Source: Deltaproteobacteria bacterium (lineage in GTDB: Bacteria; Desulfobacterota; BSN033; UBA1163). From it: a DNA stretch of 50,636 nt. The notes under the pieces are model-generated. The model saw nothing but the letters and a program-made list of their open reading frames with translations. It did not search any database and was not told the origin of the DNA. How positions within the stretch are numbered: the first letter of the stretch is position 1; every line of letters starts with the position of its first letter. The stretch is from positions 1 to 50,636 of the forward strand of contig JAGXTA010000067.1 of the NCBI GenBank assembly GCA_018333535.1, in the 5' to 3' direction. Both the position numbers and the translations under genes were made by a program. This document shows, in pieces, positions 1 through 50,636 of this stretch.

Positions 1-150
1 CCATTGTGAGTTATCAGGGGCATATCGTGTCACCCATTTGTACAGCCATGATCGCGAACGACCAAGAGATGCACAAATGTCTTTTGGATCTTCGCCATCG
101 AAGAACCTTTGTACAGCTTTTAGCCTTTGTTGCTTAATCTTCTTTTTCAT
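1..150 (-). CDS. HTH-domain transposase, N-terminal part only (runs off the window)
   Basis: The first 50 codons of a gene cut by the window edge. The peptide begins MKKKIKQQRLKAVQRFF and continues with a helix-turn-helix signature (DPKDICASLGRSRSWLYKW). This is the N-terminal DNA-binding part typical of IS481/IS3-like transposases with a downstream integrase core. The start is the ATG at 148-150, preceded by a strong GGAGGTG Shine-Dalgarno site. The catalytic domain lies outside the window, so the family assignment is inferred from the HTH alone. Repeats at 147-267 support an IS end here. Confidence 0.6.
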   Translation of the reverse strand, partial: MKKKIKQQRLKAVQRFFDGEDPKDICASLGRSRSWLYKWVTRYAPDNSQW

Positions 151-185
151 GAACACCTCCTTAAATATGAAATGGGTGTTCATGA
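147..185 (-). promoter_or_regulatory. Perfect 11-bp inverted repeat over the transposase start codon and SD
   Basis: The arms TCATGAACACC (147-157) and GGTGTTCATGA (175-185) are perfect inverted repeats. One arm contains the ATG at 148-150 and the GGTG of the Shine-Dalgarno site. In RNA this would hide the start codon in a hairpin; in DNA it could be a repressor or transposase operator. A TTGACA box lies upstream (210-215, minus strand) with TTATAT 19 nt further on, which is a weak match in spacing. Confidence 0.5.
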
Positions 186-225
186 TATAACGGGCTGTGG
201 CTATTCGATTGTCAAAGAACGTTTT

Positions 226-267
226 TCCACGATGTCCTGAGCATTAAATTTGTCCACGATGTCGTGA
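226..267. repeat. Two direct repeats at an IS end
   Basis: TCCACGATGTCCTGA (226-240) and TCCACGATGTCGTGA (253-267) are 14/15 identical and 27 bp apart. Each contains a CACGA-TCGTG type dyad. They lie in the noncoding stretch between the transposase start and epmA and are probably transposase-binding sites at the end of the IS. No gene was seen in 151-314. Confidence 0.45.
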
Positions 268-314
268 ACGTTATCAGTTAAATGCTAATTGAACATTTTG
301 CATTGATCACTTCT

Positions 315-1235
315 TTAAAGTTCTTCAGGGGTAAAGGCAACGACTTCATCGATCTTTGTGGCATTCAATAATACCATTACCAGCCGGTCCACTCCCAGGG
401 CGATTCCTGCAGAGGGTGGCATCTCTTCAAGTTCAGTTAAAAACTTTTCAGGCATCGGATAAATCTCTCTCCCCAGCGATTGGCGGGTCTCCATCTCTGA
501 CAGGAAGACCTTCCGTTGTTCTCCCACATCGGTCAATTCGGAAAAGGCATTGGCTATCTCCAATCCTCCCAGATAGAGCTCAAAGCGTTCTGCTACGGTG
601 GGGTTTTCCTTTTTCAAGCGCGCCAGGGACCTGCGTTCATAAGGATATTCATAAAGAATGACAGGGTTTACGATTCCGAGTCCGGGTTCGATATCCCGAA
701 CCATGACCTCATCGAAAAGATCCTGGTTTAGCGCCTCTTTCGCTGATATCTTTGTAAAGCGACGAAACGCCTCTTCAACAGTCATTCTCTCCCAGGGTGA
801 TGCGAGATGAATCCTCTGGCCGCGATAAGTCACCCTTTCCCCGAGTCCGATTTCAATCGCCAGGCTTTGAATCAATTCTTCACACTCATCCATGAGAACC
901 AGATAGTCGCTCCTCACCCGATACCATTCGAGAAGGGTAAACTCAGGGATGTGTTGGCTTCCCCTCTCCCCTTCCCTCCAGCAACGGCAGATCTGAAAGA
1001 TCTTCTCATATCCTGCGGCAAGCATCCGTTTCATGCAGAGTTCCGGAGAGGCGTGAAGAAACCATTGGCCTGAGGGGACTGCGTTGATATGCGATTCAGG
1101 GGCAGGAGCGGGAATGCGGTAGGGGGTCTCCATTTCGATGTACCCCCTCTCGTTGAAGAATTGCCTGATCTTCTGTATGATTCTTGCCCTCTGGTGGAGG
1201 GCGTTCTTTCGCCTGGCCAATGGCCAGTTTTTCAT
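315..1235 (-). CDS. epmA: EF-P lysine lysyltransferase EpmA (GenX/PoxA)
   Basis: A class II lysyl-tRNA synthetase catalytic domain without the N-terminal anticodon-binding OB domain: about 306 aa against about 500 for LysRS. Motif 2 (FQICRCWREGERGSQHIPEF) is near residues 80-100 and motif 3 (GIALGVDRLVMVL) is near the C-terminus. EpmA enzymes attach a beta-lysyl group to a conserved lysine of elongation factor P, which relieves ribosome stalling at polyprolines. Its target gene efp lies immediately upstream, separated by only a few bases, so the two are co-transcribed. The GTG at 1238 is an alternative start; I prefer the ATG at 1235. No EpmB (lysine 2,3-aminomutase) gene is in the window. 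Confidence 0.9.
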   Translation of the reverse strand: MKNWPLARRKNALHQRARIIQKIRQFFNERGYIEMETPYRIPAPAPESHINAVPSGQWFLHASPELCMKRMLAAGYEKIFQICRCWREGERGSQHIPEFTLLEWYRVRSDYLVLMDECEELIQSLAIEIGLGERVTYRGQRIHLASPWERMTVEEAFRRFTKISAKEALNQDLFDEVMVRDIEPGLGIVNPVILYEYPYERRSLARLKKENPTVAERFELYLGGLEIANAFSELTDVGEQRKVFLSEMETRQSLGREIYPMPEKFLTELEEMPPSAGIALGVDRLVMVLLNATKIDEVVAFTPEEL

Positions 1236-1242
1236 CACAGCC

Positions 1243-1806
1243 CTATTCCTTCACCCGGGTTGAATATTCGCCGTTACGGGTATCAATCGTGATCAACTCG
1301 CCCTCCTGAACGAAGGGAGGAATACGCAGTTCATATCCTGTCTCAACGGTAGCGGGTTTGTAATCCGCCTTGGAGGTATCGCCTTTAACCCACATCTCCG
1401 TCTTGATCACCCTGAGATTGACAAAATTAGGGAGATCCACGCCGATCGCCTTCTCCCTGAACATCAATACTTTCACATTCAAGTTGTCAATGAGATAATT
1501 TTTTGAATCTCCCAGTGCATCTTCATTGATGATGATCTGCTCATAGGTCTGATTGTCCATGAAATAGTAATGATCCCCCTCTCTGTAGAGATACTGCATG
1601 GGTCTCTCTTCCAATGAGGCGGGCTCAAACGTATCTCCCTCACGATAGGTCCGGTCGATCGTAAATCCGGTGATCATATTTTTCAGTTTGGTCCGGTAAA
1701 GGGCCTGGCCCTTGCCCGGTTTTGAGAATTCAAAGGCCGTGACGATGTAGGGGTCATTATCGATTGCGACCTTCAACCCTTTTCTCAAATCCGAAGCAGA
1801 ATACAT
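1243..1806 (-). CDS. efp: Elongation factor P
   Basis: A 187-aa EF-P of normal length: an N-terminal KOW-like barrel followed by two OB domains. The loop that reaches the peptidyl-transferase centre reads SKPGKGQA. Lys32 aligns with the E. coli Lys34 that is beta-lysylated, which matches the epmA gene next door. EF-P binds between the P and E sites of the ribosome and promotes peptide-bond formation at consecutive prolines. The start ATG is preceded by AAGGAAGGG. The spacer to the upstream lptE is an ATTCGT word tract. Confidence 0.95.
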   Translation of the reverse strand: MYSASDLRKGLKVAIDNDPYIVTAFEFSKPGKGQALYRTKLKNMITGFTIDRTYREGDTFEPASLEERPMQYLYREGDHYYFMDNQTYEQIIINEDALGDSKNYLIDNLNVKVLMFREKAIGVDLPNFVNLRVIKTEMWVKGDTSKADYKPATVETGYELRIPPFVQEGELITIDTRNGEYSTRVKE

Positions 1807-1836
1807 AATTCACCCTTCCTTTTTAAAATTCACAAA

Positions 1837-1911
1837 CGGAACGAATGATACCGAACGAAACGAATCAAAAAATAATTCGTGAAAATTCGTCATCATTCGT
1901 GTCATTCGTGG
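1837..1911. repeat. ATTCGT word-repeat tract between lptE and efp
   Basis: ATTCGT occurs at 1875, 1885, 1895 and 1904 (9-10 nt steps). On the other side of a central A/T run come complementary ACGAA words (1841-1865, less regular). The tract begins at the lptE stop codon and ends before the efp Shine-Dalgarno site. In RNA it would fold into an imperfect hairpin. Confidence 0.7.
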
Positions 1912-1912
1912 T

Positions 1913-2425
1913 TCAAAAATTATAAAAGAACCGGTTGCGAATCCGCTCAGCCATAAACCTTGCGAGCGATTGAATGGCCGCCGCCTTATTCGATTCGCTG
2001 ACGAGAATATTGTAGGATGTGCGATACACTCTGCTGTCGGAAAGATCCTTCTCCATCCAGAGGATCTCTCCGGTCTTCTTCCTTAAGGTCAAATCGATGA
2101 CGACCGTAGTCTGGTATTCCAGGGCGATTCCGGATCGGTCATAGGAGACCGAATAGATCTGAAAGGACTTGATCACTCCTTCCAGAACCGAATCCGCCTC
2201 ATCCCGTCCTACCACCTTCACCCTTCGGTCCTGAATAAACTCCCTTAAAAAACCCTGTGTGAGAGGAACCTCAATGCCAGGCTCAAAAGTCTGGTTCACA
2301 AAAGTGGGAACGGCAATTGAATTGATACCCGGGGGAACATGGGTCTCTTTCCCGACCATCTGGTAACCACAACCGGCCATCAAAACCGCAAAAAAGGTAA
2401 GGAATAACTTTTTCCAAAATGCCAT
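1913..2425 (-). CDS. lptE: LPS-assembly lipoprotein LptE
   Basis: A 170-aa lipoprotein. A short charged N-terminus and hydrophobic stretch lead to the lipobox LMAGC, with Cys19 as the acylation site. The mature part begins GYQMVGK, the usual LptE start, and continues with PPGINSIAVPTFVNQTFEPGI, typical of the family. LptE plugs the LptD barrel in the outer membrane and helps place LPS in the outer leaflet, so this is evidence for a Gram-negative envelope. It lies downstream of leuS, a common arrangement in Proteobacteria. Confidence 0.88.
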   Translation of the reverse strand: MAFWKKLFLTFFAVLMAGCGYQMVGKETHVPPGINSIAVPTFVNQTFEPGIEVPLTQGFLREFIQDRRVKVVGRDEADSVLEGVIKSFQIYSVSYDRSGIALEYQTTVVIDLTLRKKTGEILWMEKDLSDSRVYRTSYNILVSESNKAAAIQSLARFMAERIRNRFFYNF

Positions 2426-2481
2426 ATAAGTTTGGACTTCCCTATAAATCCCAATTGGGATGAATTCATGACATGAGGGTT

Positions 2482-2558
2482 GTCATTCCCGTGAAAACGG
2501 GAATCCAGAGAATTTGAACTCCCTGAAACCACTGGATTCCTGCTTGCGCAGGAATGAC
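2482..2558. repeat. Paired REP-like palindromes
   Basis: Two hairpins, GTCATTCCCGTGAAAACGGG (from 2482) and CTGGATTCCTGCTTGCGCAG (from 2532), are themselves in inverted orientation. The outer arms are GTCATTCC...CCAG and CTGG...GGAATGAC. This is the widespread REP type GTCATTCCNGC. It fills the leuS-lptE spacer. A related copy lies at 22919-22988. Confidence 0.8.
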
Positions 2559-2592
2559 CCAAAAACATTCGGAATTGGTTATTCCCAAATGA

Positions 2593-5190
2593 TCAGCAAA
2601 CGATATTGACCAGCTTCTGGGGCACGAGGATTACCCTCTTGATCGTTTTGCCCCCTACCAGCTTTTGAATCCTCTCGCTCTTCAATGCCCAGGCTTTGAT
2701 CTCTTCCTCTCCATAAGAGGCGGGCACGGTGATGCGGTCTCTCACTTTTCCATTGACCTGGACAACGATCAAAACCTCATCCTCCAGGACCGCCTCCGGA
2801 TCATAATCAGGCCACGCCCTCTTAATGACGGACTCCTTATTCCCCAAAGCCTCCCAGAGCTCATCGGCAAAGTGAGGAACGAATGGCGAAAGCAGGATGA
2901 CGGTCGTCTCAATCGCCTCCCTCATCATCCTTCTCGAAATTTCATCATCCCGGTCCTTCATCTCCGAGGCATAGATTTCGTTAACCAGTTCCATGATGGC
3001 GCTGATTCCTGTGTTGAAATGGAATCGCTCGATATCCTCCGTCACCTTCTTGATCGTCTTATGAATTTTCTGGCGGAGAGGTTTTGCATCACCCTCCACC
3101 GGAGCTCCGAAAGGAAGGGGGGCCACATTCTGTAGCCGGGGAACCTGTTCAAAAAAGAGTCTCCAGACGCGGTTAAGAAAACGGAAGGAGCCATCCACTC
3201 CTTGATCGCTCCAGTCCAAATCTTTCTCGGGCGGAGAGGCGAAGAGGCAGAAGATTCTTGCCGTATCCGCGCCGTACTTTTCGACCAGATACTCCGGGTC
3301 AACCACATTCCTCTTCGACTTCGACATCTTCTCGAGCCTTCCCACTGAAATCTGAACGCCGCACTTGCGACAGCGAAAAACTTCTCCCTCTTTCTCCACC
3401 TCATCGGGGAAGAGATACCCGTCCCTGGGACACTCCAGAACCTCTTTGCAGACCATTCCCTGAGTGAGGAGATGGATAAAGGGCTCTTCGACGCTCAGCC
3501 AGCCCATCTCCTTCAGGACGCGGGTGAAGAACCGCGAATAGAGGAGATGAAGAATCGCATGTTCGATTCCGCCGATATATTGATCCACAGGCATCCAGTA
3601 ATCGACCCTCTTCCGATCAAGTGGTCCCTCGTTATAATCGGGGCAGGCAAATCGATCAAAATACCACGAGGATTCGACAAAGGTGTCCATGGTATCCGTC
3701 TCCCTGCGGCCTGCTTTGCCACATTTAGGACACCTTGCTTCCACAAACTCCTTTGCGCCTATCAGAGGCGATTCCCCCATGCCGGTCACTTCCACATTGG
3801 CCGGAAGGACAACAGGAAGGTCTCTTTCCGGAACAGGAATCGTCCCGCATTTCTCACAATAGATGATGGGAATGGGCGCTCCCCAGTAGCGTTGTCTTGA
3901 TATGCCCCAATCTCTAAGTCGATAGCTGATCTTCGCCCCACCCAATCCCTTCTCTTCAAGATGCTTTGCAATAGCCTCCCTTGCCTTCAGGCTGCCCATT
4001 CCATTAAACGGCCCTGAATTGACTAAGAAACCTTCTCCTTCATAGGCTTCGGTCATGGTATCGGCATTCAGGGTCTGGTCTTCCGGTTGAACCACAACGA
4101 TGAGGGGAAGCTGATACTCCTTGGCGAATTCGAAGTCCCTCTGGTCATGAGTTGGAACAGCCATTACTGCCCCTGTCCCGTATTCCATCAGGACAAAATT
4201 GGCAACGAAGATGGGCATCCTCGCCCCTGTCATTGGGTTGAGGCAATAACCACCCGTGAAAACACCCTCTTTCTCCGTCGTGGGAGCCGTCCTTTTCGTC
4301 TGGTCCTGTCGCTTCATCTTCTCGACAAAATCCCTCACCGCTTTCTCCTGAGAGGTTCCCTTTGAAAGGGTGAGTGCCAGCGGGTGTTCCGGAGCAAGGC
4401 TCATAAAGGTAGCGCCGAAGACCGTGTCCTGCCGGGTGGTAAAGACCCTGATCGGTTCCTTCGAATTTTCCAGCAGGAAAAGAATCTCGGCTCCGATGGA
4501 CTTCCCGATCCAGTTTCTCTGCATGGTGAGGACACGCTCCGGCCATCCCGGAAGTTTCTCGCACCATTCCAGCAGATCCTCCGCATAATCCGTGATCTTG
4601 AAGAACCACTGCTCTAATTCCTTCTGTGTGACCCCCGGGTCATCGGCATGGCCACGCCAGCAGGTCCCATCACCCATCACCTGTTCATTGGCAAGAACGG
4701 TTTTGCAGATCTCACACCAGTTGACCGTGGACCGTCTCTTATAGGCCAGCCCCTTCTCATACATCTTCAGGAAGAAGAGCTGTTCCCACTTGTAATAAGA
4801 GGCGTCACAGGTGGCAAACTCCCTGTCCCAGTCATAGCTGAAGCCCATTCGCTTCAACTGCCTCTTCATATACTCGATATTCTCATAGGTCCATTTGGCA
4901 GGATGGACGCCATGTTCGATGGCCGCATTCTCCGCAGGCATGCCAAACGCATCCCAGGCCATGGGATGAAGGACATTGAACCCCTTCATCTTCTTGTAGC
5001 GGGCAACCACGTCGCCGATGGAGTAATTTCGGACATGGCCCATATGGATCTTGCCCGACGGATAAGGAAACATCTCAAGAAGGTAATACTTCTTCTTGCT
5101 CTCATCTTCCGTCACCTTAAAGAGCTTCTGGTCCTCCCAGACCCTCTGCCACTTCTCTTCGATCTCTTTCGGGTTAAATTTCTGATTCAT
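2593..5190 (-). CDS. leuS: Leucyl-tRNA synthetase
   Basis: An 865-aa class I aminoacyl-tRNA synthetase of normal bacterial LeuRS length. HMGH is at residues 49-52 in [18 protein letters not shown]. The CP1 editing domain includes the conserved [19 protein letters not shown] stretch. A zinc-binding CEKCG...CPKCG region and KMSKS near residue 620 follow, then the anticodon-binding domain and a C-terminal domain with VQVNGKVR. It charges tRNA-Leu in the cytoplasm. The start ATG follows GAGGAAG. It lies between argG and lptE. Confidence 0.97.
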
Positions 5191-5212
5191 ATCTTCCTCG
5201 AATTACAGTTAT

Positions 5213-5293
5213 TAGTTCGGAGTTCGTAGTTCGGAAGCAAATTCTTAATCTTTTTTTCTTTAGCTCCCAACTCCGAACTCATTACTCCGAACT
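5213..5293. repeat. AGTTCGG heptad tract between argG and leuS
   Basis: In the direction of transcription, just after the argG stop codon, come units AGTTCGG, AGTAATG, AGTTCGG, AGTTGGG. After an A-rich turn come CCGAACT, ACGAACT, CCGAACT, AATAACT, which are complementary. The period is 7 nt. The tract ends shortly before the GAGGAAG Shine-Dalgarno site of leuS. Confidence 0.8.
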
Positions 5294-5296
5294 TAT

Positions 5297-6499
5297 TTAC
5301 CCTCTCATCATTCTCCGGATTCTCAGCCTTAAAGCGTTCAGCTTGATAAATCCCTCCGCATCTTTCTGATTGTAAACAACATCCTTCTCGAAGGTTGCAA
5401 AAGCCCCATGATAGAGGGACTTTTCTGACTTGCGTCCGATCACGGTGCAATTCCCTTTGTAAAGCTTGAGGCGAACAGTGCCTGTCACATCTTTCTGCAT
5501 CTCATCAACAGCGTTCTTCAGGACTTCCATCTCCGGCGAAAACCAGTATCCATAGTAGATGAGTTCCGATATCTTCGGAATCAGGCTGTCTTTGAGGTGC
5601 ATCACCTCTCTATCCATCGTGATCGATTCGATTGCCCGGTGAGCAACATGGAGAATCGTCCCTCCCGGCGTTTCATAAACCCCTCTGGCTTTCATCCCGA
5701 CATAGCGATTTTCGACCATATCCACCCGCCCAACCCCGTTTTTGCCTCCAAGCTCATTCAGCCGAGCCAAGAGGTTTGCGGGCGAGAGGGATTTGCCATC
5801 CACACGGACCGGAATCCCGTCCTCGAAGTCGATTTCAACTATGGTGGGACGGTCTGGCGCCTTTTCAGGAGAAACGGAAAGCACGAACATATCTTCCGGC
5901 GGCTCAGACCATGGATCCTCGAGAATCCCGCCCTCGAAACTGATGTGCAGAAGGTTTCGGTCTGTTGAGTAAGGTTTCTCCTTGCTCACCGGAATGGGGA
6001 TGCCATTGTCCCGCGCATAAGCCATCAACTCCTCGCGCGATTTGAATTCCCATTGCCTCCAGGGTGAAATGACCTTGATATAGGGGTTGAGGGCGTAATA
6101 GGTCAGTTCAAATCGCACCTGGTCATTCCCTTTTCCAGTTGAACCGTGCGCCACGGCATCGGCTCCCTCGATCCGTGCAATCTCGACCTGCCTCTTTGCG
6201 ATCAGGGGTCTTGCAATGGAAGTCCCCATCAGGTAAGTTCCCTCATAGACGGCATTGGCTTTTAAGGCTGGAAAGACATAATCCCTTACAAACTCCTCCC
6301 GGAGGTCTTCGATATAGACCTTGCTTGCGCCTGTTGAGATCGCCTTCTCCTCCAGATGGTCCAGCTCTTCTGCCTGCCCGACATCCGCAGTAAAGGCAAT
6401 CACCTCGCATCCGAACTCATTCTTCAGCCATTTCACAATGATCGACGTATCCAGGCCGCCAGAATACGCCAGAACCACCTTCTTCACGTCGCCTTTCAT
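5297..6499 (-). CDS. argG: Argininosuccinate synthase
   Basis: A 400-aa argininosuccinate synthase. The ATP-pyrophosphatase P-loop [11 protein letters not shown] is at residues 10-20. The family signatures [13 protein letters not shown] and the substrate-binding [17 protein letters not shown] stretch follow. It joins citrulline and aspartate using ATP in arginine biosynthesis. With argD and argB upstream it forms an arg group; argF and argH are not in the window. The start ATG follows AGAGGAGG. Confidence 0.96.
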
Positions 6500-6514
6500 G
6501 GAAACCTCCTCTGT

Positions 6515-6611
6515 TCAAGTTCGGAGTTCGGAGTTTTGAGTTCGGAGATACAAATTGGGTTACTCCGAACTACCTGCCTGCCGGTAGGCAGGCGAACTCA
6601 TTACTCCGAAC
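6515..6611. repeat. AGTTCGG heptad tract with a nested GC palindrome (argD-argG spacer)
   Basis: The tract begins inside argD: its last codons AGT TCG GAG TAA are the repeat word, giving the C-terminus SSE and the stop. Then AGTAATG and AGTTCG follow, and a 20-nt GC palindrome (about 6571-6594, CCTGCCTGCCGGTAGGCAGG). The second arm carries complementary ACTCCGA and ACTCAAA heptads up to the argG Shine-Dalgarno site. The word is the same as in the argG-leuS spacer. Confidence 0.8.
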
Positions 6612-7809
6612 TTTTTATTCCTTTAAAGACTTTCTCCAGCGCAGATATCATCCGGTCCACTTCTTCTTCGGTCACAATCAATGGAGGCAAGAAACGAAGC
6701 ACCTTGTTCATTGTGCAGTTAATGAGAAACCCTCTCTTCATCATCTCTTTGACGATCTCTGCTCCGTCCATCTCCAACTCCATGCCGAGGATCAACCCTC
6801 TTCCCCGGACATCCTGCACAAAGGGAAATCTTTCCTTGACCTCCTGCAGCCTCGCAAGGAAATGCTCCCCGACCCTACGGCAATTCTCCAACATCCCTTC
6901 CTCTAAGATCGCATTCAGGGCGGCCACCCCTGCTGCCGTGGCTAAAAAATTTCCTCCAAAAGTGGAGGCATGATCTCCGGGCTCAAAACTTCTGGCAATC
7001 TCTTCTTTGATCAACAGGGCCCCGATGGGAACCCCTCCGGCCAATGATTTTGCCACCGTGAGCATATCCGGCTGTATATCCTCATGTTCATAGGCGAAGA
7101 GCTTTCCGGTCCTTCCCATCCCAACCTGAACCTCATCCAGAATGAGAAGAATTCCCTTCTCATCGCAGATTTCCCGGAGTCCTTTAAGATAACCCTCCGA
7201 AGGGATGTTCACTCCTCCCTCGCCCTGAATCGGCTCCAGAAGCACAGCGCAGGTCTTCGAACCAATCGCCTCTCTTACCGCCTTGAGGTTATTGAACGGG
7301 ACATATTTAAACCCCGGCATGAGAGGAGCATAGCCCTTGTGATACTTTGTCTGGCCGGTGGCGGTCAGAGTGGCAAGCGTCCTTCCATGAAAAGAGCGCT
7401 CCATGGTGATGATTTCGTATCGATCCTCGCCGGCTTTCTCTTTGGCATATTTTCTTGCGAGCTTCAGCGCTCCCTCATTGGCCTCTGCGCCGCTGTTGCA
7501 GAAAAAGACTTTGTCCGCAAAAGAGTGTTTACAGAGGAGGGACGCCAATTCGATCTGGGGTTCGATGTAGTAGAGATTTGAGACATGGATCAGCTTTTCA
7601 GCCTGCGCCTGAATTGCCCGAACGACCTTCGGATGACAGTGGCCCAGATTGCAGACCGCAAGCCCCGAAAAAAAATCAATATACTCTTTCCCCTCGATAT
7701 CCCAGATCCGGGTCCCCTTCCCTCTCACCGGAAGAATGGGAAAACGATTATAGGTATGGGCGATCACCTGTTCCGACAACATCATCAAGTTTTGAGAATC
7801 CATAACCAC
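6601..7809 (-). CDS. argD: Acetylornithine aminotransferase
   Basis: A 402-aa class III PLP-dependent aminotransferase. FSGLAVCNLGHCHPKV is near the N-terminus, NSGAEANEGALKLAR lines the PLP phosphate site, LILDEVQVGMGRTG carries the cofactor Asp, and TVAKSLAGGVPIGAL holds the Schiff-base Lys at about residue 254. It converts N-acetylglutamate semialdehyde to N-acetylornithine. It lies between argB and argG. The last three residues (SSE) and the stop codon are formed by an intergenic repeat word. MVMDSQ offers two starts two codons apart. Confidence 0.93.
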   Translation of the reverse strand: MVMDSQNLMMLSEQVIAHTYNRFPILPVRGKGTRIWDIEGKEYIDFFSGLAVCNLGHCHPKVVRAIQAQAEKLIHVSNLYYIEPQIELASLLCKHSFADKVFFCNSGAEANEGALKLARKYAKEKAGEDRYEIITMERSFHGRTLATLTATGQTKYHKGYAPLMPGFKYVPFNNLKAVREAIGSKTCAVLLEPIQGEGGVNIPSEGYLKGLREICDEKGILLILDEVQVGMGRTGKLFAYEHEDIQPDMLTVAKSLAGGVPIGALLIKEEIARSFEPGDHASTFGGNFLATAAGVAALNAILEEGMLENCRRVGEHFLARLQEVKERFPFVQDVRGRGLILGMELEMDGAEIVKEMMKRGFLINCTMNKVLRFLPPLIVTEEEVDRMISALEKVFKGIKSSE

Positions 7810-7813
7810 TCCA

Positions 7814-7910
7814 TTAACTGGAAAAATGGAATGTTGGAAGGATGGAATAATGGGTCAAATTCTAATAAAATAAACCCATCATTCCACTGTTCCAGTATTC
7901 CACTATTCCA
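7814..7910. repeat. TGGAATA octad tract between argB and argD
   Basis: On the plus strand, four exact 8-nt units at 7879-7910 (TCATTCCA, CTGTTCCA, GTATTCCA, CTATTCCA) face five complementary octads at 7814-7853 (TTAACTGG, AAAAATGG, AATGTTGG, AAGGATGG, AATAATGG). They are separated by a 25-nt centre. The argB stop codon (7903-7905) lies in the first unit. The tract ends at the argD ribosome-binding region. Confidence 0.85.
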
Positions 7911-8793
7911 TTTCTTTGCAGATTTGGGTCCCAATTCCCACATCCGTAAAAATCTCCAACAGGATGGCATGCTCGACTGTCCCATCGATGATATGGGTTT
8001 TATTCACCCCATCCTTGAGCGCATCGAGGCAGCAGTTCACCTTTGGGATCATCCCTGAGGAGATGACCTTCTGTGAAATCAACTCCTTCGCCTGCTTGAC
8101 ATCAAGGGTGGGAATCAATTGTTTCTTCTCATCCATCACCCCTCCCACATCCGTCAACAGGATCAGCTTCTCGGCTTTCAGTGCCGAGGCGATCTTGCCT
8201 GCCACCAGATCGGCATTGATATTATAAGTTTCACCCTCTTCCCCTACCCCAACCGGTGCGATCACCGGAATAAAATTCTCTTTCTCCAGCGATTCAATCA
8301 CTCCGGGATGGATCGCCTTCACCTCGCCCACCATCCCGATATCAACGATCTCAGGGGTCTTATCCTTGCCGGCGCTTCTCGTTAACTTCAACTTTTGGGC
8401 AACAATCAGCCTCCCGTCCTTTCCGCTCAATCCGACCGCTTTTCCCCCCTGCTGATTGATCATGGCGACGATCTCCTTGTTCACCTTTCCCACAAGAACC
8501 ATCTCCACCACATCCATGGTCTCCCCGTCCGTCACCCTCATCCCTTCCACAAACTCTGACTTCTTTCCCAATCGGGCCAGCATCTCACCGATCTGGGGAC
8601 CGCCTCCATGGACAATGACCGGGTTGAGGCCGATATATTTGAGGAGGACGACATCAAGGGCAAAACTTCTCTTGAGCCTCTCTTCCTCCATGGTGCTTCC
8701 TCCGTACTTGATCACAAGGGTCTTGTTATAAAACCGCCGGATATAAGGAAGGGCTTCTATGAGTACTTTTGCTTTGTCGATGGGGTTTTCCAT
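7903..8793 (-). CDS. argB: Acetylglutamate kinase
   Basis: A 296-aa amino-acid kinase fold protein. KYGGSTMEE is near residue 29, the glycine-rich VHGGGPQIG binds acetylglutamate, and [10 protein letters not shown] and [11 protein letters not shown] are near the ATP site. It phosphorylates N-acetylglutamate, the second and often feedback-controlled step of arginine synthesis. The N-terminal helix ([21 protein letters not shown]) is the extension seen in arginine-inhibited hexameric forms, so feedback inhibition is possible but inferred. Confidence 0.95.
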
Positions 8794-8800
8794 AGTTAAA

Positions 8801-8877
8801 CTCCGTTAATTGTCCGTTGTCATTTGTCCTTCGTCCGTTATGAAACGACAACAAGCCACAAACAACGGACCACTGAC
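8801..8877. repeat. GTCCGTT heptad tract between hslU and argB
   Basis: Eleven contiguous 7-nt units fill 8801-8877. In the transcribed direction they are GTCAGTG, GTCCGTT, GTTTGTG, GCTTGTT, GTCGTTT, then CATAACG, GACGAAG, GACAAAT, GACAACG, GACAATT, AACGGAG. The GTC units of the first arm can pair with the GAC units of the second. The last unit contains the GGAG Shine-Dalgarno of argB. The tract begins about 8 nt after the hslU stop codon. Confidence 0.85.
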
Positions 8878-8885
8878 AGATTATT

Positions 8886-10217
8886 TTATAAAATAAACCG
8901 ACTCAAATCCTCATCTTCAACAAATCCTTTCAGCTTCTCTCTCACATATCCGGCATCGATCACCATCGTCTTCCCGCTCATCTCGGGTGCGTCGAAAGAG
9001 ATCTCATCCAGCAATCTCTCCATGATGGTATAAAGGCGTCTGGCGCCGATGTTCTCCGTTCTTTCATTGATGAGGGCCGCCATCTCAGAAATCTCCTCAA
9101 TGGCATCCCTTTCGTACTTCAGCTCCACCGATTCTGTCTCCATCAGGGCGGTATACTGCTTGATCAGGGCATTCTCCGGCTCTGTGAGAATCCGGATCAA
9201 ATCCTCCTTCTTCAAAGAATCAAGTTCCACCCGGATCGGAAACCTTCCCTGAAGCTCGGGGATGAGGTCCGACGGTTTTGAAACATGAAAGGCGCCTGCC
9301 GCAATGAAGAGGATATGGTCGGTCTTGACCACTCCATATTTTGTCGAAACGGTCGTCCCCTCGACAATGGGCAGAAGATCTCTCTGAACCCCCTCTCTCG
9401 AGACATCCGGCCCATAAGTGGATTCTCTCCCTGCAATCTTGTCGATTTCGTCAAGAAAGATGATGCCTGACTGCTCCACCCGGTCAATGGCCTGTTTGAT
9501 CACTGCATCCATGTCGATCAACCTCTGGGCCTCCTCCTGAGAAAGAACATGGAGAGCCTCCGGGACCTTTACCTTTCTCTGTTTCTTCTTCTTCGGGAAG
9601 AGGCTTCCGAACATCTCTTTGATGTTGATATCCATCTCCTCCATTCCCGAAGCGGTGAAGATCTCCACCATGGGCAAATTCCGGTCCATCACCTCCACTT
9701 CCACATACTTCTCATTCAGCTTTCCCGTTCTCAGCAGTTTCCGGAGTTTCTCCCGCGTCTCTTTCGAATCCTCGCCCTCTTTCGGAGGCCCCTTCCTTGA
9801 GGCCGGAAGGAGCAGGTCCAGGAGCCTTTCTTCTCCAATCTCCTCAGCCTTCTGCTGGACCTTTCGGGTCTCTTCAGCCTTGACCATATTGACCGCCTGA
9901 TCGGTCAGGTCCCTGACCATGGACTCCACATCTCTGCCCACATAACCCACCTCTGTAAATTTCGAGGCTTCGATCTTCAGAAAAGGAGCCTGGGCCAGCC
10001 TGGCCAGCCTCCGCGCGATCTCTGTCTTTCCAACCCCTGTGGGACCGATCATAATGATGTTTTTGGGTGCAATCTCGTCCCGGAGGGGCTCGGGGATTTG
10101 TTGCCGTCTCCAGCGGTTCCTCAGCGCAATGGCGACAGAGCGTTTGGCATCCTTCTGGCCGATGATATACTTATCCAGCTCCGAAACGATTTCCCGTGGC
10201 GTAAAGGTTTTATTCAT
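8886..10217 (-). CDS. hslU: HslU, ATPase subunit of the HslUV protease
   Basis: A 443-aa AAA+ unfoldase of the ClpX/HslU group. [21 protein letters not shown] is at the N-terminus, Walker [15 protein letters not shown] is at residues 54-67, followed by the pore-loop motif [14 protein letters not shown]. Then comes the HslU-specific I-domain, Walker [12 protein letters not shown], and the sensor arginine region GRFPIRVEL. The C-terminal tail ends DLSRFIL, which inserts into HslV. It unfolds and feeds proteins into HslV. It overlaps hslV by 4 bp, indicating translational coupling. Confidence 0.97.
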
Positions 10218-10747
10218 AGCTCCTCAAGGATGATACGGTTATTGGTGTAGATGCAGATCGAGGCCGCAATCTTCATCGCCTCCTCTGCAATGGCTCTCGC
10301 ATCTAAGTCTGAGAACTCGATCAGGGCTTTGGCTGCGGCATGGGCATAAGGACCGCCGCTCCCGATGGCAGTCACCCCGTCGTCCGGTTCGATGACATCT
10401 CCGTTGCCGGAGATGACCAGGGAATGTTCTTTGTCCGCAATGATGAGCAGGGCTTCGAGCCTCCTCAGTATCCGGTCCGTCCTCCAATCCTTGGCCAATT
10501 CCACTGCCGCCCTGAGCAGGTTCCCATTATACTGCTCCAACTTCTCCTCAAACTTGGCAAAGAGGGTGAAGGCATCTGCTGTCGCCCCTGCAAATCCGGC
10601 AAGGACCCTGTCCTGGTAGATCCTTCGAACCTTTCTCGCTGTGTGTTTCATCACAGTATGCTCAAGGGTGACCTGACCGTCCCCTGCCATGACCACCTTC
10701 CCTTTATGACGAACACACAGAATCGTTGTTCCTTTGATTCTTAACAT
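10214..10747 (-). CDS. hslV: HslV, peptidase subunit of the HslUV protease
   Basis: A 177-aa proteasome-related N-terminal threonine hydrolase. The predicted catalytic residue is Thr7 of [13 protein letters not shown], exposed after removal of a six-residue propeptide. [27 protein letters not shown] and [13 protein letters not shown] are family signatures. It forms a double hexamer ring capped by HslU. It lies between xerC and hslU, as in many Proteobacteria. Its Shine-Dalgarno site AAGGGAG is the last unit of the heptad tract from the xerC end. Confidence 0.97.
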
Positions 10748-10753
10748 AAATTT

Positions 10754-10788
10754 CTCCCTTTCACCTTTTACCCTTTACCTTTCACCTT
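10754..10788. repeat. Five tandem AAGGTRA heptads across the xerC end, supplying the hslV SD
   Basis: Exactly five 7-nt units: AAGGTGA, AAGGTAA, AGGGTAA, AAGGTGA, AAGGGAG (transcribed strand). The first units encode the last XerC residues KVKGKG, the third contains its TAA stop (10768-10770), and the fifth is the hslV Shine-Dalgarno site. Unlike the other spacers there is no complementary second arm. Confidence 0.8.
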
Positions 10789-11775
10789 ACTGCGGAAACT
10801 CCTCGGATGCGCCTTATCGTAAACCTCCATCAGCTTGCCCGGGCTGAGGTGGATATACTTTTGAGTGGTTGAGAGACTGGCATGTCCCAACATCTCCTGA
10901 ATCTCCCGGATATCCGCCCCCGCATCCAGAAGATGGGTGGCAAAGCTATGGCGCAAGCTATGGGGGCTTACCTTCCGGACAATGTTAGAAACCCTCGTAT
11001 ATTTCTTGATCAGCCTTCCAACGCTTCGGCTGGTCAGTCTTCCTCCCCTCAGGTTGATAAAGAGAGGTTCCCCGCCTTCAGGGTCACCTCTTTGATCCAA
11101 ATATTTTTTTATCGCCTCGATGGCTTTCTCTCCGATGGGGACGATCCGTTCTTTTCTCCCCTTTCCCATCACCCTTACAATCCCCAAATTAAAATCCAGA
11201 TGTTTTAAATTAAGCGCTACCAGTTCTCCCACCCTCAACCCGCTCGAATAGAGAAGTTCCAGAATGGCCCGGTCCCTCAAGGCGCTCTTCTTTGCCTCTG
11301 CCTCAGAGACTTTCCTCAACCGCGTATCAGATGATTCCATGAGCCGGAAAGCCTCATCGACTGTCAGCGTGGTAGGCAGCGTTTTCTCCGCTTTGGGCGT
11401 TGAGACGGCTTTGGCCGGATTGAAAGACACCAATTTTTCCCTTGTCAGATATCTGAAAAACGACCGGAGCGTTGAAATCTTTCTCGCTATCGAGCTCTTC
11501 TTATTCTTTCGATGAAGAACGCTCAGATATTTCCGTATAATGATTCGGTCCACCTTTTCCCATTCCGGCTTTCCCGATACAAAAAGGTCCTCCTCGTGAC
11601 TCTTTAAAAATATCTCAAACCCCTCCAAGTCTCTCTGGTAACATCGGCAGGTGTGGGGTGAGGCATTCTTCTCTGCCGAAAGGTATTGAATAAATTGCCC
11701 GATGAAATCATCCTGCCCTTTTAAAAGAGCCTCCATTTCATCCGCCTGAAATGATGGAGATTTTGAAAATGCCAT
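10768..11775 (-). CDS. xerC: XerC/XerD-type tyrosine recombinase
   Basis: A 335-aa tyrosine recombinase. An N-terminal SAM-like core-binding domain ([23 protein letters not shown]) is followed by the catalytic domain. Catalytic residues visible are Arg in SSGLRVGEL, Lys in [12 protein letters not shown], His/Arg in [11 protein letters not shown], His in MLGHAS and Tyr in TTQKYIHLS. Xer enzymes resolve chromosome dimers at dif. The position next to hslV is typical of XerC. The first ATG lies only about 11 nt after a TATAAA box, so either the mRNA is nearly leaderless or translation starts at the ATG at 11736. Confidence 0.88.
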
Positions 11776-11786
11776 TAGAACAGGAT

Positions 11787-11814
11787 TTTATAACACAAAT
11801 TTCCAATTTATCAA
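11787..11814 (-). promoter_or_regulatory. Promoter of the xerC-hslVU-arg operon
   Basis: On the minus strand, TTGATA (11809-11814) and TATAAA (11787-11792) are 16 bp apart. The start ATG of xerC (11773-11775) follows so closely that the 5' leader would be only about 5 nt. The surrounding 170 bp are strongly AT-rich and divergent from the dodecin promoter. Confidence 0.5.
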
Positions 11815-11893
11815 TAGGATTTTATTGCAACCCATCAATTTTTCTGAACTTTTAATGTTAATAGGAATTAATATTCTTGTGCTTATTTTCTTA

Positions 11894-11921
11894 TTGACAT
11901 TTTAAACTATTTTTGTATAAA
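11894..11921 (+). promoter_or_regulatory. Promoter of the dodecin gene
   Basis: TTGACA (11894-11899) and TATAAA (11916-11921) are separated by 16 bp. This is a strong sigma-70-type match about 40 bp upstream of the dodecin start. Confidence 0.6.
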
Positions 11922-11964
11922 CTTTCTAATACAAACTTTATTTTAAGAGAGGGAGGTGATAGGG

Positions 11965-12177
11965 ATGGCAGATCCAAGGGTTGCAAGAGTAACAGAGATT
12001 ATTTCAGGTTCTCCTAAGGGGTTTGAAGATGCCGTTAAGATCGGGTTTGCGAGAGCGACTAAGACCTTGCGGGGCATCACAGGGCTGCGAGTGGTTGATT
12101 TTCGAGTGGCTGTTGAGAATTCAAAGATTACCGAATACCGTGTAAGAATGGAGGTTATCTTCGTCCTCGAAACATAA
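11965..12177 (+). CDS. Dodecin family flavin-binding protein
   Basis: A 70-aa protein, the usual dodecin length (about 68-71). It has EIISGSPKGFEDAVKIGFARA in the first strand and helix, then RVVDFRVAVENSKITEYRVRMEV. Dodecins form 12-subunit hollow shells that bind and buffer flavins (riboflavin, FMN or FAD). I chose the ATG at 11965 because GGGAGGTGAT sits at the right distance; a GTG at 11956 overlaps that Shine-Dalgarno site. This is the only recognised intact plus-strand gene in the window. Confidence 0.9.
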   Translation: MADPRVARVTEIISGSPKGFEDAVKIGFARATKTLRGITGLRVVDFRVAVENSKITEYRVRMEVIFVLET

Positions 12178-12190
12178 AGAGATAATTTCT

Positions 12191-12335
12191 CAAAAAAACG
12201 GCCCTATCCCTTTTCGAGTCGAATCGACTTATTAGGAAGCCATCCTGCAGCAGGGGCAGGAAATAATTCAAATAAAGAATTTATGAATTTTCCTGAGTTC
12301 CTGGTTTCCTTATTGGGGATAGGGCTATTTTTTTG
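12191..12335. terminator. Large multi-hairpin element between convergent genes (bidirectional terminator or ncRNA)
   Basis: The 20-nt arms at 12191-12210 and 12316-12335 pair along almost their whole length (GCCCTATCCC with GGGATAGGGC plus A7/T7 runs). Both strands therefore end in a GC stem and T-run, as in intrinsic terminators. The 105-nt interior is also structured: AGTCG-AAT-CGACT (12217-12229), and a long arm pairing 12234-12242 with 12302-12310 and 12257-12269 with 12285-12295. It separates the dodecin gene from the convergent heptose kinase gene. A stand-alone small RNA cannot be excluded. Confidence 0.65.
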
Positions 12336-12346
12336 CAAGCTTTGGC

Positions 12347-13327
12347 CTATTTCAGCCGGACCTTCTCCTTCATCATTTTTATTAATTCCTTCTGACTAAC
12401 CGTTGCGGTCCCAACCTTTCCGACCACAATTCCAGCCGCATGGTTGGCCAGTTCCGCCGCCCTTCGGATGCTGGCTCCTGCCCCCAATGCAAGGGCCATC
12501 GTCCCGATGACCGTATCTCCGGCGCCGGTCACATCATAAACCTCCTTTGCCTCGGTCGGCACAAGAAGCGGTCTCTGATGAGGCTCAAAGACAGCCACCC
12601 CGTCCTCTCCCCGTGTGATCACCAGCGCATCACACTTCAACCTTTTCAAAAGATTCCTGCCCGCCCTGTCTAAAGAGATTTTATCCGTGATGGAAATTCT
12701 CGACGCAGAACTGGCTTCCCCTGTATTGGGCGTCACGACGGTTGCCCCTCTGTAAAAGAAGAAATTCTTTACCTTCGGATCGACCATCACAAATTTCTTT
12801 GCCTCTCTGGCCGCACGGATCGTATCGCGTATCATCCCTTTGGTGAGCAGGCCCTTCCCGTAATCGGAAAGGATGATTCCATCAAACCTCTTGATATTCT
12901 GTTTTAAATACTCAGAGAGGCTTCGAAGCGTGGAGGCCTTGGGGTGCCGGGTCATCTCCCGGTCGATCCGAACCAGTTGCTGGTGGTGGGCGATGATTCG
13001 TGTCTTGACGGTCGTCTGTCTTCCCGTCTCAATCAATATTCCGCCTCTATCGACTCCCATCTCGTCCAGCCTTTGAGTGACCTTCTGGCCCATCTCATCG
13101 TCGCCTAAAAGGCCGCACAGAGAAGCTTCTCCTCCGAGCGAGTGGATATTATTCACTACATTGGCCGCCCCTCCGAGGAGAAAGGTCTCTCTCTCCACCA
13201 CCACCACCGGCACAGGAGCCTCAGGCGAGATCCGGGAGACCCCTCCCCAGATGAACCGGTCTAACATGATATCCCCCACGACCAAAATCCTGACCCCTGA
13301 AAAATTCCTGATGATCTTTTCAAACAT
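12347..13327 (-). CDS. rfaE1: D-glycero-beta-D-manno-heptose-7-phosphate kinase (HldE kinase domain)
   Basis: A 326-aa PfkB/ribokinase-family kinase matching the N-terminal half of HldE/RfaE. It has VGDIMLDRFIWGGVSRISPEAP and GGAANVVNNIHSLGG near the N-terminus, and VTGAGDTVIG with the catalytic Asp near the C-terminus. It phosphorylates heptose 7-phosphate at C1 in ADP-heptose synthesis for the LPS inner core. The nucleotidyltransferase half found in E. coli HldE is absent, so a separate RfaE2 is expected elsewhere. Upstream is a sugar epimerase, joined by an octad spacer. Confidence 0.92.
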   Translation of the reverse strand: MFEKIIRNFSGVRILVVGDIMLDRFIWGGVSRISPEAPVPVVVVERETFLLGGAANVVNNIHSLGGEASLCGLLGDDEMGQKVTQRLDEMGVDRGGILIETGRQTTVKTRIIAHHQQLVRIDREMTRHPKASTLRSLSEYLKQNIKRFDGIILSDYGKGLLTKGMIRDTIRAAREAKKFVMVDPKVKNFFFYRGATVVTPNTGEASSASRISITDKISLDRAGRNLLKRLKCDALVITRGEDGVAVFEPHQRPLLVPTEAKEVYDVTGAGDTVIGTMALALGAGASIRRAAELANHAAGIVVGKVGTATVSQKELIKMMKEKVRLK

Positions 13328-13336
13328 CGATCACTC

Positions 13337-13416
13337 CATTAGTCGATTGGTCTATTCGTCACATAGTCTTATGGTCTTTTGACCATCCGACGATCCGACT
13401 ATATGACTATTTGACT
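13337..13416. repeat. Perfect 5+5 octad hairpin tract between the epimerase and rfaE1
   Basis: Ten contiguous 8-nt units occupy exactly 80 bp. In the transcribed direction they are AGTCAAAT, AGTCATAT, AGTCGGAT, CGTCGGAT, GGTCAAAA, then GACCATAA, GACTATGT, GACGAATA, GACCAATC, GACTAATG. Each xGTC pairs with a GACx in the other arm. The stop codon of the epimerase (13407-13409) lies in the first units and the rfaE1 GGAG follows the last one. Confidence 0.9.
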
Positions 13417-14351
13417 TTATTTTTAAAAAACTCCACCGTTCTTCTAAGCCCCTCCTCAATTCCAACCCTTGGATCATAATTCAATATCGCTTTTCCCTTT
13501 TTGATGTCTGCCAGCGAGTGTCTGGGCTCTCCTTTTCTGGGCTCCTCATAAAGAGGAGGGATGTGCGAGCCGATAATATCCTGAAGGATCTTAAGCAGCT
13601 GGTTTAAAGATACCCTCTTCCCGCAGGCGACATTGACCGCCTCTCCCTGAGTTCGCTCCGCATTCATCGCAAGAAGATTGGCGTGGACCACATTGTCGAT
13701 ATATGTGAAGTCCCGGGACTGTTCCCCATCTCCGAAGATGACCGGAGCACGGACCGAGATAAGGGCATCGATAAACCTCGGGATGACAGCTGAATAAATG
13801 GAATTGGGATCCTGTTTCGGACCAAAGATATTAAAATATCTCAGCGAGATCGTCTCCAACCCGTAAAGTTGAAAAAAGAGCCGGCAATACTGCTCTCCGA
13901 TAAACTTCTGCAAGGCATAGGGCGAAAGAGGATTGGGGACCATCTCCTCTTTTTTGGGAAGGGTCGGAGTATCCCCATAGGCTGAGGACGAGGCCGCATA
14001 GATCACCCGCCTCACCCCTGCATCTCTCGCCGCCATTAGGATATTTAAGGTCCCCCCTACATTAGCTTGATTTGAAGACATCGGATCCTCAACCGATCGC
14101 TGGACCGATGGAAGGGCTGCCTGATGAAAAACATATTCGATCCCCTCCACGGCCTTCTGGCAGGTGATCAGGTCACAGATGTCCCCTTCGATCATCTCAA
14201 GGAAGGGATAAGCCTCCTCAAAGACTAAATTCTCCCTCTTCCCGGTAGATAAATTATCGAGCACCCGAACCTGATGCCCCGACTTGAGCAATGCCTCCGT
14301 CAGATTCGACCCAATAAACCCCGCTCCTCCTGTCACCAATACCTTCGACAT
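13407..14351 (-). CDS. NAD-dependent UDP-sugar epimerase (WbpP/TviC-like)
   Basis: A 314-aa extended SDR. The Rossmann motif TGGAGFIGSNL is at residues 7-17. The catalytic region is AASSSAYGD...SPYALQK (Ser, YxxxK), followed by LRYFNIFGPKQDPNSIYSAVIP, characteristic of UDP-GlcNAc/UDP-Glc 4-epimerases of the WbpP group. It probably interconverts UDP-GlcNAc and UDP-GalNAc (or uronates) for surface polysaccharide. I start at the ATG at 14349-14351, after GAGGAGAG; the 56 residues encoded upstream look noncoding. The last codons and stop are repeat words. Confidence 0.85.
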   Translation of the reverse strand: MSKVLVTGGAGFIGSNLTEALLKSGHQVRVLDNLSTGKRENLVFEEAYPFLEMIEGDICDLITCQKAVEGIEYVFHQAALPSVQRSVEDPMSSNQANVGGTLNILMAARDAGVRRVIYAASSSAYGDTPTLPKKEEMVPNPLSPYALQKFIGEQYCRLFFQLYGLETISLRYFNIFGPKQDPNSIYSAVIPRFIDALISVRAPVIFGDGEQSRDFTYIDNVVHANLLAMNAERTQGEAVNVACGKRVSLNQLLKILQDIIGSHIPPLYEEPRKGEPRHSLADIKKGKAILNYDPRVGIEEGLRRTVEFFKNKVK

Positions 14352-14369
14352 ACTCTCCTCATCTTTTTT

Positions 14370-14406
14370 AGGGGGACAGTCCCTCTCAGCTAAAGGGACT
14401 GTCCCC
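14370..14406. repeat. GGGACAGTCCCT inverted repeat
   Basis: A 13-bp inverted repeat, GGGGACAGTCCCT and AGGGACTGTCCCC, with a short 9-nt loop. It lies in the spacer between the 109-aa hypothetical gene and the epimerase. The words are self-complementary GGGACAGTCCC palindromes, another intergenic repeat type. No T-run follows on either strand, so it is not a convincing terminator. Confidence 0.65.
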
Positions 14407-14409
14407 TTA

Positions 14410-14739
14410 TTACCTACCTTTTCGGCTGTAAAGGGCAAAATAGAAGAAATAACGCTCAATCTCCTGTAATTGAGAGTTATATTCCTCCCCGCCCAGAACC
14501 GCATCACAAAAAACCTCATGTAACCGGGTAATTTCTTTTAGCCGATGATGCCACCTAAGATCAGACATCGTCAAATAGAAGAGTTCCAATGCCCTTTCCA
14601 CCGAAGACCAGAAGAGCTTCTCATCTCTTCCCTGCCATCGAATGGCCCTGCTGACCTCGCTTCCGATATTTGCGAATTGCTCCGCCAGGGAAAGCTTCTG
14701 CCATCCCCCTTCGGATAACTCTTTGTGTTGAAATTTCAT
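14410..14739 (-). CDS. Small helical protein of unknown function
   Basis: A 109-aa protein starting MKFQHKELSEGGWQKLSL. I recognise it only as a recurrent small helical family (conserved SLAEQFANIGSEVSRAI, ERALELFYLTMSD, LKEITRLHEVF, YFFYFAL) without known function. It looks all-alpha, possibly a four-helix bundle. It lies 1 bp from the DUF5674 gene upstream and is surely co-expressed with it. The pair sits in a stretch of small accessory cassettes, so a toxin-antitoxin-like role is possible but unsupported. Confidence 0.7.
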   Translation of the reverse strand: MKFQHKELSEGGWQKLSLAEQFANIGSEVSRAIRWQGRDEKLFWSSVERALELFYLTMSDLRWHHRLKEITRLHEVFCDAVLGGEEYNSQLQEIERYFFYFALYSRKGR

Positions 14740-14740
14740 C

Positions 14741-15088
14741 TCAGGTCTTGATGAACCTTTCTACAATCTCTTTAACTCTCTTTTGAATCTCAGGATTCTC
14801 TATACCCCTCGAACGATTACCCTGTGACGGCTTTAAATTAATGACAGAATCAAACTGAATAAACTCCTCACCTTTCTTTTGCGGATAGAGATTAATCCCC
14901 CAGAGATGTTCCTGCTTCGAACCTGAACTTAAAAGAATCGCTTCTTCATCCGCATGCAACTCTCCCCCGATCGCCATAATTTCCTTTTCGATATCCACCA
15001 CTCCCTTGACCATATCCCCAAAACCCTCTGCTCCTATTCTGATCAACTCTTTTAGATCAATATTTTTTTCAACTATTTTTATTTTCAT
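14741..15088 (-). CDS. DUF5674 family protein
   Basis: A 115-aa protein with EGFGDMVKGVVDIEKEIMA, GGELHADEEAILL, SKQEHLWGINLYPQ, INLKPSQGNRSRG and a C-terminal helix EIQKRVKEIVERFI. This is the pattern I associate with DUF5674, a conserved family with no known function. No catalytic motif is evident. It is paired with the 109-aa helical protein immediately downstream, with almost no gap. A remnant of an epimerase gene lies upstream. Confidence 0.7.
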   Translation of the reverse strand: MKIKIVEKNIDLKELIRIGAEGFGDMVKGVVDIEKEIMAIGGELHADEEAILLSSGSKQEHLWGINLYPQKKGEEFIQFDSVINLKPSQGNRSRGIENPEIQKRVKEIVERFIKT

Positions 15089-15278
15089 CTTTCATTTCCT
15101 TTTTTGTCAACTGGCAGAGGCTTCGCTGGGGTAAAGATCGATATTGAAAAGATTGAAGCTTCCCACCTCTGGCTACCGGCAGGCACATGGCCGGGCTTTC
15201 CGGAAAGGTGATATCATTTATATTGTGTCCCTTGACCCCGCCTATCCCGCCATTTTCGGTCTCCCCGAATTACCCTTC

Positions 15279-15340
15279 CCTGCAAAAAACCCTCCATCAA
15301 CTTCGACCCAATAAATCCCGCCCCTCCGTGCATCTTGAAA
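15279..15340 (-). pseudogene. Remnant of an epimerase N-terminus
   Basis: In one minus-strand frame the sequence reads KMHGGAGFIGSKLMEGFLQG, the start of an SDR epimerase like the intact one at 14351 (TGGAGFIGSNLTEALLKSG), then degenerates. No downstream domain follows. The rest of the gap 15089-15407 holds no gene; only a REP-like GGCGGGATAGGCGGGGTCA stretch is visible. Confidence 0.5.
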
Positions 15341-15407
15341 ACCAGGCTGAAAACAAAAGGATACACGGTAAGCATCACGAGCGGCGTCACCCTCATCCAG
15401 ATCAACC

Positions 15408-16100
15408 CTACCGTGGGATCCGTTGCTTCATTTCCAGGATCGTCTCAGGAACAAGATGATCTTTGGCCCACGCCTTTTGTTTCTCATCCAGCACGTCGCC
15501 GAGCCCATGCAGGACGTTGCGCGCGGTATAAGTCTTTTTGATGAAGCCCATCGCCCCTTTCAGATATGCCGCCAGGCCCTTTCCCGTGCGCTCCATGACA
15601 AGAGCATCGCTCACGGGAAATCCCGCTTTCAAAAAATACCAGCTGTCATAAAGATCCCTCGCGACTGCGGTCTTCCGGTCGGTCAGGGCGACAAGTTTAT
15701 TGGTCAGCGCTGTTGTTTCATCGGCAATGACAAGAGGCACTCCTAGAAACCAAACCGGTCGATAAACATTATTCTTCCATACACGCCGGCCCAGCTCGAT
15801 CTTGATATTGGGATGTCCCTTCCCGTAATCAAAAAGGCAGAAAAGCGTGTTCTGTTTGTCCCGGAATTCCTTCGCTTCCCCATGCCGGGAAAGGATCTCA
15901 CGGAACCTGTCCACGTCCACGGCACTGAACTCCCGGAGCATGTCAAAATCAAGATCGGACGAAAACCTCGGAAGGTTGTAAAAATAATAAGCGCAGGTCC
16001 CTCCCTTAAAGGCGATTTTCTCGGGGAAAGCCTTGGCCAGCTCCGTCAGCAAAAGCGACAAATACCGCTTGTGAATATTCCGATCAAAAAGACGGCTCAT
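15408..16100 (-). CDS. abiEii: AbiEii/AbiGii-type nucleotidyltransferase toxin
   Basis: A 230-aa nucleotidyltransferase of the AbiEii (DUF1814) family. The active-site signature KGGTCAYYFYNLPRFSSDLD is at about residues 32-51, with the GG-T and D-L-D elements. A conserved Lys/Asp region (LTNKLVALTDRKTAVARDLYD) follows. Known members are type IV toxins: GTP-binding nucleotidyltransferases that arrest growth and can cause phage abortive infection. It overlaps the antitoxin gene by 4 bp. The length is shorter than many AbiEii toxins (about 300 aa). Confidence 0.85.
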   Translation of the reverse strand: MSRLFDRNIHKRYLSLLLTELAKAFPEKIAFKGGTCAYYFYNLPRFSSDLDFDMLREFSAVDVDRFREILSRHGEAKEFRDKQNTLFCLFDYGKGHPNIKIELGRRVWKNNVYRPVWFLGVPLVIADETTALTNKLVALTDRKTAVARDLYDSWYFLKAGFPVSDALVMERTGKGLAAYLKGAMGFIKKTYTARNVLHGLGDVLDEKQKAWAKDHLVPETILEMKQRIPR

Positions 16101-16654
16101 AGAAGCCCCCGCATCTTTTTTTGTACCGTTTTTGGATAAAGTGCGCTTAGCTTCTCAAGAAACGTCTTATTCAGTTTGGACGTATCATCAATATCCGGAA
16201 GATACCCGTAGTAGAAACTGTCCAGGATCGCGCGCTCGGGTAATGCCATCGCCACACCTTCCCGCGTGACCACCCCTTCGGTATTGAAAAATAGATCCCG
16301 TTTCATCGCCACATAGGTATAAAGCGTATTTCCGACTTTCTTCCGGTGGACCCGCAGGGCCACCGATCCAACTTCGCCACGGGCCTGAAAATTGATCCCC
16401 GCATAAAAAAGCGCTGATTGGAAGGACACATACGAGGGCGACAGGATCCTGTTGGCAAGCTCGTACCGGTTGTAACGGTCATTCAGGGTGTAGTAGCCAG
16501 TGGCCAATCGAACCATAAGACCTTTCTCTACCATCCGCACAACACTGATCTTGGCGTTCAGCGCATTCACCCACCATAACATGCGCAAGTCCAGAGGCGT
16601 GAACACCGTCCGCCCAGATTCCATGAGTATTTTAAAACGCTCTGAATTGTTCAT
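16097..16654 (-). CDS. abiEi: AbiEi-type antitoxin and autorepressor
   Basis: A 185-aa protein with an N-terminal winged helix (FTPLDLRMLWWVNALNAKISVVRMVEKG, conserved tyrosine-rich turn LATGYYTLN) and the C-terminal antitoxin domain (LSPSYVSFQSALFYAG, ALPERAILDSFYYG). AbiEi proteins block AbiEii and repress their own operon by binding inverted repeats. A matching 10-bp inverted repeat lies just upstream (16664-16689). It overlaps the toxin gene by 4 bp, with the antitoxin first, as is usual. Confidence 0.85.
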   Translation of the reverse strand: MNNSERFKILMESGRTVFTPLDLRMLWWVNALNAKISVVRMVEKGLMVRLATGYYTLNDRYNRYELANRILSPSYVSFQSALFYAGINFQARGEVGSVALRVHRKKVGNTLYTYVAMKRDLFFNTEGVVTREGVAMALPERAILDSFYYGYLPDIDDTSKLNKTFLEKLSALYPKTVQKKMRGLL

Positions 16655-16663
16655 ATTCCACTC

Positions 16664-16717
16664 ATAAGTATACTGATTTGTATACTTATATGTTAATTAT
16701 AGATTATTCATTGTCAA
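16664..16717 (-). promoter_or_regulatory. abiE promoter with inverted-repeat operator
   Basis: The minus strand has TTGACA (16712-16717) and a weaker TAACAT 16 bp on. A perfect inverted repeat follows: ATAAGTATAC (16664-16673), 6-nt spacer, GTATACTTAT (16680-16689). The repeat covers the expected transcription start, where AbiEi binding would block RNA polymerase, as known for other abiE operons. Confidence 0.65.
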
Positions 16718-16778
16718 GCCCAGCGCAACATCGTCGGCTGAACCCCACCGGTGGAAGGTGGCCTGGAGGATTAGACTT

Positions 16779-16831
16779 GAGAATTGACTTACAAGAAACC
16801 CCGTCACTCCCGCCACCAACACCTTTGACGC
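16779..16831 (-). pseudogene. Second remnant of an epimerase N-terminus
   Basis: The minus strand reads SKVLVAGVTGFLVSQF, clearly derived from an SDR start such as SKVLVTGGAGFIGSNL, but with changed glycines, no ATG and no continuing domain. It lies upstream of the abiE pair, so the pair is bracketed by two epimerase remnants. The remaining sequence of 16718-16927 shows no gene. Confidence 0.5.
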
Positions 16832-16927
16832 CTTTTTTTATCACTCTTATTTTCAAAACTATTCTTCATTAAAAAACATTTTTTTGCCAAGGCATCTCAT
16901 CATTATCAAAAAAGATCCTCATCCAAT

Positions 16928-18814
16928 CTATCCCTCTTCATCCACCTCATTGCGGTTGGGCTGGTAGTAGGGAATGAGTTCATGGAATGTCTGAACGATG
17001 GATCGGGTATCCTGAATTTTGGCAAAACCCTCCAATCTTTCTATCCTTTCGTTTAAATATCCCTCTGTGAGAGATTTCCCGAATTTGGCTTTAAATATTT
17101 TTGGATGTGCGGTACCTTCAACCCCTTCTTCTGCATTTAAAACTTCCTCAAAGAGTTTTTCTCCTGGTCTGATCCCAGTGAAAACAATGGGGATATCCTT
17201 TTCGGGCTCAAACCCGCTCAACCTTATCAATTCACAGGCCACATCATAAATGTTGACTTGTTCGCCCATATCCAGCACAAAAACCTCTCCCCCTTCCCCC
17301 ATGGAACCGGCTTGTAAAACCAGAAGGACCGCCTCTGGAATGGTTATGAAATAACGCTTCATCTCCGGATGGGTCACCGTCACGGGTCCTCCCCTCCTGA
17401 TCTGCTCCTGGAAAATAGGGATGACGCTCCCGCGGCTTCCCAAGACGTTCCCGAAACGTACCGCCATAAATTGCGTCTTCTCTCGATGATTCATATCCAT
17501 GATGACCATTTCGGCCACCCGCTTACTGACTCCCATCACGCTGGTGGGATTGACGGCTTTATCGGTTGAGACGAAGACAAACTTCTCCACTCCGGATTTC
17601 TGGGAGAGTTCGGCTAGGATTTTCGTCCCCAAGATATTGATCCGAATTGCTTCTTCCGGAAAGTCTTCGATCATGGGTACATGTTTATAAGCGGCGGCAT
17701 GAAACACCACCTGCGGAGCTATCTCCCGATATACAGCCGCCATCTTCTCTCCATTCAAAATGTCGCCGAGAACCGATAGCACCTCGAGCCCTGGGTGATC
17801 CTCCTTCAACTCCTGCGTGATGTAAAAAAGTTCTGTTTCATCAAAGTCCAAAAGCGCTAGAAGGCTGGGTTTAAATTGGGCAATCTGTCTCCCCAGCTCC
17901 GAACCAATGGAACCCCCAGCTCCTGTAATGAGGACTCTCTTTCCCTCGAGACTCTTTCTCACCTGAGAATATTCAATCTGGATGGGCTCTCGACTCAGCA
18001 GGTCTTTCAAATCGATCTTTTTGATATCGAGGATGCTGATATTGCGGGACATGATCTCCTTCGTTCCAGGTATGATTCGAATTTCACTAACCCCTGCTTT
18101 GTGAAGGTAGGAAACGATATCTCTGATTTCCTTTGAAGGAATGGAGGGCATAGCGATCACAGCCATTTCGATTTCTAAATTCTTGATAATCTCCGGAATA
18201 TCCTTTCTATCTCCCATGACTTTAATTCCATGGATAAGAACCTTCTCTTTCGACGGGTCATCATCAACAAAAGCCACCGGAAGATAGGGTGAATCTTTGG
18301 TTCTCTTCATATCCCGGACGATCTGTTCTCCGGCATTTCCGGCTCCGATAATCAACGTCCTTTTCTGCTCAGTCAAGGATATCTTCGTCCCATGAAGGTA
18401 AACCCGTTTGGAGATCATGAAACCTCCGACCAGGATCAAAGAAAGGGTATAGTCAATGAGGAAGACAGATCTCGGAAATCCTTTAAAAGATTCCTCATAG
18501 GCAAGAAAGAGGATGAGGCTCGAAAGAATCAATGAGCAAATAGTAAGAATCTTGAATATTTTCAAAAGTTCATAGAGGCCCACATAGGACCAGGTGAATC
18601 GGTGAATTTGAAATAGATAGAAAGCGATAATCTTTAAACCTGCAAAGGCGGGAAGGTAAACGAAAAACTGCATGAGGTGAATTTCTGGAATTTCCCCTTC
18701 AAAGCGGATGTAAAAGGAGAGGTAAAAAGCCAGGGCAAGGAGAATAGCATCTGAACCAAGAAAAAAAAAGGTTCTTTTCAGAGGGCTCCTTTTGAGAAAT
18801 TGTTTAAACATCAT
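16928..18814 (-). CDS. Membrane-bound nucleoside-diphosphate-sugar 4,6-dehydratase (CapD/WbpM/PglF type)
   Basis: About 628 aa. The N-terminal part has several hydrophobic segments (about residues 20-140), then a Rossmann domain with IIGAGNAGEQIVRDM. From about residue 295 there is an SDR domain (VLITGAGGSIGSELGRQ). The catalytic stretch FVSTDKAVNPTSVMGVSKR has Met in place of the usual Tyr (SMK triad), typical of CapD/WbpM UDP-GlcNAc 4,6-dehydratases. These make UDP-4-keto-6-deoxy-GlcNAc for bacillosamine, QuiNAc or FucNAc. A TTG at 18835 overlaps the upstream gene, but the ATG at 18814 fits a Shine-Dalgarno site better. Confidence 0.88.
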   Translation of the reverse strand: MMFKQFLKRSPLKRTFFFLGSDAILLALAFYLSFYIRFEGEIPEIHLMQFFVYLPAFAGLKIIAFYLFQIHRFTWSYVGLYELLKIFKILTICSLILSSLILFLAYEESFKGFPRSVFLIDYTLSLILVGGFMISKRVYLHGTKISLTEQKRTLIIGAGNAGEQIVRDMKRTKDSPYLPVAFVDDDPSKEKVLIHGIKVMGDRKDIPEIIKNLEIEMAVIAMPSIPSKEIRDIVSYLHKAGVSEIRIIPGTKEIMSRNISILDIKKIDLKDLLSREPIQIEYSQVRKSLEGKRVLITGAGGSIGSELGRQIAQFKPSLLALLDFDETELFYITQELKEDHPGLEVLSVLGDILNGEKMAAVYREIAPQVVFHAAAYKHVPMIEDFPEEAIRINILGTKILAELSQKSGVEKFVFVSTDKAVNPTSVMGVSKRVAEMVIMDMNHREKTQFMAVRFGNVLGSRGSVIPIFQEQIRRGGPVTVTHPEMKRYFITIPEAVLLVLQAGSMGEGGEVFVLDMGEQVNIYDVACELIRLSGFEPEKDIPIVFTGIRPGEKLFEEVLNAEEGVEGTAHPKIFKAKFGKSLTEGYLNERIERLEGFAKIQDTRSIVQTFHELIPYYQPNRNEVDEEG

Positions 18815-18831
18815 CCCCTTTTCCCTTCTTT

Positions 18832-19602
18832 TCAAACCTGTGCTACAGCATAAATCACCTTAAACTCATGATTGGCGACATCCGAAGGAATAGACACCGG
18901 AGGAGCATATTCATATGCCCCTTCCTCAAGCTCCCCTTGCAAGGGCTTCAACTCTCCATAAAAAATCTTTTTAAGCAGTTCTTTTCCTTTCATCGTTTTC
19001 GGAATAAGGTGCAGGATCACGGCCAATTTTCGAACAGAGGCGATAATCTTTTCCTTCGCACCATTGGGCAAGACCGAAAAAGCGCCAAACATCTCCGTGT
19101 TGAATCCTTTTTTTTGCAACAGCTCGCTCAGCTCAGGAACCGAAAAGTACCGGGTACTGAAAGGGCTGGAGTTAAACTCAGACCAGTCTTTATTCACTGT
19201 GGCGATCAGCAATAACCCACCCTTTCGCAGAACCCGTCGCACCTCCTCGAAAAAATCCTCAGGTTTGGTCAGGTAATAAATTGCTTCATAAATAATCACA
19301 ACATCAAAACATTGAGTCCGAAAAGGTAAGATATGGGCATCCAGGCGAAGAAGCGGTATTCTCTCTTGATAGTATCCCTTTGCCCCCTTGACGAGGTTCT
19401 CCGTATAATCTCCCCCGAAGACCCTTTTTGCCTTCTTGGCTAGAAAACCCAATCCCTGTCCTGCCCCACAGGCCACTTCAAGAACGTCCTTCCCCTCAGA
19501 AAATTGTGCCGCGAAGGAATAGCGGTGGACCATGCGCTCCAATTGGTCCCGTGTCACTCGGTTCCCAGGGACTTCGGTTACGGTGGAGTAGTCAATTCCC
19601 AT
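18832..19602 (-). CDS. Class I SAM-dependent methyltransferase
   Basis: A 256-aa methyltransferase. Motif I VLEVACGAGQGLGFLAKKA is near residue 40, an acidic residue follows in GGDYTENLV, motif IV is DVVIIYEAIYYL, then RRVLRKGGLLLIATVN. This is the UbiE/methyltransf_11 fold. The substrate cannot be told; its place between the DegT aminotransferase and the dehydratase genes suggests a sugar or glycan target. An insertion with lysines (KTMKGKELLKKIF) precedes the C-terminus. Confidence 0.8.
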   Translation of the reverse strand: MGIDYSTVTEVPGNRVTRDQLERMVHRYSFAAQFSEGKDVLEVACGAGQGLGFLAKKAKRVFGGDYTENLVKGAKGYYQERIPLLRLDAHILPFRTQCFDVVIIYEAIYYLTKPEDFFEEVRRVLRKGGLLLIATVNKDWSEFNSSPFSTRYFSVPELSELLQKKGFNTEMFGAFSVLPNGAKEKIIASVRKLAVILHLIPKTMKGKELLKKIFYGELKPLQGELEEGAYEYAPPVSIPSDVANHEFKVIYAVAQV

Positions 19603-19642
19603 CTCTCTGGATGTCCTTTCTCTTTTTCCATTTGTTCAAAGA

Positions 19643-19683
19643 AATTTTCCCCTCTTTGGCAAAGAGAGGTTAGACGAGGTTTT
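19643..19683. repeat. CCTCTTTGGCAAAGAGG hairpin repeat
   Basis: A short hairpin (CCTCTTTG/CAAAGAGG) in the spacer between the DegT aminotransferase and the methyltransferase, in the context TTTTCCCCTCTTTGGCAAAG. It resembles a widespread intergenic repeat rather than a terminator, because it lies inside an operon and lacks a T-run on the transcribed strand. Confidence 0.5.
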
Positions 19684-19715
19684 CCAAAGAATATGCTTAT
19701 TTAATTCCGGGCTCC

Positions 19716-20822
19716 TCAGTGAATGAAAAATTTCCGGACCGCTTCGATTACAAATCCAACTTCTTCATCCGTCAATTCGGGATACATAGGCAAAGAGATC
19801 ACCTCTGCCGATATGCGCTCTGTCAGCGGTAATTTGAATCGATCGAGACTCAAAACCTTCTGTTTGTGCATTGCCACACGCCAGGAGACGAGGACTTCAA
19901 CCTCTGTTTTCTGAAGATGGGCCAGAAGCTCATCCCGCTTCTTGCAGCGGATCACATAGTTCTGATAGACATCGAAATAGTCGCCGTCTGATCTTGGAGG
20001 AAGGAGAAGTTCAGGAATGCCCGATAGGCCTTCCTCATACATCTTGGCAACGGCCCGTCGCCTCTCGATCCATTGTTCGAAATAATTGAATTTCATATTG
20101 AGGATCGCCGCATGGAGATTGTCAAGCCGGGTGCACCATCCAAAGCATTCGATCTCATCGACGGACTCAACTCTCCCATTGTCTCGGAAGGCCCTGATCT
20201 TTCTTGCCAATGTGTCATCATTCGTGCAGACCAGTCCACCGTCGCCAGCCGTGCCCAAGACCTTGGCGGGATAGAAGCTGAAGATACCGGTATCGCCGAA
20301 AGAGGCACATCGTTTGCCTTTGAACTTCGCTCCTAACGCCTGGGCAGCATCCTCAATCACTTTGAGGCGGTACTTTTCAACGATCTCCATAATTTTTTTC
20401 ATATTGCAGGCATGACCATTGAGATGGACAGGGATGATCCCTTTCGTCTTGGATGTAATGGCTGCTTCTATCTGGTTCACATCCATATTAAAATCATCTG
20501 TGATATCAATCAGAACCGGTGTCGCTCCACATTGCACAATCGCTCCCACCGTTGCCACAAAGGTATGGGCGACTGTAATCACCTCGTCACCGGGTCCGAA
20601 GCCGAGAGCACGGGCAGACAGATAGAGAGCATCGGTGCCTGTATTGACTCCGATTGCATGTTTCGTCCCCACATAGTCGGCTATCCTCTTTTCGAACTCC
20701 TCTAAGTGTCTCCTCAGGATGAAGTCCCCCCCTGACATGATCTCCTCAAAGACACTGTCAAACTCTTTCTTAAGCTGTTGATATTGTCTGGGGTAATTGA
20801 CAAACCTGACCTTATACGCCAT
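19716..20822 (-). CDS. DegT/DnrJ/EryC1-family sugar aminotransferase
   Basis: A 368-aa PLP-dependent aminotransferase. VNTGTDALYLSARALGFGPG and VAHTFVATVGAIVQCGATPV are in the first half, IEDAAQALGAKFKGK next, then the cofactor Lys in FSFYPAKVLGTAGDGG. The family aminates keto-sugar nucleotides. With the downstream 4,6-dehydratase it could make a 4-amino-6-deoxy sugar. Alternatively it could play the WbpE role (3-amino group on a UDP-GlcNAc uronate), since WbpD- and WbpI-like genes are present. Sequence alone does not decide. Confidence 0.85.
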   Translation of the reverse strand: MAYKVRFVNYPRQYQQLKKEFDSVFEEIMSGGDFILRRHLEEFEKRIADYVGTKHAIGVNTGTDALYLSARALGFGPGDEVITVAHTFVATVGAIVQCGATPVLIDITDDFNMDVNQIEAAITSKTKGIIPVHLNGHACNMKKIMEIVEKYRLKVIEDAAQALGAKFKGKRCASFGDTGIFSFYPAKVLGTAGDGGLVCTNDDTLARKIRAFRDNGRVESVDEIECFGWCTRLDNLHAAILNMKFNYFEQWIERRRAVAKMYEEGLSGIPELLLPPRSDGDYFDVYQNYVIRCKKRDELLAHLQKTEVEVLVSWRVAMHKQKVLSLDRFKLPLTERISAEVISLPMYPELTDEEVGFVIEAVRKFFIH

Positions 20823-20863
20823 GAGACCTCCTTATTTTATAGCCTCGAAATAACTTATATTTT

Positions 20864-20916
20864 GTCATCCCGAATTTATTTCGGGATATAGGTTCTTATT
20901 CGCCCCTGGAACCTAT
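20864..20916. repeat. Two adjacent hairpins, REP type
   Basis: ATCCCGAA (20867-20874) pairs with TTCGGGAT (20880-20887); ATAGGTTC (20888-20895) pairs with GAACCTAT (20909-20916). The first is the common GTCATCCCGAA repeat. The second covers the stop codon of the E1 beta gene (20913-20915). They sit between E1 beta and the aminotransferase and could stabilise or attenuate the transcript. Confidence 0.65.
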
Positions 20917-21902
20917 CCCCCCAAAACACCTTTTACTGCATTAACGATTGTCTTGGAATCGGGGTAATACTCTTTTTCCAGCACACAACTTGCTGGAGCA
21001 GGCACATCAGGCAGCGTTACCCGGTAAACGGGCGCCTTTAGGTATTCGAAAATATTTTCCGACACCCTTGCTGAAACCTCTGCCGCTATGCCACAGGTTT
21101 TCCAGCCCCCATCGACAACGACCAATCTGCCCGTTTTTTTGACCGATTCAAAGAGAAGGGTTTCGTCCAGGGGTTTCACCGATCGGAGATCGATGACCTC
21201 CACGTCCACCCCGTCGTTCTTCAATTCTTCGGAAGCCTTCAATGATTCAATAACCATGTAGGAGGCGGCCACCAAGGTCACATCCCTGCCTTCTCTTCTG
21301 ATTGCCCCTTTCCCAATAGGAACGGAATACGCTTCTCTGGGGACTTCTCCTTCCAAAGTATAAAGCCAGCGGTCATCGATATAAACTACGGGATTATTAT
21401 CTTGTATTGCAGAAATCATCAATCCCTTTGCATCATACGGGGTAGAAGGCATCACGACCTTCAAACCCGGAATATGGGAGAATAAGGCATGCAGGGCCTG
21501 AGAGTGCTGAGCTGCCTGTTCGCCTCCCCTATTGATGATTCCCCATATGACCACGGGTACGGAGGATTTCCCCCCGAACATATAATGCCAGTTTGCCGCC
21601 TCATTGATGATGGGGTCGAGGGCGTAAAGCATAAAGTCCATTCTCGGATGAACCACGATAGGTCTCATTCCGACGATGGCCGCCCCCACGGCTGCTCCTG
21701 TTATGGCATTTTCAGAGACGGGGGTATCAATCACCCTTTGGGGTCCGTACTTCTCCATGAGCCCCCTTGCCGTATTGCCCACATACCACGGGCTTTTCAC
21801 CCCTTGTCCGATAAGGAAAACGGCTTTATCCATCTCCATCATTTGGTGAATGGCTTCATTGATGGCAAGGCTATATGGAAGTTTTCTACTCTTTAAAGAC
21901 AT
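20913..21902 (-). CDS. E1 beta subunit of a thiamine-diphosphate 2-oxoacid dehydrogenase-like enzyme
   Basis: A 329-aa transketolase-like pyrimidine-domain protein. It has LPYSLAINEAIHQMMEMDKAVFLIGQGV, TPVSENAITGAAVGAAIVGMRPI, the region RGGEQAAQHSQALHALFSHIPG and C-terminal DLRSVKPLDETLLFESVKKT. This is the PDH/acetoin dehydrogenase E1 beta pattern. It overlaps the alpha gene by 17 bp, so the two make one enzyme. No E2 or E3 gene is near and both neighbours act on sugars, so a decarboxylating or acyl-transfer reaction on a sugar is more likely than central metabolism. That role is inferred. Confidence 0.87.
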   Translation of the reverse strand: MSLKSRKLPYSLAINEAIHQMMEMDKAVFLIGQGVKSPWYVGNTARGLMEKYGPQRVIDTPVSENAITGAAVGAAIVGMRPIVVHPRMDFMLYALDPIINEAANWHYMFGGKSSVPVVIWGIINRGGEQAAQHSQALHALFSHIPGLKVVMPSTPYDAKGLMISAIQDNNPVVYIDDRWLYTLEGEVPREAYSVPIGKGAIRREGRDVTLVAASYMVIESLKASEELKNDGVDVEVIDLRSVKPLDETLLFESVKKTGRLVVVDGGWKTCGIAAEVSARVSENIFEYLKAPVYRVTLPDVPAPASCVLEKEYYPDSKTIVNAVKGVLGG

Positions 21903-22869
21903 ATCTCGTTAATTCCTCTTTCCCGGGATACCGGCTATTTCGAGTGAAATCGTGGGCATCCTTAACCTCTGATTCTATTTCCTTTTTTATTGTATCTATA
22001 CTCTTCCCGGTCAAGACTCCATTTTTAATAAGATATTTTTCAAACCTTCCCAAGGGGTCTTTCTTTTTCCATCGCTCTATCTCTTTCCGGGATCTGATAT
22101 CCGTATGAGACCCTTGAATATTATCATCTGGACCCACATGCCCGCGTAATCGGTAAGTCATGAGTTCGATAAAAACCGGTCCCCTTCCCCTTCGACACAT
22201 CTCGACACCCTTTTTCGAAGTTTCGTATACCTTCAGAACATCGTTCCCATCGACCCTATAGCCCTGGATGCAAAAAGGCTTCGCTATTTTGGAGATGTTA
22301 TTCTCTGGGCGGCATTCTCTAATAGGCATGTGGGTTGAATAGAAATTGTTTTCACAGGCGAATATGATCGGAAGCTTTTTGAGGGCTGCGAAATTGAGTG
22401 ATTCGTAGAGTACTCCTTCCCCAGTCGCTCCATCCCCAAAAAAGCTCACTGTTACTCTCTTTTCTTCTCTTATTCTTGAAGCAAGGGCAGCACCGAGAGC
22501 GAGCGGGATCGTACCAGCCACTATCGGCGCTGATCCGACCATTCCTATCTCAGGGGCGATAATGTGCATGGACCCTCCCCTCCCCCTCGAACATCCGGCC
22601 TCTTTACAATAAATTTCCGCGACGAGCTCTCTCATGCCACCACCTTTCGCAAGGTAATGGCCATGGGAGCGGTGGGAACCAAAAATGTAATCTTGTTCAG
22701 TCAGGGCAGAACAGACCCCTGCAGCAATGGCTTCCTGGCCCGAATAGAGATGGACCGGACACTGGACCTCACCCCTCAAGATGGGCTCTACGAAACTCTC
22801 TTCGCAAACCCGAATTCGAACCATTGATTTATATAATCTTTTCAAAAATTCTTTTGAATATTTTCCCAT
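21886..22869 (-). CDS. E1 alpha subunit of a thiamine-diphosphate 2-oxoacid dehydrogenase-like enzyme
   Basis: A 327-aa E1 alpha protein. HLYSGQEAIAAGVCSAL, YIFGSHRSHGHYLAKGG and GRGGSMHI are typical. The ThDP/Mg motif is GDGATGEGVLYESLNF followed by IIFACENN, and YRLRGHVGPDDN is near the C-terminus. Together with the beta subunit it forms an alpha2beta2 ThDP enzyme. It lies downstream of the MITE-like element and the PglC-type transferase gene. Such orphan E1 pairs recur in surface-polysaccharide clusters, but their substrates are not established as far as I know. Confidence 0.87.
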   Translation of the reverse strand: MGKYSKEFLKRLYKSMVRIRVCEESFVEPILRGEVQCPVHLYSGQEAIAAGVCSALTEQDYIFGSHRSHGHYLAKGGGMRELVAEIYCKEAGCSRGRGGSMHIIAPEIGMVGSAPIVAGTIPLALGAALASRIREEKRVTVSFFGDGATGEGVLYESLNFAALKKLPIIFACENNFYSTHMPIRECRPENNISKIAKPFCIQGYRVDGNDVLKVYETSKKGVEMCRRGRGPVFIELMTYRLRGHVGPDDNIQGSHTDIRSRKEIERWKKKDPLGRFEKYLIKNGVLTGKSIDTIKKEIESEVKDAHDFTRNSRYPGKEELTRYVFKE

Positions 22870-22880
22870 TGGCCCCTATT

Positions 22881-23017
22881 TAGAGTCTGTCCATAAACTA
22901 AAGATTTTCCGAAAAGTTGTCATTCCGGCGAAGGCCGGAATCCAGTAATTTCAAGACCTTCTGGATGTCGGATCACGTCCGGCATGACAGAAAAAGTGCA
23001 TTTATAAACGGACTCTA
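22881..23017. mobile_element. MITE-like element with nested REP palindromes
   Basis: Terminal inverted repeats TAGAGTCTGTCCATAAA (22881-22897) and TTTATAAACGGACTCTA (23001-23017) match at 14 of 17 positions. Inside are REP hairpins GTCATTCCGGCGAAGGCCGG (from 22919) and CTGGATGTCGGATCACGTCC (from 22961). No ORF is present; the length is 137 bp. The outer end provides the TAG stop codon of the sugar-transferase gene at 23015-23017. Confidence 0.55.
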
Positions 23018-23611
23018 TTTAATAATGGTGATGATGGTTTGAGCGATGATTTTTAAATCAATCAAGAACGACCTTTCCCTCACATACTTCAATTGGAGTC
23101 TAATCTTCTCTGGCCTTATTTTTTCCATATATGTCTTTTCAGGATCAGGGCTACCCGCAAGGAGGGCGCCTTCATCAGGATTCCAAATGGATGCCCAATC
23201 CGTAATTCCAGGCCGAACACTTAATATTGCCTTTTCCTCTTCCGTGAACATATCCACATACATCTGGACCTCCGGCCTTGGACCTACAATACTCATTTCT
23301 CCCTTCAAGACATTCAAGAGTTGCGGAAGTTCATCCAGTTTAAATTTTCTAATAAATTTTCCCATCTTTGTGATACGAGGATCATCGTCGGCCGTGGATG
23401 GGCCCCCAAGTTTCTCTGCATTCACAACCATCGTCCTGAACTTAAAGATTTTAAAAAGCTTTCCGAATCTCCCTACCCGGCCCCCTCGGTAGAATACGGG
23501 GCCCCCATCTTCTCTCTTGATCAGAATGGCTATGGTCACCAATACAGGAGAAACCAATATTAACCCAACCAAAGATGACAAAAAATCGAATGTTCGCTTC
23601 AGCATCCTCAA
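23015..23611 (-). CDS. Initiating sugar-1-phosphate transferase (PglC/WcaJ family, short form)
   Basis: A 198-aa bacterial sugar transferase. One N-terminal hydrophobic segment (LSSLVGLILVSPVLVTIAIL) works as a re-entrant membrane helix. Then come the conserved FKFRTM, DDPRITKMGKFIRKFKLDELPQ and MSIVGPRPE motifs, with Asp-Glu (DE of LDELPQ) catalytic. It moves a phospho-sugar, often a diNAcBac- or QuiNAc-type unit, from a UDP donor to undecaprenyl phosphate and so starts repeat-unit assembly. The size equals PglC, without the extra membrane domain of WcaJ. The stop codon lies in a MITE terminal repeat. Confidence 0.9.
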   Translation of the reverse strand: MRMLKRTFDFLSSLVGLILVSPVLVTIAILIKREDGGPVFYRGGRVGRFGKLFKIFKFRTMVVNAEKLGGPSTADDDPRITKMGKFIRKFKLDELPQLLNVLKGEMSIVGPRPEVQMYVDMFTEEEKAILSVRPGITDWASIWNPDEGALLAGSPDPEKTYMEKIRPEKIRLQLKYVRERSFLIDLKIIAQTIITIIK

Positions 23612-23620
23612 TGATCCCCT

Positions 23621-24682
23621 CTATTTCTCCCCTGTACTACACTCTTTCTTTAACCCGAAAAGCCTCCTCCAGAAAAGCGGCGAACTCAATATCTTAAAAA
23701 CCCCCCACAGAGATCCTAATCCGTAAGGAAAATGGAGGGCTCCAAAGATTAAAGGCATTGCAACCATATACCTGATACTTCTTTTTTCCAGTGCGATTTG
23801 AAGCGAAGCACCCAGGTTTCCTACCCCGTAGGAGCTCAGGATGATCAAAAACAGATAGAAAAAAGGCGCCCAGAATAACCCCAGGGATGCCGACCCAAGA
23901 AGAACCGTCACAAAGACCAGTGGGACAAGATGCCGCCAGGAAACCGGTATGATCGGGCTGTAAAGAAATGGGAGGATCGCCCAAACACCATTTGTGAAGT
24001 TATGCTTCCAAAACGATTTGATATCAGAAAGGGCATAATAGTAGCTCACAATGTCCGGAACTAACAGTATCTTGCCACCTGCTTTCTTAAGCCTGAGATT
24101 AAACTCCATATCCTGGCCCCTCACGAGGTTCTCGTTAAAAAGCCCGACCCGGTCAAATACCTCCCTTCTATAACATCCCCCGAAAACCGTATCAACCCAT
24201 TTCGGTTCATCGGTTTGAACCCTAAAGTAAGAATTTCCAACTCCAAAGCGGTGGCTGAGACTGGCAACAATGGCTTGGCCTATAAAATTGTCTGTCCGGG
24301 GAAGGGTCCTCATGATCCCCCCTACATTATCCGCTCCATACTGACCGAGATTTTCGACAGATCGAGAGATATAATCTTTTTCGTATTGATTATGGGCACT
24401 CATCCAGAGGATAATCTCGCCTTTTGCATTTTTGATACCGATATTTAGGGCAACCGGAGTAATTTTCTTTGGGTTCTCAATAAGCCTGATCCATGGATAC
24501 TGCCGAGCATAACTTTCAATAACTGCCCGGGTTCCATCCTCACTCATCCCGTCAATCACCAGAACTTCAAGCCTTTCCTTTGGGTAGTCATTGTCGATGA
24601 TCGACTGGAAACAGTCTCCGATAAATCTTCTCTCATTACGACAGGGAATGATAATCGAGATAAATGGTAATTTTTTCTCCAT
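23621..24682 (-). CDS. Family 2 glycosyltransferase with C-terminal membrane segments (ExoA-like)
   Basis: A 353-aa GT2 enzyme. The GT-A domain begins FISIIIPCRNERRFIGDC with VLVIDGMSEDGTRAVIE. The usual acidic DxD-type position reads MSAHNQYEKDYI, with Ser where the ExoA group mostly has Asp. VFGGCYRREVFDRVGLFNE and GQDMEFNLRLKKAG are acceptor-side motifs. Two or three hydrophobic segments follow (about residues 245-325). It probably extends the lipid-linked oligosaccharide at the inner membrane. The gene is next to a GT4 gene with a 3-bp gap. Confidence 0.82.
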   Translation of the reverse strand: MEKKLPFISIIIPCRNERRFIGDCFQSIIDNDYPKERLEVLVIDGMSEDGTRAVIESYARQYPWIRLIENPKKITPVALNIGIKNAKGEIILWMSAHNQYEKDYISRSVENLGQYGADNVGGIMRTLPRTDNFIGQAIVASLSHRFGVGNSYFRVQTDEPKWVDTVFGGCYRREVFDRVGLFNENLVRGQDMEFNLRLKKAGGKILLVPDIVSYYYALSDIKSFWKHNFTNGVWAILPFLYSPIIPVSWRHLVPLVFVTVLLGSASLGLFWAPFFYLFLIILSSYGVGNLGASLQIALEKRSIRYMVAMPLIFGALHFPYGLGSLWGVFKILSSPLFWRRLFGLKKECSTGEK

Positions 24683-24685
24683 TTT

Positions 24686-25801
24686 CTATCTTTGTCCCAA
24701 AATCCTCTCGTACAACGTTAATAATTTCTGGGCTTCCACATCCCAGTTGTAGTGTTCCCGTATTGCCTTTTGACCTCTTTTCCCCATCACCTCCGCCTCG
24801 GCTGGATGTTCGAGCAGCCACTGGATGGCTTCAGCGATTGCTTTAGGATTGAGCGGATCAACGAGAAGCCCGCATTGGGTCTCCCCCACAATCCTGCGCC
24901 ACAAGAGAAAATCAGAAGCGATCACGGGGATTCCAGCAGACATATATTCAAAAAGTTTGTTGGGTTGAGCCTCCGTATGGTTGGGGACCGGACGGAACAC
25001 GACGAGACCAATACGCGCTTCACCGAGCATGGCCATTGTTTCCTTATGCCTTTGCCATCCCAAAAAATCAACCCAGTCCCCCCCGGGCAAATTCTTTACT
25101 TCACCCTCTAAACCACCCGGACTGAAAATACCGGCGATTTTGAGTCTCACATCCAAGCGATCCGGAAGCAAGGCCATTGCTTTCACCATCTCTTTTGCTC
25201 CACGGAGTGCCGACACCACTCCCACATAGGCAACGATCTTCTCCCTTTGCTGATAGGGAATAATCGGATTCCTTATGGATTGGTTCAAAAAGGGAAAGTT
25301 CTGAACGGTGACGGTCTTCATAGTCGGAAACCTTCTGGCGATATGGGGGGTGGCTACTACCACCCCATCAAAATATTTTGCCCCCAGCCATTCTCCGCAC
25401 ACAACCATCCGGGACACCATGTGTCTCAGCCAAGAAGGAATCCACTCCCTGGATAAAAGGGCTTGTGAATAATCCTCATGGACATCATAGATAACCCTTT
25501 TTCCACGAAGCTTTAGGAGTAGTCCCACCGGCAAAAGCTCGATGTCATGGAAATGAAATGTGTCCGCTTCCTGATTGATAGACTCTTTATAAGCTCCCCA
25601 CACGGTTTGAGTCATTCTCTTAAAACGGCTCTTTGCCTTGCGGAGAGCTCGAATTCGTACACCATCCACTTCTTCATCCTGATCATGGGGAGCAATGAGA
25701 ACGACTTGATACCCCGCTTGACATAGAGTTTTGCACTCTTTATGGAAGATTCGGATGTCAAAGGGTGGATGGACAGAGGTAAGATGGCAGACCTTTTTCA
25801 T
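24686..25801 (-). CDS. Family 4 glycosyltransferase
   Basis: A 371-aa GT-B enzyme. The N-terminal domain starts KKVCHLTSVHPPFDIRIFHKEC; FHFHDIELLPVGLLLKLRGK and YDVHEDY follow. The donor-binding half carries EYMSAGIPVIASDF and a glycosyltransferase family 1 C-terminus (LLEHPAEAEVMGKRGQKAI). It is a retaining cytoplasmic glycosyltransferase of repeat-unit synthesis; donor and acceptor are unknown. It sits between the first amidotransferase module and the GT2 gene. Confidence 0.85.
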   Translation of the reverse strand: MKKVCHLTSVHPPFDIRIFHKECKTLCQAGYQVVLIAPHDQDEEVDGVRIRALRKAKSRFKRMTQTVWGAYKESINQEADTFHFHDIELLPVGLLLKLRGKRVIYDVHEDYSQALLSREWIPSWLRHMVSRMVVCGEWLGAKYFDGVVVATPHIARRFPTMKTVTVQNFPFLNQSIRNPIIPYQQREKIVAYVGVVSALRGAKEMVKAMALLPDRLDVRLKIAGIFSPGGLEGEVKNLPGGDWVDFLGWQRHKETMAMLGEARIGLVVFRPVPNHTEAQPNKLFEYMSAGIPVIASDFLLWRRIVGETQCGLLVDPLNPKAIAEAIQWLLEHPAEAEVMGKRGQKAIREHYNWDVEAQKLLTLYERILGQR

Positions 25802-25848
25802 ATTTTACGGCTTCGAAAATATAATTTGGGGTTTTTGGAGCATACGCT

Positions 25849-26970
25849 TTATTTTCGCTGCAGATGATGGTAAAGCGACATGAACCATTCATACTTGTGA
25901 AATATCTTTTTATAAGATGGATAATCCCAGAAGTTCTTCGGTGGGAGCGCCATAATCTGCTCGAACTCTTCCTGTGAAATCTCCAACTTCTTAATCACGA
26001 ATTCCTTGTCCTGCTCCTGCAGGTCGACAGGGTAATCCTTTTTCTCAAGTTCTTCAAGAGCCGCCTCACGAGACATCTGCCCCGACCATATTAAGGAAGA
26101 TAAGTGCATCCTCTTCTTGTCGTAACCAAACTTCCTGGGCAGAATATATCCTTGGAAGAAGCGGGTATAGATGGATTCGAAATGTTTCGCCCCATAATAC
26201 TTCCAGCATAGGTCATCCTGCAGCGTCTGGAGGGCGTTTTTCTTATCATAATCGATGTAGTCCAGAATCTGAATCCATTGAATCTGCTTCAGTAGAGTGT
26301 AGTATACAAATCGGAACGGCCCATAATGCGGAAAAGACTTGAGGGGCCTGGTGCCAAACTGTTTCTGTATGCTTTTGATATATCTCCAATCTCCATGACC
26401 TTGAGACCAGGCGGCTACCCCTCCTCCCTCCGTTGCCGTATTGTGCCCACTGAGGATAGACCGAATATTTTCGCGTGCTGCTACCATATACAAAACGGCG
26501 AGGATCGCATGGTCCGTTGGAATCTCTGAATCGGGAGTCGAAGCCCTCAAGAAAGAAAGCTGCAAATCTCGAAATTCCTCCCAATCGATGACGTACGTAT
26601 AAAGATCAATTCCAAGGGTTTTTAAGGCCTTTTCTATATTCCTGACTGCTAATTCCGAATCCCAGCCGTTATCCAGATGAACAGCCAAGGGCCGGAGCCC
26701 GAGTTTTTTCGTCACATAGGCTGTATAGGTGCTGTCAACTCCCCCGCTCACGCCGATCACACAATCGTAGGCATTTCCCTTCCCTTTTTTCTTTATTTTA
26801 TCAACGAAACTCTCAAGGGCCCCGGGTTCTTTTTTCCTCAGATAGGATTTTCCTTGAATCACGGTCTCATACTTGTCGCAATGAGAACATACTCCTTTAT
26901 GATCAAACCAAATATCAGGATCCGATGTATCCATAATGCATTTTGTGCATATTCTGTAATCTTTCACCAT
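25849..26970 (-). CDS. N-acetyl sugar amidotransferase, module 1 (WbpG/PseA family)
   Basis: About 373 aa. Zinc-type cysteines CTKCIMD...GVCSHC are at the N-terminus, then the PP-loop IGVSGGVDSTYTAY typical of ATP-dependent amidotransferases, then a C-terminal helical region. WbpG-type enzymes use ammonia from a HisH-like partner to turn a sugar acetamido group into an acetamidino group. hisF- and hisH-like genes precede it directly. A TTG at 26988 would overlap hisF, but the ATG at 26970 has AAGGAAAGG in front and starts the conserved part. Confidence 0.85.
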   Translation of the reverse strand: MVKDYRICTKCIMDTSDPDIWFDHKGVCSHCDKYETVIQGKSYLRKKEPGALESFVDKIKKKGKGNAYDCVIGVSGGVDSTYTAYVTKKLGLRPLAVHLDNGWDSELAVRNIEKALKTLGIDLYTYVIDWEEFRDLQLSFLRASTPDSEIPTDHAILAVLYMVAARENIRSILSGHNTATEGGGVAAWSQGHGDWRYIKSIQKQFGTRPLKSFPHYGPFRFVYYTLLKQIQWIQILDYIDYDKKNALQTLQDDLCWKYYGAKHFESIYTRFFQGYILPRKFGYDKKRMHLSSLIWSGQMSREAALEELEKKDYPVDLQEQDKEFVIKKLEISQEEFEQIMALPPKNFWDYPSYKKIFHKYEWFMSLYHHLQRK

Positions 26971-26984
26971 GGAATCCTTTCCTT

Positions 26985-27749
26985 TCAAGACGGGAAGGCC
27001 TTTTGCAGATCATGTATCGACGGATAAGTAATTAATACCGCGCGATGTTTCCCATGGAAGACAAACATGCTTCCTGCCGCGACTGCGGATGCCCCTCCTT
27101 GTACTACAGCTTCCACGAAATCCTCAACCCTCCCTGCACCTCCGCAGGCGATTACTGGAATGGATACAGAGTCAGTTACTTTTTTGATCATCTCGATGTC
27201 ATACCCCTCCATCGCGCCATCCCGGTCTATCGAATTGAGAAAGATCTCGCCTGCTCCCAACTTTTCCATTTCCTTTACATGGTCCACGAAATTGAGTTTT
27301 GCCTTCCTTCTCCCACCATAAGTTAATATTTCGTATTTTCCAAAAGCACTTTTCTTTACATCGACCGCAACGACAACACTCTGGCTACCGAATCGCCCGG
27401 AGGCTTCCTTCACAAAATTGGGATTTTCAATAGCATAGCTATTGATGATCACCTTTTCAACCCCCAAATTGAACACGGTTTTGATATCATCGAGGTCTCT
27501 TAAGCCTCCTCCGTATGAAAGGGGCATAAAACATTCGCTTGCAATTTCCGAAATCAATTTGATCCGAGGGGGCCTCCCCTCCACCGAAGCCTCAATATCG
27601 AGCAAAACCAATTCATCTACTTCCTTATCGTTAAAAATCTTAACGGCATTAATAGGGTCCCCCACATATTTCGGGTTTCTAAATTTGACCGTTTTGACTA
27701 AACCCTGGCCTTTTAATAGCAGACAGGGAATGATTCGTGTCTTCAACAT
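26985..27749 (-). CDS. hisF: HisF-like barrel protein, module 1
   Basis: A 254-aa (beta/alpha)8 barrel close to imidazole-glycerol-phosphate synthase HisF, with DELVLLDIEAS, LSYGGGLRDLDDI and LNSIDRDGAMEGYDIEMI. The first strand reads RIIPCLLLK, where true HisF has CLD; the catalytic Asp11 is Leu. Asp130 (VVVAVDVKK) is kept. It is therefore unlikely to make imidazole glycerol phosphate and more likely channels ammonia from the HisH-like subunit to the sugar amidotransferase. It lies between hisH (1-bp gap) and the amidotransferase gene. Confidence 0.85.
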   Translation of the reverse strand: MLKTRIIPCLLLKGQGLVKTVKFRNPKYVGDPINAVKIFNDKEVDELVLLDIEASVEGRPPRIKLISEIASECFMPLSYGGGLRDLDDIKTVFNLGVEKVIINSYAIENPNFVKEASGRFGSQSVVVAVDVKKSAFGKYEILTYGGRRKAKLNFVDHVKEMEKLGAGEIFLNSIDRDGAMEGYDIEMIKKVTDSVSIPVIACGGAGRVEDFVEAVVQGGASAVAAGSMFVFHGKHRAVLITYPSIHDLQKAFPS

Positions 27750-27750
27750 A

Positions 27751-28374
27751 TTAGCAAAACTCGACGAAATTCCTTAATAATTTCATGCCAAACTTGTGAC
27801 TTTTTTCTGGATGGAATTGAGCTCCATAAATGTTCTCTTTTCTTACTGCAGAAGCGAATTCGTACCCATGGAACGTTTTTGTCAGAATGTCGCCCTCGTT
27901 CTTACAGACGACATGATAGGAATGGACAAAGTAAAATCTCGACTCGGGATGCATCTCTTCAAACAAAGAGTTCTTCTGACAGATATTAACCAAATTCCAG
28001 CCCATATGAGGGATTTTTATGTGCCTTTCTCTCTCATCGAATTTGAATCGAACCACTTCCGCATCTATCCACTCCAGTCCCCTCGAGTTACCTTCTTCGC
28101 TCTTCCGTGCAAAAAGCTGCATCCCAAGACAGATCCCCAGGATAGACGTCTTTTTCCGAATCACCTTTTCCTCGAGAATAGGAAGAAGCCCTAAGGTACT
28201 AAGATTTCTCATCCCTTGATCAAAATTTCCCACCCCTGGCAGGATCAGCTTCTCCGCCCCTTCAATGTCTAAGACCTCCGAAGAGATTGTCCCTTCAGCT
28301 CCGATCTTTTTTAACATGTTCATTATGGAACCGAGGTTACCCAGTCCATAATCGATAACGACGATCTTCATCAC
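27751..28374 (-). CDS. hisH: HisH-like glutamine amidotransferase, module 1
   Basis: A 207-aa class I glutaminase. The nucleophile Cys is in LGICLGMQLFA and the His/Glu pair in GAQFHPEKSH, so the triad is complete. VIDYGLGNLGSIMNMLKKIG is the usual start. It hydrolyses glutamine to ammonia for the WbpG-like enzyme downstream, with the HisF-like subunit as partner. No other histidine genes are nearby, which supports a sugar role. A second copy of the whole module is at 36679-39229. Confidence 0.87.
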   Translation of the reverse strand: MMKIVVIDYGLGNLGSIMNMLKKIGAEGTISSEVLDIEGAEKLILPGVGNFDQGMRNLSTLGLLPILEEKVIRKKTSILGICLGMQLFARKSEEGNSRGLEWIDAEVVRFKFDERERHIKIPHMGWNLVNICQKNSLFEEMHPESRFYFVHSYHVVCKNEGDILTKTFHGYEFASAVRKENIYGAQFHPEKSHKFGMKLLRNFVEFC

Positions 28375-28382
28375 TCAAGTCC

Positions 28383-29912
28383 CTAAACGGCTATTCCTGC
28401 CTCTCTCATGAGGTCAATGGCATTTTTTTTCCCCTCGGCCTTCCCTTCTTGCGCTCCGCTCTTGTTCAATTCCTTCTTCTTATGAAATTGAGCTTTGATA
28501 CCTGAGATAATTCCCTCCGGCGTATCAGCTGGAAAGGCCCATCCCGATAAGATCTGATCCGAAAAAAGCTCTTTCCCATAATCTCCGACCACTATGGAAG
28601 GGACACCCAGATCTTTTGCCTCCAAGACACTCGACGAGTAGAAGGTCAGGTGTAAATCCAATTGGCGAAGAAGGGCATAAAGGGGCAAATTTGTGGCCAG
28701 GTCAACCTCTCCATTTGAAATCCCATTTTCCCGGACCAACTTCTTGAAAACATCCCTCTCTCGTAACTTCCCGGGGTGGACTCTCAACCACCAAAAGCAT
28801 GAGGATTCGGTTTGCCTCATTGTGTCGAAAATAGTCGCCAATTTCTCGTTTTCCTCATAACCGACCGTATAAAGAACATGTATCAAATGCCTTTTATTTC
28901 TTTTAAAGTTTCCTATTTTGTTGTCATAATATTTGACCATTTCACTTTCGGAAGAACGCCAGAGGTCGAGGAAAAGATTTCCGCTTACATTTGGTCTGTG
29001 CCACTCAGAAACTCTGGAGCTCCATTCTCTGATTGCTTCGGCTTCGAAATCACTCCACACCCAGAAGAATTTAGGTAATAGTTCATACCCTGTCTCCGGC
29101 ATGTTGTTCCAGCGTCCGTACGCCCAGTGCAGATTTCCCTGAAGGCCATGCTGAATATCCGCGGAAATAACTCCCGCCTTTCGGCAGGCGAGGTTGAAGG
29201 CCATGCCCCCAATATTGTAATAACTAACGACAAAGGCTAATTGAGGCCTGATTTCCTTAAGAACCCGCTCGAAAAAACCTGCATAATTTACGGTGAGGAT
29301 GACTTCATCCTTGATCCTTCTTAGAGTAGGCAGAAATATTCTCAACTCTTTCGACTCAATGAAATCGATGAACTCCTGAAACCTATCCAGTCTCTCTTCC
29401 CCCGAATCCTTACTTGAAGAGAACAAGGACTTCACCCGCACCCAGTCCAGAGAGGGTTGAATAAACATGGAAGACGTTCGTCTTGGGGTAAAATATTTAT
29501 GAGAGGGGGTCATTAGGATGAAAGGAATACAATGTTCCTCTAACTCGCTGACCAAGGGATCACAATATTTTTCATACCACGAATCAATCAGGTACGAGAA
29601 CGAAACCCCATCGCTCAAAAAGATAACCTCCGCTCTCCGAGGCTTTGCGTTTTTCAAGTAATCTTTCAGGTAGCCATGACCAAATTTCAGAAGGCCTCTC
29701 ATCTCTTGCGACAAGAGCCTCGCCAATCGCCATCCTTTCGAAGCAGACCTCACAGAATGGTAGAGAGCAGGATACATGGAATAGTTGGTTAAGTTAGTGG
29801 CAAGCTCCAGACGAACGAGTGGCCAGATATGAATCCCATCGATCATCCACTGATCAACCGGAAAACGTCCTTCCACTTCGTTCAAAAGATCCATGATGTC
29901 TGCTATCTTCAT
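28383..29912 (-). CDS. Putative GT-B type glycosyltransferase or polysaccharide synthesis protein
   Basis: A 509-aa protein I do not recognise as a named family. Features include VIFLSDGVSFSYLID and FVVSYYNIGGMAFNLACRKAG. The SADIQHGLQG motif resembles the QHG element of capsule and CDP-glycerol type transferases. A C-terminal half with LHLTFYSSSVLEAKDLGVPS looks like the nucleotide-sugar binding lobe of a GT-B fold. It is encoded between the flippase and module 1, so it may transfer pseudaminic acid or an amidino sugar. That assignment is inference. The C-terminus is Lys/Glu-rich. Confidence 0.6.
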   Translation of the reverse strand: MKIADIMDLLNEVEGRFPVDQWMIDGIHIWPLVRLELATNLTNYSMYPALYHSVRSASKGWRLARLLSQEMRGLLKFGHGYLKDYLKNAKPRRAEVIFLSDGVSFSYLIDSWYEKYCDPLVSELEEHCIPFILMTPSHKYFTPRRTSSMFIQPSLDWVRVKSLFSSSKDSGEERLDRFQEFIDFIESKELRIFLPTLRRIKDEVILTVNYAGFFERVLKEIRPQLAFVVSYYNIGGMAFNLACRKAGVISADIQHGLQGNLHWAYGRWNNMPETGYELLPKFFWVWSDFEAEAIREWSSRVSEWHRPNVSGNLFLDLWRSSESEMVKYYDNKIGNFKRNKRHLIHVLYTVGYEENEKLATIFDTMRQTESSCFWWLRVHPGKLRERDVFKKLVRENGISNGEVDLATNLPLYALLRQLDLHLTFYSSSVLEAKDLGVPSIVVGDYGKELFSDQILSGWAFPADTPEGIISGIKAQFHKKKELNKSGAQEGKAEGKKNAIDLMREAGIAV

Positions 29913-29935
29913 GTTATTTTCAATACCAGGCCTCT

Positions 29936-31405
29936 TTATCGTATTCTAACCATCGCAAAAAAGAGCTTCTTCCCATGAGTGATGAGAAAAAAGGGATCGC
30001 CCCAGGCAATGTAATTGAGTAGGAAAAAAAGAACGCCAAAGGCAATAGCTTTAATCCCAACGAATGACCACAGGTTCAAATCTTTAAAAATTAGGAGAGA
30101 AAAAGAGAAGATTGCCGACAGGATGAATATGGAAATAAACTTTCTATACTCCCAGTGAATAATCTCGAATGCATGTCCTATGAAACCGATAAAGAAGGTC
30201 CCTATCACCTGGGCTAACATCGTAGCCACGGCTGCGCCGAAGAGGCCGTACCGGGGTATCAGTAACCAACTCAACAAAATATTTGAAACAGCCCCTATCC
30301 CTGTCCCGATGGCAACGAATTTGGTAGCTTTTTTCACAAAGAAGAGTATGTTGACCAGAAAATAGTAGATTCCACCCAGAACAAAGTAGAACGCCAGGAA
30401 AGGAACAATGATATAGCTCTCGTAAAAGGCTTCCGTGGTCAGGATGAAAATGGCTTCTTTTGAAAAAAGAGAAATCACGGTTCCGAGCAAGCAGTACATG
30501 ACCACCAAAAACAGGACGATATTTTTCAGATGGTCCAGTTCTTCTCGCTTGTTCGTCGATAGAATACCCATCGAGATTGGAACATAAGCTTTGTTGATCC
30601 CGTCTGAAACGACACCGATGATGCTCCCGAACATGAAGCCTATATTATAGAGCCCCGCGGACCCTGTGTTGACCAAGTAGTTAAGAAAAAGTTTGCCGGT
30701 GGCATTTGAGATTTGACTGGCGAGGGAGTGAGGGACCAATGGCAGGGAATAGCGCAGGGCCTCCTTTAGATAAAATTTATTAATGCCAAATACGACGTCT
30801 TCTCTTAACGCATAAATAGATGTCATAAAAAACAGGACAGCCGTAATCAAGGTGGCTGTCAGTGGGCCTTCCGCTCCCCACCCGGCAAAAACGACAAGGC
30901 TTATTGCCAATCCCACGTTTACCACAAATTGTGTTAATGAGAGGATGGCGTATTTTTTCGTTTGTTCTCTTGTTTGGAGTAATCCCAGATAGATAGTAAA
31001 AAAGGGTTGAAATATGACTACTCCGATGCCGAGGACCACAAAGGGCCAGAAGGGTATTTCACCGATGACCGGTTTGAAGAGAATTTGACCAAAGAGTATC
31101 AGCAATCCTCCCACCCCAATCGAAAAGATGAGAATGAACGTGAGGATGGTCCCCCAGAAAGCCTTCAGTTTCTCGGGTTCAAACCGGTAATCAAAATAGA
31201 AACGCGTCATGGCTCCATGGAGGGAGAGCATCAGGAAAATGGTAAGGAAGCCGTTGATGGAGTTCACCACAGCCAGAATTCCATAATCGTTCGGCGTGAG
31301 GTAACGGGTATAAAGAGGCAGCAAGAAGAAAGCGATACCGTTCTGGAGAATCGTCGTAATCGTATAGATGGCTGAGCTTTTTCCAAGTCTTTGAATTAAG
31401 GACAT
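29936..31405 (-). CDS. wzx: Wzx-type oligosaccharide flippase
   Basis: A 489-aa polytopic protein of the MATE/polysaccharide-synthesis (MOP) superfamily. It begins SLIQRLGKSSAIYTITTILQNGIAFFLLPLYTRYL, typical of Wzx, and hydrophobic segments recur along the whole length (about 12-14). It flips undecaprenyl-linked repeat units across the inner membrane. It sits between the pseI gene and the putative glycosyltransferase, in the same direction. No Wzy polymerase was seen near it. Confidence 0.88.
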   Translation of the reverse strand: MSLIQRLGKSSAIYTITTILQNGIAFFLLPLYTRYLTPNDYGILAVVNSINGFLTIFLMLSLHGAMTRFYFDYRFEPEKLKAFWGTILTFILIFSIGVGGLLILFGQILFKPVIGEIPFWPFVVLGIGVVIFQPFFTIYLGLLQTREQTKKYAILSLTQFVVNVGLAISLVVFAGWGAEGPLTATLITAVLFFMTSIYALREDVVFGINKFYLKEALRYSLPLVPHSLASQISNATGKLFLNYLVNTGSAGLYNIGFMFGSIIGVVSDGINKAYVPISMGILSTNKREELDHLKNIVLFLVVMYCLLGTVISLFSKEAIFILTTEAFYESYIIVPFLAFYFVLGGIYYFLVNILFFVKKATKFVAIGTGIGAVSNILLSWLLIPRYGLFGAAVATMLAQVIGTFFIGFIGHAFEIIHWEYRKFISIFILSAIFSFSLLIFKDLNLWSFVGIKAIAFGVLFFLLNYIAWGDPFFLITHGKKLFFAMVRIR

Positions 31406-31438
31406 TAGGGTTGATCTACCGAAAGGGGAAATTTGTTC

Positions 31439-32473
31439 CTATCTTCCTCGCCCGAACATATCCCACTGCAGGGGAGTCCCTTGGGGGATCGATTTCTTTG
31501 ATCTCTTTCCCAACACATCCCTGAGATATTTGGGCGGCAGGCCAAACCCGGGCCGGATGGACCTCACATTCTCCTCCGAAAGAATTTCGCCTTTTCTAAT
31601 ATCTCTCACGGCAAACAAGGAGCGTCTGAAGACCTTGCTCTCTTTCTCACTTTCTGTTGGTCCATAATGTATCTTGCCGGTCGCTTTCTCGACCATCCGG
31701 ATATTGGAGACCAGTTGTTTAAATTCTTCAGGTTCGAGAGAGAAGAAACTGTCCGGGCTCTTCACTTTTCTCGACAAGGTGAAATGTTTTTCCACCATCA
31801 CGGCTCCAAGACTGACGGCTGCAATCGATACCCCGATCCCAAGAGTATGGTCCGATATTCCCACCGGCAACCCGAACAACTCTCTCATGTGTGGAATGGT
31901 CTTCAGATTCATTTCCTCGGTCCGGGCAGGATAACTGCTGACGCATTTGAGCAGAATGACCTCCTTAGCCCCTGCCCCTCTTGCAGTTTCAACGGCATCT
32001 CTGATCTCTGAAAGGGTGGCCATCCCGGTCGACAGGATGACCGGTTTCTTCGTTCTCGCCATGTATTCAATGAGGGGCAGATCGACCAGTTCAAAAGATG
32101 CAATCTTGTGAATCAACACCTCCAGGTCTTCGAGAAAATCGACGGCTGTTCTATCGAAGGCCGTAGATAGGAAGATCAGTCCTGAATCATCAGCCACCTT
32201 TTTCAATTCCTTAAACCAACTCCATGGTGTATAAGCCTTTTCATAGAGCTGATATAATGTCTGCCCTTTCCACTTGGGGTGTTTGACCTCGAAATATTTA
32301 TTCTTTATGTTCAGGGTCAACGTATCAGGAGTGTAGGTCTGAAATTTTACGATATCTGCACCGCACTCCTTCGCCCTCTTCACCATTTCAACCGCTTTTT
32401 GAAATTTCTGGCAGTGGTTGGCCGATATCTCAGCGATGATGTGGCAACGGCTTGAAATCTTGAATTTAATCAT
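31439..32473 (-). CDS. pseI: Pseudaminic acid synthase
   Basis: A 344-aa NeuB-family enzyme. The TIM barrel starts HIIAEISANHCQKFQKAVEM with IVKFQTYTPDTLTL, a stretch typical of PseI rather than NeuB. GISDHTLGIGVSIAAVSLGA and VEKHFTL carry metal-binding His residues. The C-terminal SAF domain reads RRSLFAVRDIRKGEILSEEN with IRPGFGLPPKYL. It condenses 6-deoxy-AltdiNAc with phosphoenolpyruvate to give pseudaminic acid. Its start abuts the stop of the pseG-pseH gene. Confidence 0.92.
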   Translation of the reverse strand: MIKFKISSRCHIIAEISANHCQKFQKAVEMVKRAKECGADIVKFQTYTPDTLTLNIKNKYFEVKHPKWKGQTLYQLYEKAYTPWSWFKELKKVADDSGLIFLSTAFDRTAVDFLEDLEVLIHKIASFELVDLPLIEYMARTKKPVILSTGMATLSEIRDAVETARGAGAKEVILLKCVSSYPARTEEMNLKTIPHMRELFGLPVGISDHTLGIGVSIAAVSLGAVMVEKHFTLSRKVKSPDSFFSLEPEEFKQLVSNIRMVEKATGKIHYGPTESEKESKVFRRSLFAVRDIRKGEILSEENVRSIRPGFGLPPKYLRDVLGKRSKKSIPQGTPLQWDMFGRGR

Positions 32474-33940
32474 TTAATCCCTCGTATATTTATAGAGCAC
32501 GATCGATTCACCCGCTTTGAAAGCGCGCTGACAGAATCGATAACCGGCTTTTTGGAAGGCCTTTTCCGAAACAATATTTCCCTCCAGGATTTCCGCCCTT
32601 ACTTCTACGACCTTTCGATTTTCTCTCAGATATTTAAGGGTTGCCTTCGATAGAATCTTATTCCCCAAACTTCTCTTGAGAAAATCCGGGTTCAGATTGA
32701 TGCTCACAAAGGCCCAATTCCCATTTTTCCTCTCGAATCTGACTTGGCCCAATTTCTCTGACTTATCATTTTCAGCCACATAAATTCTGGTGTCCTTACT
32801 CCTGGCCTTCTTTCTAAACCATTCGACGTGGTGTGAATAGTCGATTTCCTTCTTATCAAAGGACCATCTTCTTGCTTCAAGTTGATTTCTCCAGACCCAC
32901 AGATCATAACAATCCTTCTCATTCACTTCTCTTAAATGAAGACTGCTACCTTCTTTGAGAGAACTCACGATCCGGTCGATCGCCCTTTTCACTCCCTTTC
33001 CGTCAATGGTCGCTCTTCCTTTCTTGCTTCTCTCTTTCCTCATTTCGTAAGGAAGGAGTCGGTCAACCTCTCTCTTTAACTTATCGAGCAAGCCCCTATC
33101 TCGATACCAGCCTGCGTAGCTAATAAAACCCGCCTTTTGCCACCCTTTTATATTAGGCAATTGATTATCGGATAGACCAATCACGATGGTAGGCACGCCA
33201 ACTCTTGCCAGCTCATACAGGGTTTGCCCCCCTCCGGAAATGGCGAGATCAGCATTGAGCATTACTTTCTTCATCCCCTGCGCATCCGGAAAATAGAGAA
33301 GTACCGTAAGAGGGCCCTTCAAATTTCCTATCTCAGTTATATTCTTAAATCCTCTTCCCACCACCACTTCTTTTCTGATTCCAGGATAGGTCTGGATCAG
33401 GTGCTTTAGTATCCTTGGAGTAATCTTCCTGTCATCTCCCCCAAAGGTGATCATCATCGTTTCAACTTCTTTTCTTATCTTCCTCTTCGGAACTTTAGAA
33501 AACTCCTTCCTCAAGGGGGTGTAGTCAATACCAAGCAGATAAGTCACGCCCTCTCTTTCTGGATAACGACGTTTTTCAGCACCGATGGCACCGTTGATGA
33601 CAATGCCTTCCGGATAATCGAGCCTCTGCGTATCATCGAAATAGACCGCATAATGAACCATTCCGCAAACTTCTTCGTAAAGATTTCTATCCGCCAAATA
33701 GGAGTCGACCAAAGCGACATCCGCCTCTCCTATCATTTCAAACAATTCAGCTCGTCGCTTCAGCCAGTTAAATATTTTGTGTCTCTTCCCTTTGAGTAAG
33801 TCCCTCACAGAGTTGTCCCCGTTTACAATGAGAGTTACCTTAAAGTCCCTTTCTCTGAAACCCTCATAAAACGAGAGACAACGAGTGATATGTCCAAATC
33901 CCCGGTCTCTTCCTCCCTCCGTAAGAATCACCAATTTCAT
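32474..33940 (-). CDS. pseG: PseG-PseH fusion: UDP-sugar hydrolase plus N-acetyltransferase
   Basis: 488 aa in two parts. Residues 1 to about 325 match PseG, a GT-B-like hydrolase: the start VILTEGGRDRGFGHITRCLS with its catalytic-type His, then MITFGGDDRK and AISGGGQTLYELARVGVPT. Residues about 335-488 are a GNAT acetyltransferase (LHLREVNEKDCYDLWVWRNQ, then FVSINLNPDFLKRSLGNKIL and EKAFQKAGY) matching PseH. PseH acetylates the 4-amino group and PseG then removes UDP, so one chain performs two successive steps. pseF is 6 bp upstream and pseI follows directly. Confidence 0.9.
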   Translation of the reverse strand: MKLVILTEGGRDRGFGHITRCLSFYEGFRERDFKVTLIVNGDNSVRDLLKGKRHKIFNWLKRRAELFEMIGEADVALVDSYLADRNLYEEVCGMVHYAVYFDDTQRLDYPEGIVINGAIGAEKRRYPEREGVTYLLGIDYTPLRKEFSKVPKRKIRKEVETMMITFGGDDRKITPRILKHLIQTYPGIRKEVVVGRGFKNITEIGNLKGPLTVLLYFPDAQGMKKVMLNADLAISGGGQTLYELARVGVPTIVIGLSDNQLPNIKGWQKAGFISYAGWYRDRGLLDKLKREVDRLLPYEMRKERSKKGRATIDGKGVKRAIDRIVSSLKEGSSLHLREVNEKDCYDLWVWRNQLEARRWSFDKKEIDYSHHVEWFRKKARSKDTRIYVAENDKSEKLGQVRFERKNGNWAFVSINLNPDFLKRSLGNKILSKATLKYLRENRKVVEVRAEILEGNIVSEKAFQKAGYRFCQRAFKAGESIVLYKYTRD

Positions 33941-33946
33941 AAAGGA

Positions 33947-34648
33947 CTATCTCTTGAAGTAGTACCTGGCCAGGTTTAGGTCATCTCCATCGTCAACTTC
34001 GATCGAATACTTTCTATCCTCTTGAATAATTCCAACCATCCTCTTCCCAAGAAACGTGTGAACCCCCGACCGGTTTTCACTTCTCATCAATACGTTTCTC
34101 TTCATCGCGACGATGGCGCCATCCAGAAGATACATAGGCTTCACATCCTGGGCCCGGTAGGTTTTCACATTCTTCAAAAAGGGCGATAGTAGGCCCTTTT
34201 TGTCCATTCGCTTCATCCACTGAGGATACTGGCTCACGGGGTAAACTGTAACAGCGGAATCCGCATCTTTCCTTATCATCTCCCGAAGGACCTGATCGAT
34301 CTGGCCCTTTTTCCTGATGGGGATGTTTGCCTGAAGCCATACGACGATATCGGCCAGATACCCTTCCTCACCTTTCAGAAGCCGGACGACATGTCGCAGC
34401 GCCTGCTCGATCGGTGCCGTATCGGTCGAATACTCCTTGGGCCGTTTCACCACCTGGACATCGTACTTCATCGCAACCCTGGCAATCTTTTCATCATCCG
34501 TGGAGATGACAATCTTATTGACCATATGGGATTGGAGGGCGGCCTCGATTGCATAGGCAATGATCGGCTTTCCGAAGAAGGGAATGATGTTCTTGTCCTT
34601 CAATCTTTTGCTTCCCCCTCTTGCAGGGATAATGCAGAGAATGTTCAT
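33947..34648 (-). CDS. pseF: CMP-pseudaminic acid synthetase (cytidylyltransferase)
   Basis: A 233-aa NeuA-type cytidylyltransferase. The CTP-binding motif IIPARGGSKRLKDKNIIPFF is at residues 6-25. ISTDDEKIARVA and WLQANIPIRKKGQIDQVL follow, and the C-terminal EVDDGDDLNLARYYF has the metal-site Asp residues. It activates pseudaminic acid with CTP. The start overlaps the stop of the radical SAM gene by 4 bp. Context with pseI and pseG makes PseF likelier than NeuA or LegF. Confidence 0.88.
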   Translation of the reverse strand: MNILCIIPARGGSKRLKDKNIIPFFGKPIIAYAIEAALQSHMVNKIVISTDDEKIARVAMKYDVQVVKRPKEYSTDTAPIEQALRHVVRLLKGEEGYLADIVVWLQANIPIRKKGQIDQVLREMIRKDADSAVTVYPVSQYPQWMKRMDKKGLLSPFLKNVKTYRAQDVKPMYLLDGAIVAMKRNVLMRSENRSGVHTFLGKRMVGIIQEDRKYSIEVDDGDDLNLARYYFKR

Positions 34649-36027
34649 ACGTCTCCTTTGGATGGAGGGTGCTTCATTTCATTCCATGCTTTCAGTTCTT
34701 TCACCATGCCGTCATGGATCCGATATAATTCTTCGTCCGTAAAATCGGTGAAGTTCACGCTGATCTTCTCTCCTTGTTCATCGAGCCCCAACAAATATGC
34801 TTCCTCATTCTGGATCTTCCCACGGGCTAAGGCCATCTGATAAAGCTCGGTCCCAGGGTAAGGCGTCAAAAAGAAGATGACCTCAGGGGCCAGATTCAAC
34901 TCCTTGCAAAAATCGATTGTTTCTTGAATCGTTTCTTTTGTCTCCCCTGGATAACCGATCATAAACGAACAGTCAGCCCACCCGAGATATTTTTTCGTCA
35001 GACGAATGGCATTTTTGGCCTGTTCGACAGTCACCTTCTTCTTAATGAAATCGAGCATCCTTTGACTCCCAGATTCAATTCCGTAGCCGATCAAAACACA
35101 GCCTGAATCTGCCAGGGTGGCCACCAGCTCTTCTGTCATAAGATTCACTCTGCCAGCACATCCCCAGGTGAACTGTTGACCATGTTTTTTCCCCAATTCC
35201 TTGATTCGTCTGCAAAATTCATGGACGAAATCTTTTTTCATAACGAACTCATCGTCGACAAAATGAAAATAGGTTACTCCGTATCGCTTGTGAAGTAGAT
35301 CTATTTCTTGGACGACATTTTCCGGGGACCGGTGCCGATAGCCCAACCCCATAAAATCGTGATAGCAGTAGATGCATTGGTAGGGACACCCCCTCGTGGC
35401 AAATAGATTCATCGAAAGCGGTGTATCCTGATCTGCCGAACCATCAATCCATTTGTTCCGATTCGGGGCTCCAACGGGATTTTTCAAGTAGATCTCCATG
35501 GAGAAAAGGTCCCATGCCGGCAGGGGTATGGAATCGAGATCCATTATCGGGAACCGCTTCCCATTCTCGAATATCTTCCCAGAAGCGTCCCTGTACCAGA
35601 TCCCCTTCACTTCAGACAGATCTCCCTCCCCTTTCAGTACTTTCATCAACTCCCTGACTGTATCCTCCCCTTCACCGACACACACGACATCGACCGGATT
35701 CCTCTCCAGCATCAGTCCGGGAACAGAAGAACCTACACTTCCACCCACAATCCTTTTCTTATCCGGATGGTATGTCTTAAGTAGTGAGAGAAGCCACTTT
35801 ATATATTTGTAGGTCGTGACAATGCCACCGATTCCGACAACATCGAAAGAAGCCCTTTTGATCCTCTCCTCCACCTCTTCCCGGTCCCATCGGTGGGCAT
35901 TGATATCCAGAACCTCCACCTCATGCCGGTCCTGGAGCAATATAGAAGCAATATAGCCGAGGCCCAATGGAAAGACATTGGGTTTCGACCATTCTCGAAT
36001 GGGAGGATTGATCAGGAGAATTTTCAT
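34645..36027 (-). CDS. B12-binding-domain radical SAM protein
   Basis: A 460-aa protein. The N-terminal cobalamin-binding-like Rossmann domain (KILLINPPIREWSKP, VGIGGIVTTYKYIKW, VGGSVGSSVPGLM) lacks a clear DxHxxG cobalt-ligand motif. The radical SAM core has the iron-sulfur triad CPYQCIYC (about residue 215) and DDEFVMKKDF, GIESGSQRMLDFIKKK and IGYPGETKETIQET. It may methylate or rearrange a sugar carbon or lipid. It is coupled by 4-bp overlaps to the methyltransferase and to pseF, so a role on pseudaminic acid or its precursors is plausible but unproven. Confidence 0.85.
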   Translation of the reverse strand: MKILLINPPIREWSKPNVFPLGLGYIASILLQDRHEVEVLDINAHRWDREEVEERIKRASFDVVGIGGIVTTYKYIKWLLSLLKTYHPDKKRIVGGSVGSSVPGLMLERNPVDVVCVGEGEDTVRELMKVLKGEGDLSEVKGIWYRDASGKIFENGKRFPIMDLDSIPLPAWDLFSMEIYLKNPVGAPNRNKWIDGSADQDTPLSMNLFATRGCPYQCIYCYHDFMGLGYRHRSPENVVQEIDLLHKRYGVTYFHFVDDEFVMKKDFVHEFCRRIKELGKKHGQQFTWGCAGRVNLMTEELVATLADSGCVLIGYGIESGSQRMLDFIKKKVTVEQAKNAIRLTKKYLGWADCSFMIGYPGETKETIQETIDFCKELNLAPEVIFFLTPYPGTELYQMALARGKIQNEEAYLLGLDEQGEKISVNFTDFTDEELYRIHDGMVKELKAWNEMKHPPSKGDV

Positions 36028-36662
36028 TTTTTTAGCAGAAACATGATGTCCAGATTATCATTGTTGACGTACTTAAACAGTTGGACCTTGACCGGCTTCA
36101 GATCGGAAAAGGTTTTCCTGAAAGCCTTTGCGAAGTCCGTCTTCCAGAGTAAACCCTTCTCCCCCCGATACGGAATCTCTTCATATTTCTCCGAATAATA
36201 CTCATAGCCCCAGATATACTTCCGGCTGCAACGATAGATCTCCTTTAAGGCCTTCTTGATATTTTTGGGACTGATATGGATGAGAACTCCAGAGGTAAAA
36301 ACGAGGTCAAAATATCCATCTTTAAAAGGGATATCAAAGATATTCCCCTTAATGATCTGAATCCCCTTAGCCCTTTTCTTTGCCATCTCCACGGCGTAAT
36401 CCTGGGGCTCGATTCCATACAGGTTATCAAACCCCATCCTTTGAAGGCACAAAAGTTGATTTCCAATATTGCAGCCCACTTCAAGAATCCGCATGGAACG
36501 GTCAAGTCCGTTCAGGAATTGACCGTTCATCTCTGTCCGGGTCACTCCGAAATTGCGCTTGTAGAGCCTCTCCATGGCGCTCAGGGAAGTCCGGTTCCGA
36601 TCCGTATACTCTTGGCCAAAATCCCCCGCCCATTTTTCAATCTGCCGATTCGATTTCCGCAT
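36024..36662 (-). CDS. Pseudaminic acid biosynthesis-associated methyltransferase
   Basis: About 212 aa. The start QIEKWAGDFGQEYTDRN matches the methylase family found in pse clusters. The SAM motif is ILEVGCNIGNQLLCLQRMG, then YGIEPQDYAVEMAKKRA, VFTSGVLIHISPKN and a C-terminal FKYVNNDNLDIMFLLKK. The ATG at 36662 is preceded by AGGAG at 8 nt, so I use it rather than the GTG at 36671. The target is unknown; probably a hydroxyl or amidine of the pseudaminic acid-like sugar. Confidence 0.82.
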   Translation of the reverse strand: MRKSNRQIEKWAGDFGQEYTDRNRTSLSAMERLYKRNFGVTRTEMNGQFLNGLDRSMRILEVGCNIGNQLLCLQRMGFDNLYGIEPQDYAVEMAKKRAKGIQIIKGNIFDIPFKDGYFDLVFTSGVLIHISPKNIKKALKEIYRCSRKYIWGYEYYSEKYEEIPYRGEKGLLWKTDFAKAFRKTFSDLKPVKVQLFKYVNNDNLDIMFLLKK

Positions 36663-36678
36663 GATCCCCACTCCTATC

Positions 36679-37437
36679 TCAAATCCTCACCTGAATGCCC
36701 TTCTCTCTCAAAAAATGTTTGGTCTCCAGAGGGGTCATCTGGGTGAAATGATAGATGCTTGCTGCAGCCACCGCTGAGGCCTTTCCCTTGACCAGGACTT
36801 CGAGCATATGGTCATAACTCCCTGCCCCGCCGGAAGCAATCACCGGGATGGAAACCGCATCGGCCACGGCTTGAATTAATTCTGTATCATACCCTTCCAT
36901 CGTCCCATCTCTATCGATAGAGGTCAGCAATATTTCTCCTGCCCCCAGTTGTTCAACCTCCTTCGCAAAAAGAATAGGTTCCTTTCCCGTTGGCTTGGTT
37001 CCGGAATGAATAAAGACCTCATGTTTCCCGTCGGCCGACCTTTTAAAGTCGATGGAAATCACAATGCACTGGGAGCCGAACTTCCGGGCCGCTTCTCTGA
37101 TCATCTCCGGCTCCTCAAAGGCGGCGCTATTGATCGCCACTTTGTCGGCACCGCAGCGGAGAAGGGTTTTTACGTCCTCCACTTTCCGAACCCCTCCTCC
37201 CACGGTCAGAGGCATCAAACACTCATCGGCAAAATCATCGACCAGTCTGAAGTCCGGGGATCTTCCTTCCTGGGTGGCACTGATATCGAGAAAGATCAAT
37301 TCATCCACCTCGCGCAGCCGGTAAACCTTGATGGCTTGCAGAAGACTTCCCACTCGCCTCCAGCTATCGAAGCGGACTCCCTTGACAAGGGTGAAATTTT
37401 TATAAAGGAGTATGGGAATGATACGAGTCTTGATCAC
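36679..37437 (-). CDS. hisF: HisF-like barrel protein, module 2
   Basis: A 252-aa barrel with DELIFLDISATQEGR, LTVGGGVRKVEDVKTLL, VISIDFKRSADGKHEVF and LLTSIDRDGTMEGYDTEL. As in module 1, the first strand (RIIPILLYK) has Leu in place of the HisF catalytic Asp11, while the Asp130 equivalent is present. It lies 10 bp after the hisH-like gene. It probably passes ammonia to the adjacent amidotransferase rather than making histidine. Confidence 0.85.
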   Translation of the reverse strand: MIKTRIIPILLYKNFTLVKGVRFDSWRRVGSLLQAIKVYRLREVDELIFLDISATQEGRSPDFRLVDDFADECLMPLTVGGGVRKVEDVKTLLRCGADKVAINSAAFEEPEMIREAARKFGSQCIVISIDFKRSADGKHEVFIHSGTKPTGKEPILFAKEVEQLGAGEILLTSIDRDGTMEGYDTELIQAVADAVSIPVIASGGAGSYDHMLEVLVKGKASAVAAASIYHFTQMTPLETKHFLREKGIQVRI

Positions 37438-37447
37438 CTTGACCCTC

Positions 37448-38065
37448 TCAAAGAGACAAGAAGTTACTGAGCAGTTTGAGACCTAATTGCAGGCTTTTCT
37501 CGGGATGAAACTGAACCCCTATCACATTTTTTCTATTCACTGCCGAGACAAAGTTTCCGCAATAAGGTGTCAAGCAGAGAATATCCTCCCGGTTCTTGCA
37601 AGCGAAGTGGTAGCTGTGGACGAAGTAAAAATCTTTTTCCGAGGGTATGTTCCTGAAAAGGGGGTGAGGTCTCTTGAGCACGACCTCATTCCAGCCTATG
37701 TGGGGGACTTTTACCCCGGGTCCATCAGGCTCAAATCGAACCACTTCTCCGGGGATCAAATCTAATCCCGCTGTCTCTCCGTCTTCGTACCCCCGGCTGG
37801 CAAGAAGCTGCATCCCCAGACAGATTCCAAGAAACGGAATCTCCTTCTGAAGAACCTCTTCTTTTATAGTCTGCTCGAGGCCAAGCTCTCTTATATTGCG
37901 CATCCCGTCGCCGAAGGCTCCCACTCCCGGAAGGATAATGTAATTTGCCTCTTTAAGATCTTCAGCCCTGCCAGTAATCACGGGCTCTCCCCGACATTCT
38001 TCGATCGCCCGGGCGACAGAGTCGAGGTTTCCCATAGCGTAGTCGATAATGGCCACTTTTTTCAT
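37448..38065 (-). CDS. hisH: HisH-like glutamine amidotransferase, module 2
   Basis: A 205-aa glutaminase with an intact triad: Cys in LGICLGMQLLASRG and His/Glu in GVQFHPEKSLQLG. It begins KVAIIDYAMGNLDSVARAIEE. It supplies ammonia to the module 2 amidotransferase. The protein is clearly diverged from module 1 HisH, so the two modules are old paralogues or separate acquisitions rather than a recent duplication. Confidence 0.87.
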   Translation of the reverse strand: MKKVAIIDYAMGNLDSVARAIEECRGEPVITGRAEDLKEANYIILPGVGAFGDGMRNIRELGLEQTIKEEVLQKEIPFLGICLGMQLLASRGYEDGETAGLDLIPGEVVRFEPDGPGVKVPHIGWNEVVLKRPHPLFRNIPSEKDFYFVHSYHFACKNREDILCLTPYCGNFVSAVNRKNVIGVQFHPEKSLQLGLKLLSNFLSL

Positions 38066-38074
38066 CGGAGGGGA

Positions 38075-39229
38075 TCACTCGTCATTGTCATAGTTGATCT
38101 TTGTCAGATTTCCGTTTTTATCTTTAATGAGGTTTCCCCGCGAATCGCAGACGAAAAGCTTCTTATTGGTAAAACGGTCGCAGACCTTGATGAACTCGTC
38201 CAGACTCATGTCGATCTCTTTAAGAATTTCCTCCAGCGGATAACCGAGATAGACCCACGGAAATTTCCCGTCGTGAAGTTTTACTAATTGGGTTGCTTCC
38301 TGCCTCGTGATCCTTCCGCGCCTCACATGTATACATGCCAAATCGGTTGCACGGCCAAAAGCAAATTTCAGAAATTTGAAATAATCATGAATACCTGTTT
38401 GACAGTTGTCGAGGTTTTCGTAATTCACCAAAGAACCTTCGACCGCCCGATGATAAGTCCTGAACCCATAGGCCTGAGCCACCAGAGCGTTATGATAACC
38501 GTCCCAGGGAACATAATATCCAAGAAAGATTCCTGTGACGCCCACCCTTCTCAAATCGTCATCCGTGGGGTAGGTATATTGGACCAAATCCTGCTGCCTG
38601 ACAATATTCTGTCTAACCAGATCGGATACCCTCAGGCCGAGCAACCCGCCGAACTCTTCCAACCACCTCCGCGTGAGGGTATTGTTCTCCGCCGCGCCGG
38701 CAGGCCCCCCATATTCGTTCTGCGAGTTCTCCCCCCATACGATGAGAGGGATCTGCATCTGAACGGCGATCCTGACCGGGATGGTAAATATGGTGACATG
38801 CTCAGGCCACGAGATGTCACCGATCTCAGTCAGGGCCAGATAATTGATTTTTCTCCTCACCACTGGGTTCGTCGTCACCTCGATGTAATCGACTCCAAGC
38901 CTTTTTAGGTTTTCGATATTGTACCGCCCGATCTCGGAAAGCTTGTCCGTTGAGGAGGTAACGCATAAAGGCGTCATCCCGAGTTCAAGCATGGTAATGA
39001 CCTGGTAGTGACTGTCCTTACCACCGCTCACCGGAACGATGCAATCATAGTTGCTCCCGTCTTTTGACCTGTAACGCTCCAGAATGCGAAGCAGCTCCCC
39101 TTTTCGCACATTCCAGTCAATCTCCTTCCGGCCTTCGTAGGAACGGCAGGCATTACAGACCCCTTCCTCGTCGATATGGAGGTCGGGCTTGGTCTCGGGC
39201 ATGATGCAATGTTTGCAGTATCTAATCAT
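38075..39229 (-). CDS. N-acetyl sugar amidotransferase, module 2 (PseA/WbpG family)
   Basis: 384 aa from the ATG at 39227-39229, which overlaps the pseC stop by 4 bp; the frame is open further upstream, but that part copies the pseC end in another frame. N-terminal CKHCIMPETKPDLHIDEEG with CNAC binds metal. The PP-loop is PVSGGKDSHYQVITML. IVWGENSQNEYGGPAG and FGRATDLACIHVRRGRI are conserved in the family. Being inserted directly after pseC, it is the best candidate for PseA, which converts the 7-acetamido group of pseudaminic acid to acetamidino in Campylobacter. Confidence 0.87.
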   Translation of the reverse strand: MIRYCKHCIMPETKPDLHIDEEGVCNACRSYEGRKEIDWNVRKGELLRILERYRSKDGSNYDCIVPVSGGKDSHYQVITMLELGMTPLCVTSSTDKLSEIGRYNIENLKRLGVDYIEVTTNPVVRRKINYLALTEIGDISWPEHVTIFTIPVRIAVQMQIPLIVWGENSQNEYGGPAGAAENNTLTRRWLEEFGGLLGLRVSDLVRQNIVRQQDLVQYTYPTDDDLRRVGVTGIFLGYYVPWDGYHNALVAQAYGFRTYHRAVEGSLVNYENLDNCQTGIHDYFKFLKFAFGRATDLACIHVRRGRITRQEATQLVKLHDGKFPWVYLGYPLEEILKEIDMSLDEFIKVCDRFTNKKLFVCDSRGNLIKDKNGNLTKINYDNDE

Positions 39230-40401
39230 GCTAAGCTCTCCTTTAATGTCTTGATCACATAATGGACATCCCTGTCCGTCATGCCGGGATGAATGGGAAG
39301 TGTCATGGTTCGGCGATAATAATCTTCCGCCTTTTTGCACATTCCCTTTTCATATCCCAGTCGACGGTAGTAAGGATGAAAATAGACCGGAATGTAATGA
39401 ACCTGCACACCGATGTTCGAGTCTCTTAATCTCTCAAAAACTCTTTTTCGTTTGGAAGCATCTTTCAGACGGATACAGTATATATGCCAGGCTGACTTCA
39501 CAGAGGGCCTGGTCACAGGTAAAACGATTTCCTCCAATTGAGAAAGTTTCTCATTATAGAGAGCGGCAATCTCTCTTCTCCGCTTTAAAAACGCACCGAT
39601 CCTCTTAAGCTGGCTTCTTCCAAGTGCACACTGGAAATCTGTAATTCGGTAATTGAAACCAAGGGCCTGCATTTCAGAGTACCATGGGCCTTCATCCTTC
39701 TCCATCAATGCTTTCCTTTCCCTCACGATCCCATGGTTTCTCAACATCAAGAGCTTCCGGTAAAGCTGCTGATTGTTGGTGAGAATAGCACCTCCCTCTC
39801 CAGTTGTAATCGATTTCACAGGATGGAAACTCAAAATGGTCATATCCGAAAACCGTCCATCTCCCACCCTGATCCACTCGCCCCGCCTGCCCCGCCTTGA
39901 AAGTCTGTATTCCGCACCCAGGGCATGGGCAGCATCTTCGATGACCATCAAGCCATGCTTCTTGGCAATCCTTCTTATCTCATCCAGGTCACATGGGTGA
40001 CCAGCAAAATGCACCTGGATAATGGCTCTGGTCCTTTTTGAAATTCTTTTTTCGATCTTACGGGGATCAATGTTGATCGTATCTTCCTGGATATCCACGA
40101 ATACGGGTCTGCCTCCGCAATAAAGGACACTGTTTGCTGATGCGGCAAAGGTGATCGGAGAAGTGATCACTTCATCTCCAGCCTTTATCCCCGCCGCAAG
40201 ACAGGAAACATGCAAAGCTGCCGTTCCATTAGAGACGGCTACGGCATATTTCGCACCCGTATAACTACAGAGGGCATCTTCGAATTCCTTGATGGCAGGC
40301 CCCTGGGTGATCCAGTCTGACTTTAAGACCTCGATGACAGAGGAGATATCTTTTCGGTTGATAGATTGGTGACTGTAATGAAGATATTTATTCAATCTCA
40401 A
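39226..40401 (-). CDS. pseC: UDP-4-amino-4,6-dideoxy-N-acetyl-beta-L-altrosamine transaminase
   Basis: A 391-aa DegT-family aminotransferase. It has YSHQSINRKDISSVIEVLKS, typical of PseC, then AVSNGTAALHVSCLAAGIK, SPITFAASANSVLYCGG, IEDAAHALGAEY and the PLP Lys in SFHPVKSITTGEGGAIL. It aminates the 4-keto sugar made by PseB. It overlaps the end of pseB by 14 bp and the next gene by 4 bp. Confidence 0.93.
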   Translation of the reverse strand: MRLNKYLHYSHQSINRKDISSVIEVLKSDWITQGPAIKEFEDALCSYTGAKYAVAVSNGTAALHVSCLAAGIKAGDEVITSPITFAASANSVLYCGGRPVFVDIQEDTINIDPRKIEKRISKRTRAIIQVHFAGHPCDLDEIRRIAKKHGLMVIEDAAHALGAEYRLSRRGRRGEWIRVGDGRFSDMTILSFHPVKSITTGEGGAILTNNQQLYRKLLMLRNHGIVRERKALMEKDEGPWYSEMQALGFNYRITDFQCALGRSQLKRIGAFLKRRREIAALYNEKLSQLEEIVLPVTRPSVKSAWHIYCIRLKDASKRKRVFERLRDSNIGVQVHYIPVYFHPYYRRLGYEKGMCKKAEDYYRRTMTLPIHPGMTDRDVHYVIKTLKESLA

Positions 40402-41380
40402 CCCCCTTTACGATCTCCCCAAGCTCTGAGACTGACAACCATTGGTCGTTCCTATCACTCCGATATGTAAACCCTTCCGGCACATAGGGATAGGGGTCAT
40501 ATTTCTTGAAGGCATTTCCCCTCGCAACCGTAGGCGGCAGGATGATATAAATTCCATTATAGATTTTGGTATTTCGTGCTTCGTCCTCCGAGATCAGTGT
40601 CTCGTTGATCTTCTCCCCCGGTCTCACACCGATCACTTTGAAAGTACATTCCGGTTCAATGGCTTTGGCTAAATCTACGATCTTCATTGAGGGAATGACG
40701 GGGACGAAAACTTCTCCTCCTTCCGCCTCATAGAGAGACTGAATCACTACCTCCACTCCCTGCTCTAAAGTGATCCAGAACCTAGTCATGCGGTCATCGG
40801 TGATAGGAAATTCTTTAACCTTCTGTTTTTTGAGGTTGAGGAAAAAAGGAACCACACTCCCCCTGGATCCGACAACATTTCCATAGCGCACGACAGAAAA
40901 GATAACCCTTCCGCCCGCATAGGCATTGGCAGCAATAAATATTTTTTCAGCAGAGAGTTTGGTTGCTCCGTATAGGTTAATAGGAATAACAGCCTTGTCG
41001 GTCGATAGGGCAATAACCTTCTTGACTCCCTTATCGATGGCCGCGTCGACAATGTTGTCTGCTCCGACCACGTTCGTTTTGACGGCCTCGGTGGGGTTAT
41101 ATTCAAGGGCAGGGACCTGCTTTAGCGCAGCAGCGTGAATTACGTAATCGACCCCCTCGAAGGCCCTGTAAAGCCGGTCTTTGTCTCTTATGTCTCCCAA
41201 GAAATAGCGGATAGGATACTCACTATCGGGATAAACCTTGGCCATCTCGCTCTGTTTGAATTCATCGCGGCTGAAGATGATTAGTTTCTTAGGCCTCTCT
41301 TTTTTAAGAACGATTTCAGTGAATTTCTTCCCAAAGGATCCTGTGCCACCGGTGATGAGAATTACTTTGTCGTTTAGCAT
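40388..41380 (-). CDS. pseB: UDP-N-acetylglucosamine 4,6-dehydratase (inverting)
   Basis: A 330-aa SDR. ILITGGTGSFGKKFTEIVL at the N-terminus has the PseB/FlaA1 form of the NAD motif. VIHAAALKQVPALEYNP and LSTDKAVIPINLYGATKLSAEK contain the catalytic residues; DRMTRFWITLEQGVE and IGVRPGEKINETLIS are family marks. It makes UDP-2-acetamido-2,6-dideoxy-L-arabino-hexulose, the first pseudaminic acid precursor. It is the first gene of the long operon and follows a GAGGTG Shine-Dalgarno site. Confidence 0.94.
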   Translation of the reverse strand: MLNDKVILITGGTGSFGKKFTEIVLKKERPKKLIIFSRDEFKQSEMAKVYPDSEYPIRYFLGDIRDKDRLYRAFEGVDYVIHAAALKQVPALEYNPTEAVKTNVVGADNIVDAAIDKGVKKVIALSTDKAVIPINLYGATKLSAEKIFIAANAYAGGRVIFSVVRYGNVVGSRGSVVPFFLNLKKQKVKEFPITDDRMTRFWITLEQGVEVVIQSLYEAEGGEVFVPVIPSMKIVDLAKAIEPECTFKVIGVRPGEKINETLISEDEARNTKIYNGIYIILPPTVARGNAFKKYDPYPYVPEGFTYRSDRNDQWLSVSELGEIVKGVEIE

Positions 41381-41545
41381 AGTTTACACCTCGAAAATTC
41401 TAACATCTCTCATTCATAGGAGCAGGGAATAGTTTTATTTTTAAATGAGACTATCTGCACAAAGTCCGCATGATCTATCATCAGAATTACTTAGAACTTT
41501 ATCCCCTTTAATTCCATATCACTTCTCTCCGATTTCCCTTTCTTC

Positions 41546-42163
41546 TTAAATTCTAAATACTTTTGTAGAATCCAACCCCTTCTGCTTTGCTAAAGATTTG
41601 ATGTACGAGGTTTGTTCCTGCATCGAAGTGATCAGAATGGCATCAGGGTTTAATCCCTTCATTTCCTGCAAGTTAAGGACTTTATGGCCGAGAAATTTCT
41701 TGCCCTGTTTGTCTCCGTCTTCGTCTGTAATGCCTACCAATTTCATATCTGATCCTTGAAGAGTAATATACGCAACCTCCATCTCGTCACTTACCCCACA
41801 AAATGCAACCCGTTTCACCCCGTCCTCCTGCATCTCAAGGAGTCTTTTCGAAATCACTTTTTTCATTTCCGCATAGTGTTGAATATTATAAAAAAAGAAA
41901 TGTACCATCAGCTTCGACTTTTCTGCAAAACCTTTTGGGGTCAAATAGTATGCAATTCTTCGTGGTGGAAACCCTTTCAACCTGATCAAGCCCCTTCTGG
42001 CCATTCTCTTGATACAGGCATTGGTTACTCCCAAAGCGATCCCAAACTTATGAGAAAGCTCCCGCTGGGAGACCTTCGGGTTCTGCTCGATCTCTCCTAA
42101 CAACTGCAGATCGCGCATGCGATCGGAAGGCTTAAAAAGTTGATCTTGTAGGCTATTGTTCAT
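41546..42163 (-). CDS. Winged-helix regulator with C-terminal Rossmann-like domain
   Basis: A 205-aa protein. Residues 16-80 form a winged helix (LLGEIEQNPKVSQRELSHKFG, CIKRMARRGLIRL, YYLTPKGFAEK). The C-terminal half (KRVAFCGVSDEMEVAYITLQGSDMK, NPDAILITS) looks like the nucleotide-binding start of PglD or CoA-binding domains. Such genes commonly head polysaccharide clusters, so it may control the pse operon downstream. The first ATG lies inside an inverted repeat and only about 4 nt after the expected transcription start. Met16 (42118) is the alternative start. Confidence 0.75.
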   Translation of the reverse strand: MNNSLQDQLFKPSDRMRDLQLLGEIEQNPKVSQRELSHKFGIALGVTNACIKRMARRGLIRLKGFPPRRIAYYLTPKGFAEKSKLMVHFFFYNIQHYAEMKKVISKRLLEMQEDGVKRVAFCGVSDEMEVAYITLQGSDMKLVGITDEDGDKQGKKFLGHKVLNLQEMKGLNPDAILITSMQEQTSYIKSLAKQKGLDSTKVFRI

Positions 42164-42201
42164 TTTTTGAACAATAATAACCCAAAAAAAAGGTTTGTCA
42201 A
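42154..42201 (-). promoter_or_regulatory. Promoter with inverted-repeat operator overlapping the regulator's start codon
   Basis: The minus strand shows TTGACA (42196-42201), a 16-bp spacer and TATTAT (42174-42179). A 9-bp perfect inverted repeat, TATTGTTCA (42154-42162) and TGAACAATA (42168-42176), runs from the -10 box over the transcription start into the ATG. This suggests autoregulation and a leaderless or nearly leaderless mRNA. Confidence 0.65.
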
Positions 42202-42276
42202 GAAAAATATTGAATGATTAATGAAAATTGGGAGAGGGGGTTTTAAACCAGGGCAGGAGCAATGCAATCCAACTTT

Positions 42277-43827
42277 TTAATAAACCTTATAAATCTCTAT
42301 CCGACACCCCTCCATTCTCCCTTCGGGACCTTGGAGGAGTAATAGCCGATCATTAGACCAGTTTTCTGAAAATCCAGGGCAATCCTGGTCTATCGTGCAG
42401 GAGTTAACCACCACGATCTTCACGCCCTCTTTTTGAATACGGTCAATTGCCTCTCCCCATGACCCTGGCATCTCCATAAATCTCCCATCCGCATAAAAAG
42501 CCAATCTCGAATATCGTTTCGGGCCCATGATGACTGACCCCTGAAAGCCTTTTTCCTTAAGCCAGAGCCCTACCTCCTTTTGAAGGAGTTTTTCTGCGCT
42601 TCCCGAGGAAACTCCCTGGATGAGGAATGCCGTGACAAGAAAAACAGCAATCAGGTGAGGTAGATATTGTCTTAACTTGCCATATCCTCCTGTGAGATGA
42701 CGAAATCTACGAGAGGCCACTTCGGATATAAAATTCAAACCATGTCCTGCAAAAAAGAGAACGGGTAAAACCAGGGTGAGGCCATGCCGGGTGCTGAAAT
42801 AGTAAATCTGTCTGGCATAGAATACTGACATAACGAATAAAGCCGCAAAGATAAAAGAGAGAAACCAGTCAGGGGATTGGAAACCCTCTTTCTTCCTTTT
42901 CCAGAACCCCAATAAAATAAGTAAAATAAGTAAATTTGTAGATTTAACAAATTTATAAATTACATCCAAAATAGCAAGGGGAAATCTGTGTCGATTTGCC
43001 AATTCAAGAGAGTCCTTAGAAATGTTAGGTAAAGAGTTATAGGCTTTTTCGCCCATCGCATCAATGGGATTTCTTGGTTTAAGGATTTCTCGGGAATGGG
43101 CTTTAATGAAATCAAACGAAAAGGATGTCATTTCCCCAAATGCAAACGCCTTTCGGCTCGAGTCTATTTTCAATGAAAAGAGCATAAGCGAGAGCAGCAT
43201 TGGAAAGAAAAGGGCAAGGAGAGATAGGTTCCACACTCTCCTCCTTACCGAAATTCCTTCCTTCTTCCGAAACGCCGTATAGAAAGCAAGCCCCACCCAA
43301 AGAACAAAACCTTCAACCCGGGTTAAAGCCCCCAGCCCCGCACTGATACTTGCAAGACCAAAGAGGACTGGGCGATTTTTCTGGAATCCCTCCCAGACTA
43401 ACCAGAGGGTAATGGCCATCAAAAACCAGAACAGGGGGTCCCTCAGGGTCTGGTTGTCATATTCTAAGAAATTGGGCAGAGTTAAATAAAAGATTGCAGA
43501 TAACCAGGCTATCCTTTCATCAAACAGGCTCCTGCCAAGAAGAAAAACAGGAATGACGGTTAGCGTCCCTGTGGCAAGAGAAATGATTCGCCCGCTGAGT
43601 TCCCAGTCTCCGAGAAACTTCTGAACAAGGAAAATTAAAAAAGGATATAGATTAAAATAGCTCCCCGCAACTCCGGTGTACCCCCCCTCTGAAAACAGCC
43701 TGGCCATTTTCACCCAGAGCACTCCATCCAGAGGGATGATCTGCGGTTGAAGAAAGGCGATAACTCTAGTGACCAGCGTGATTAGAACAAGAAAAACCAA
43801 TTTGATAGAAAGAGAATTGATTGTCAT
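42277..43827 (-). CDS. Membrane glycosyltransferase, PMT/GT39-like (C-type fold)
   Basis: A 516-aa polytopic protein with about ten hydrophobic segments. The first periplasmic loop has the acidic PLDGVLWVKMARLF, and the conserved TLPNFLEYDNQTLRDPLFWFL follows. This pattern is found in the PMT_2/ArnT/GT39-83 group, which uses polyprenyl-phosphate sugars on the periplasmic side. A soluble C-terminal domain follows the last membrane segment (SVIMGPKRYSRLAFYADGRF). It may add a side branch to LPS or protein. It stands between the regulator and a decayed 2-epimerase gene. Confidence 0.75.
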   Translation of the reverse strand: MTINSLSIKLVFLVLITLVTRVIAFLQPQIIPLDGVLWVKMARLFSEGGYTGVAGSYFNLYPFLIFLVQKFLGDWELSGRIISLATGTLTVIPVFLLGRSLFDERIAWLSAIFYLTLPNFLEYDNQTLRDPLFWFLMAITLWLVWEGFQKNRPVLFGLASISAGLGALTRVEGFVLWVGLAFYTAFRKKEGISVRRRVWNLSLLALFFPMLLSLMLFSLKIDSSRKAFAFGEMTSFSFDFIKAHSREILKPRNPIDAMGEKAYNSLPNISKDSLELANRHRFPLAILDVIYKFVKSTNLLILLILLGFWKRKKEGFQSPDWFLSFIFAALFVMSVFYARQIYYFSTRHGLTLVLPVLFFAGHGLNFISEVASRRFRHLTGGYGKLRQYLPHLIAVFLVTAFLIQGVSSGSAEKLLQKEVGLWLKEKGFQGSVIMGPKRYSRLAFYADGRFMEMPGSWGEAIDRIQKEGVKIVVVNSCTIDQDCPGFSENWSNDRLLLLQGPEGRMEGCRIEIYKVY

Positions 43828-43841
43828 CTCAGAAAAGGCGT

Positions 43842-44110
43842 TTATTTAGATTCTCTGAAATATTTCGTTATAATTTTGATTATTCTTTCGCCTGCCCTTC
43901 CATCTCCAAACAGAACCTTTGACGATTTTCTTCTGAGCTTCAGCCGTCTTATTTCTTTCATCATTTTATTATGATCTGATCCAACCAATACATTCCATCC
44001 GCTTTGGACCGTCTCAATCCATTCTGTTTCATCCCATAAAGTAAAACAGGGAACCTTAAACAAGTGACTTTCCTGGCTAATAATATGCTTTCTTGGATCA
44101 TCTCCTAATT
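43842..44110 (-). pseudogene. C-terminal remnant of a UDP-GlcNAc 2-epimerase
   Basis: The reading ISQESHLFKVPCFTLWDETEWIETVQSGWNVLVG corresponds in parts to the last quarter of WecB/WbpI enzymes. The upstream TDSGG motif is degraded and the first 280 residues are missing. The intact homologue at 47052-48194 has the same segment (RVPCLTLRDETEWVETVKSG), but DNA identity is only moderate, so this is a diverged relic and not a recent copy. Confidence 0.75.
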
Positions 44111-44185
44111 AAAAGTGGCGTATGATTCTTACACAAATTACACAGGGGAGTCTAAATTTCTAATTCCTTCGGCATGCCGCTCATA

Positions 44186-44404
44186 TTATATTACTGCAAC
44201 ATTTTTAGTCTGCAGGGTCACGCTGAATTCATCCGGACGGACGAGCTTTCTTGCCGATGCATTTAAAAATTCAACACTCACCGGTTGGTTGTCCTCTCCA
44301 TAACTCACGATTACGCCCCCTGGCTCTTCAATGGCATCAACCGGCGGTTCATCGCGGATAATAAAGATGAGGACATCTGCTTCATTATCATATTTTATTC
44401 TCAT
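44186..44404 (-). CDS. DUF2283 family small protein (antitoxin-like)
   Basis: 72 aa: MRIKYDNEADVLIFIIRD, then VSYGEDNQPVSVEFLNASA. This is the compact DUF2283 beta fold. It starts at the ATG at 44402-44404 after AGGAGG, overlapping the DUF4258 gene by 4 bp. DUF4258-DUF2283 pairs recur in accessory DNA and look like toxin-antitoxin modules, but the activity is not established. Confidence 0.8.
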   Translation of the reverse strand: MRIKYDNEADVLIFIIRDEPPVDAIEEPGGVIVSYGEDNQPVSVEFLNASARKLVRPDEFSVTLQTKNVAVI

Positions 44405-44661
44405 TTCTCCTCCTTCCAGTACTTTTCGACTTTGCTGGTCCAATAGATGGTTAAAACTTTTTTTGAATCGCCGATTTTTTTAAAGGGAACCCGTAGTAAA
44501 CCACTATATCTTCTTGACTGTGCAATCAAATCACCCATGTCACCAGGGACTATCTGTTCTGGGCTTTTCAGTAATTCCTCAACATCCAACTTTGTTATCC
44601 CTTTTTTTCTTTCCCATTCCTTCTGCCTCTCCTCTGCATGCTTTGTCCAGACAATCCTCAT
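44401..44661 (-). CDS. DUF4258 family small protein (toxin-like)
   Basis: 86 aa: VWTKHAEERQKEWERKKGIT, then DVEELLKSPEQIVPGDMGDL and KKVLTIYWTSKVEKYWK. The His of TKHAEER and the beta-strand layout resemble RelE/BrnT-like small RNase folds, as described for DUF4258. It is the first gene of the pair with the DUF2283 protein. Upstream, the 335-bp gap 44664-44998 holds no gene; it contains a pyrimidine-rich stretch around 44770-44860 with a short CTCCC...GGGAG dyad. Confidence 0.75.
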   Translation of the reverse strand: MRIVWTKHAEERQKEWERKKGITKLDVEELLKSPEQIVPGDMGDLIAQSRRYSGLLRVPFKKIGDSKKVLTIYWTSKVEKYWKEEK

Positions 44662-44998
44662 AAGCGATCCTCATAGCTTTATAGTCAATTTGAATTTAAC
44701 AATTCTAAAAATACCATAAAAAAACCAACCCTTGCAAACATTTAAGTTCTAAACAAAGACATTTAAAACCTCCTCAGTATATCCCCTCCCCCTTCGATGT
44801 CTCCCTCCTCCTCCTCCCCTTTACCCTCTCCCACCAGTGGAGGGGAGGTTTTTAAAGAAAATATCTCTTCCTCTTACAAAACTCTCTCGGTTCTCGATCA
44901 AGGGAAATGATGAACCCATTTCCCCGGCTCGGATACCCCATAATCACCCCGTTGCCAGGGACTCAATTCTAACGCTGCATTAGTCTTCATAAACTCAA

Positions 44999-45202
44999 TT
45001 AGCGATATCTTTCTTCATCCCAGAACCCAAGATCATTGAACCAGTACACTTTGGTAGTCCCATCAGTAAATTCAATCGTTAGTCTACCTTCGCTTCCATA
45101 ATGAATAACCTTTGCCGATTTCACAGTCTTGCCGAGCCAATCGGTGAGTTCTTTCTCATTGTTTGGCTCTGTATAACTTACTTCAAATTTCTCTTTTTCC
45201 AT
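44999..45202 (-). CDS. Small hypothetical protein
   Basis: 67 aa, starting MEKEKFEVSYTEPNNEKELT and containing TIEFTDGTTKVYWFNDLGFW. I do not recognise the family. It looks like a small beta-rich protein, perhaps related to the DUF2442-like small proteins of toxin-antitoxin loci. It lies downstream of a nucleotidyltransferase gene, with a 35-bp gap. Confidence 0.5.
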   Translation of the reverse strand: MEKEKFEVSYTEPNNEKELTDWLGKTVKSAKVIHYGSEGRLTIEFTDGTTKVYWFNDLGFWDEERYR

Positions 45203-45237
45203 TAGTGAAAAAATTCCACGCCTTTTCTGGCTGAACT

Positions 45238-46185
45238 TTATTCAGCATTCACTCTCTCTTCAACACGTTTTCTCGATATCAACCTTGCAGCCCGAGCAGA
45301 ATCCCTAAGCTCCTTTAGCATATCTCCGTTATTCCTTAAATCGACAATCCTCAAACACTCTCTGAATAGTTTCACGGCAAAAGGTTTTAAAAGCCTGTAT
45401 TCTTCTACGGTAACACCCCACCTATCCTGCCTCAAAAGCTCTATGCACTTATTCAGGACATCGGATGTTTTTTGACCGTATATTTCACCAGCATACTTTG
45501 TAACATCAGCTTTAGAAAGTAGCCTATAACCCCTGTAAGACAATGTTATGTACAGCATCCTGAATATTCCCGTTGCCAAAATGTCTCCGGGAGCATGTCC
45601 CTGGCATTTGCCTATTTTAATGCATATCCCCTCTGGTCCGTGATCTTCCTTTATCTCCTGTTCTATGTCAATAATCGGGAAATAATAACGAAGGCCTACT
45701 ATATCTTTAAGGGCTTCAAGGTAATACTCTCGTGTTGGCTTTAAAGGAAATTCTTTGTTTGTTAGCAAACCCTTCAGGTATCCGTCATCTTTCAAGACCA
45801 CTCCGTTGCGAATGCTGTTCGCAAAAGGTGAACCGATCGTGAAAATCCTTTCAACATGGGTAGGCTCATAGATGCTATATTGCACCTTGAATTCTTCGCT
45901 CATCATCCTCTTGTGCAGAATATTGCTGACTTCCTCGTCATGATCCTTCTTGCAAATCACAACGATATCAATATCGGAACCCTCCTCATCAAAGCCGAAT
46001 ACTGTGCTGCCTATGAGGATAACACTATGTATCTTTTCCCTGCGCTCTTCTAGAAAAGAGAGTACCTGCTTTATAAACGTTGTTTTGTCTGCAGTTAAAA
46101 GTAAAGGAGACAAGCTACTTTTTCTCATCTTCTTCTCTCGCTCCTTGAAATGGCCCCCTTGAGGTATGACAACCTCTTCTTTCAT
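45238..46185 (-). CDS. Nucleotidyltransferase-domain protein (MNT type)
   Basis: 315 aa. The active-site pattern is LIGSTVFGFDEEGSDIDIVV (GS...D-D). The remainder is alpha-helical with LKDIVGLRYYFPIIDIEQEI and HAPGDILATGIFRMLYITL, a HEPN-like or kanamycin-nucleotidyltransferase-like C-terminal domain. Alternative start ATG at 46128. Possibly a type VII toxin-antitoxin type nucleotidyltransferase or a stress enzyme; the substrate is unknown. It is in a run of small accessory genes. Confidence 0.65.
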   Translation of the reverse strand: MKEEVVIPQGGHFKEREKKMRKSSLSPLLLTADKTTFIKQVLSFLEERREKIHSVILIGSTVFGFDEEGSDIDIVVICKKDHDEEVSNILHKRMMSEEFKVQYSIYEPTHVERIFTIGSPFANSIRNGVVLKDDGYLKGLLTNKEFPLKPTREYYLEALKDIVGLRYYFPIIDIEQEIKEDHGPEGICIKIGKCQGHAPGDILATGIFRMLYITLSYRGYRLLSKADVTKYAGEIYGQKTSDVLNKCIELLRQDRWGVTVEEYRLLKPFAVKLFRECLRIVDLRNNGDMLKELRDSARAARLISRKRVEERVNAE

Positions 46186-46231
46186 GGATTAGACTCGGGA
46201 AGGATGACATAACTCGTTTCACCATGGATAA

Positions 46232-46690
46232 TTATTTCCTCCTCTTTAATTCATCCCTGAATGCTTCCAGCCTTGGGAGTTCCTCCCTGTCTCTTTGCCT
46301 CTTCGCTGCTCTTTTGCTTTCAATGATGTCATCGATTGATGCACATGGAAATTTGCCGTCAATAAGCGCTTTGTGCATCTCTGCTCTGTCAAAAGACTCT
46401 ATTCCGTCAGGTGCAAACACCAAATCGAGAGGAATAGGCCCGCCTCTAATCTGGATAAAATCTTTTCCTGAAGCGATTGCCTCCTCAAGCTGCTTATCCA
46501 TTTCAAAACCAAGTTCTTTTAAGGCGTCTAAAAGGTTCTTACAATTTGCTTGGGTCTTTTCTGGGAAAATATCAATATCCTGGGTTGTTCCTGGATAGCC
46601 ATACAGTATGGCGGCGCCTTTCCCGATAAAAAGGTATCTAATCTTATGTTTCTCAAAAACCTCGGTTAATCTTGCAAGCTTATTGATCAT
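46232..46690 (-). CDS. Nucleotidyltransferase-fold protein (DUF6036-like)
   Basis: 152 aa. FIGKGAAILYGYPGTTQDIDIF has the G...D-D pattern of minimal nucleotidyltransferases, with GK in place of the usual GG. PLDLVFAPDG carries the third acidic residue and the C-terminus has ASIDDIIESKRAAKRQRDRE. Similar proteins serve as AbiEii-like or type IV toxin parts. It overlaps the upstream small gene by 11 bp, suggesting a two-gene module. Confidence 0.7.
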   Translation of the reverse strand: MINKLARLTEVFEKHKIRYLFIGKGAAILYGYPGTTQDIDIFPEKTQANCKNLLDALKELGFEMDKQLEEAIASGKDFIQIRGGPIPLDLVFAPDGIESFDRAEMHKALIDGKFPCASIDDIIESKRAAKRQRDREELPRLEAFRDELKRRK

Positions 46691-46919
46691 CTTTAGAATG
46701 ATAACCTAACCATGTTGGCGTATTTTCATTAGCCCATTTCCGGTATTCCCTGGTAGTCCCAAATATCCGGTAAGGCGCCTCATCAATGACAGGTAATTTC
46801 ATCGGTAAAAATCCCAACTGAATTCGCTCATAAACGGTGCGAGAAAGACCATCCGCAAAGTCAAATCTCAATTGCTCCTCTTCGCTTATCCTACCTATCT
46901 GATAGGTAACTTTTCTCAC
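46680..46919 (-). CDS. Small hypothetical partner of the nucleotidyltransferase
   Basis: 79 aa: MRKVTYQIGRISEEEQLRFD, then FADGLSRTVYERIQLGFLP and TTREYRKWANE. I recognise no named domain. It is first in a two-gene unit with the nucleotidyltransferase (11-bp overlap), the usual antitoxin-first layout, so an antitoxin or adaptor role is possible but inferred. Confidence 0.6.
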   Translation of the reverse strand: MRKVTYQIGRISEEEQLRFDFADGLSRTVYERIQLGFLPMKLPVIDEAPYRIFGTTREYRKWANENTPTWLGYHSKDDQ

Positions 46920-47051
46920 TTCTTGCCCCCCTTTCCGTCTGAAGCACTCTTGCCGGATGCGTCAGGAAATGGAACTACTCTATTTCCTGCGATGACCTCT
47001 TCTTTCTCTTTTAACCATTCCGTTATGATATAAACTTAATTTTTTATCATC

Positions 47052-48194
47052 CTATCGAATTTTTATCAAAAAATCGACAATTTTCCCACTGGCTTTGCCA
47101 TTGCCAAAGGCATTCGGTGCTTTCATGGGGAGTATCTCCCTCATTGCTTCATGCACTCCTTGAATAATCCTCTTTGTTTCTGCCCCTACCAATCGATTCC
47201 ATCCGCTCTTCACGGTCTCCACCCATTCTGTCTCGTCCCTTAACGTTAAACAAGGGACCCTGAACCAGTAGGCTTCTTTCTGCACGCCTCCGGAGTCGGT
47301 CAGAATGGCCCTGGCATACTTTTCCAAGGCTAACATATTGAAGTAGGAAACGGGTTCGATGATCTTAACATTTTGGGTCTCTTTGGAAAGACGGTGAATG
47401 CTGATCATCTTTCTCGTTCGGGGATGAAGAGGAAGAATGACAGGAAACTTTTTCCCGATTTCATTGAGGGCTTTTAAGATGGATTTAAGTCTTTTGGGGT
47501 CATCGGTATTTTCGGCGCGATGAAGAGTGGCTAAGTAATAGTTCGGAGTTCGCCCGCCTGCCGACCGGGCAGGGAGTTCGGAGTTCGGAGTTAAAAGACC
47601 TAAATCTTTAAGAATGGTGGATTTTATTTCAGCTATTTTCGAATAATAGAGGATGGAATCGTACATGACATCGCCGACGTTCTTCACGACTTTTCCTCGA
47701 CCCAGTCTGATCCCCTCTTTCAATAGATTCTGAACAGCTTGAGCGGTGGGACAGAAGAGAAAGGTGGAAAGATGGTCGGTGAGGAGGCGATTGATCTCTT
47801 CCGGCATCCTGCGGTTATAACTTCTCAACCCCGCCTCCACATGGGCAATCGGAATATTCAGCTTGGCAGCGGCCAATGCTCCCGCTAAGGTCGAGTTGGT
47901 ATCGCCATAAACAAGAACCACTCCTGGTTTTTCCTTTTGAAGAACGGCCTCAATTCGTTCAAGCATGATTCCGGTCTGTTTCCCATGGGAACCGGACCCT
48001 ACTCCCAGATGGTAATCCGGCTGAGGAAGGTCAAGTTCTTCAAAAAAGACCCGATCCATCAAGTAGTCATAATGTTGACCTGTGTGAATTAATATTTCTT
48101 CAATCTTCTTCTTGGATGTTTGAATGGCCCGGCTGACGACAGCGGTTTTAATGAATTGTGGTCTTGCACCCACGATGGTTGCGATCTTCACCAT
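47052..48194 (-). CDS. wecB: UDP-N-acetylglucosamine 2-epimerase, WbpI-like (with repeat-derived insertion)
   Basis: A 380-aa non-hydrolysing 2-epimerase. It has IVGARPQFIKTAVVSRAI, HTGQHYDYLMDRVFF, VYGDTNSTLAGALAAAKLNI, HVEAGLRSYNRRMPEEINRL and TDSGGVQKEAYW. The GARPQFIK start is the WbpI type, acting on UDP-2,3-diacetamido-glucuronate, rather than E. coli WecB. The adjacent WbpD-like acetyltransferase supports that. Around residues 200-218 there is an extra stretch TPNSELPARSAGGRTPN, encoded by an AGTTCGG-type repeat inserted in frame. The upstream gene ends one base before this start. Confidence 0.88.
   Translation of the reverse strand: MVKIATIVGARPQFIKTAVVSRAIQTSKKKIEEILIHTGQHYDYLMDRVFFEELDLPQPDYHLGVGSGSHGKQTGIMLERIEAVLQKEKPGVVLVYGDTNSTLAGALAAAKLNIPIAHVEAGLRSYNRRMPEEINRLLTDHLSTFLFCPTAQAVQNLLKEGIRLGRGKVVKNVGDVMYDSILYYSKIAEIKSTILKDLGLLTPNSELPARSAGGRTPNYYLATLHRAENTDDPKRLKSILKALNEIGKKFPVILPLHPRTRKMISIHRLSKETQNVKIIEPVSYFNMLALEKYARAILTDSGGVQKEAYWFRVPCLTLRDETEWVETVKSGWNRLVGAETKRIIQGVHEAMREILPMKAPNAFGNGKASGKIVDFLIKIR
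47541..47593. repeat. AGTTCGG-type repeat inserted in frame in the 2-epimerase gene
   Basis: It contains GTTCGGAGTTCG, a GC palindrome-like centre (about 47552-47571) and AGTTCGGAGTTCGGAGTT. The same word and the same kind of GC centre occur in the argD-argG spacer (6515-6611). The insertion keeps the reading frame. Confidence 0.8.
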
Positions 48195-48767
48195 TTATAT
48201 TAACCTCACTCCATCACGACCCTTCTGGTAGCGCTTGTCGCAGGCTTTGCACGTAGCCTTTCCGGATCGGAAAATAATCTCCTCCGCACACTGGCAGACC
48301 CAACCCTTTGCTCTTGCCGGATTCCCATAGACCACGGCATAATCCGGAATATCCTTGGTCACCACAGAAGCAGCTCCGATAAAGGCAAACTCTCCAATCG
48401 TATTGCCGCAGACAATCGTTGCATTGGCCCCAATCGTAGCCCCTCTTTTTACAAGTGTCTGCCGAAATTCCTTCTTTCTCGAGATAAAACTCCGGGGGTT
48501 AAAGACATTGGTAAAAACCATCGAGGGGCCACAGAAAACATCATCTTCTAACACCACTCCATCATAGATTGAGACATTATTTTGAACCTTAATATTATCG
48601 CCTAATATCGCGCCACGACTTACAAAGACATTCTGCCCGATAATGCAGTTTCTTCCGATCCTTGCTCCGGACATGATATGAGAGAAATGCCAGACCTGAG
48701 TCCCTTCACCGATCTCAGCGGGATCATCGACCACAGCCGTAGGATGCACAAAATACCCTTTTCCCAT
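48195..48767 (-). CDS. Left-handed beta-helix N-acetyltransferase (WbpD/WlbB-like)
   Basis: 190 aa. Hexapeptide repeats run through most of the chain ([36 protein letters not shown]). The conserved catalytic-region Asn and Lys occur in [10 protein letters not shown] and KEFRQTLV. The C-terminus has two cysteine pairs (CQC, CKAC), a probable zinc ribbon. WbpD/WlbB acetylates UDP-3-amino-GlcNAc-uronate to the 2,3-diacetamido sugar, the substrate of WbpI encoded next. An IS1380-type end lies about 20 bp upstream of the ATG. Confidence 0.85.
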
Positions 48768-49014
48768 TTTCTCGACTCCTACTAGACCTAAAACAAGCGC
48801 GAATATGAAGGTGAAATCACAGCCGACCTATCGGACCGAAAATGCGACGGAGGTCGCAATAAATTGATTAGCCTACCCCCACCTGAAGGCATACTTCTCC
48901 CTTCCATTGTTTGATTCCCTACGGAATGTGAGACACGGTTTAAGTCAAATCTCCTTTGTTGCGTATTGGTAAGAGGTGATGGTTACAAAAACAGCCCGAT
49001 CCAGTTTTATTTCA

Positions 49015-50520
49015 TTAAGTGACCCGACACATCTTAATCATTGAGAAGGCGCTGAGATAATCTTTCAGACAACGGTTATAACCCACCACCCGATAAGTAA
49101 TCCGCCGTCCCGCCTTTACAATCAAGCAAGGAATCTTCATGAAGGTGTTGAGAAACCTTTTAAACTCCATGCGGACTATCCGCTTTCCCAGCATCTTGTT
49201 GGGCATCCATAATCCCACCCACGCCTTCAGACTCCAGGCCAGGGCAGCGATCACCATGTACGCCCAATTCGATACCAGATCGTCCGACGGCATCCGAAGA
49301 GCCTTGACCCCATTTTTCAATTGCTCAATGTCATTCTCATGGTCACACCGATCATTGGCAAAATAAACCACTTCAGCAGGACTCATCGTCATATCGTTGG
49401 TGATATAAAAGAAGTAGCGGATCTCATCGAATAAGGCCACCTCTCCCTTCTCGACCGTCAGGTTTTTCCGTAACACCACCATCCGGTAGGTCTTGGTGCA
49501 TTTCCCTGGACGGTAGGCAAATTCAGCCACCTGCTCCGAAACCGTCCGAATATTCTTATACCCTCGCTCCCTCACAATTCTTTCCTTCACATTCTCCGGC
49601 CGCCTCCGCCCCTCCGTCTTGACCTCATACTTCGGCTTCCGCTCCAACTCCCCCCACTGCTCTTCCGATATCCCTTGGGCAAGGCCTACCAGGTTCCGAT
49701 GCGCATCAAAACCCAATACAAATTTGCACCGCTTATCCCACCGATCCAAATGCTCCGTTAAACTGAAATCCGTATCCCCCCGTATCCACACCTCCTCAAA
49801 TCGCCCTTCCACTAAGTCCAGACTCCGATCAATCCAAACAGGGGAATCCAGATGTGACGGCGCGTTGCCCGAACGATTGACCAGATACAATGGCTCTCGC
49901 GTCTGGGCCAACGAAATGATCAACGGCCCATAACCCCATATCCCCTTATGCGATATATCCATCCCCTCCTTGCATTCCCCCGTCGTCTCCGCAATCGTCC
50001 CATCCACATTGAGTATCGCTTTCTTAAAAAATTCCTTCGGCTGCCGATCCCATACCTTCTTCCTTCTCTCGTTGATCACCTCCATCAACGTCATCACATC
50101 TTCCCCTAAAAAACGCCGGACAAAATCCCCTTCCGTCGTCGGATCCGGGATAATCTCCGCCCCCAGGGCATCCATCCACGCCTCGTCCTGACGCAGTAAC
50201 TCAATATCTTCGAACCCCTCTCCTCCTGCCAAAACGTTATAGGCCAGATTCAAAACATGGTCCGATTCATGGTAGGGAACATGCCGCTTGAGTAAATGCA
50301 ACCGCTTGTCGATCTCTTTCACCAACCCGATTCGCTTTGCCAGGGTATGGATGACCCCAATCCCCCCACAGGCAATCCCTTTGTCTCGTCCATCCAGTTC
50401 ATAGTGAATGTTGGAGCCCTTAAACATCGGCCTCTCTTGGTCCTCCCAGTTCCTCCGCTCTAACCTCTTCTCAATTTTCCTCTTGCGCTTTGATAGTATT
50501 TTGTGGTTTAATTTCTTCAC
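49015..50520 (-). CDS. IS1380-family transposase
   Basis: A 501-aa DDE transposase. Family marks include NVDGTIAETTG, REPLYLVNRSGNAPSHLDSP, VWIRGDTDFSLTEHLDRWD, KFVLGFDA, YFFYITND and ENDIEQLKNGVKALRMPSDD, the last with the catalytic Glu. The length is normal and no internal stop is present, so it is probably functional. The start is GTG at 50518-50520, with AAGGAG 8-10 nt upstream. The Shine-Dalgarno region lies inside an inverted repeat (see 50519-50595). Confidence 0.9.
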   Translation of the reverse strand: MKKLNHKILSKRKRKIEKRLERRNWEDQERPMFKGSNIHYELDGRDKGIACGGIGVIHTLAKRIGLVKEIDKRLHLLKRHVPYHESDHVLNLAYNVLAGGEGFEDIELLRQDEAWMDALGAEIIPDPTTEGDFVRRFLGEDVMTLMEVINERRKKVWDRQPKEFFKKAILNVDGTIAETTGECKEGMDISHKGIWGYGPLIISLAQTREPLYLVNRSGNAPSHLDSPVWIDRSLDLVEGRFEEVWIRGDTDFSLTEHLDRWDKRCKFVLGFDAHRNLVGLAQGISEEQWGELERKPKYEVKTEGRRRPENVKERIVRERGYKNIRTVSEQVAEFAYRPGKCTKTYRMVVLRKNLTVEKGEVALFDEIRYFFYITNDMTMSPAEVVYFANDRCDHENDIEQLKNGVKALRMPSDDLVSNWAYMVIAALAWSLKAWVGLWMPNKMLGKRIVRMEFKRFLNTFMKIPCLIVKAGRRITYRVVGYNRCLKDYLSAFSMIKMCRVT

Positions 50521-50595
50521 TCGAAATGCTCCTTTCTGATTGGCTTTTGTTTTTTGATAAAACTATAATAGCCTTATCTGAAGGGCATTTCGAGT
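50519..50595 (-). promoter_or_regulatory. Inverted repeat able to sequester the transposase Shine-Dalgarno site
   Basis: ACTCGAAATGC (50519-50529) and GCATTTCGAGT (50585-50595) are perfect 11-bp inverted repeats. After a one-base bulge, pairing continues CCTT with AAGG of the Shine-Dalgarno site. A TATTAT box (about 50567-50572, minus strand) lies between the arms, so only transcripts entering from outside would contain both arms and fold. Confidence 0.5.
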
Positions 50596-50636
50596 ACTTT
50601 TTCACTTTCTCCCAAAATAATTATACTTGTTTAGGG

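Follow-up and report, generated by a model that had tools for sequence, protein, structure and literature searches.

The window analysed here, a stretch of 50,636 nucleotides, belongs to G000, a 4.39-Mb draft genome that includes the window contig; the other genomes compared are relatives, sampled by regions, and those nearest to G000 are uncultured Thermodesulfobacteriota/Deltaproteobacteria MAGs. Within the window, the spacer between an epimerase gene and the kinase gene downstream of it is filled by an inverted array of 8-nucleotide units (octads). The features of this locus are the following.

12347 to 13327, minus strand: PfkB-family kinase (HldE/RfaE kinase-like), the downstream gene
13337 to 13376, no strand assigned: left arm of the array, read from the sequence, 0 such runs expected by chance, with GTC cores at 13342-13344, 13350-13352, 13358-13360, 13366-13368 and 13374-13376
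13377 to 13416, no strand assigned: right arm of the array, read from the sequence, with GAC cores at 13381-13383, 13389-13391, 13397-13399, 13405-13407 and 13413-13415
13407 to 13409, minus strand: epimerase stop codon TAG, which the array provides (AAA TAG TC)
13407 to 14519, minus strand: NAD-dependent epimerase/dehydratase (PF01370), the upstream gene

An earlier note, made from the letters of this DNA, had described ten exact, contiguous octads in register that cover the epimerase stop codon. The sequence of positions 13337 to 13416 confirms this description: ten octads run end to end with zero indels, five with a GTC core (CATTAGTC GATTGGTC TATTCGTC ACATAGTC TTATGGTC) and five with a GAC core (TTTTGACC ATCCGACG ATCCGACT ATATGACT ATTTGACT), the inner cores are separated by TTTT (13377-13380), and the stop codon, TAG at 13409-13407, lies inside the array. 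The start of the kinase gene and a Shine-Dalgarno-like GGAG (13334-13337) adjoin the left arm at its outer end. Each arm has five consecutive cores at a period of 8, a run that never arose in 100 dinucleotide shuffles of the entire window; the array is genuine, and chance is excluded. The note had also counted five AGTC and five GAC units. The GTC/GAC core holds, but AGTC occurs in just two units of the left arm, the other three being GGTC, CGTC, and GGTC, and the fixed core is therefore GTC rather than AGTC. Nor are positions 5 to 8 the variable ones, as the note had worded it: the unit in the window is ATNGTCNN, in which GTC is fixed, the AT two bases downstream is mostly fixed, and the freely varying positions are the one base 5' of GTC and the two bases 3' of it.

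The array belongs to a family of dispersed, non-coding, intergenic repeats, apparently undescribed, in an uncultured bacterial lineage. Each copy is built from an arm of 4 to 6 [ATN]GTC[NN] units facing an arm of 4 to 6 inverted units. There are approximately 17 array copies in G000, and further copies occur in sister species. The pattern of GTCNNATN three times plus GTC matched 36 times in G000, 28 times in G002, 43 times in G006, 1 to 7 times in each of five sister genomes, and 4 times in G013, a member of another genus of the same family; it was absent from G003 and G008, and the reversed-pattern control gave 0 to 5 matches per genome. Outside the source family, AGTC arrays were found in only one other family of the phylum sample (f21), in four genomes, and the better f21 arrays have facing arms and lie close to stop codons, as in the family of G000. 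A scan of viral contigs with a 15-base pattern returned 41 scattered matches, judged to be near chance for that collection. Open-licence papers on intergenic short-unit inverted arrays, whose silence is weak evidence, described nothing of this anatomy, and a search of literature text for the repeat words gave nothing but chance-like matches to one short word.

The 45 two-armed hairpins have 3 to 7 units per arm, and the GTC arm precedes the GAC arm in every one (45/45). Gap lengths between their inner cores form clusters at 3, 11, and 19 nt; the gap of the window copy is 4 nt. The outer ends of the arrays are sharp, with a match of 0.21 (about chance) beyond the outermost perfect unit and no degenerate units, and the innermost slots are decayed (match 0.63). 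At three loci of G006 (L124, L129, and L132), AGTC arrays lie next to GTTCGGAG sequence, and at L124 the AGTC arms are enclosed by the GTTCGGAG arms.

The placement of the arrays relative to genes is highly uneven: co-directional genes flank 49 of them, convergent genes 9, and divergent genes 1, a depletion of divergent spacers relative to spacers at large (p = 0.017). Arrays start at or close to the upstream stop codon. At 23 of the 57 junctions between an array and a gene, the array itself supplies this codon as TAG(TC), and TAG is over-represented among the stops at arrays (31/57 versus 96/365, p = 4e-5). In the folD set, the array also forms the bases 5' of the next start codon, supplying AGGA. 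The ileS gene of G000 (L101, around 3899) has CAG in place of the TAG of its sister species, and its frame would continue through the array to a TAA.

To compare rates of change among the letters of the unit, orthologs of the G000 array junctions were found by the upstream protein only, and eight junctions were read in up to nine sister genomes. Among same-family orthologous arrays, differences from G000 were seen at 20 of 364 GTC positions (5.5%), 49 of 285 AT positions (17%), 30 of 120 positions preceding GTC (N1; 25%), and 61 of 236 NN positions (26%); the corresponding values are 323 of 720 (45%) for four-fold sites and 195 of 3180 (6.1%) for codon positions 1 and 2. The difference between GTC and NN has a p value of 2e-12, which is optimistic because the compared pairs all share G000 and are not independent. 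Because the G000 loci were picked for intact cores, core divergence is underestimated in the G000 lineage only; the comparison species were not picked by core integrity at every locus. Even with every core change in the G000 lineage concealed, equal rates would predict a GTC divergence of roughly half that of NN (13%), whereas 5.5% was observed, and the contrast between GTC and NN is larger than this selection bias permits. A separate comparison, in which both members were pattern-chosen, ranked the classes alike at the extremes, with GTC diverging least and four-fold sites most.

The fixed letters of the arrays show roughly the degree of conservation seen at protein-coding positions. Indels between orthologous arrays are mostly of 8 or 16 nt, that is, of whole octads, and given divergences of 5.5% (GTC), 26% (NN), and 45% (four-fold sites), it follows that both sequence and phase are conserved. 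The suggestion in the earlier note of constraint on the phase and on the GTC core is thus borne out by orthologous arrays elsewhere, and the clustering of loop lengths at 3+8k also favours a constraint on phase. Some array loci have been inherited vertically. The AGTC array at the exonuclease gene (L149:4529-4640, L247) looks letter-for-letter identical in G000 and G004, two species in which roughly one in three four-fold sites differs elsewhere (12/37 in relA) but only 2/45 in the exonuclease gene itself.

At the window copy, the order of the epimerase and kinase genes is retained in the genus, and no sister species has an AGTC-type array in that spacer: there is a TGATNAT-type run with a 7-nt unit in G007 and G003, a GGGGCGATTCATGAATCGCCCC-type palindrome in G004 and G009, and GTCATTCC-type elements in G007 and G006. 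Because the sister spacers differ completely, the array is lineage-specific at this locus. Spacers of sister genomes (L005, L006) and another part of G000 (L166) contain elements of the GTCATTCC type.

The AGTC family is accompanied by others. In an unbiased 339-kb sample of G000, 24 of 161 spacers had facing repeated 5-mers at p ≤ 0.02 versus 3 expected, some of the 24 being ordinary palindromes or A+T runs. The short-period families that recurred in the G000 sample were TGGAANNN, GTTCGGAG, ACGAATNN, ATCAGGNN, and CGGAATN. Elements of this kind in the window, for which no strand is assigned, are the following.

1840 to 1913: ACGAATNN element with a 9-10 nt period, behind a lipoprotein-like gene (1913-2425)
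5209 to 5297: GTTCGGAG element, behind an argG-like gene
6511 to 6612: GTTCGGAG element, between argD-like and argG-like genes
7811 to 7910: TGGAANNN octad element, between argB-like and argD-like genes

One arm of the GTTCGGAG element at 6511 to 6612 is interrupted by a TGCCTACCGGCAGGCAGGTA palindrome (window 6572-6591), an element within an element. Octads of the TGGAANNN type number 82 in G000, 153 in G003, 110 in G006, and 107 in G013, and the reversed TGGAANNN pattern had 0 matches in 40 of 40 genomes. The TGGAA (TGGAANNN) hairpins of G003 have a single arm order (22/22), and the array mostly starts ≤18 nt from the stop codon. The loop-phase rule of the AGTC arrays fails for TGGAA arrays, the loops of which span 18 to 101 nt with no clear phase. 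Facing NNN letters in TGGAA arrays match less often than chance at one position (0.11 versus 0.30 over 46 pairs); this was a single comparison among several, and we place no weight on it. Across families we have the impression that the purine-rich arm comes first (23 versus 6 spacers), and we leave it as an impression because TGGAA dominates this count.

Orthologous junctions differ in the family that they carry. At the ilvE junction, G000, G006, and G002 have AGTC arrays, G004 has a CGGAAT-type array, G007 and G001 have TGGAANNN, and G008 has a plain spacer. The junction of the 5'-3' exonuclease gene holds AGTC arrays in G000, G004, and G006, hybrid CGGATTT + TGGAAT arms in G002, GTAACG-type sequence in G001, G005, and G009, and nine nucleotides in G008. 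At the folD junction there are AGTC arrays in G000, G006, G002, and G001, a half-array in G007, GTTCGGAG in G004 and G003, a palindrome in G009, and none of these types in G005 and G008. This comparison shows that families replace one another at permissive junctions; such turnover proves no need for a hairpin, because the junctions were selected by their G000 array and have no matched baseline.

From the pattern of conservation and dispersal, the array is probably a REP-like dispersed intergenic element, the octads of which would be sequence-specific sites for a putative factor, with mobility and function both putative. Its arms would be phased runs of short sites (ATNGTCNN, at an 8-nt period here) facing inward, recognised as sequence by a factor present in array-bearing genomes. 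Reading of the octad as sequence is suggested by the fixed word, the freer spacer letters, the fixed period, and strand symmetry; because core variation is strand-symmetric, recognition would most likely be of DNA.

REPs of the GTAG/CGTC kind are single palindromes of 20 to 40 bp that carry an unpaired tag, GTAG or CGTC, at one of their ends (Di Nocera et al. 2013, PMC3733652), and GTAG REPs sit at the 3' ends of genes and also donate TAG stops (PMC3733652). The octad arrays resemble REPs, BIMEs, and REPINs (PMC3733652) in being dispersed and intergenic, in favouring unidirectional or convergent spacers and the 3' ends of genes, in providing TAG stops (TAGTC), and in comprising several families and inverted pairs, and the counts of placement and of own stops given above agree with this likeness. 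They differ from REPs in structure, being approximately 80 to 100 bp long with multi-octad arms, a fixed core plus free letters, and no common tag seen, and they differ from RAYT-associated REPs in flanking, no AGTC array being found around 16 Y1/RAYT-like genes of G000. Because the tag, the palindrome size, and the RAYT flanking are not those of GTAG/CGTC REPs, the octad array is REP-like but falls outside that group as defined. MITEs are likewise small non-coding elements with inverted ends that are scattered between genes, but octad copies share only core and phase, and long identical terminal repeats, target-site duplications, and an autonomous partner, the last two being marks of a MITE, were not seen among the loci read. 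Cyanobacterial STRR heptamer arrays are exact direct repeats of variable number. Octad arrays are like STRRs and simple sequence repeats in having tandem spacer units of 7 to 8 nt and differ from them in the unlike spacer letters of neighbouring units and in the inverted arms. TAACTGA repeats, known from Beggiatoaceae, Cyanobacteria, and Bacteroidetes, are exact 7-nt direct repeats (MacGregor 2015, PMC4679880), placed for the most part immediately 5' of start codons, in a single orientation, with one inverted case reported; some overlap stop codons, and they contain stops in all three frames (PMC4679880). They also have short units at many intergenic loci with a patchy distribution across lineages, whereas octad arrays have free positions, facing arms, and a placement at gene 3' ends.

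A more specific version of this likeness, in which the array is a REP-type element moved by a RAYT/Y1 (HUH) transposase and the octad families are its diverged REP classes, we consider unlikely. Its placement and TAG donation are those of GTAG REPs; Y1/RAYT-like matches are unusually many in G000 (25) and in G140 (32), the AGTC-richest f21 genome, and G008, of which a 400-kb sample contained no such arrays, has no Y1 transposase match. Y1 counts and array counts are correlated over 18 genomes (Spearman 0.65), but the correlation within the genus is 0.35 and non-significant, G001 combines a single Y1 match with several array families, and G018 has eight matches without TGGAA arrays. The 58 kb surrounding 16 RAYT-like genes of G000 contain no AGTC array, other families are not enriched there, and no GTAG-tagged palindrome of 20 to 40 bp was seen.

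Another explanation, to which we give little credence, is a conserved intercistronic RNA hairpin, with selection acting on facing-octad pairing and on the period for mRNA stability or translation control. Facing cores do pair, arrays lie 3' of stop codons in co-directional spacers, and ribosome stalling has been reported for REPs ≤15 nt from a stop codon (PMC12306157). The predicted RNA fold of the window copy (-27.7 kcal/mol, z -2.67) is modestly better than those of shuffles and includes a 10-versus-2 internal loop that may be read as out-of-register pairing by one octad. However, the variable letters do not follow the pairing: NN identity in the unit frame, which is equivalent to complementarity, is 0.29 for facing units, 0.296 among unrelated hairpins, and 0.29 for neighbours within an arm. 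The 80-bp hairpin of the earlier note therefore survives as a pair of inverted arms and not as a single good hairpin, since facing variable pairs are mostly mismatched. In the folD alignment of four sequences, 0 pairs had changed on both sides in either of two registers; TAGCC and GGCTA in the folD array of G000, which looked like a compensatory pair, fit only in the register with a 19-nt loop. Core changes that keep a G-U pair on the transcribed strand are no more frequent than those that break it (8:8 for AGTC, 5:4 for TGGAA, and 4:6 in another count), core changes being so few that these pairing and G-U tests have limited power. In addition, a single core sequence is fixed across loci, which pairing alone does not require, sister species have no such element at the epimerase-kinase locus, and the 400-kb sample of G008 contains no such arrays. 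Beyond what the inverted arms themselves imply, pairing finds no support, and neither does the proposal of the earlier note that pairing is constrained. No Rfam family matched in the window. An intrinsic terminator, which would have a G+C-rich stem and then a U-run on the transcribed strand, was also considered and rejected, as the stem is A+T-rich with internal loops and is followed by GGAGTGATCGATG on the operon strand, with no U-run.

A local microsatellite, in which slippage and hairpin-templated copying would have built a functionless octad palindrome in situ, is highly improbable: indels between orthologs are mostly whole octads and an inverted arm could come from template switching, but neighbouring NN letters are not shared (0.29 versus 0.296 among unrelated copies), which argues, in agreement with the earlier note, against whole-unit copying, one core recurs both in a second family of the phylum and at approximately 17 loci unrelated to one another, that core is far more conserved than four-fold sites, and arm order is constant.

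Returning to REP-like elements read by a putative factor, such elements would accumulate in permissive operon junctions, where families would have replaced or pre-empted one another. We infer mobility from dispersal and patchy distribution; among the loci read, no filled and empty sites with clean boundaries and no target duplication were seen, the spacers being too different between species. Effects on neighbouring genes, such as the stalling of terminating ribosomes or the formation of mRNA ends, would be secondary and are suggested as possibilities by analogy with REPs. More tentatively, the families AGTC, TGGAA, GTTCGGAG, ACGAAT, ATCAGG, and CGGAAT might together form a new anatomical class of parallel families, defined by facing arms of phased 7-9 nt words with a fixed core and free spacer letters, each family having its own putative trans-acting protein. 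Their elements would compete for operon junctions and supply stop codons and ribosome-binding bases; we regard this as conceivable but rather doubtful. Dispersed palindromic repeats are usually seen as selfish DNA or as RNA stems, whereas here the conserved quantity is a phased word. Two questions thereby become testable in genomes of uncultured Thermodesulfobacteriota: which factor reads the octads, and whether operon junctions serve as a shared niche for competing repeat families.

Two further features of the window deserve mention. Positions 2460-2560 hold a distinct repeat element (GTCATTCCTGCGCAAGCAGGAATCCAG ... GGATTCCCG..GGGAATGAC). At 12190-12335, 3' of the kinase gene, GGCCCTATCCC faces GGGGATAGGGC in a terminator-like stem with a T-run, and a stem resembling it is kept in sister genomes (e.g., L012, L013, and L017).
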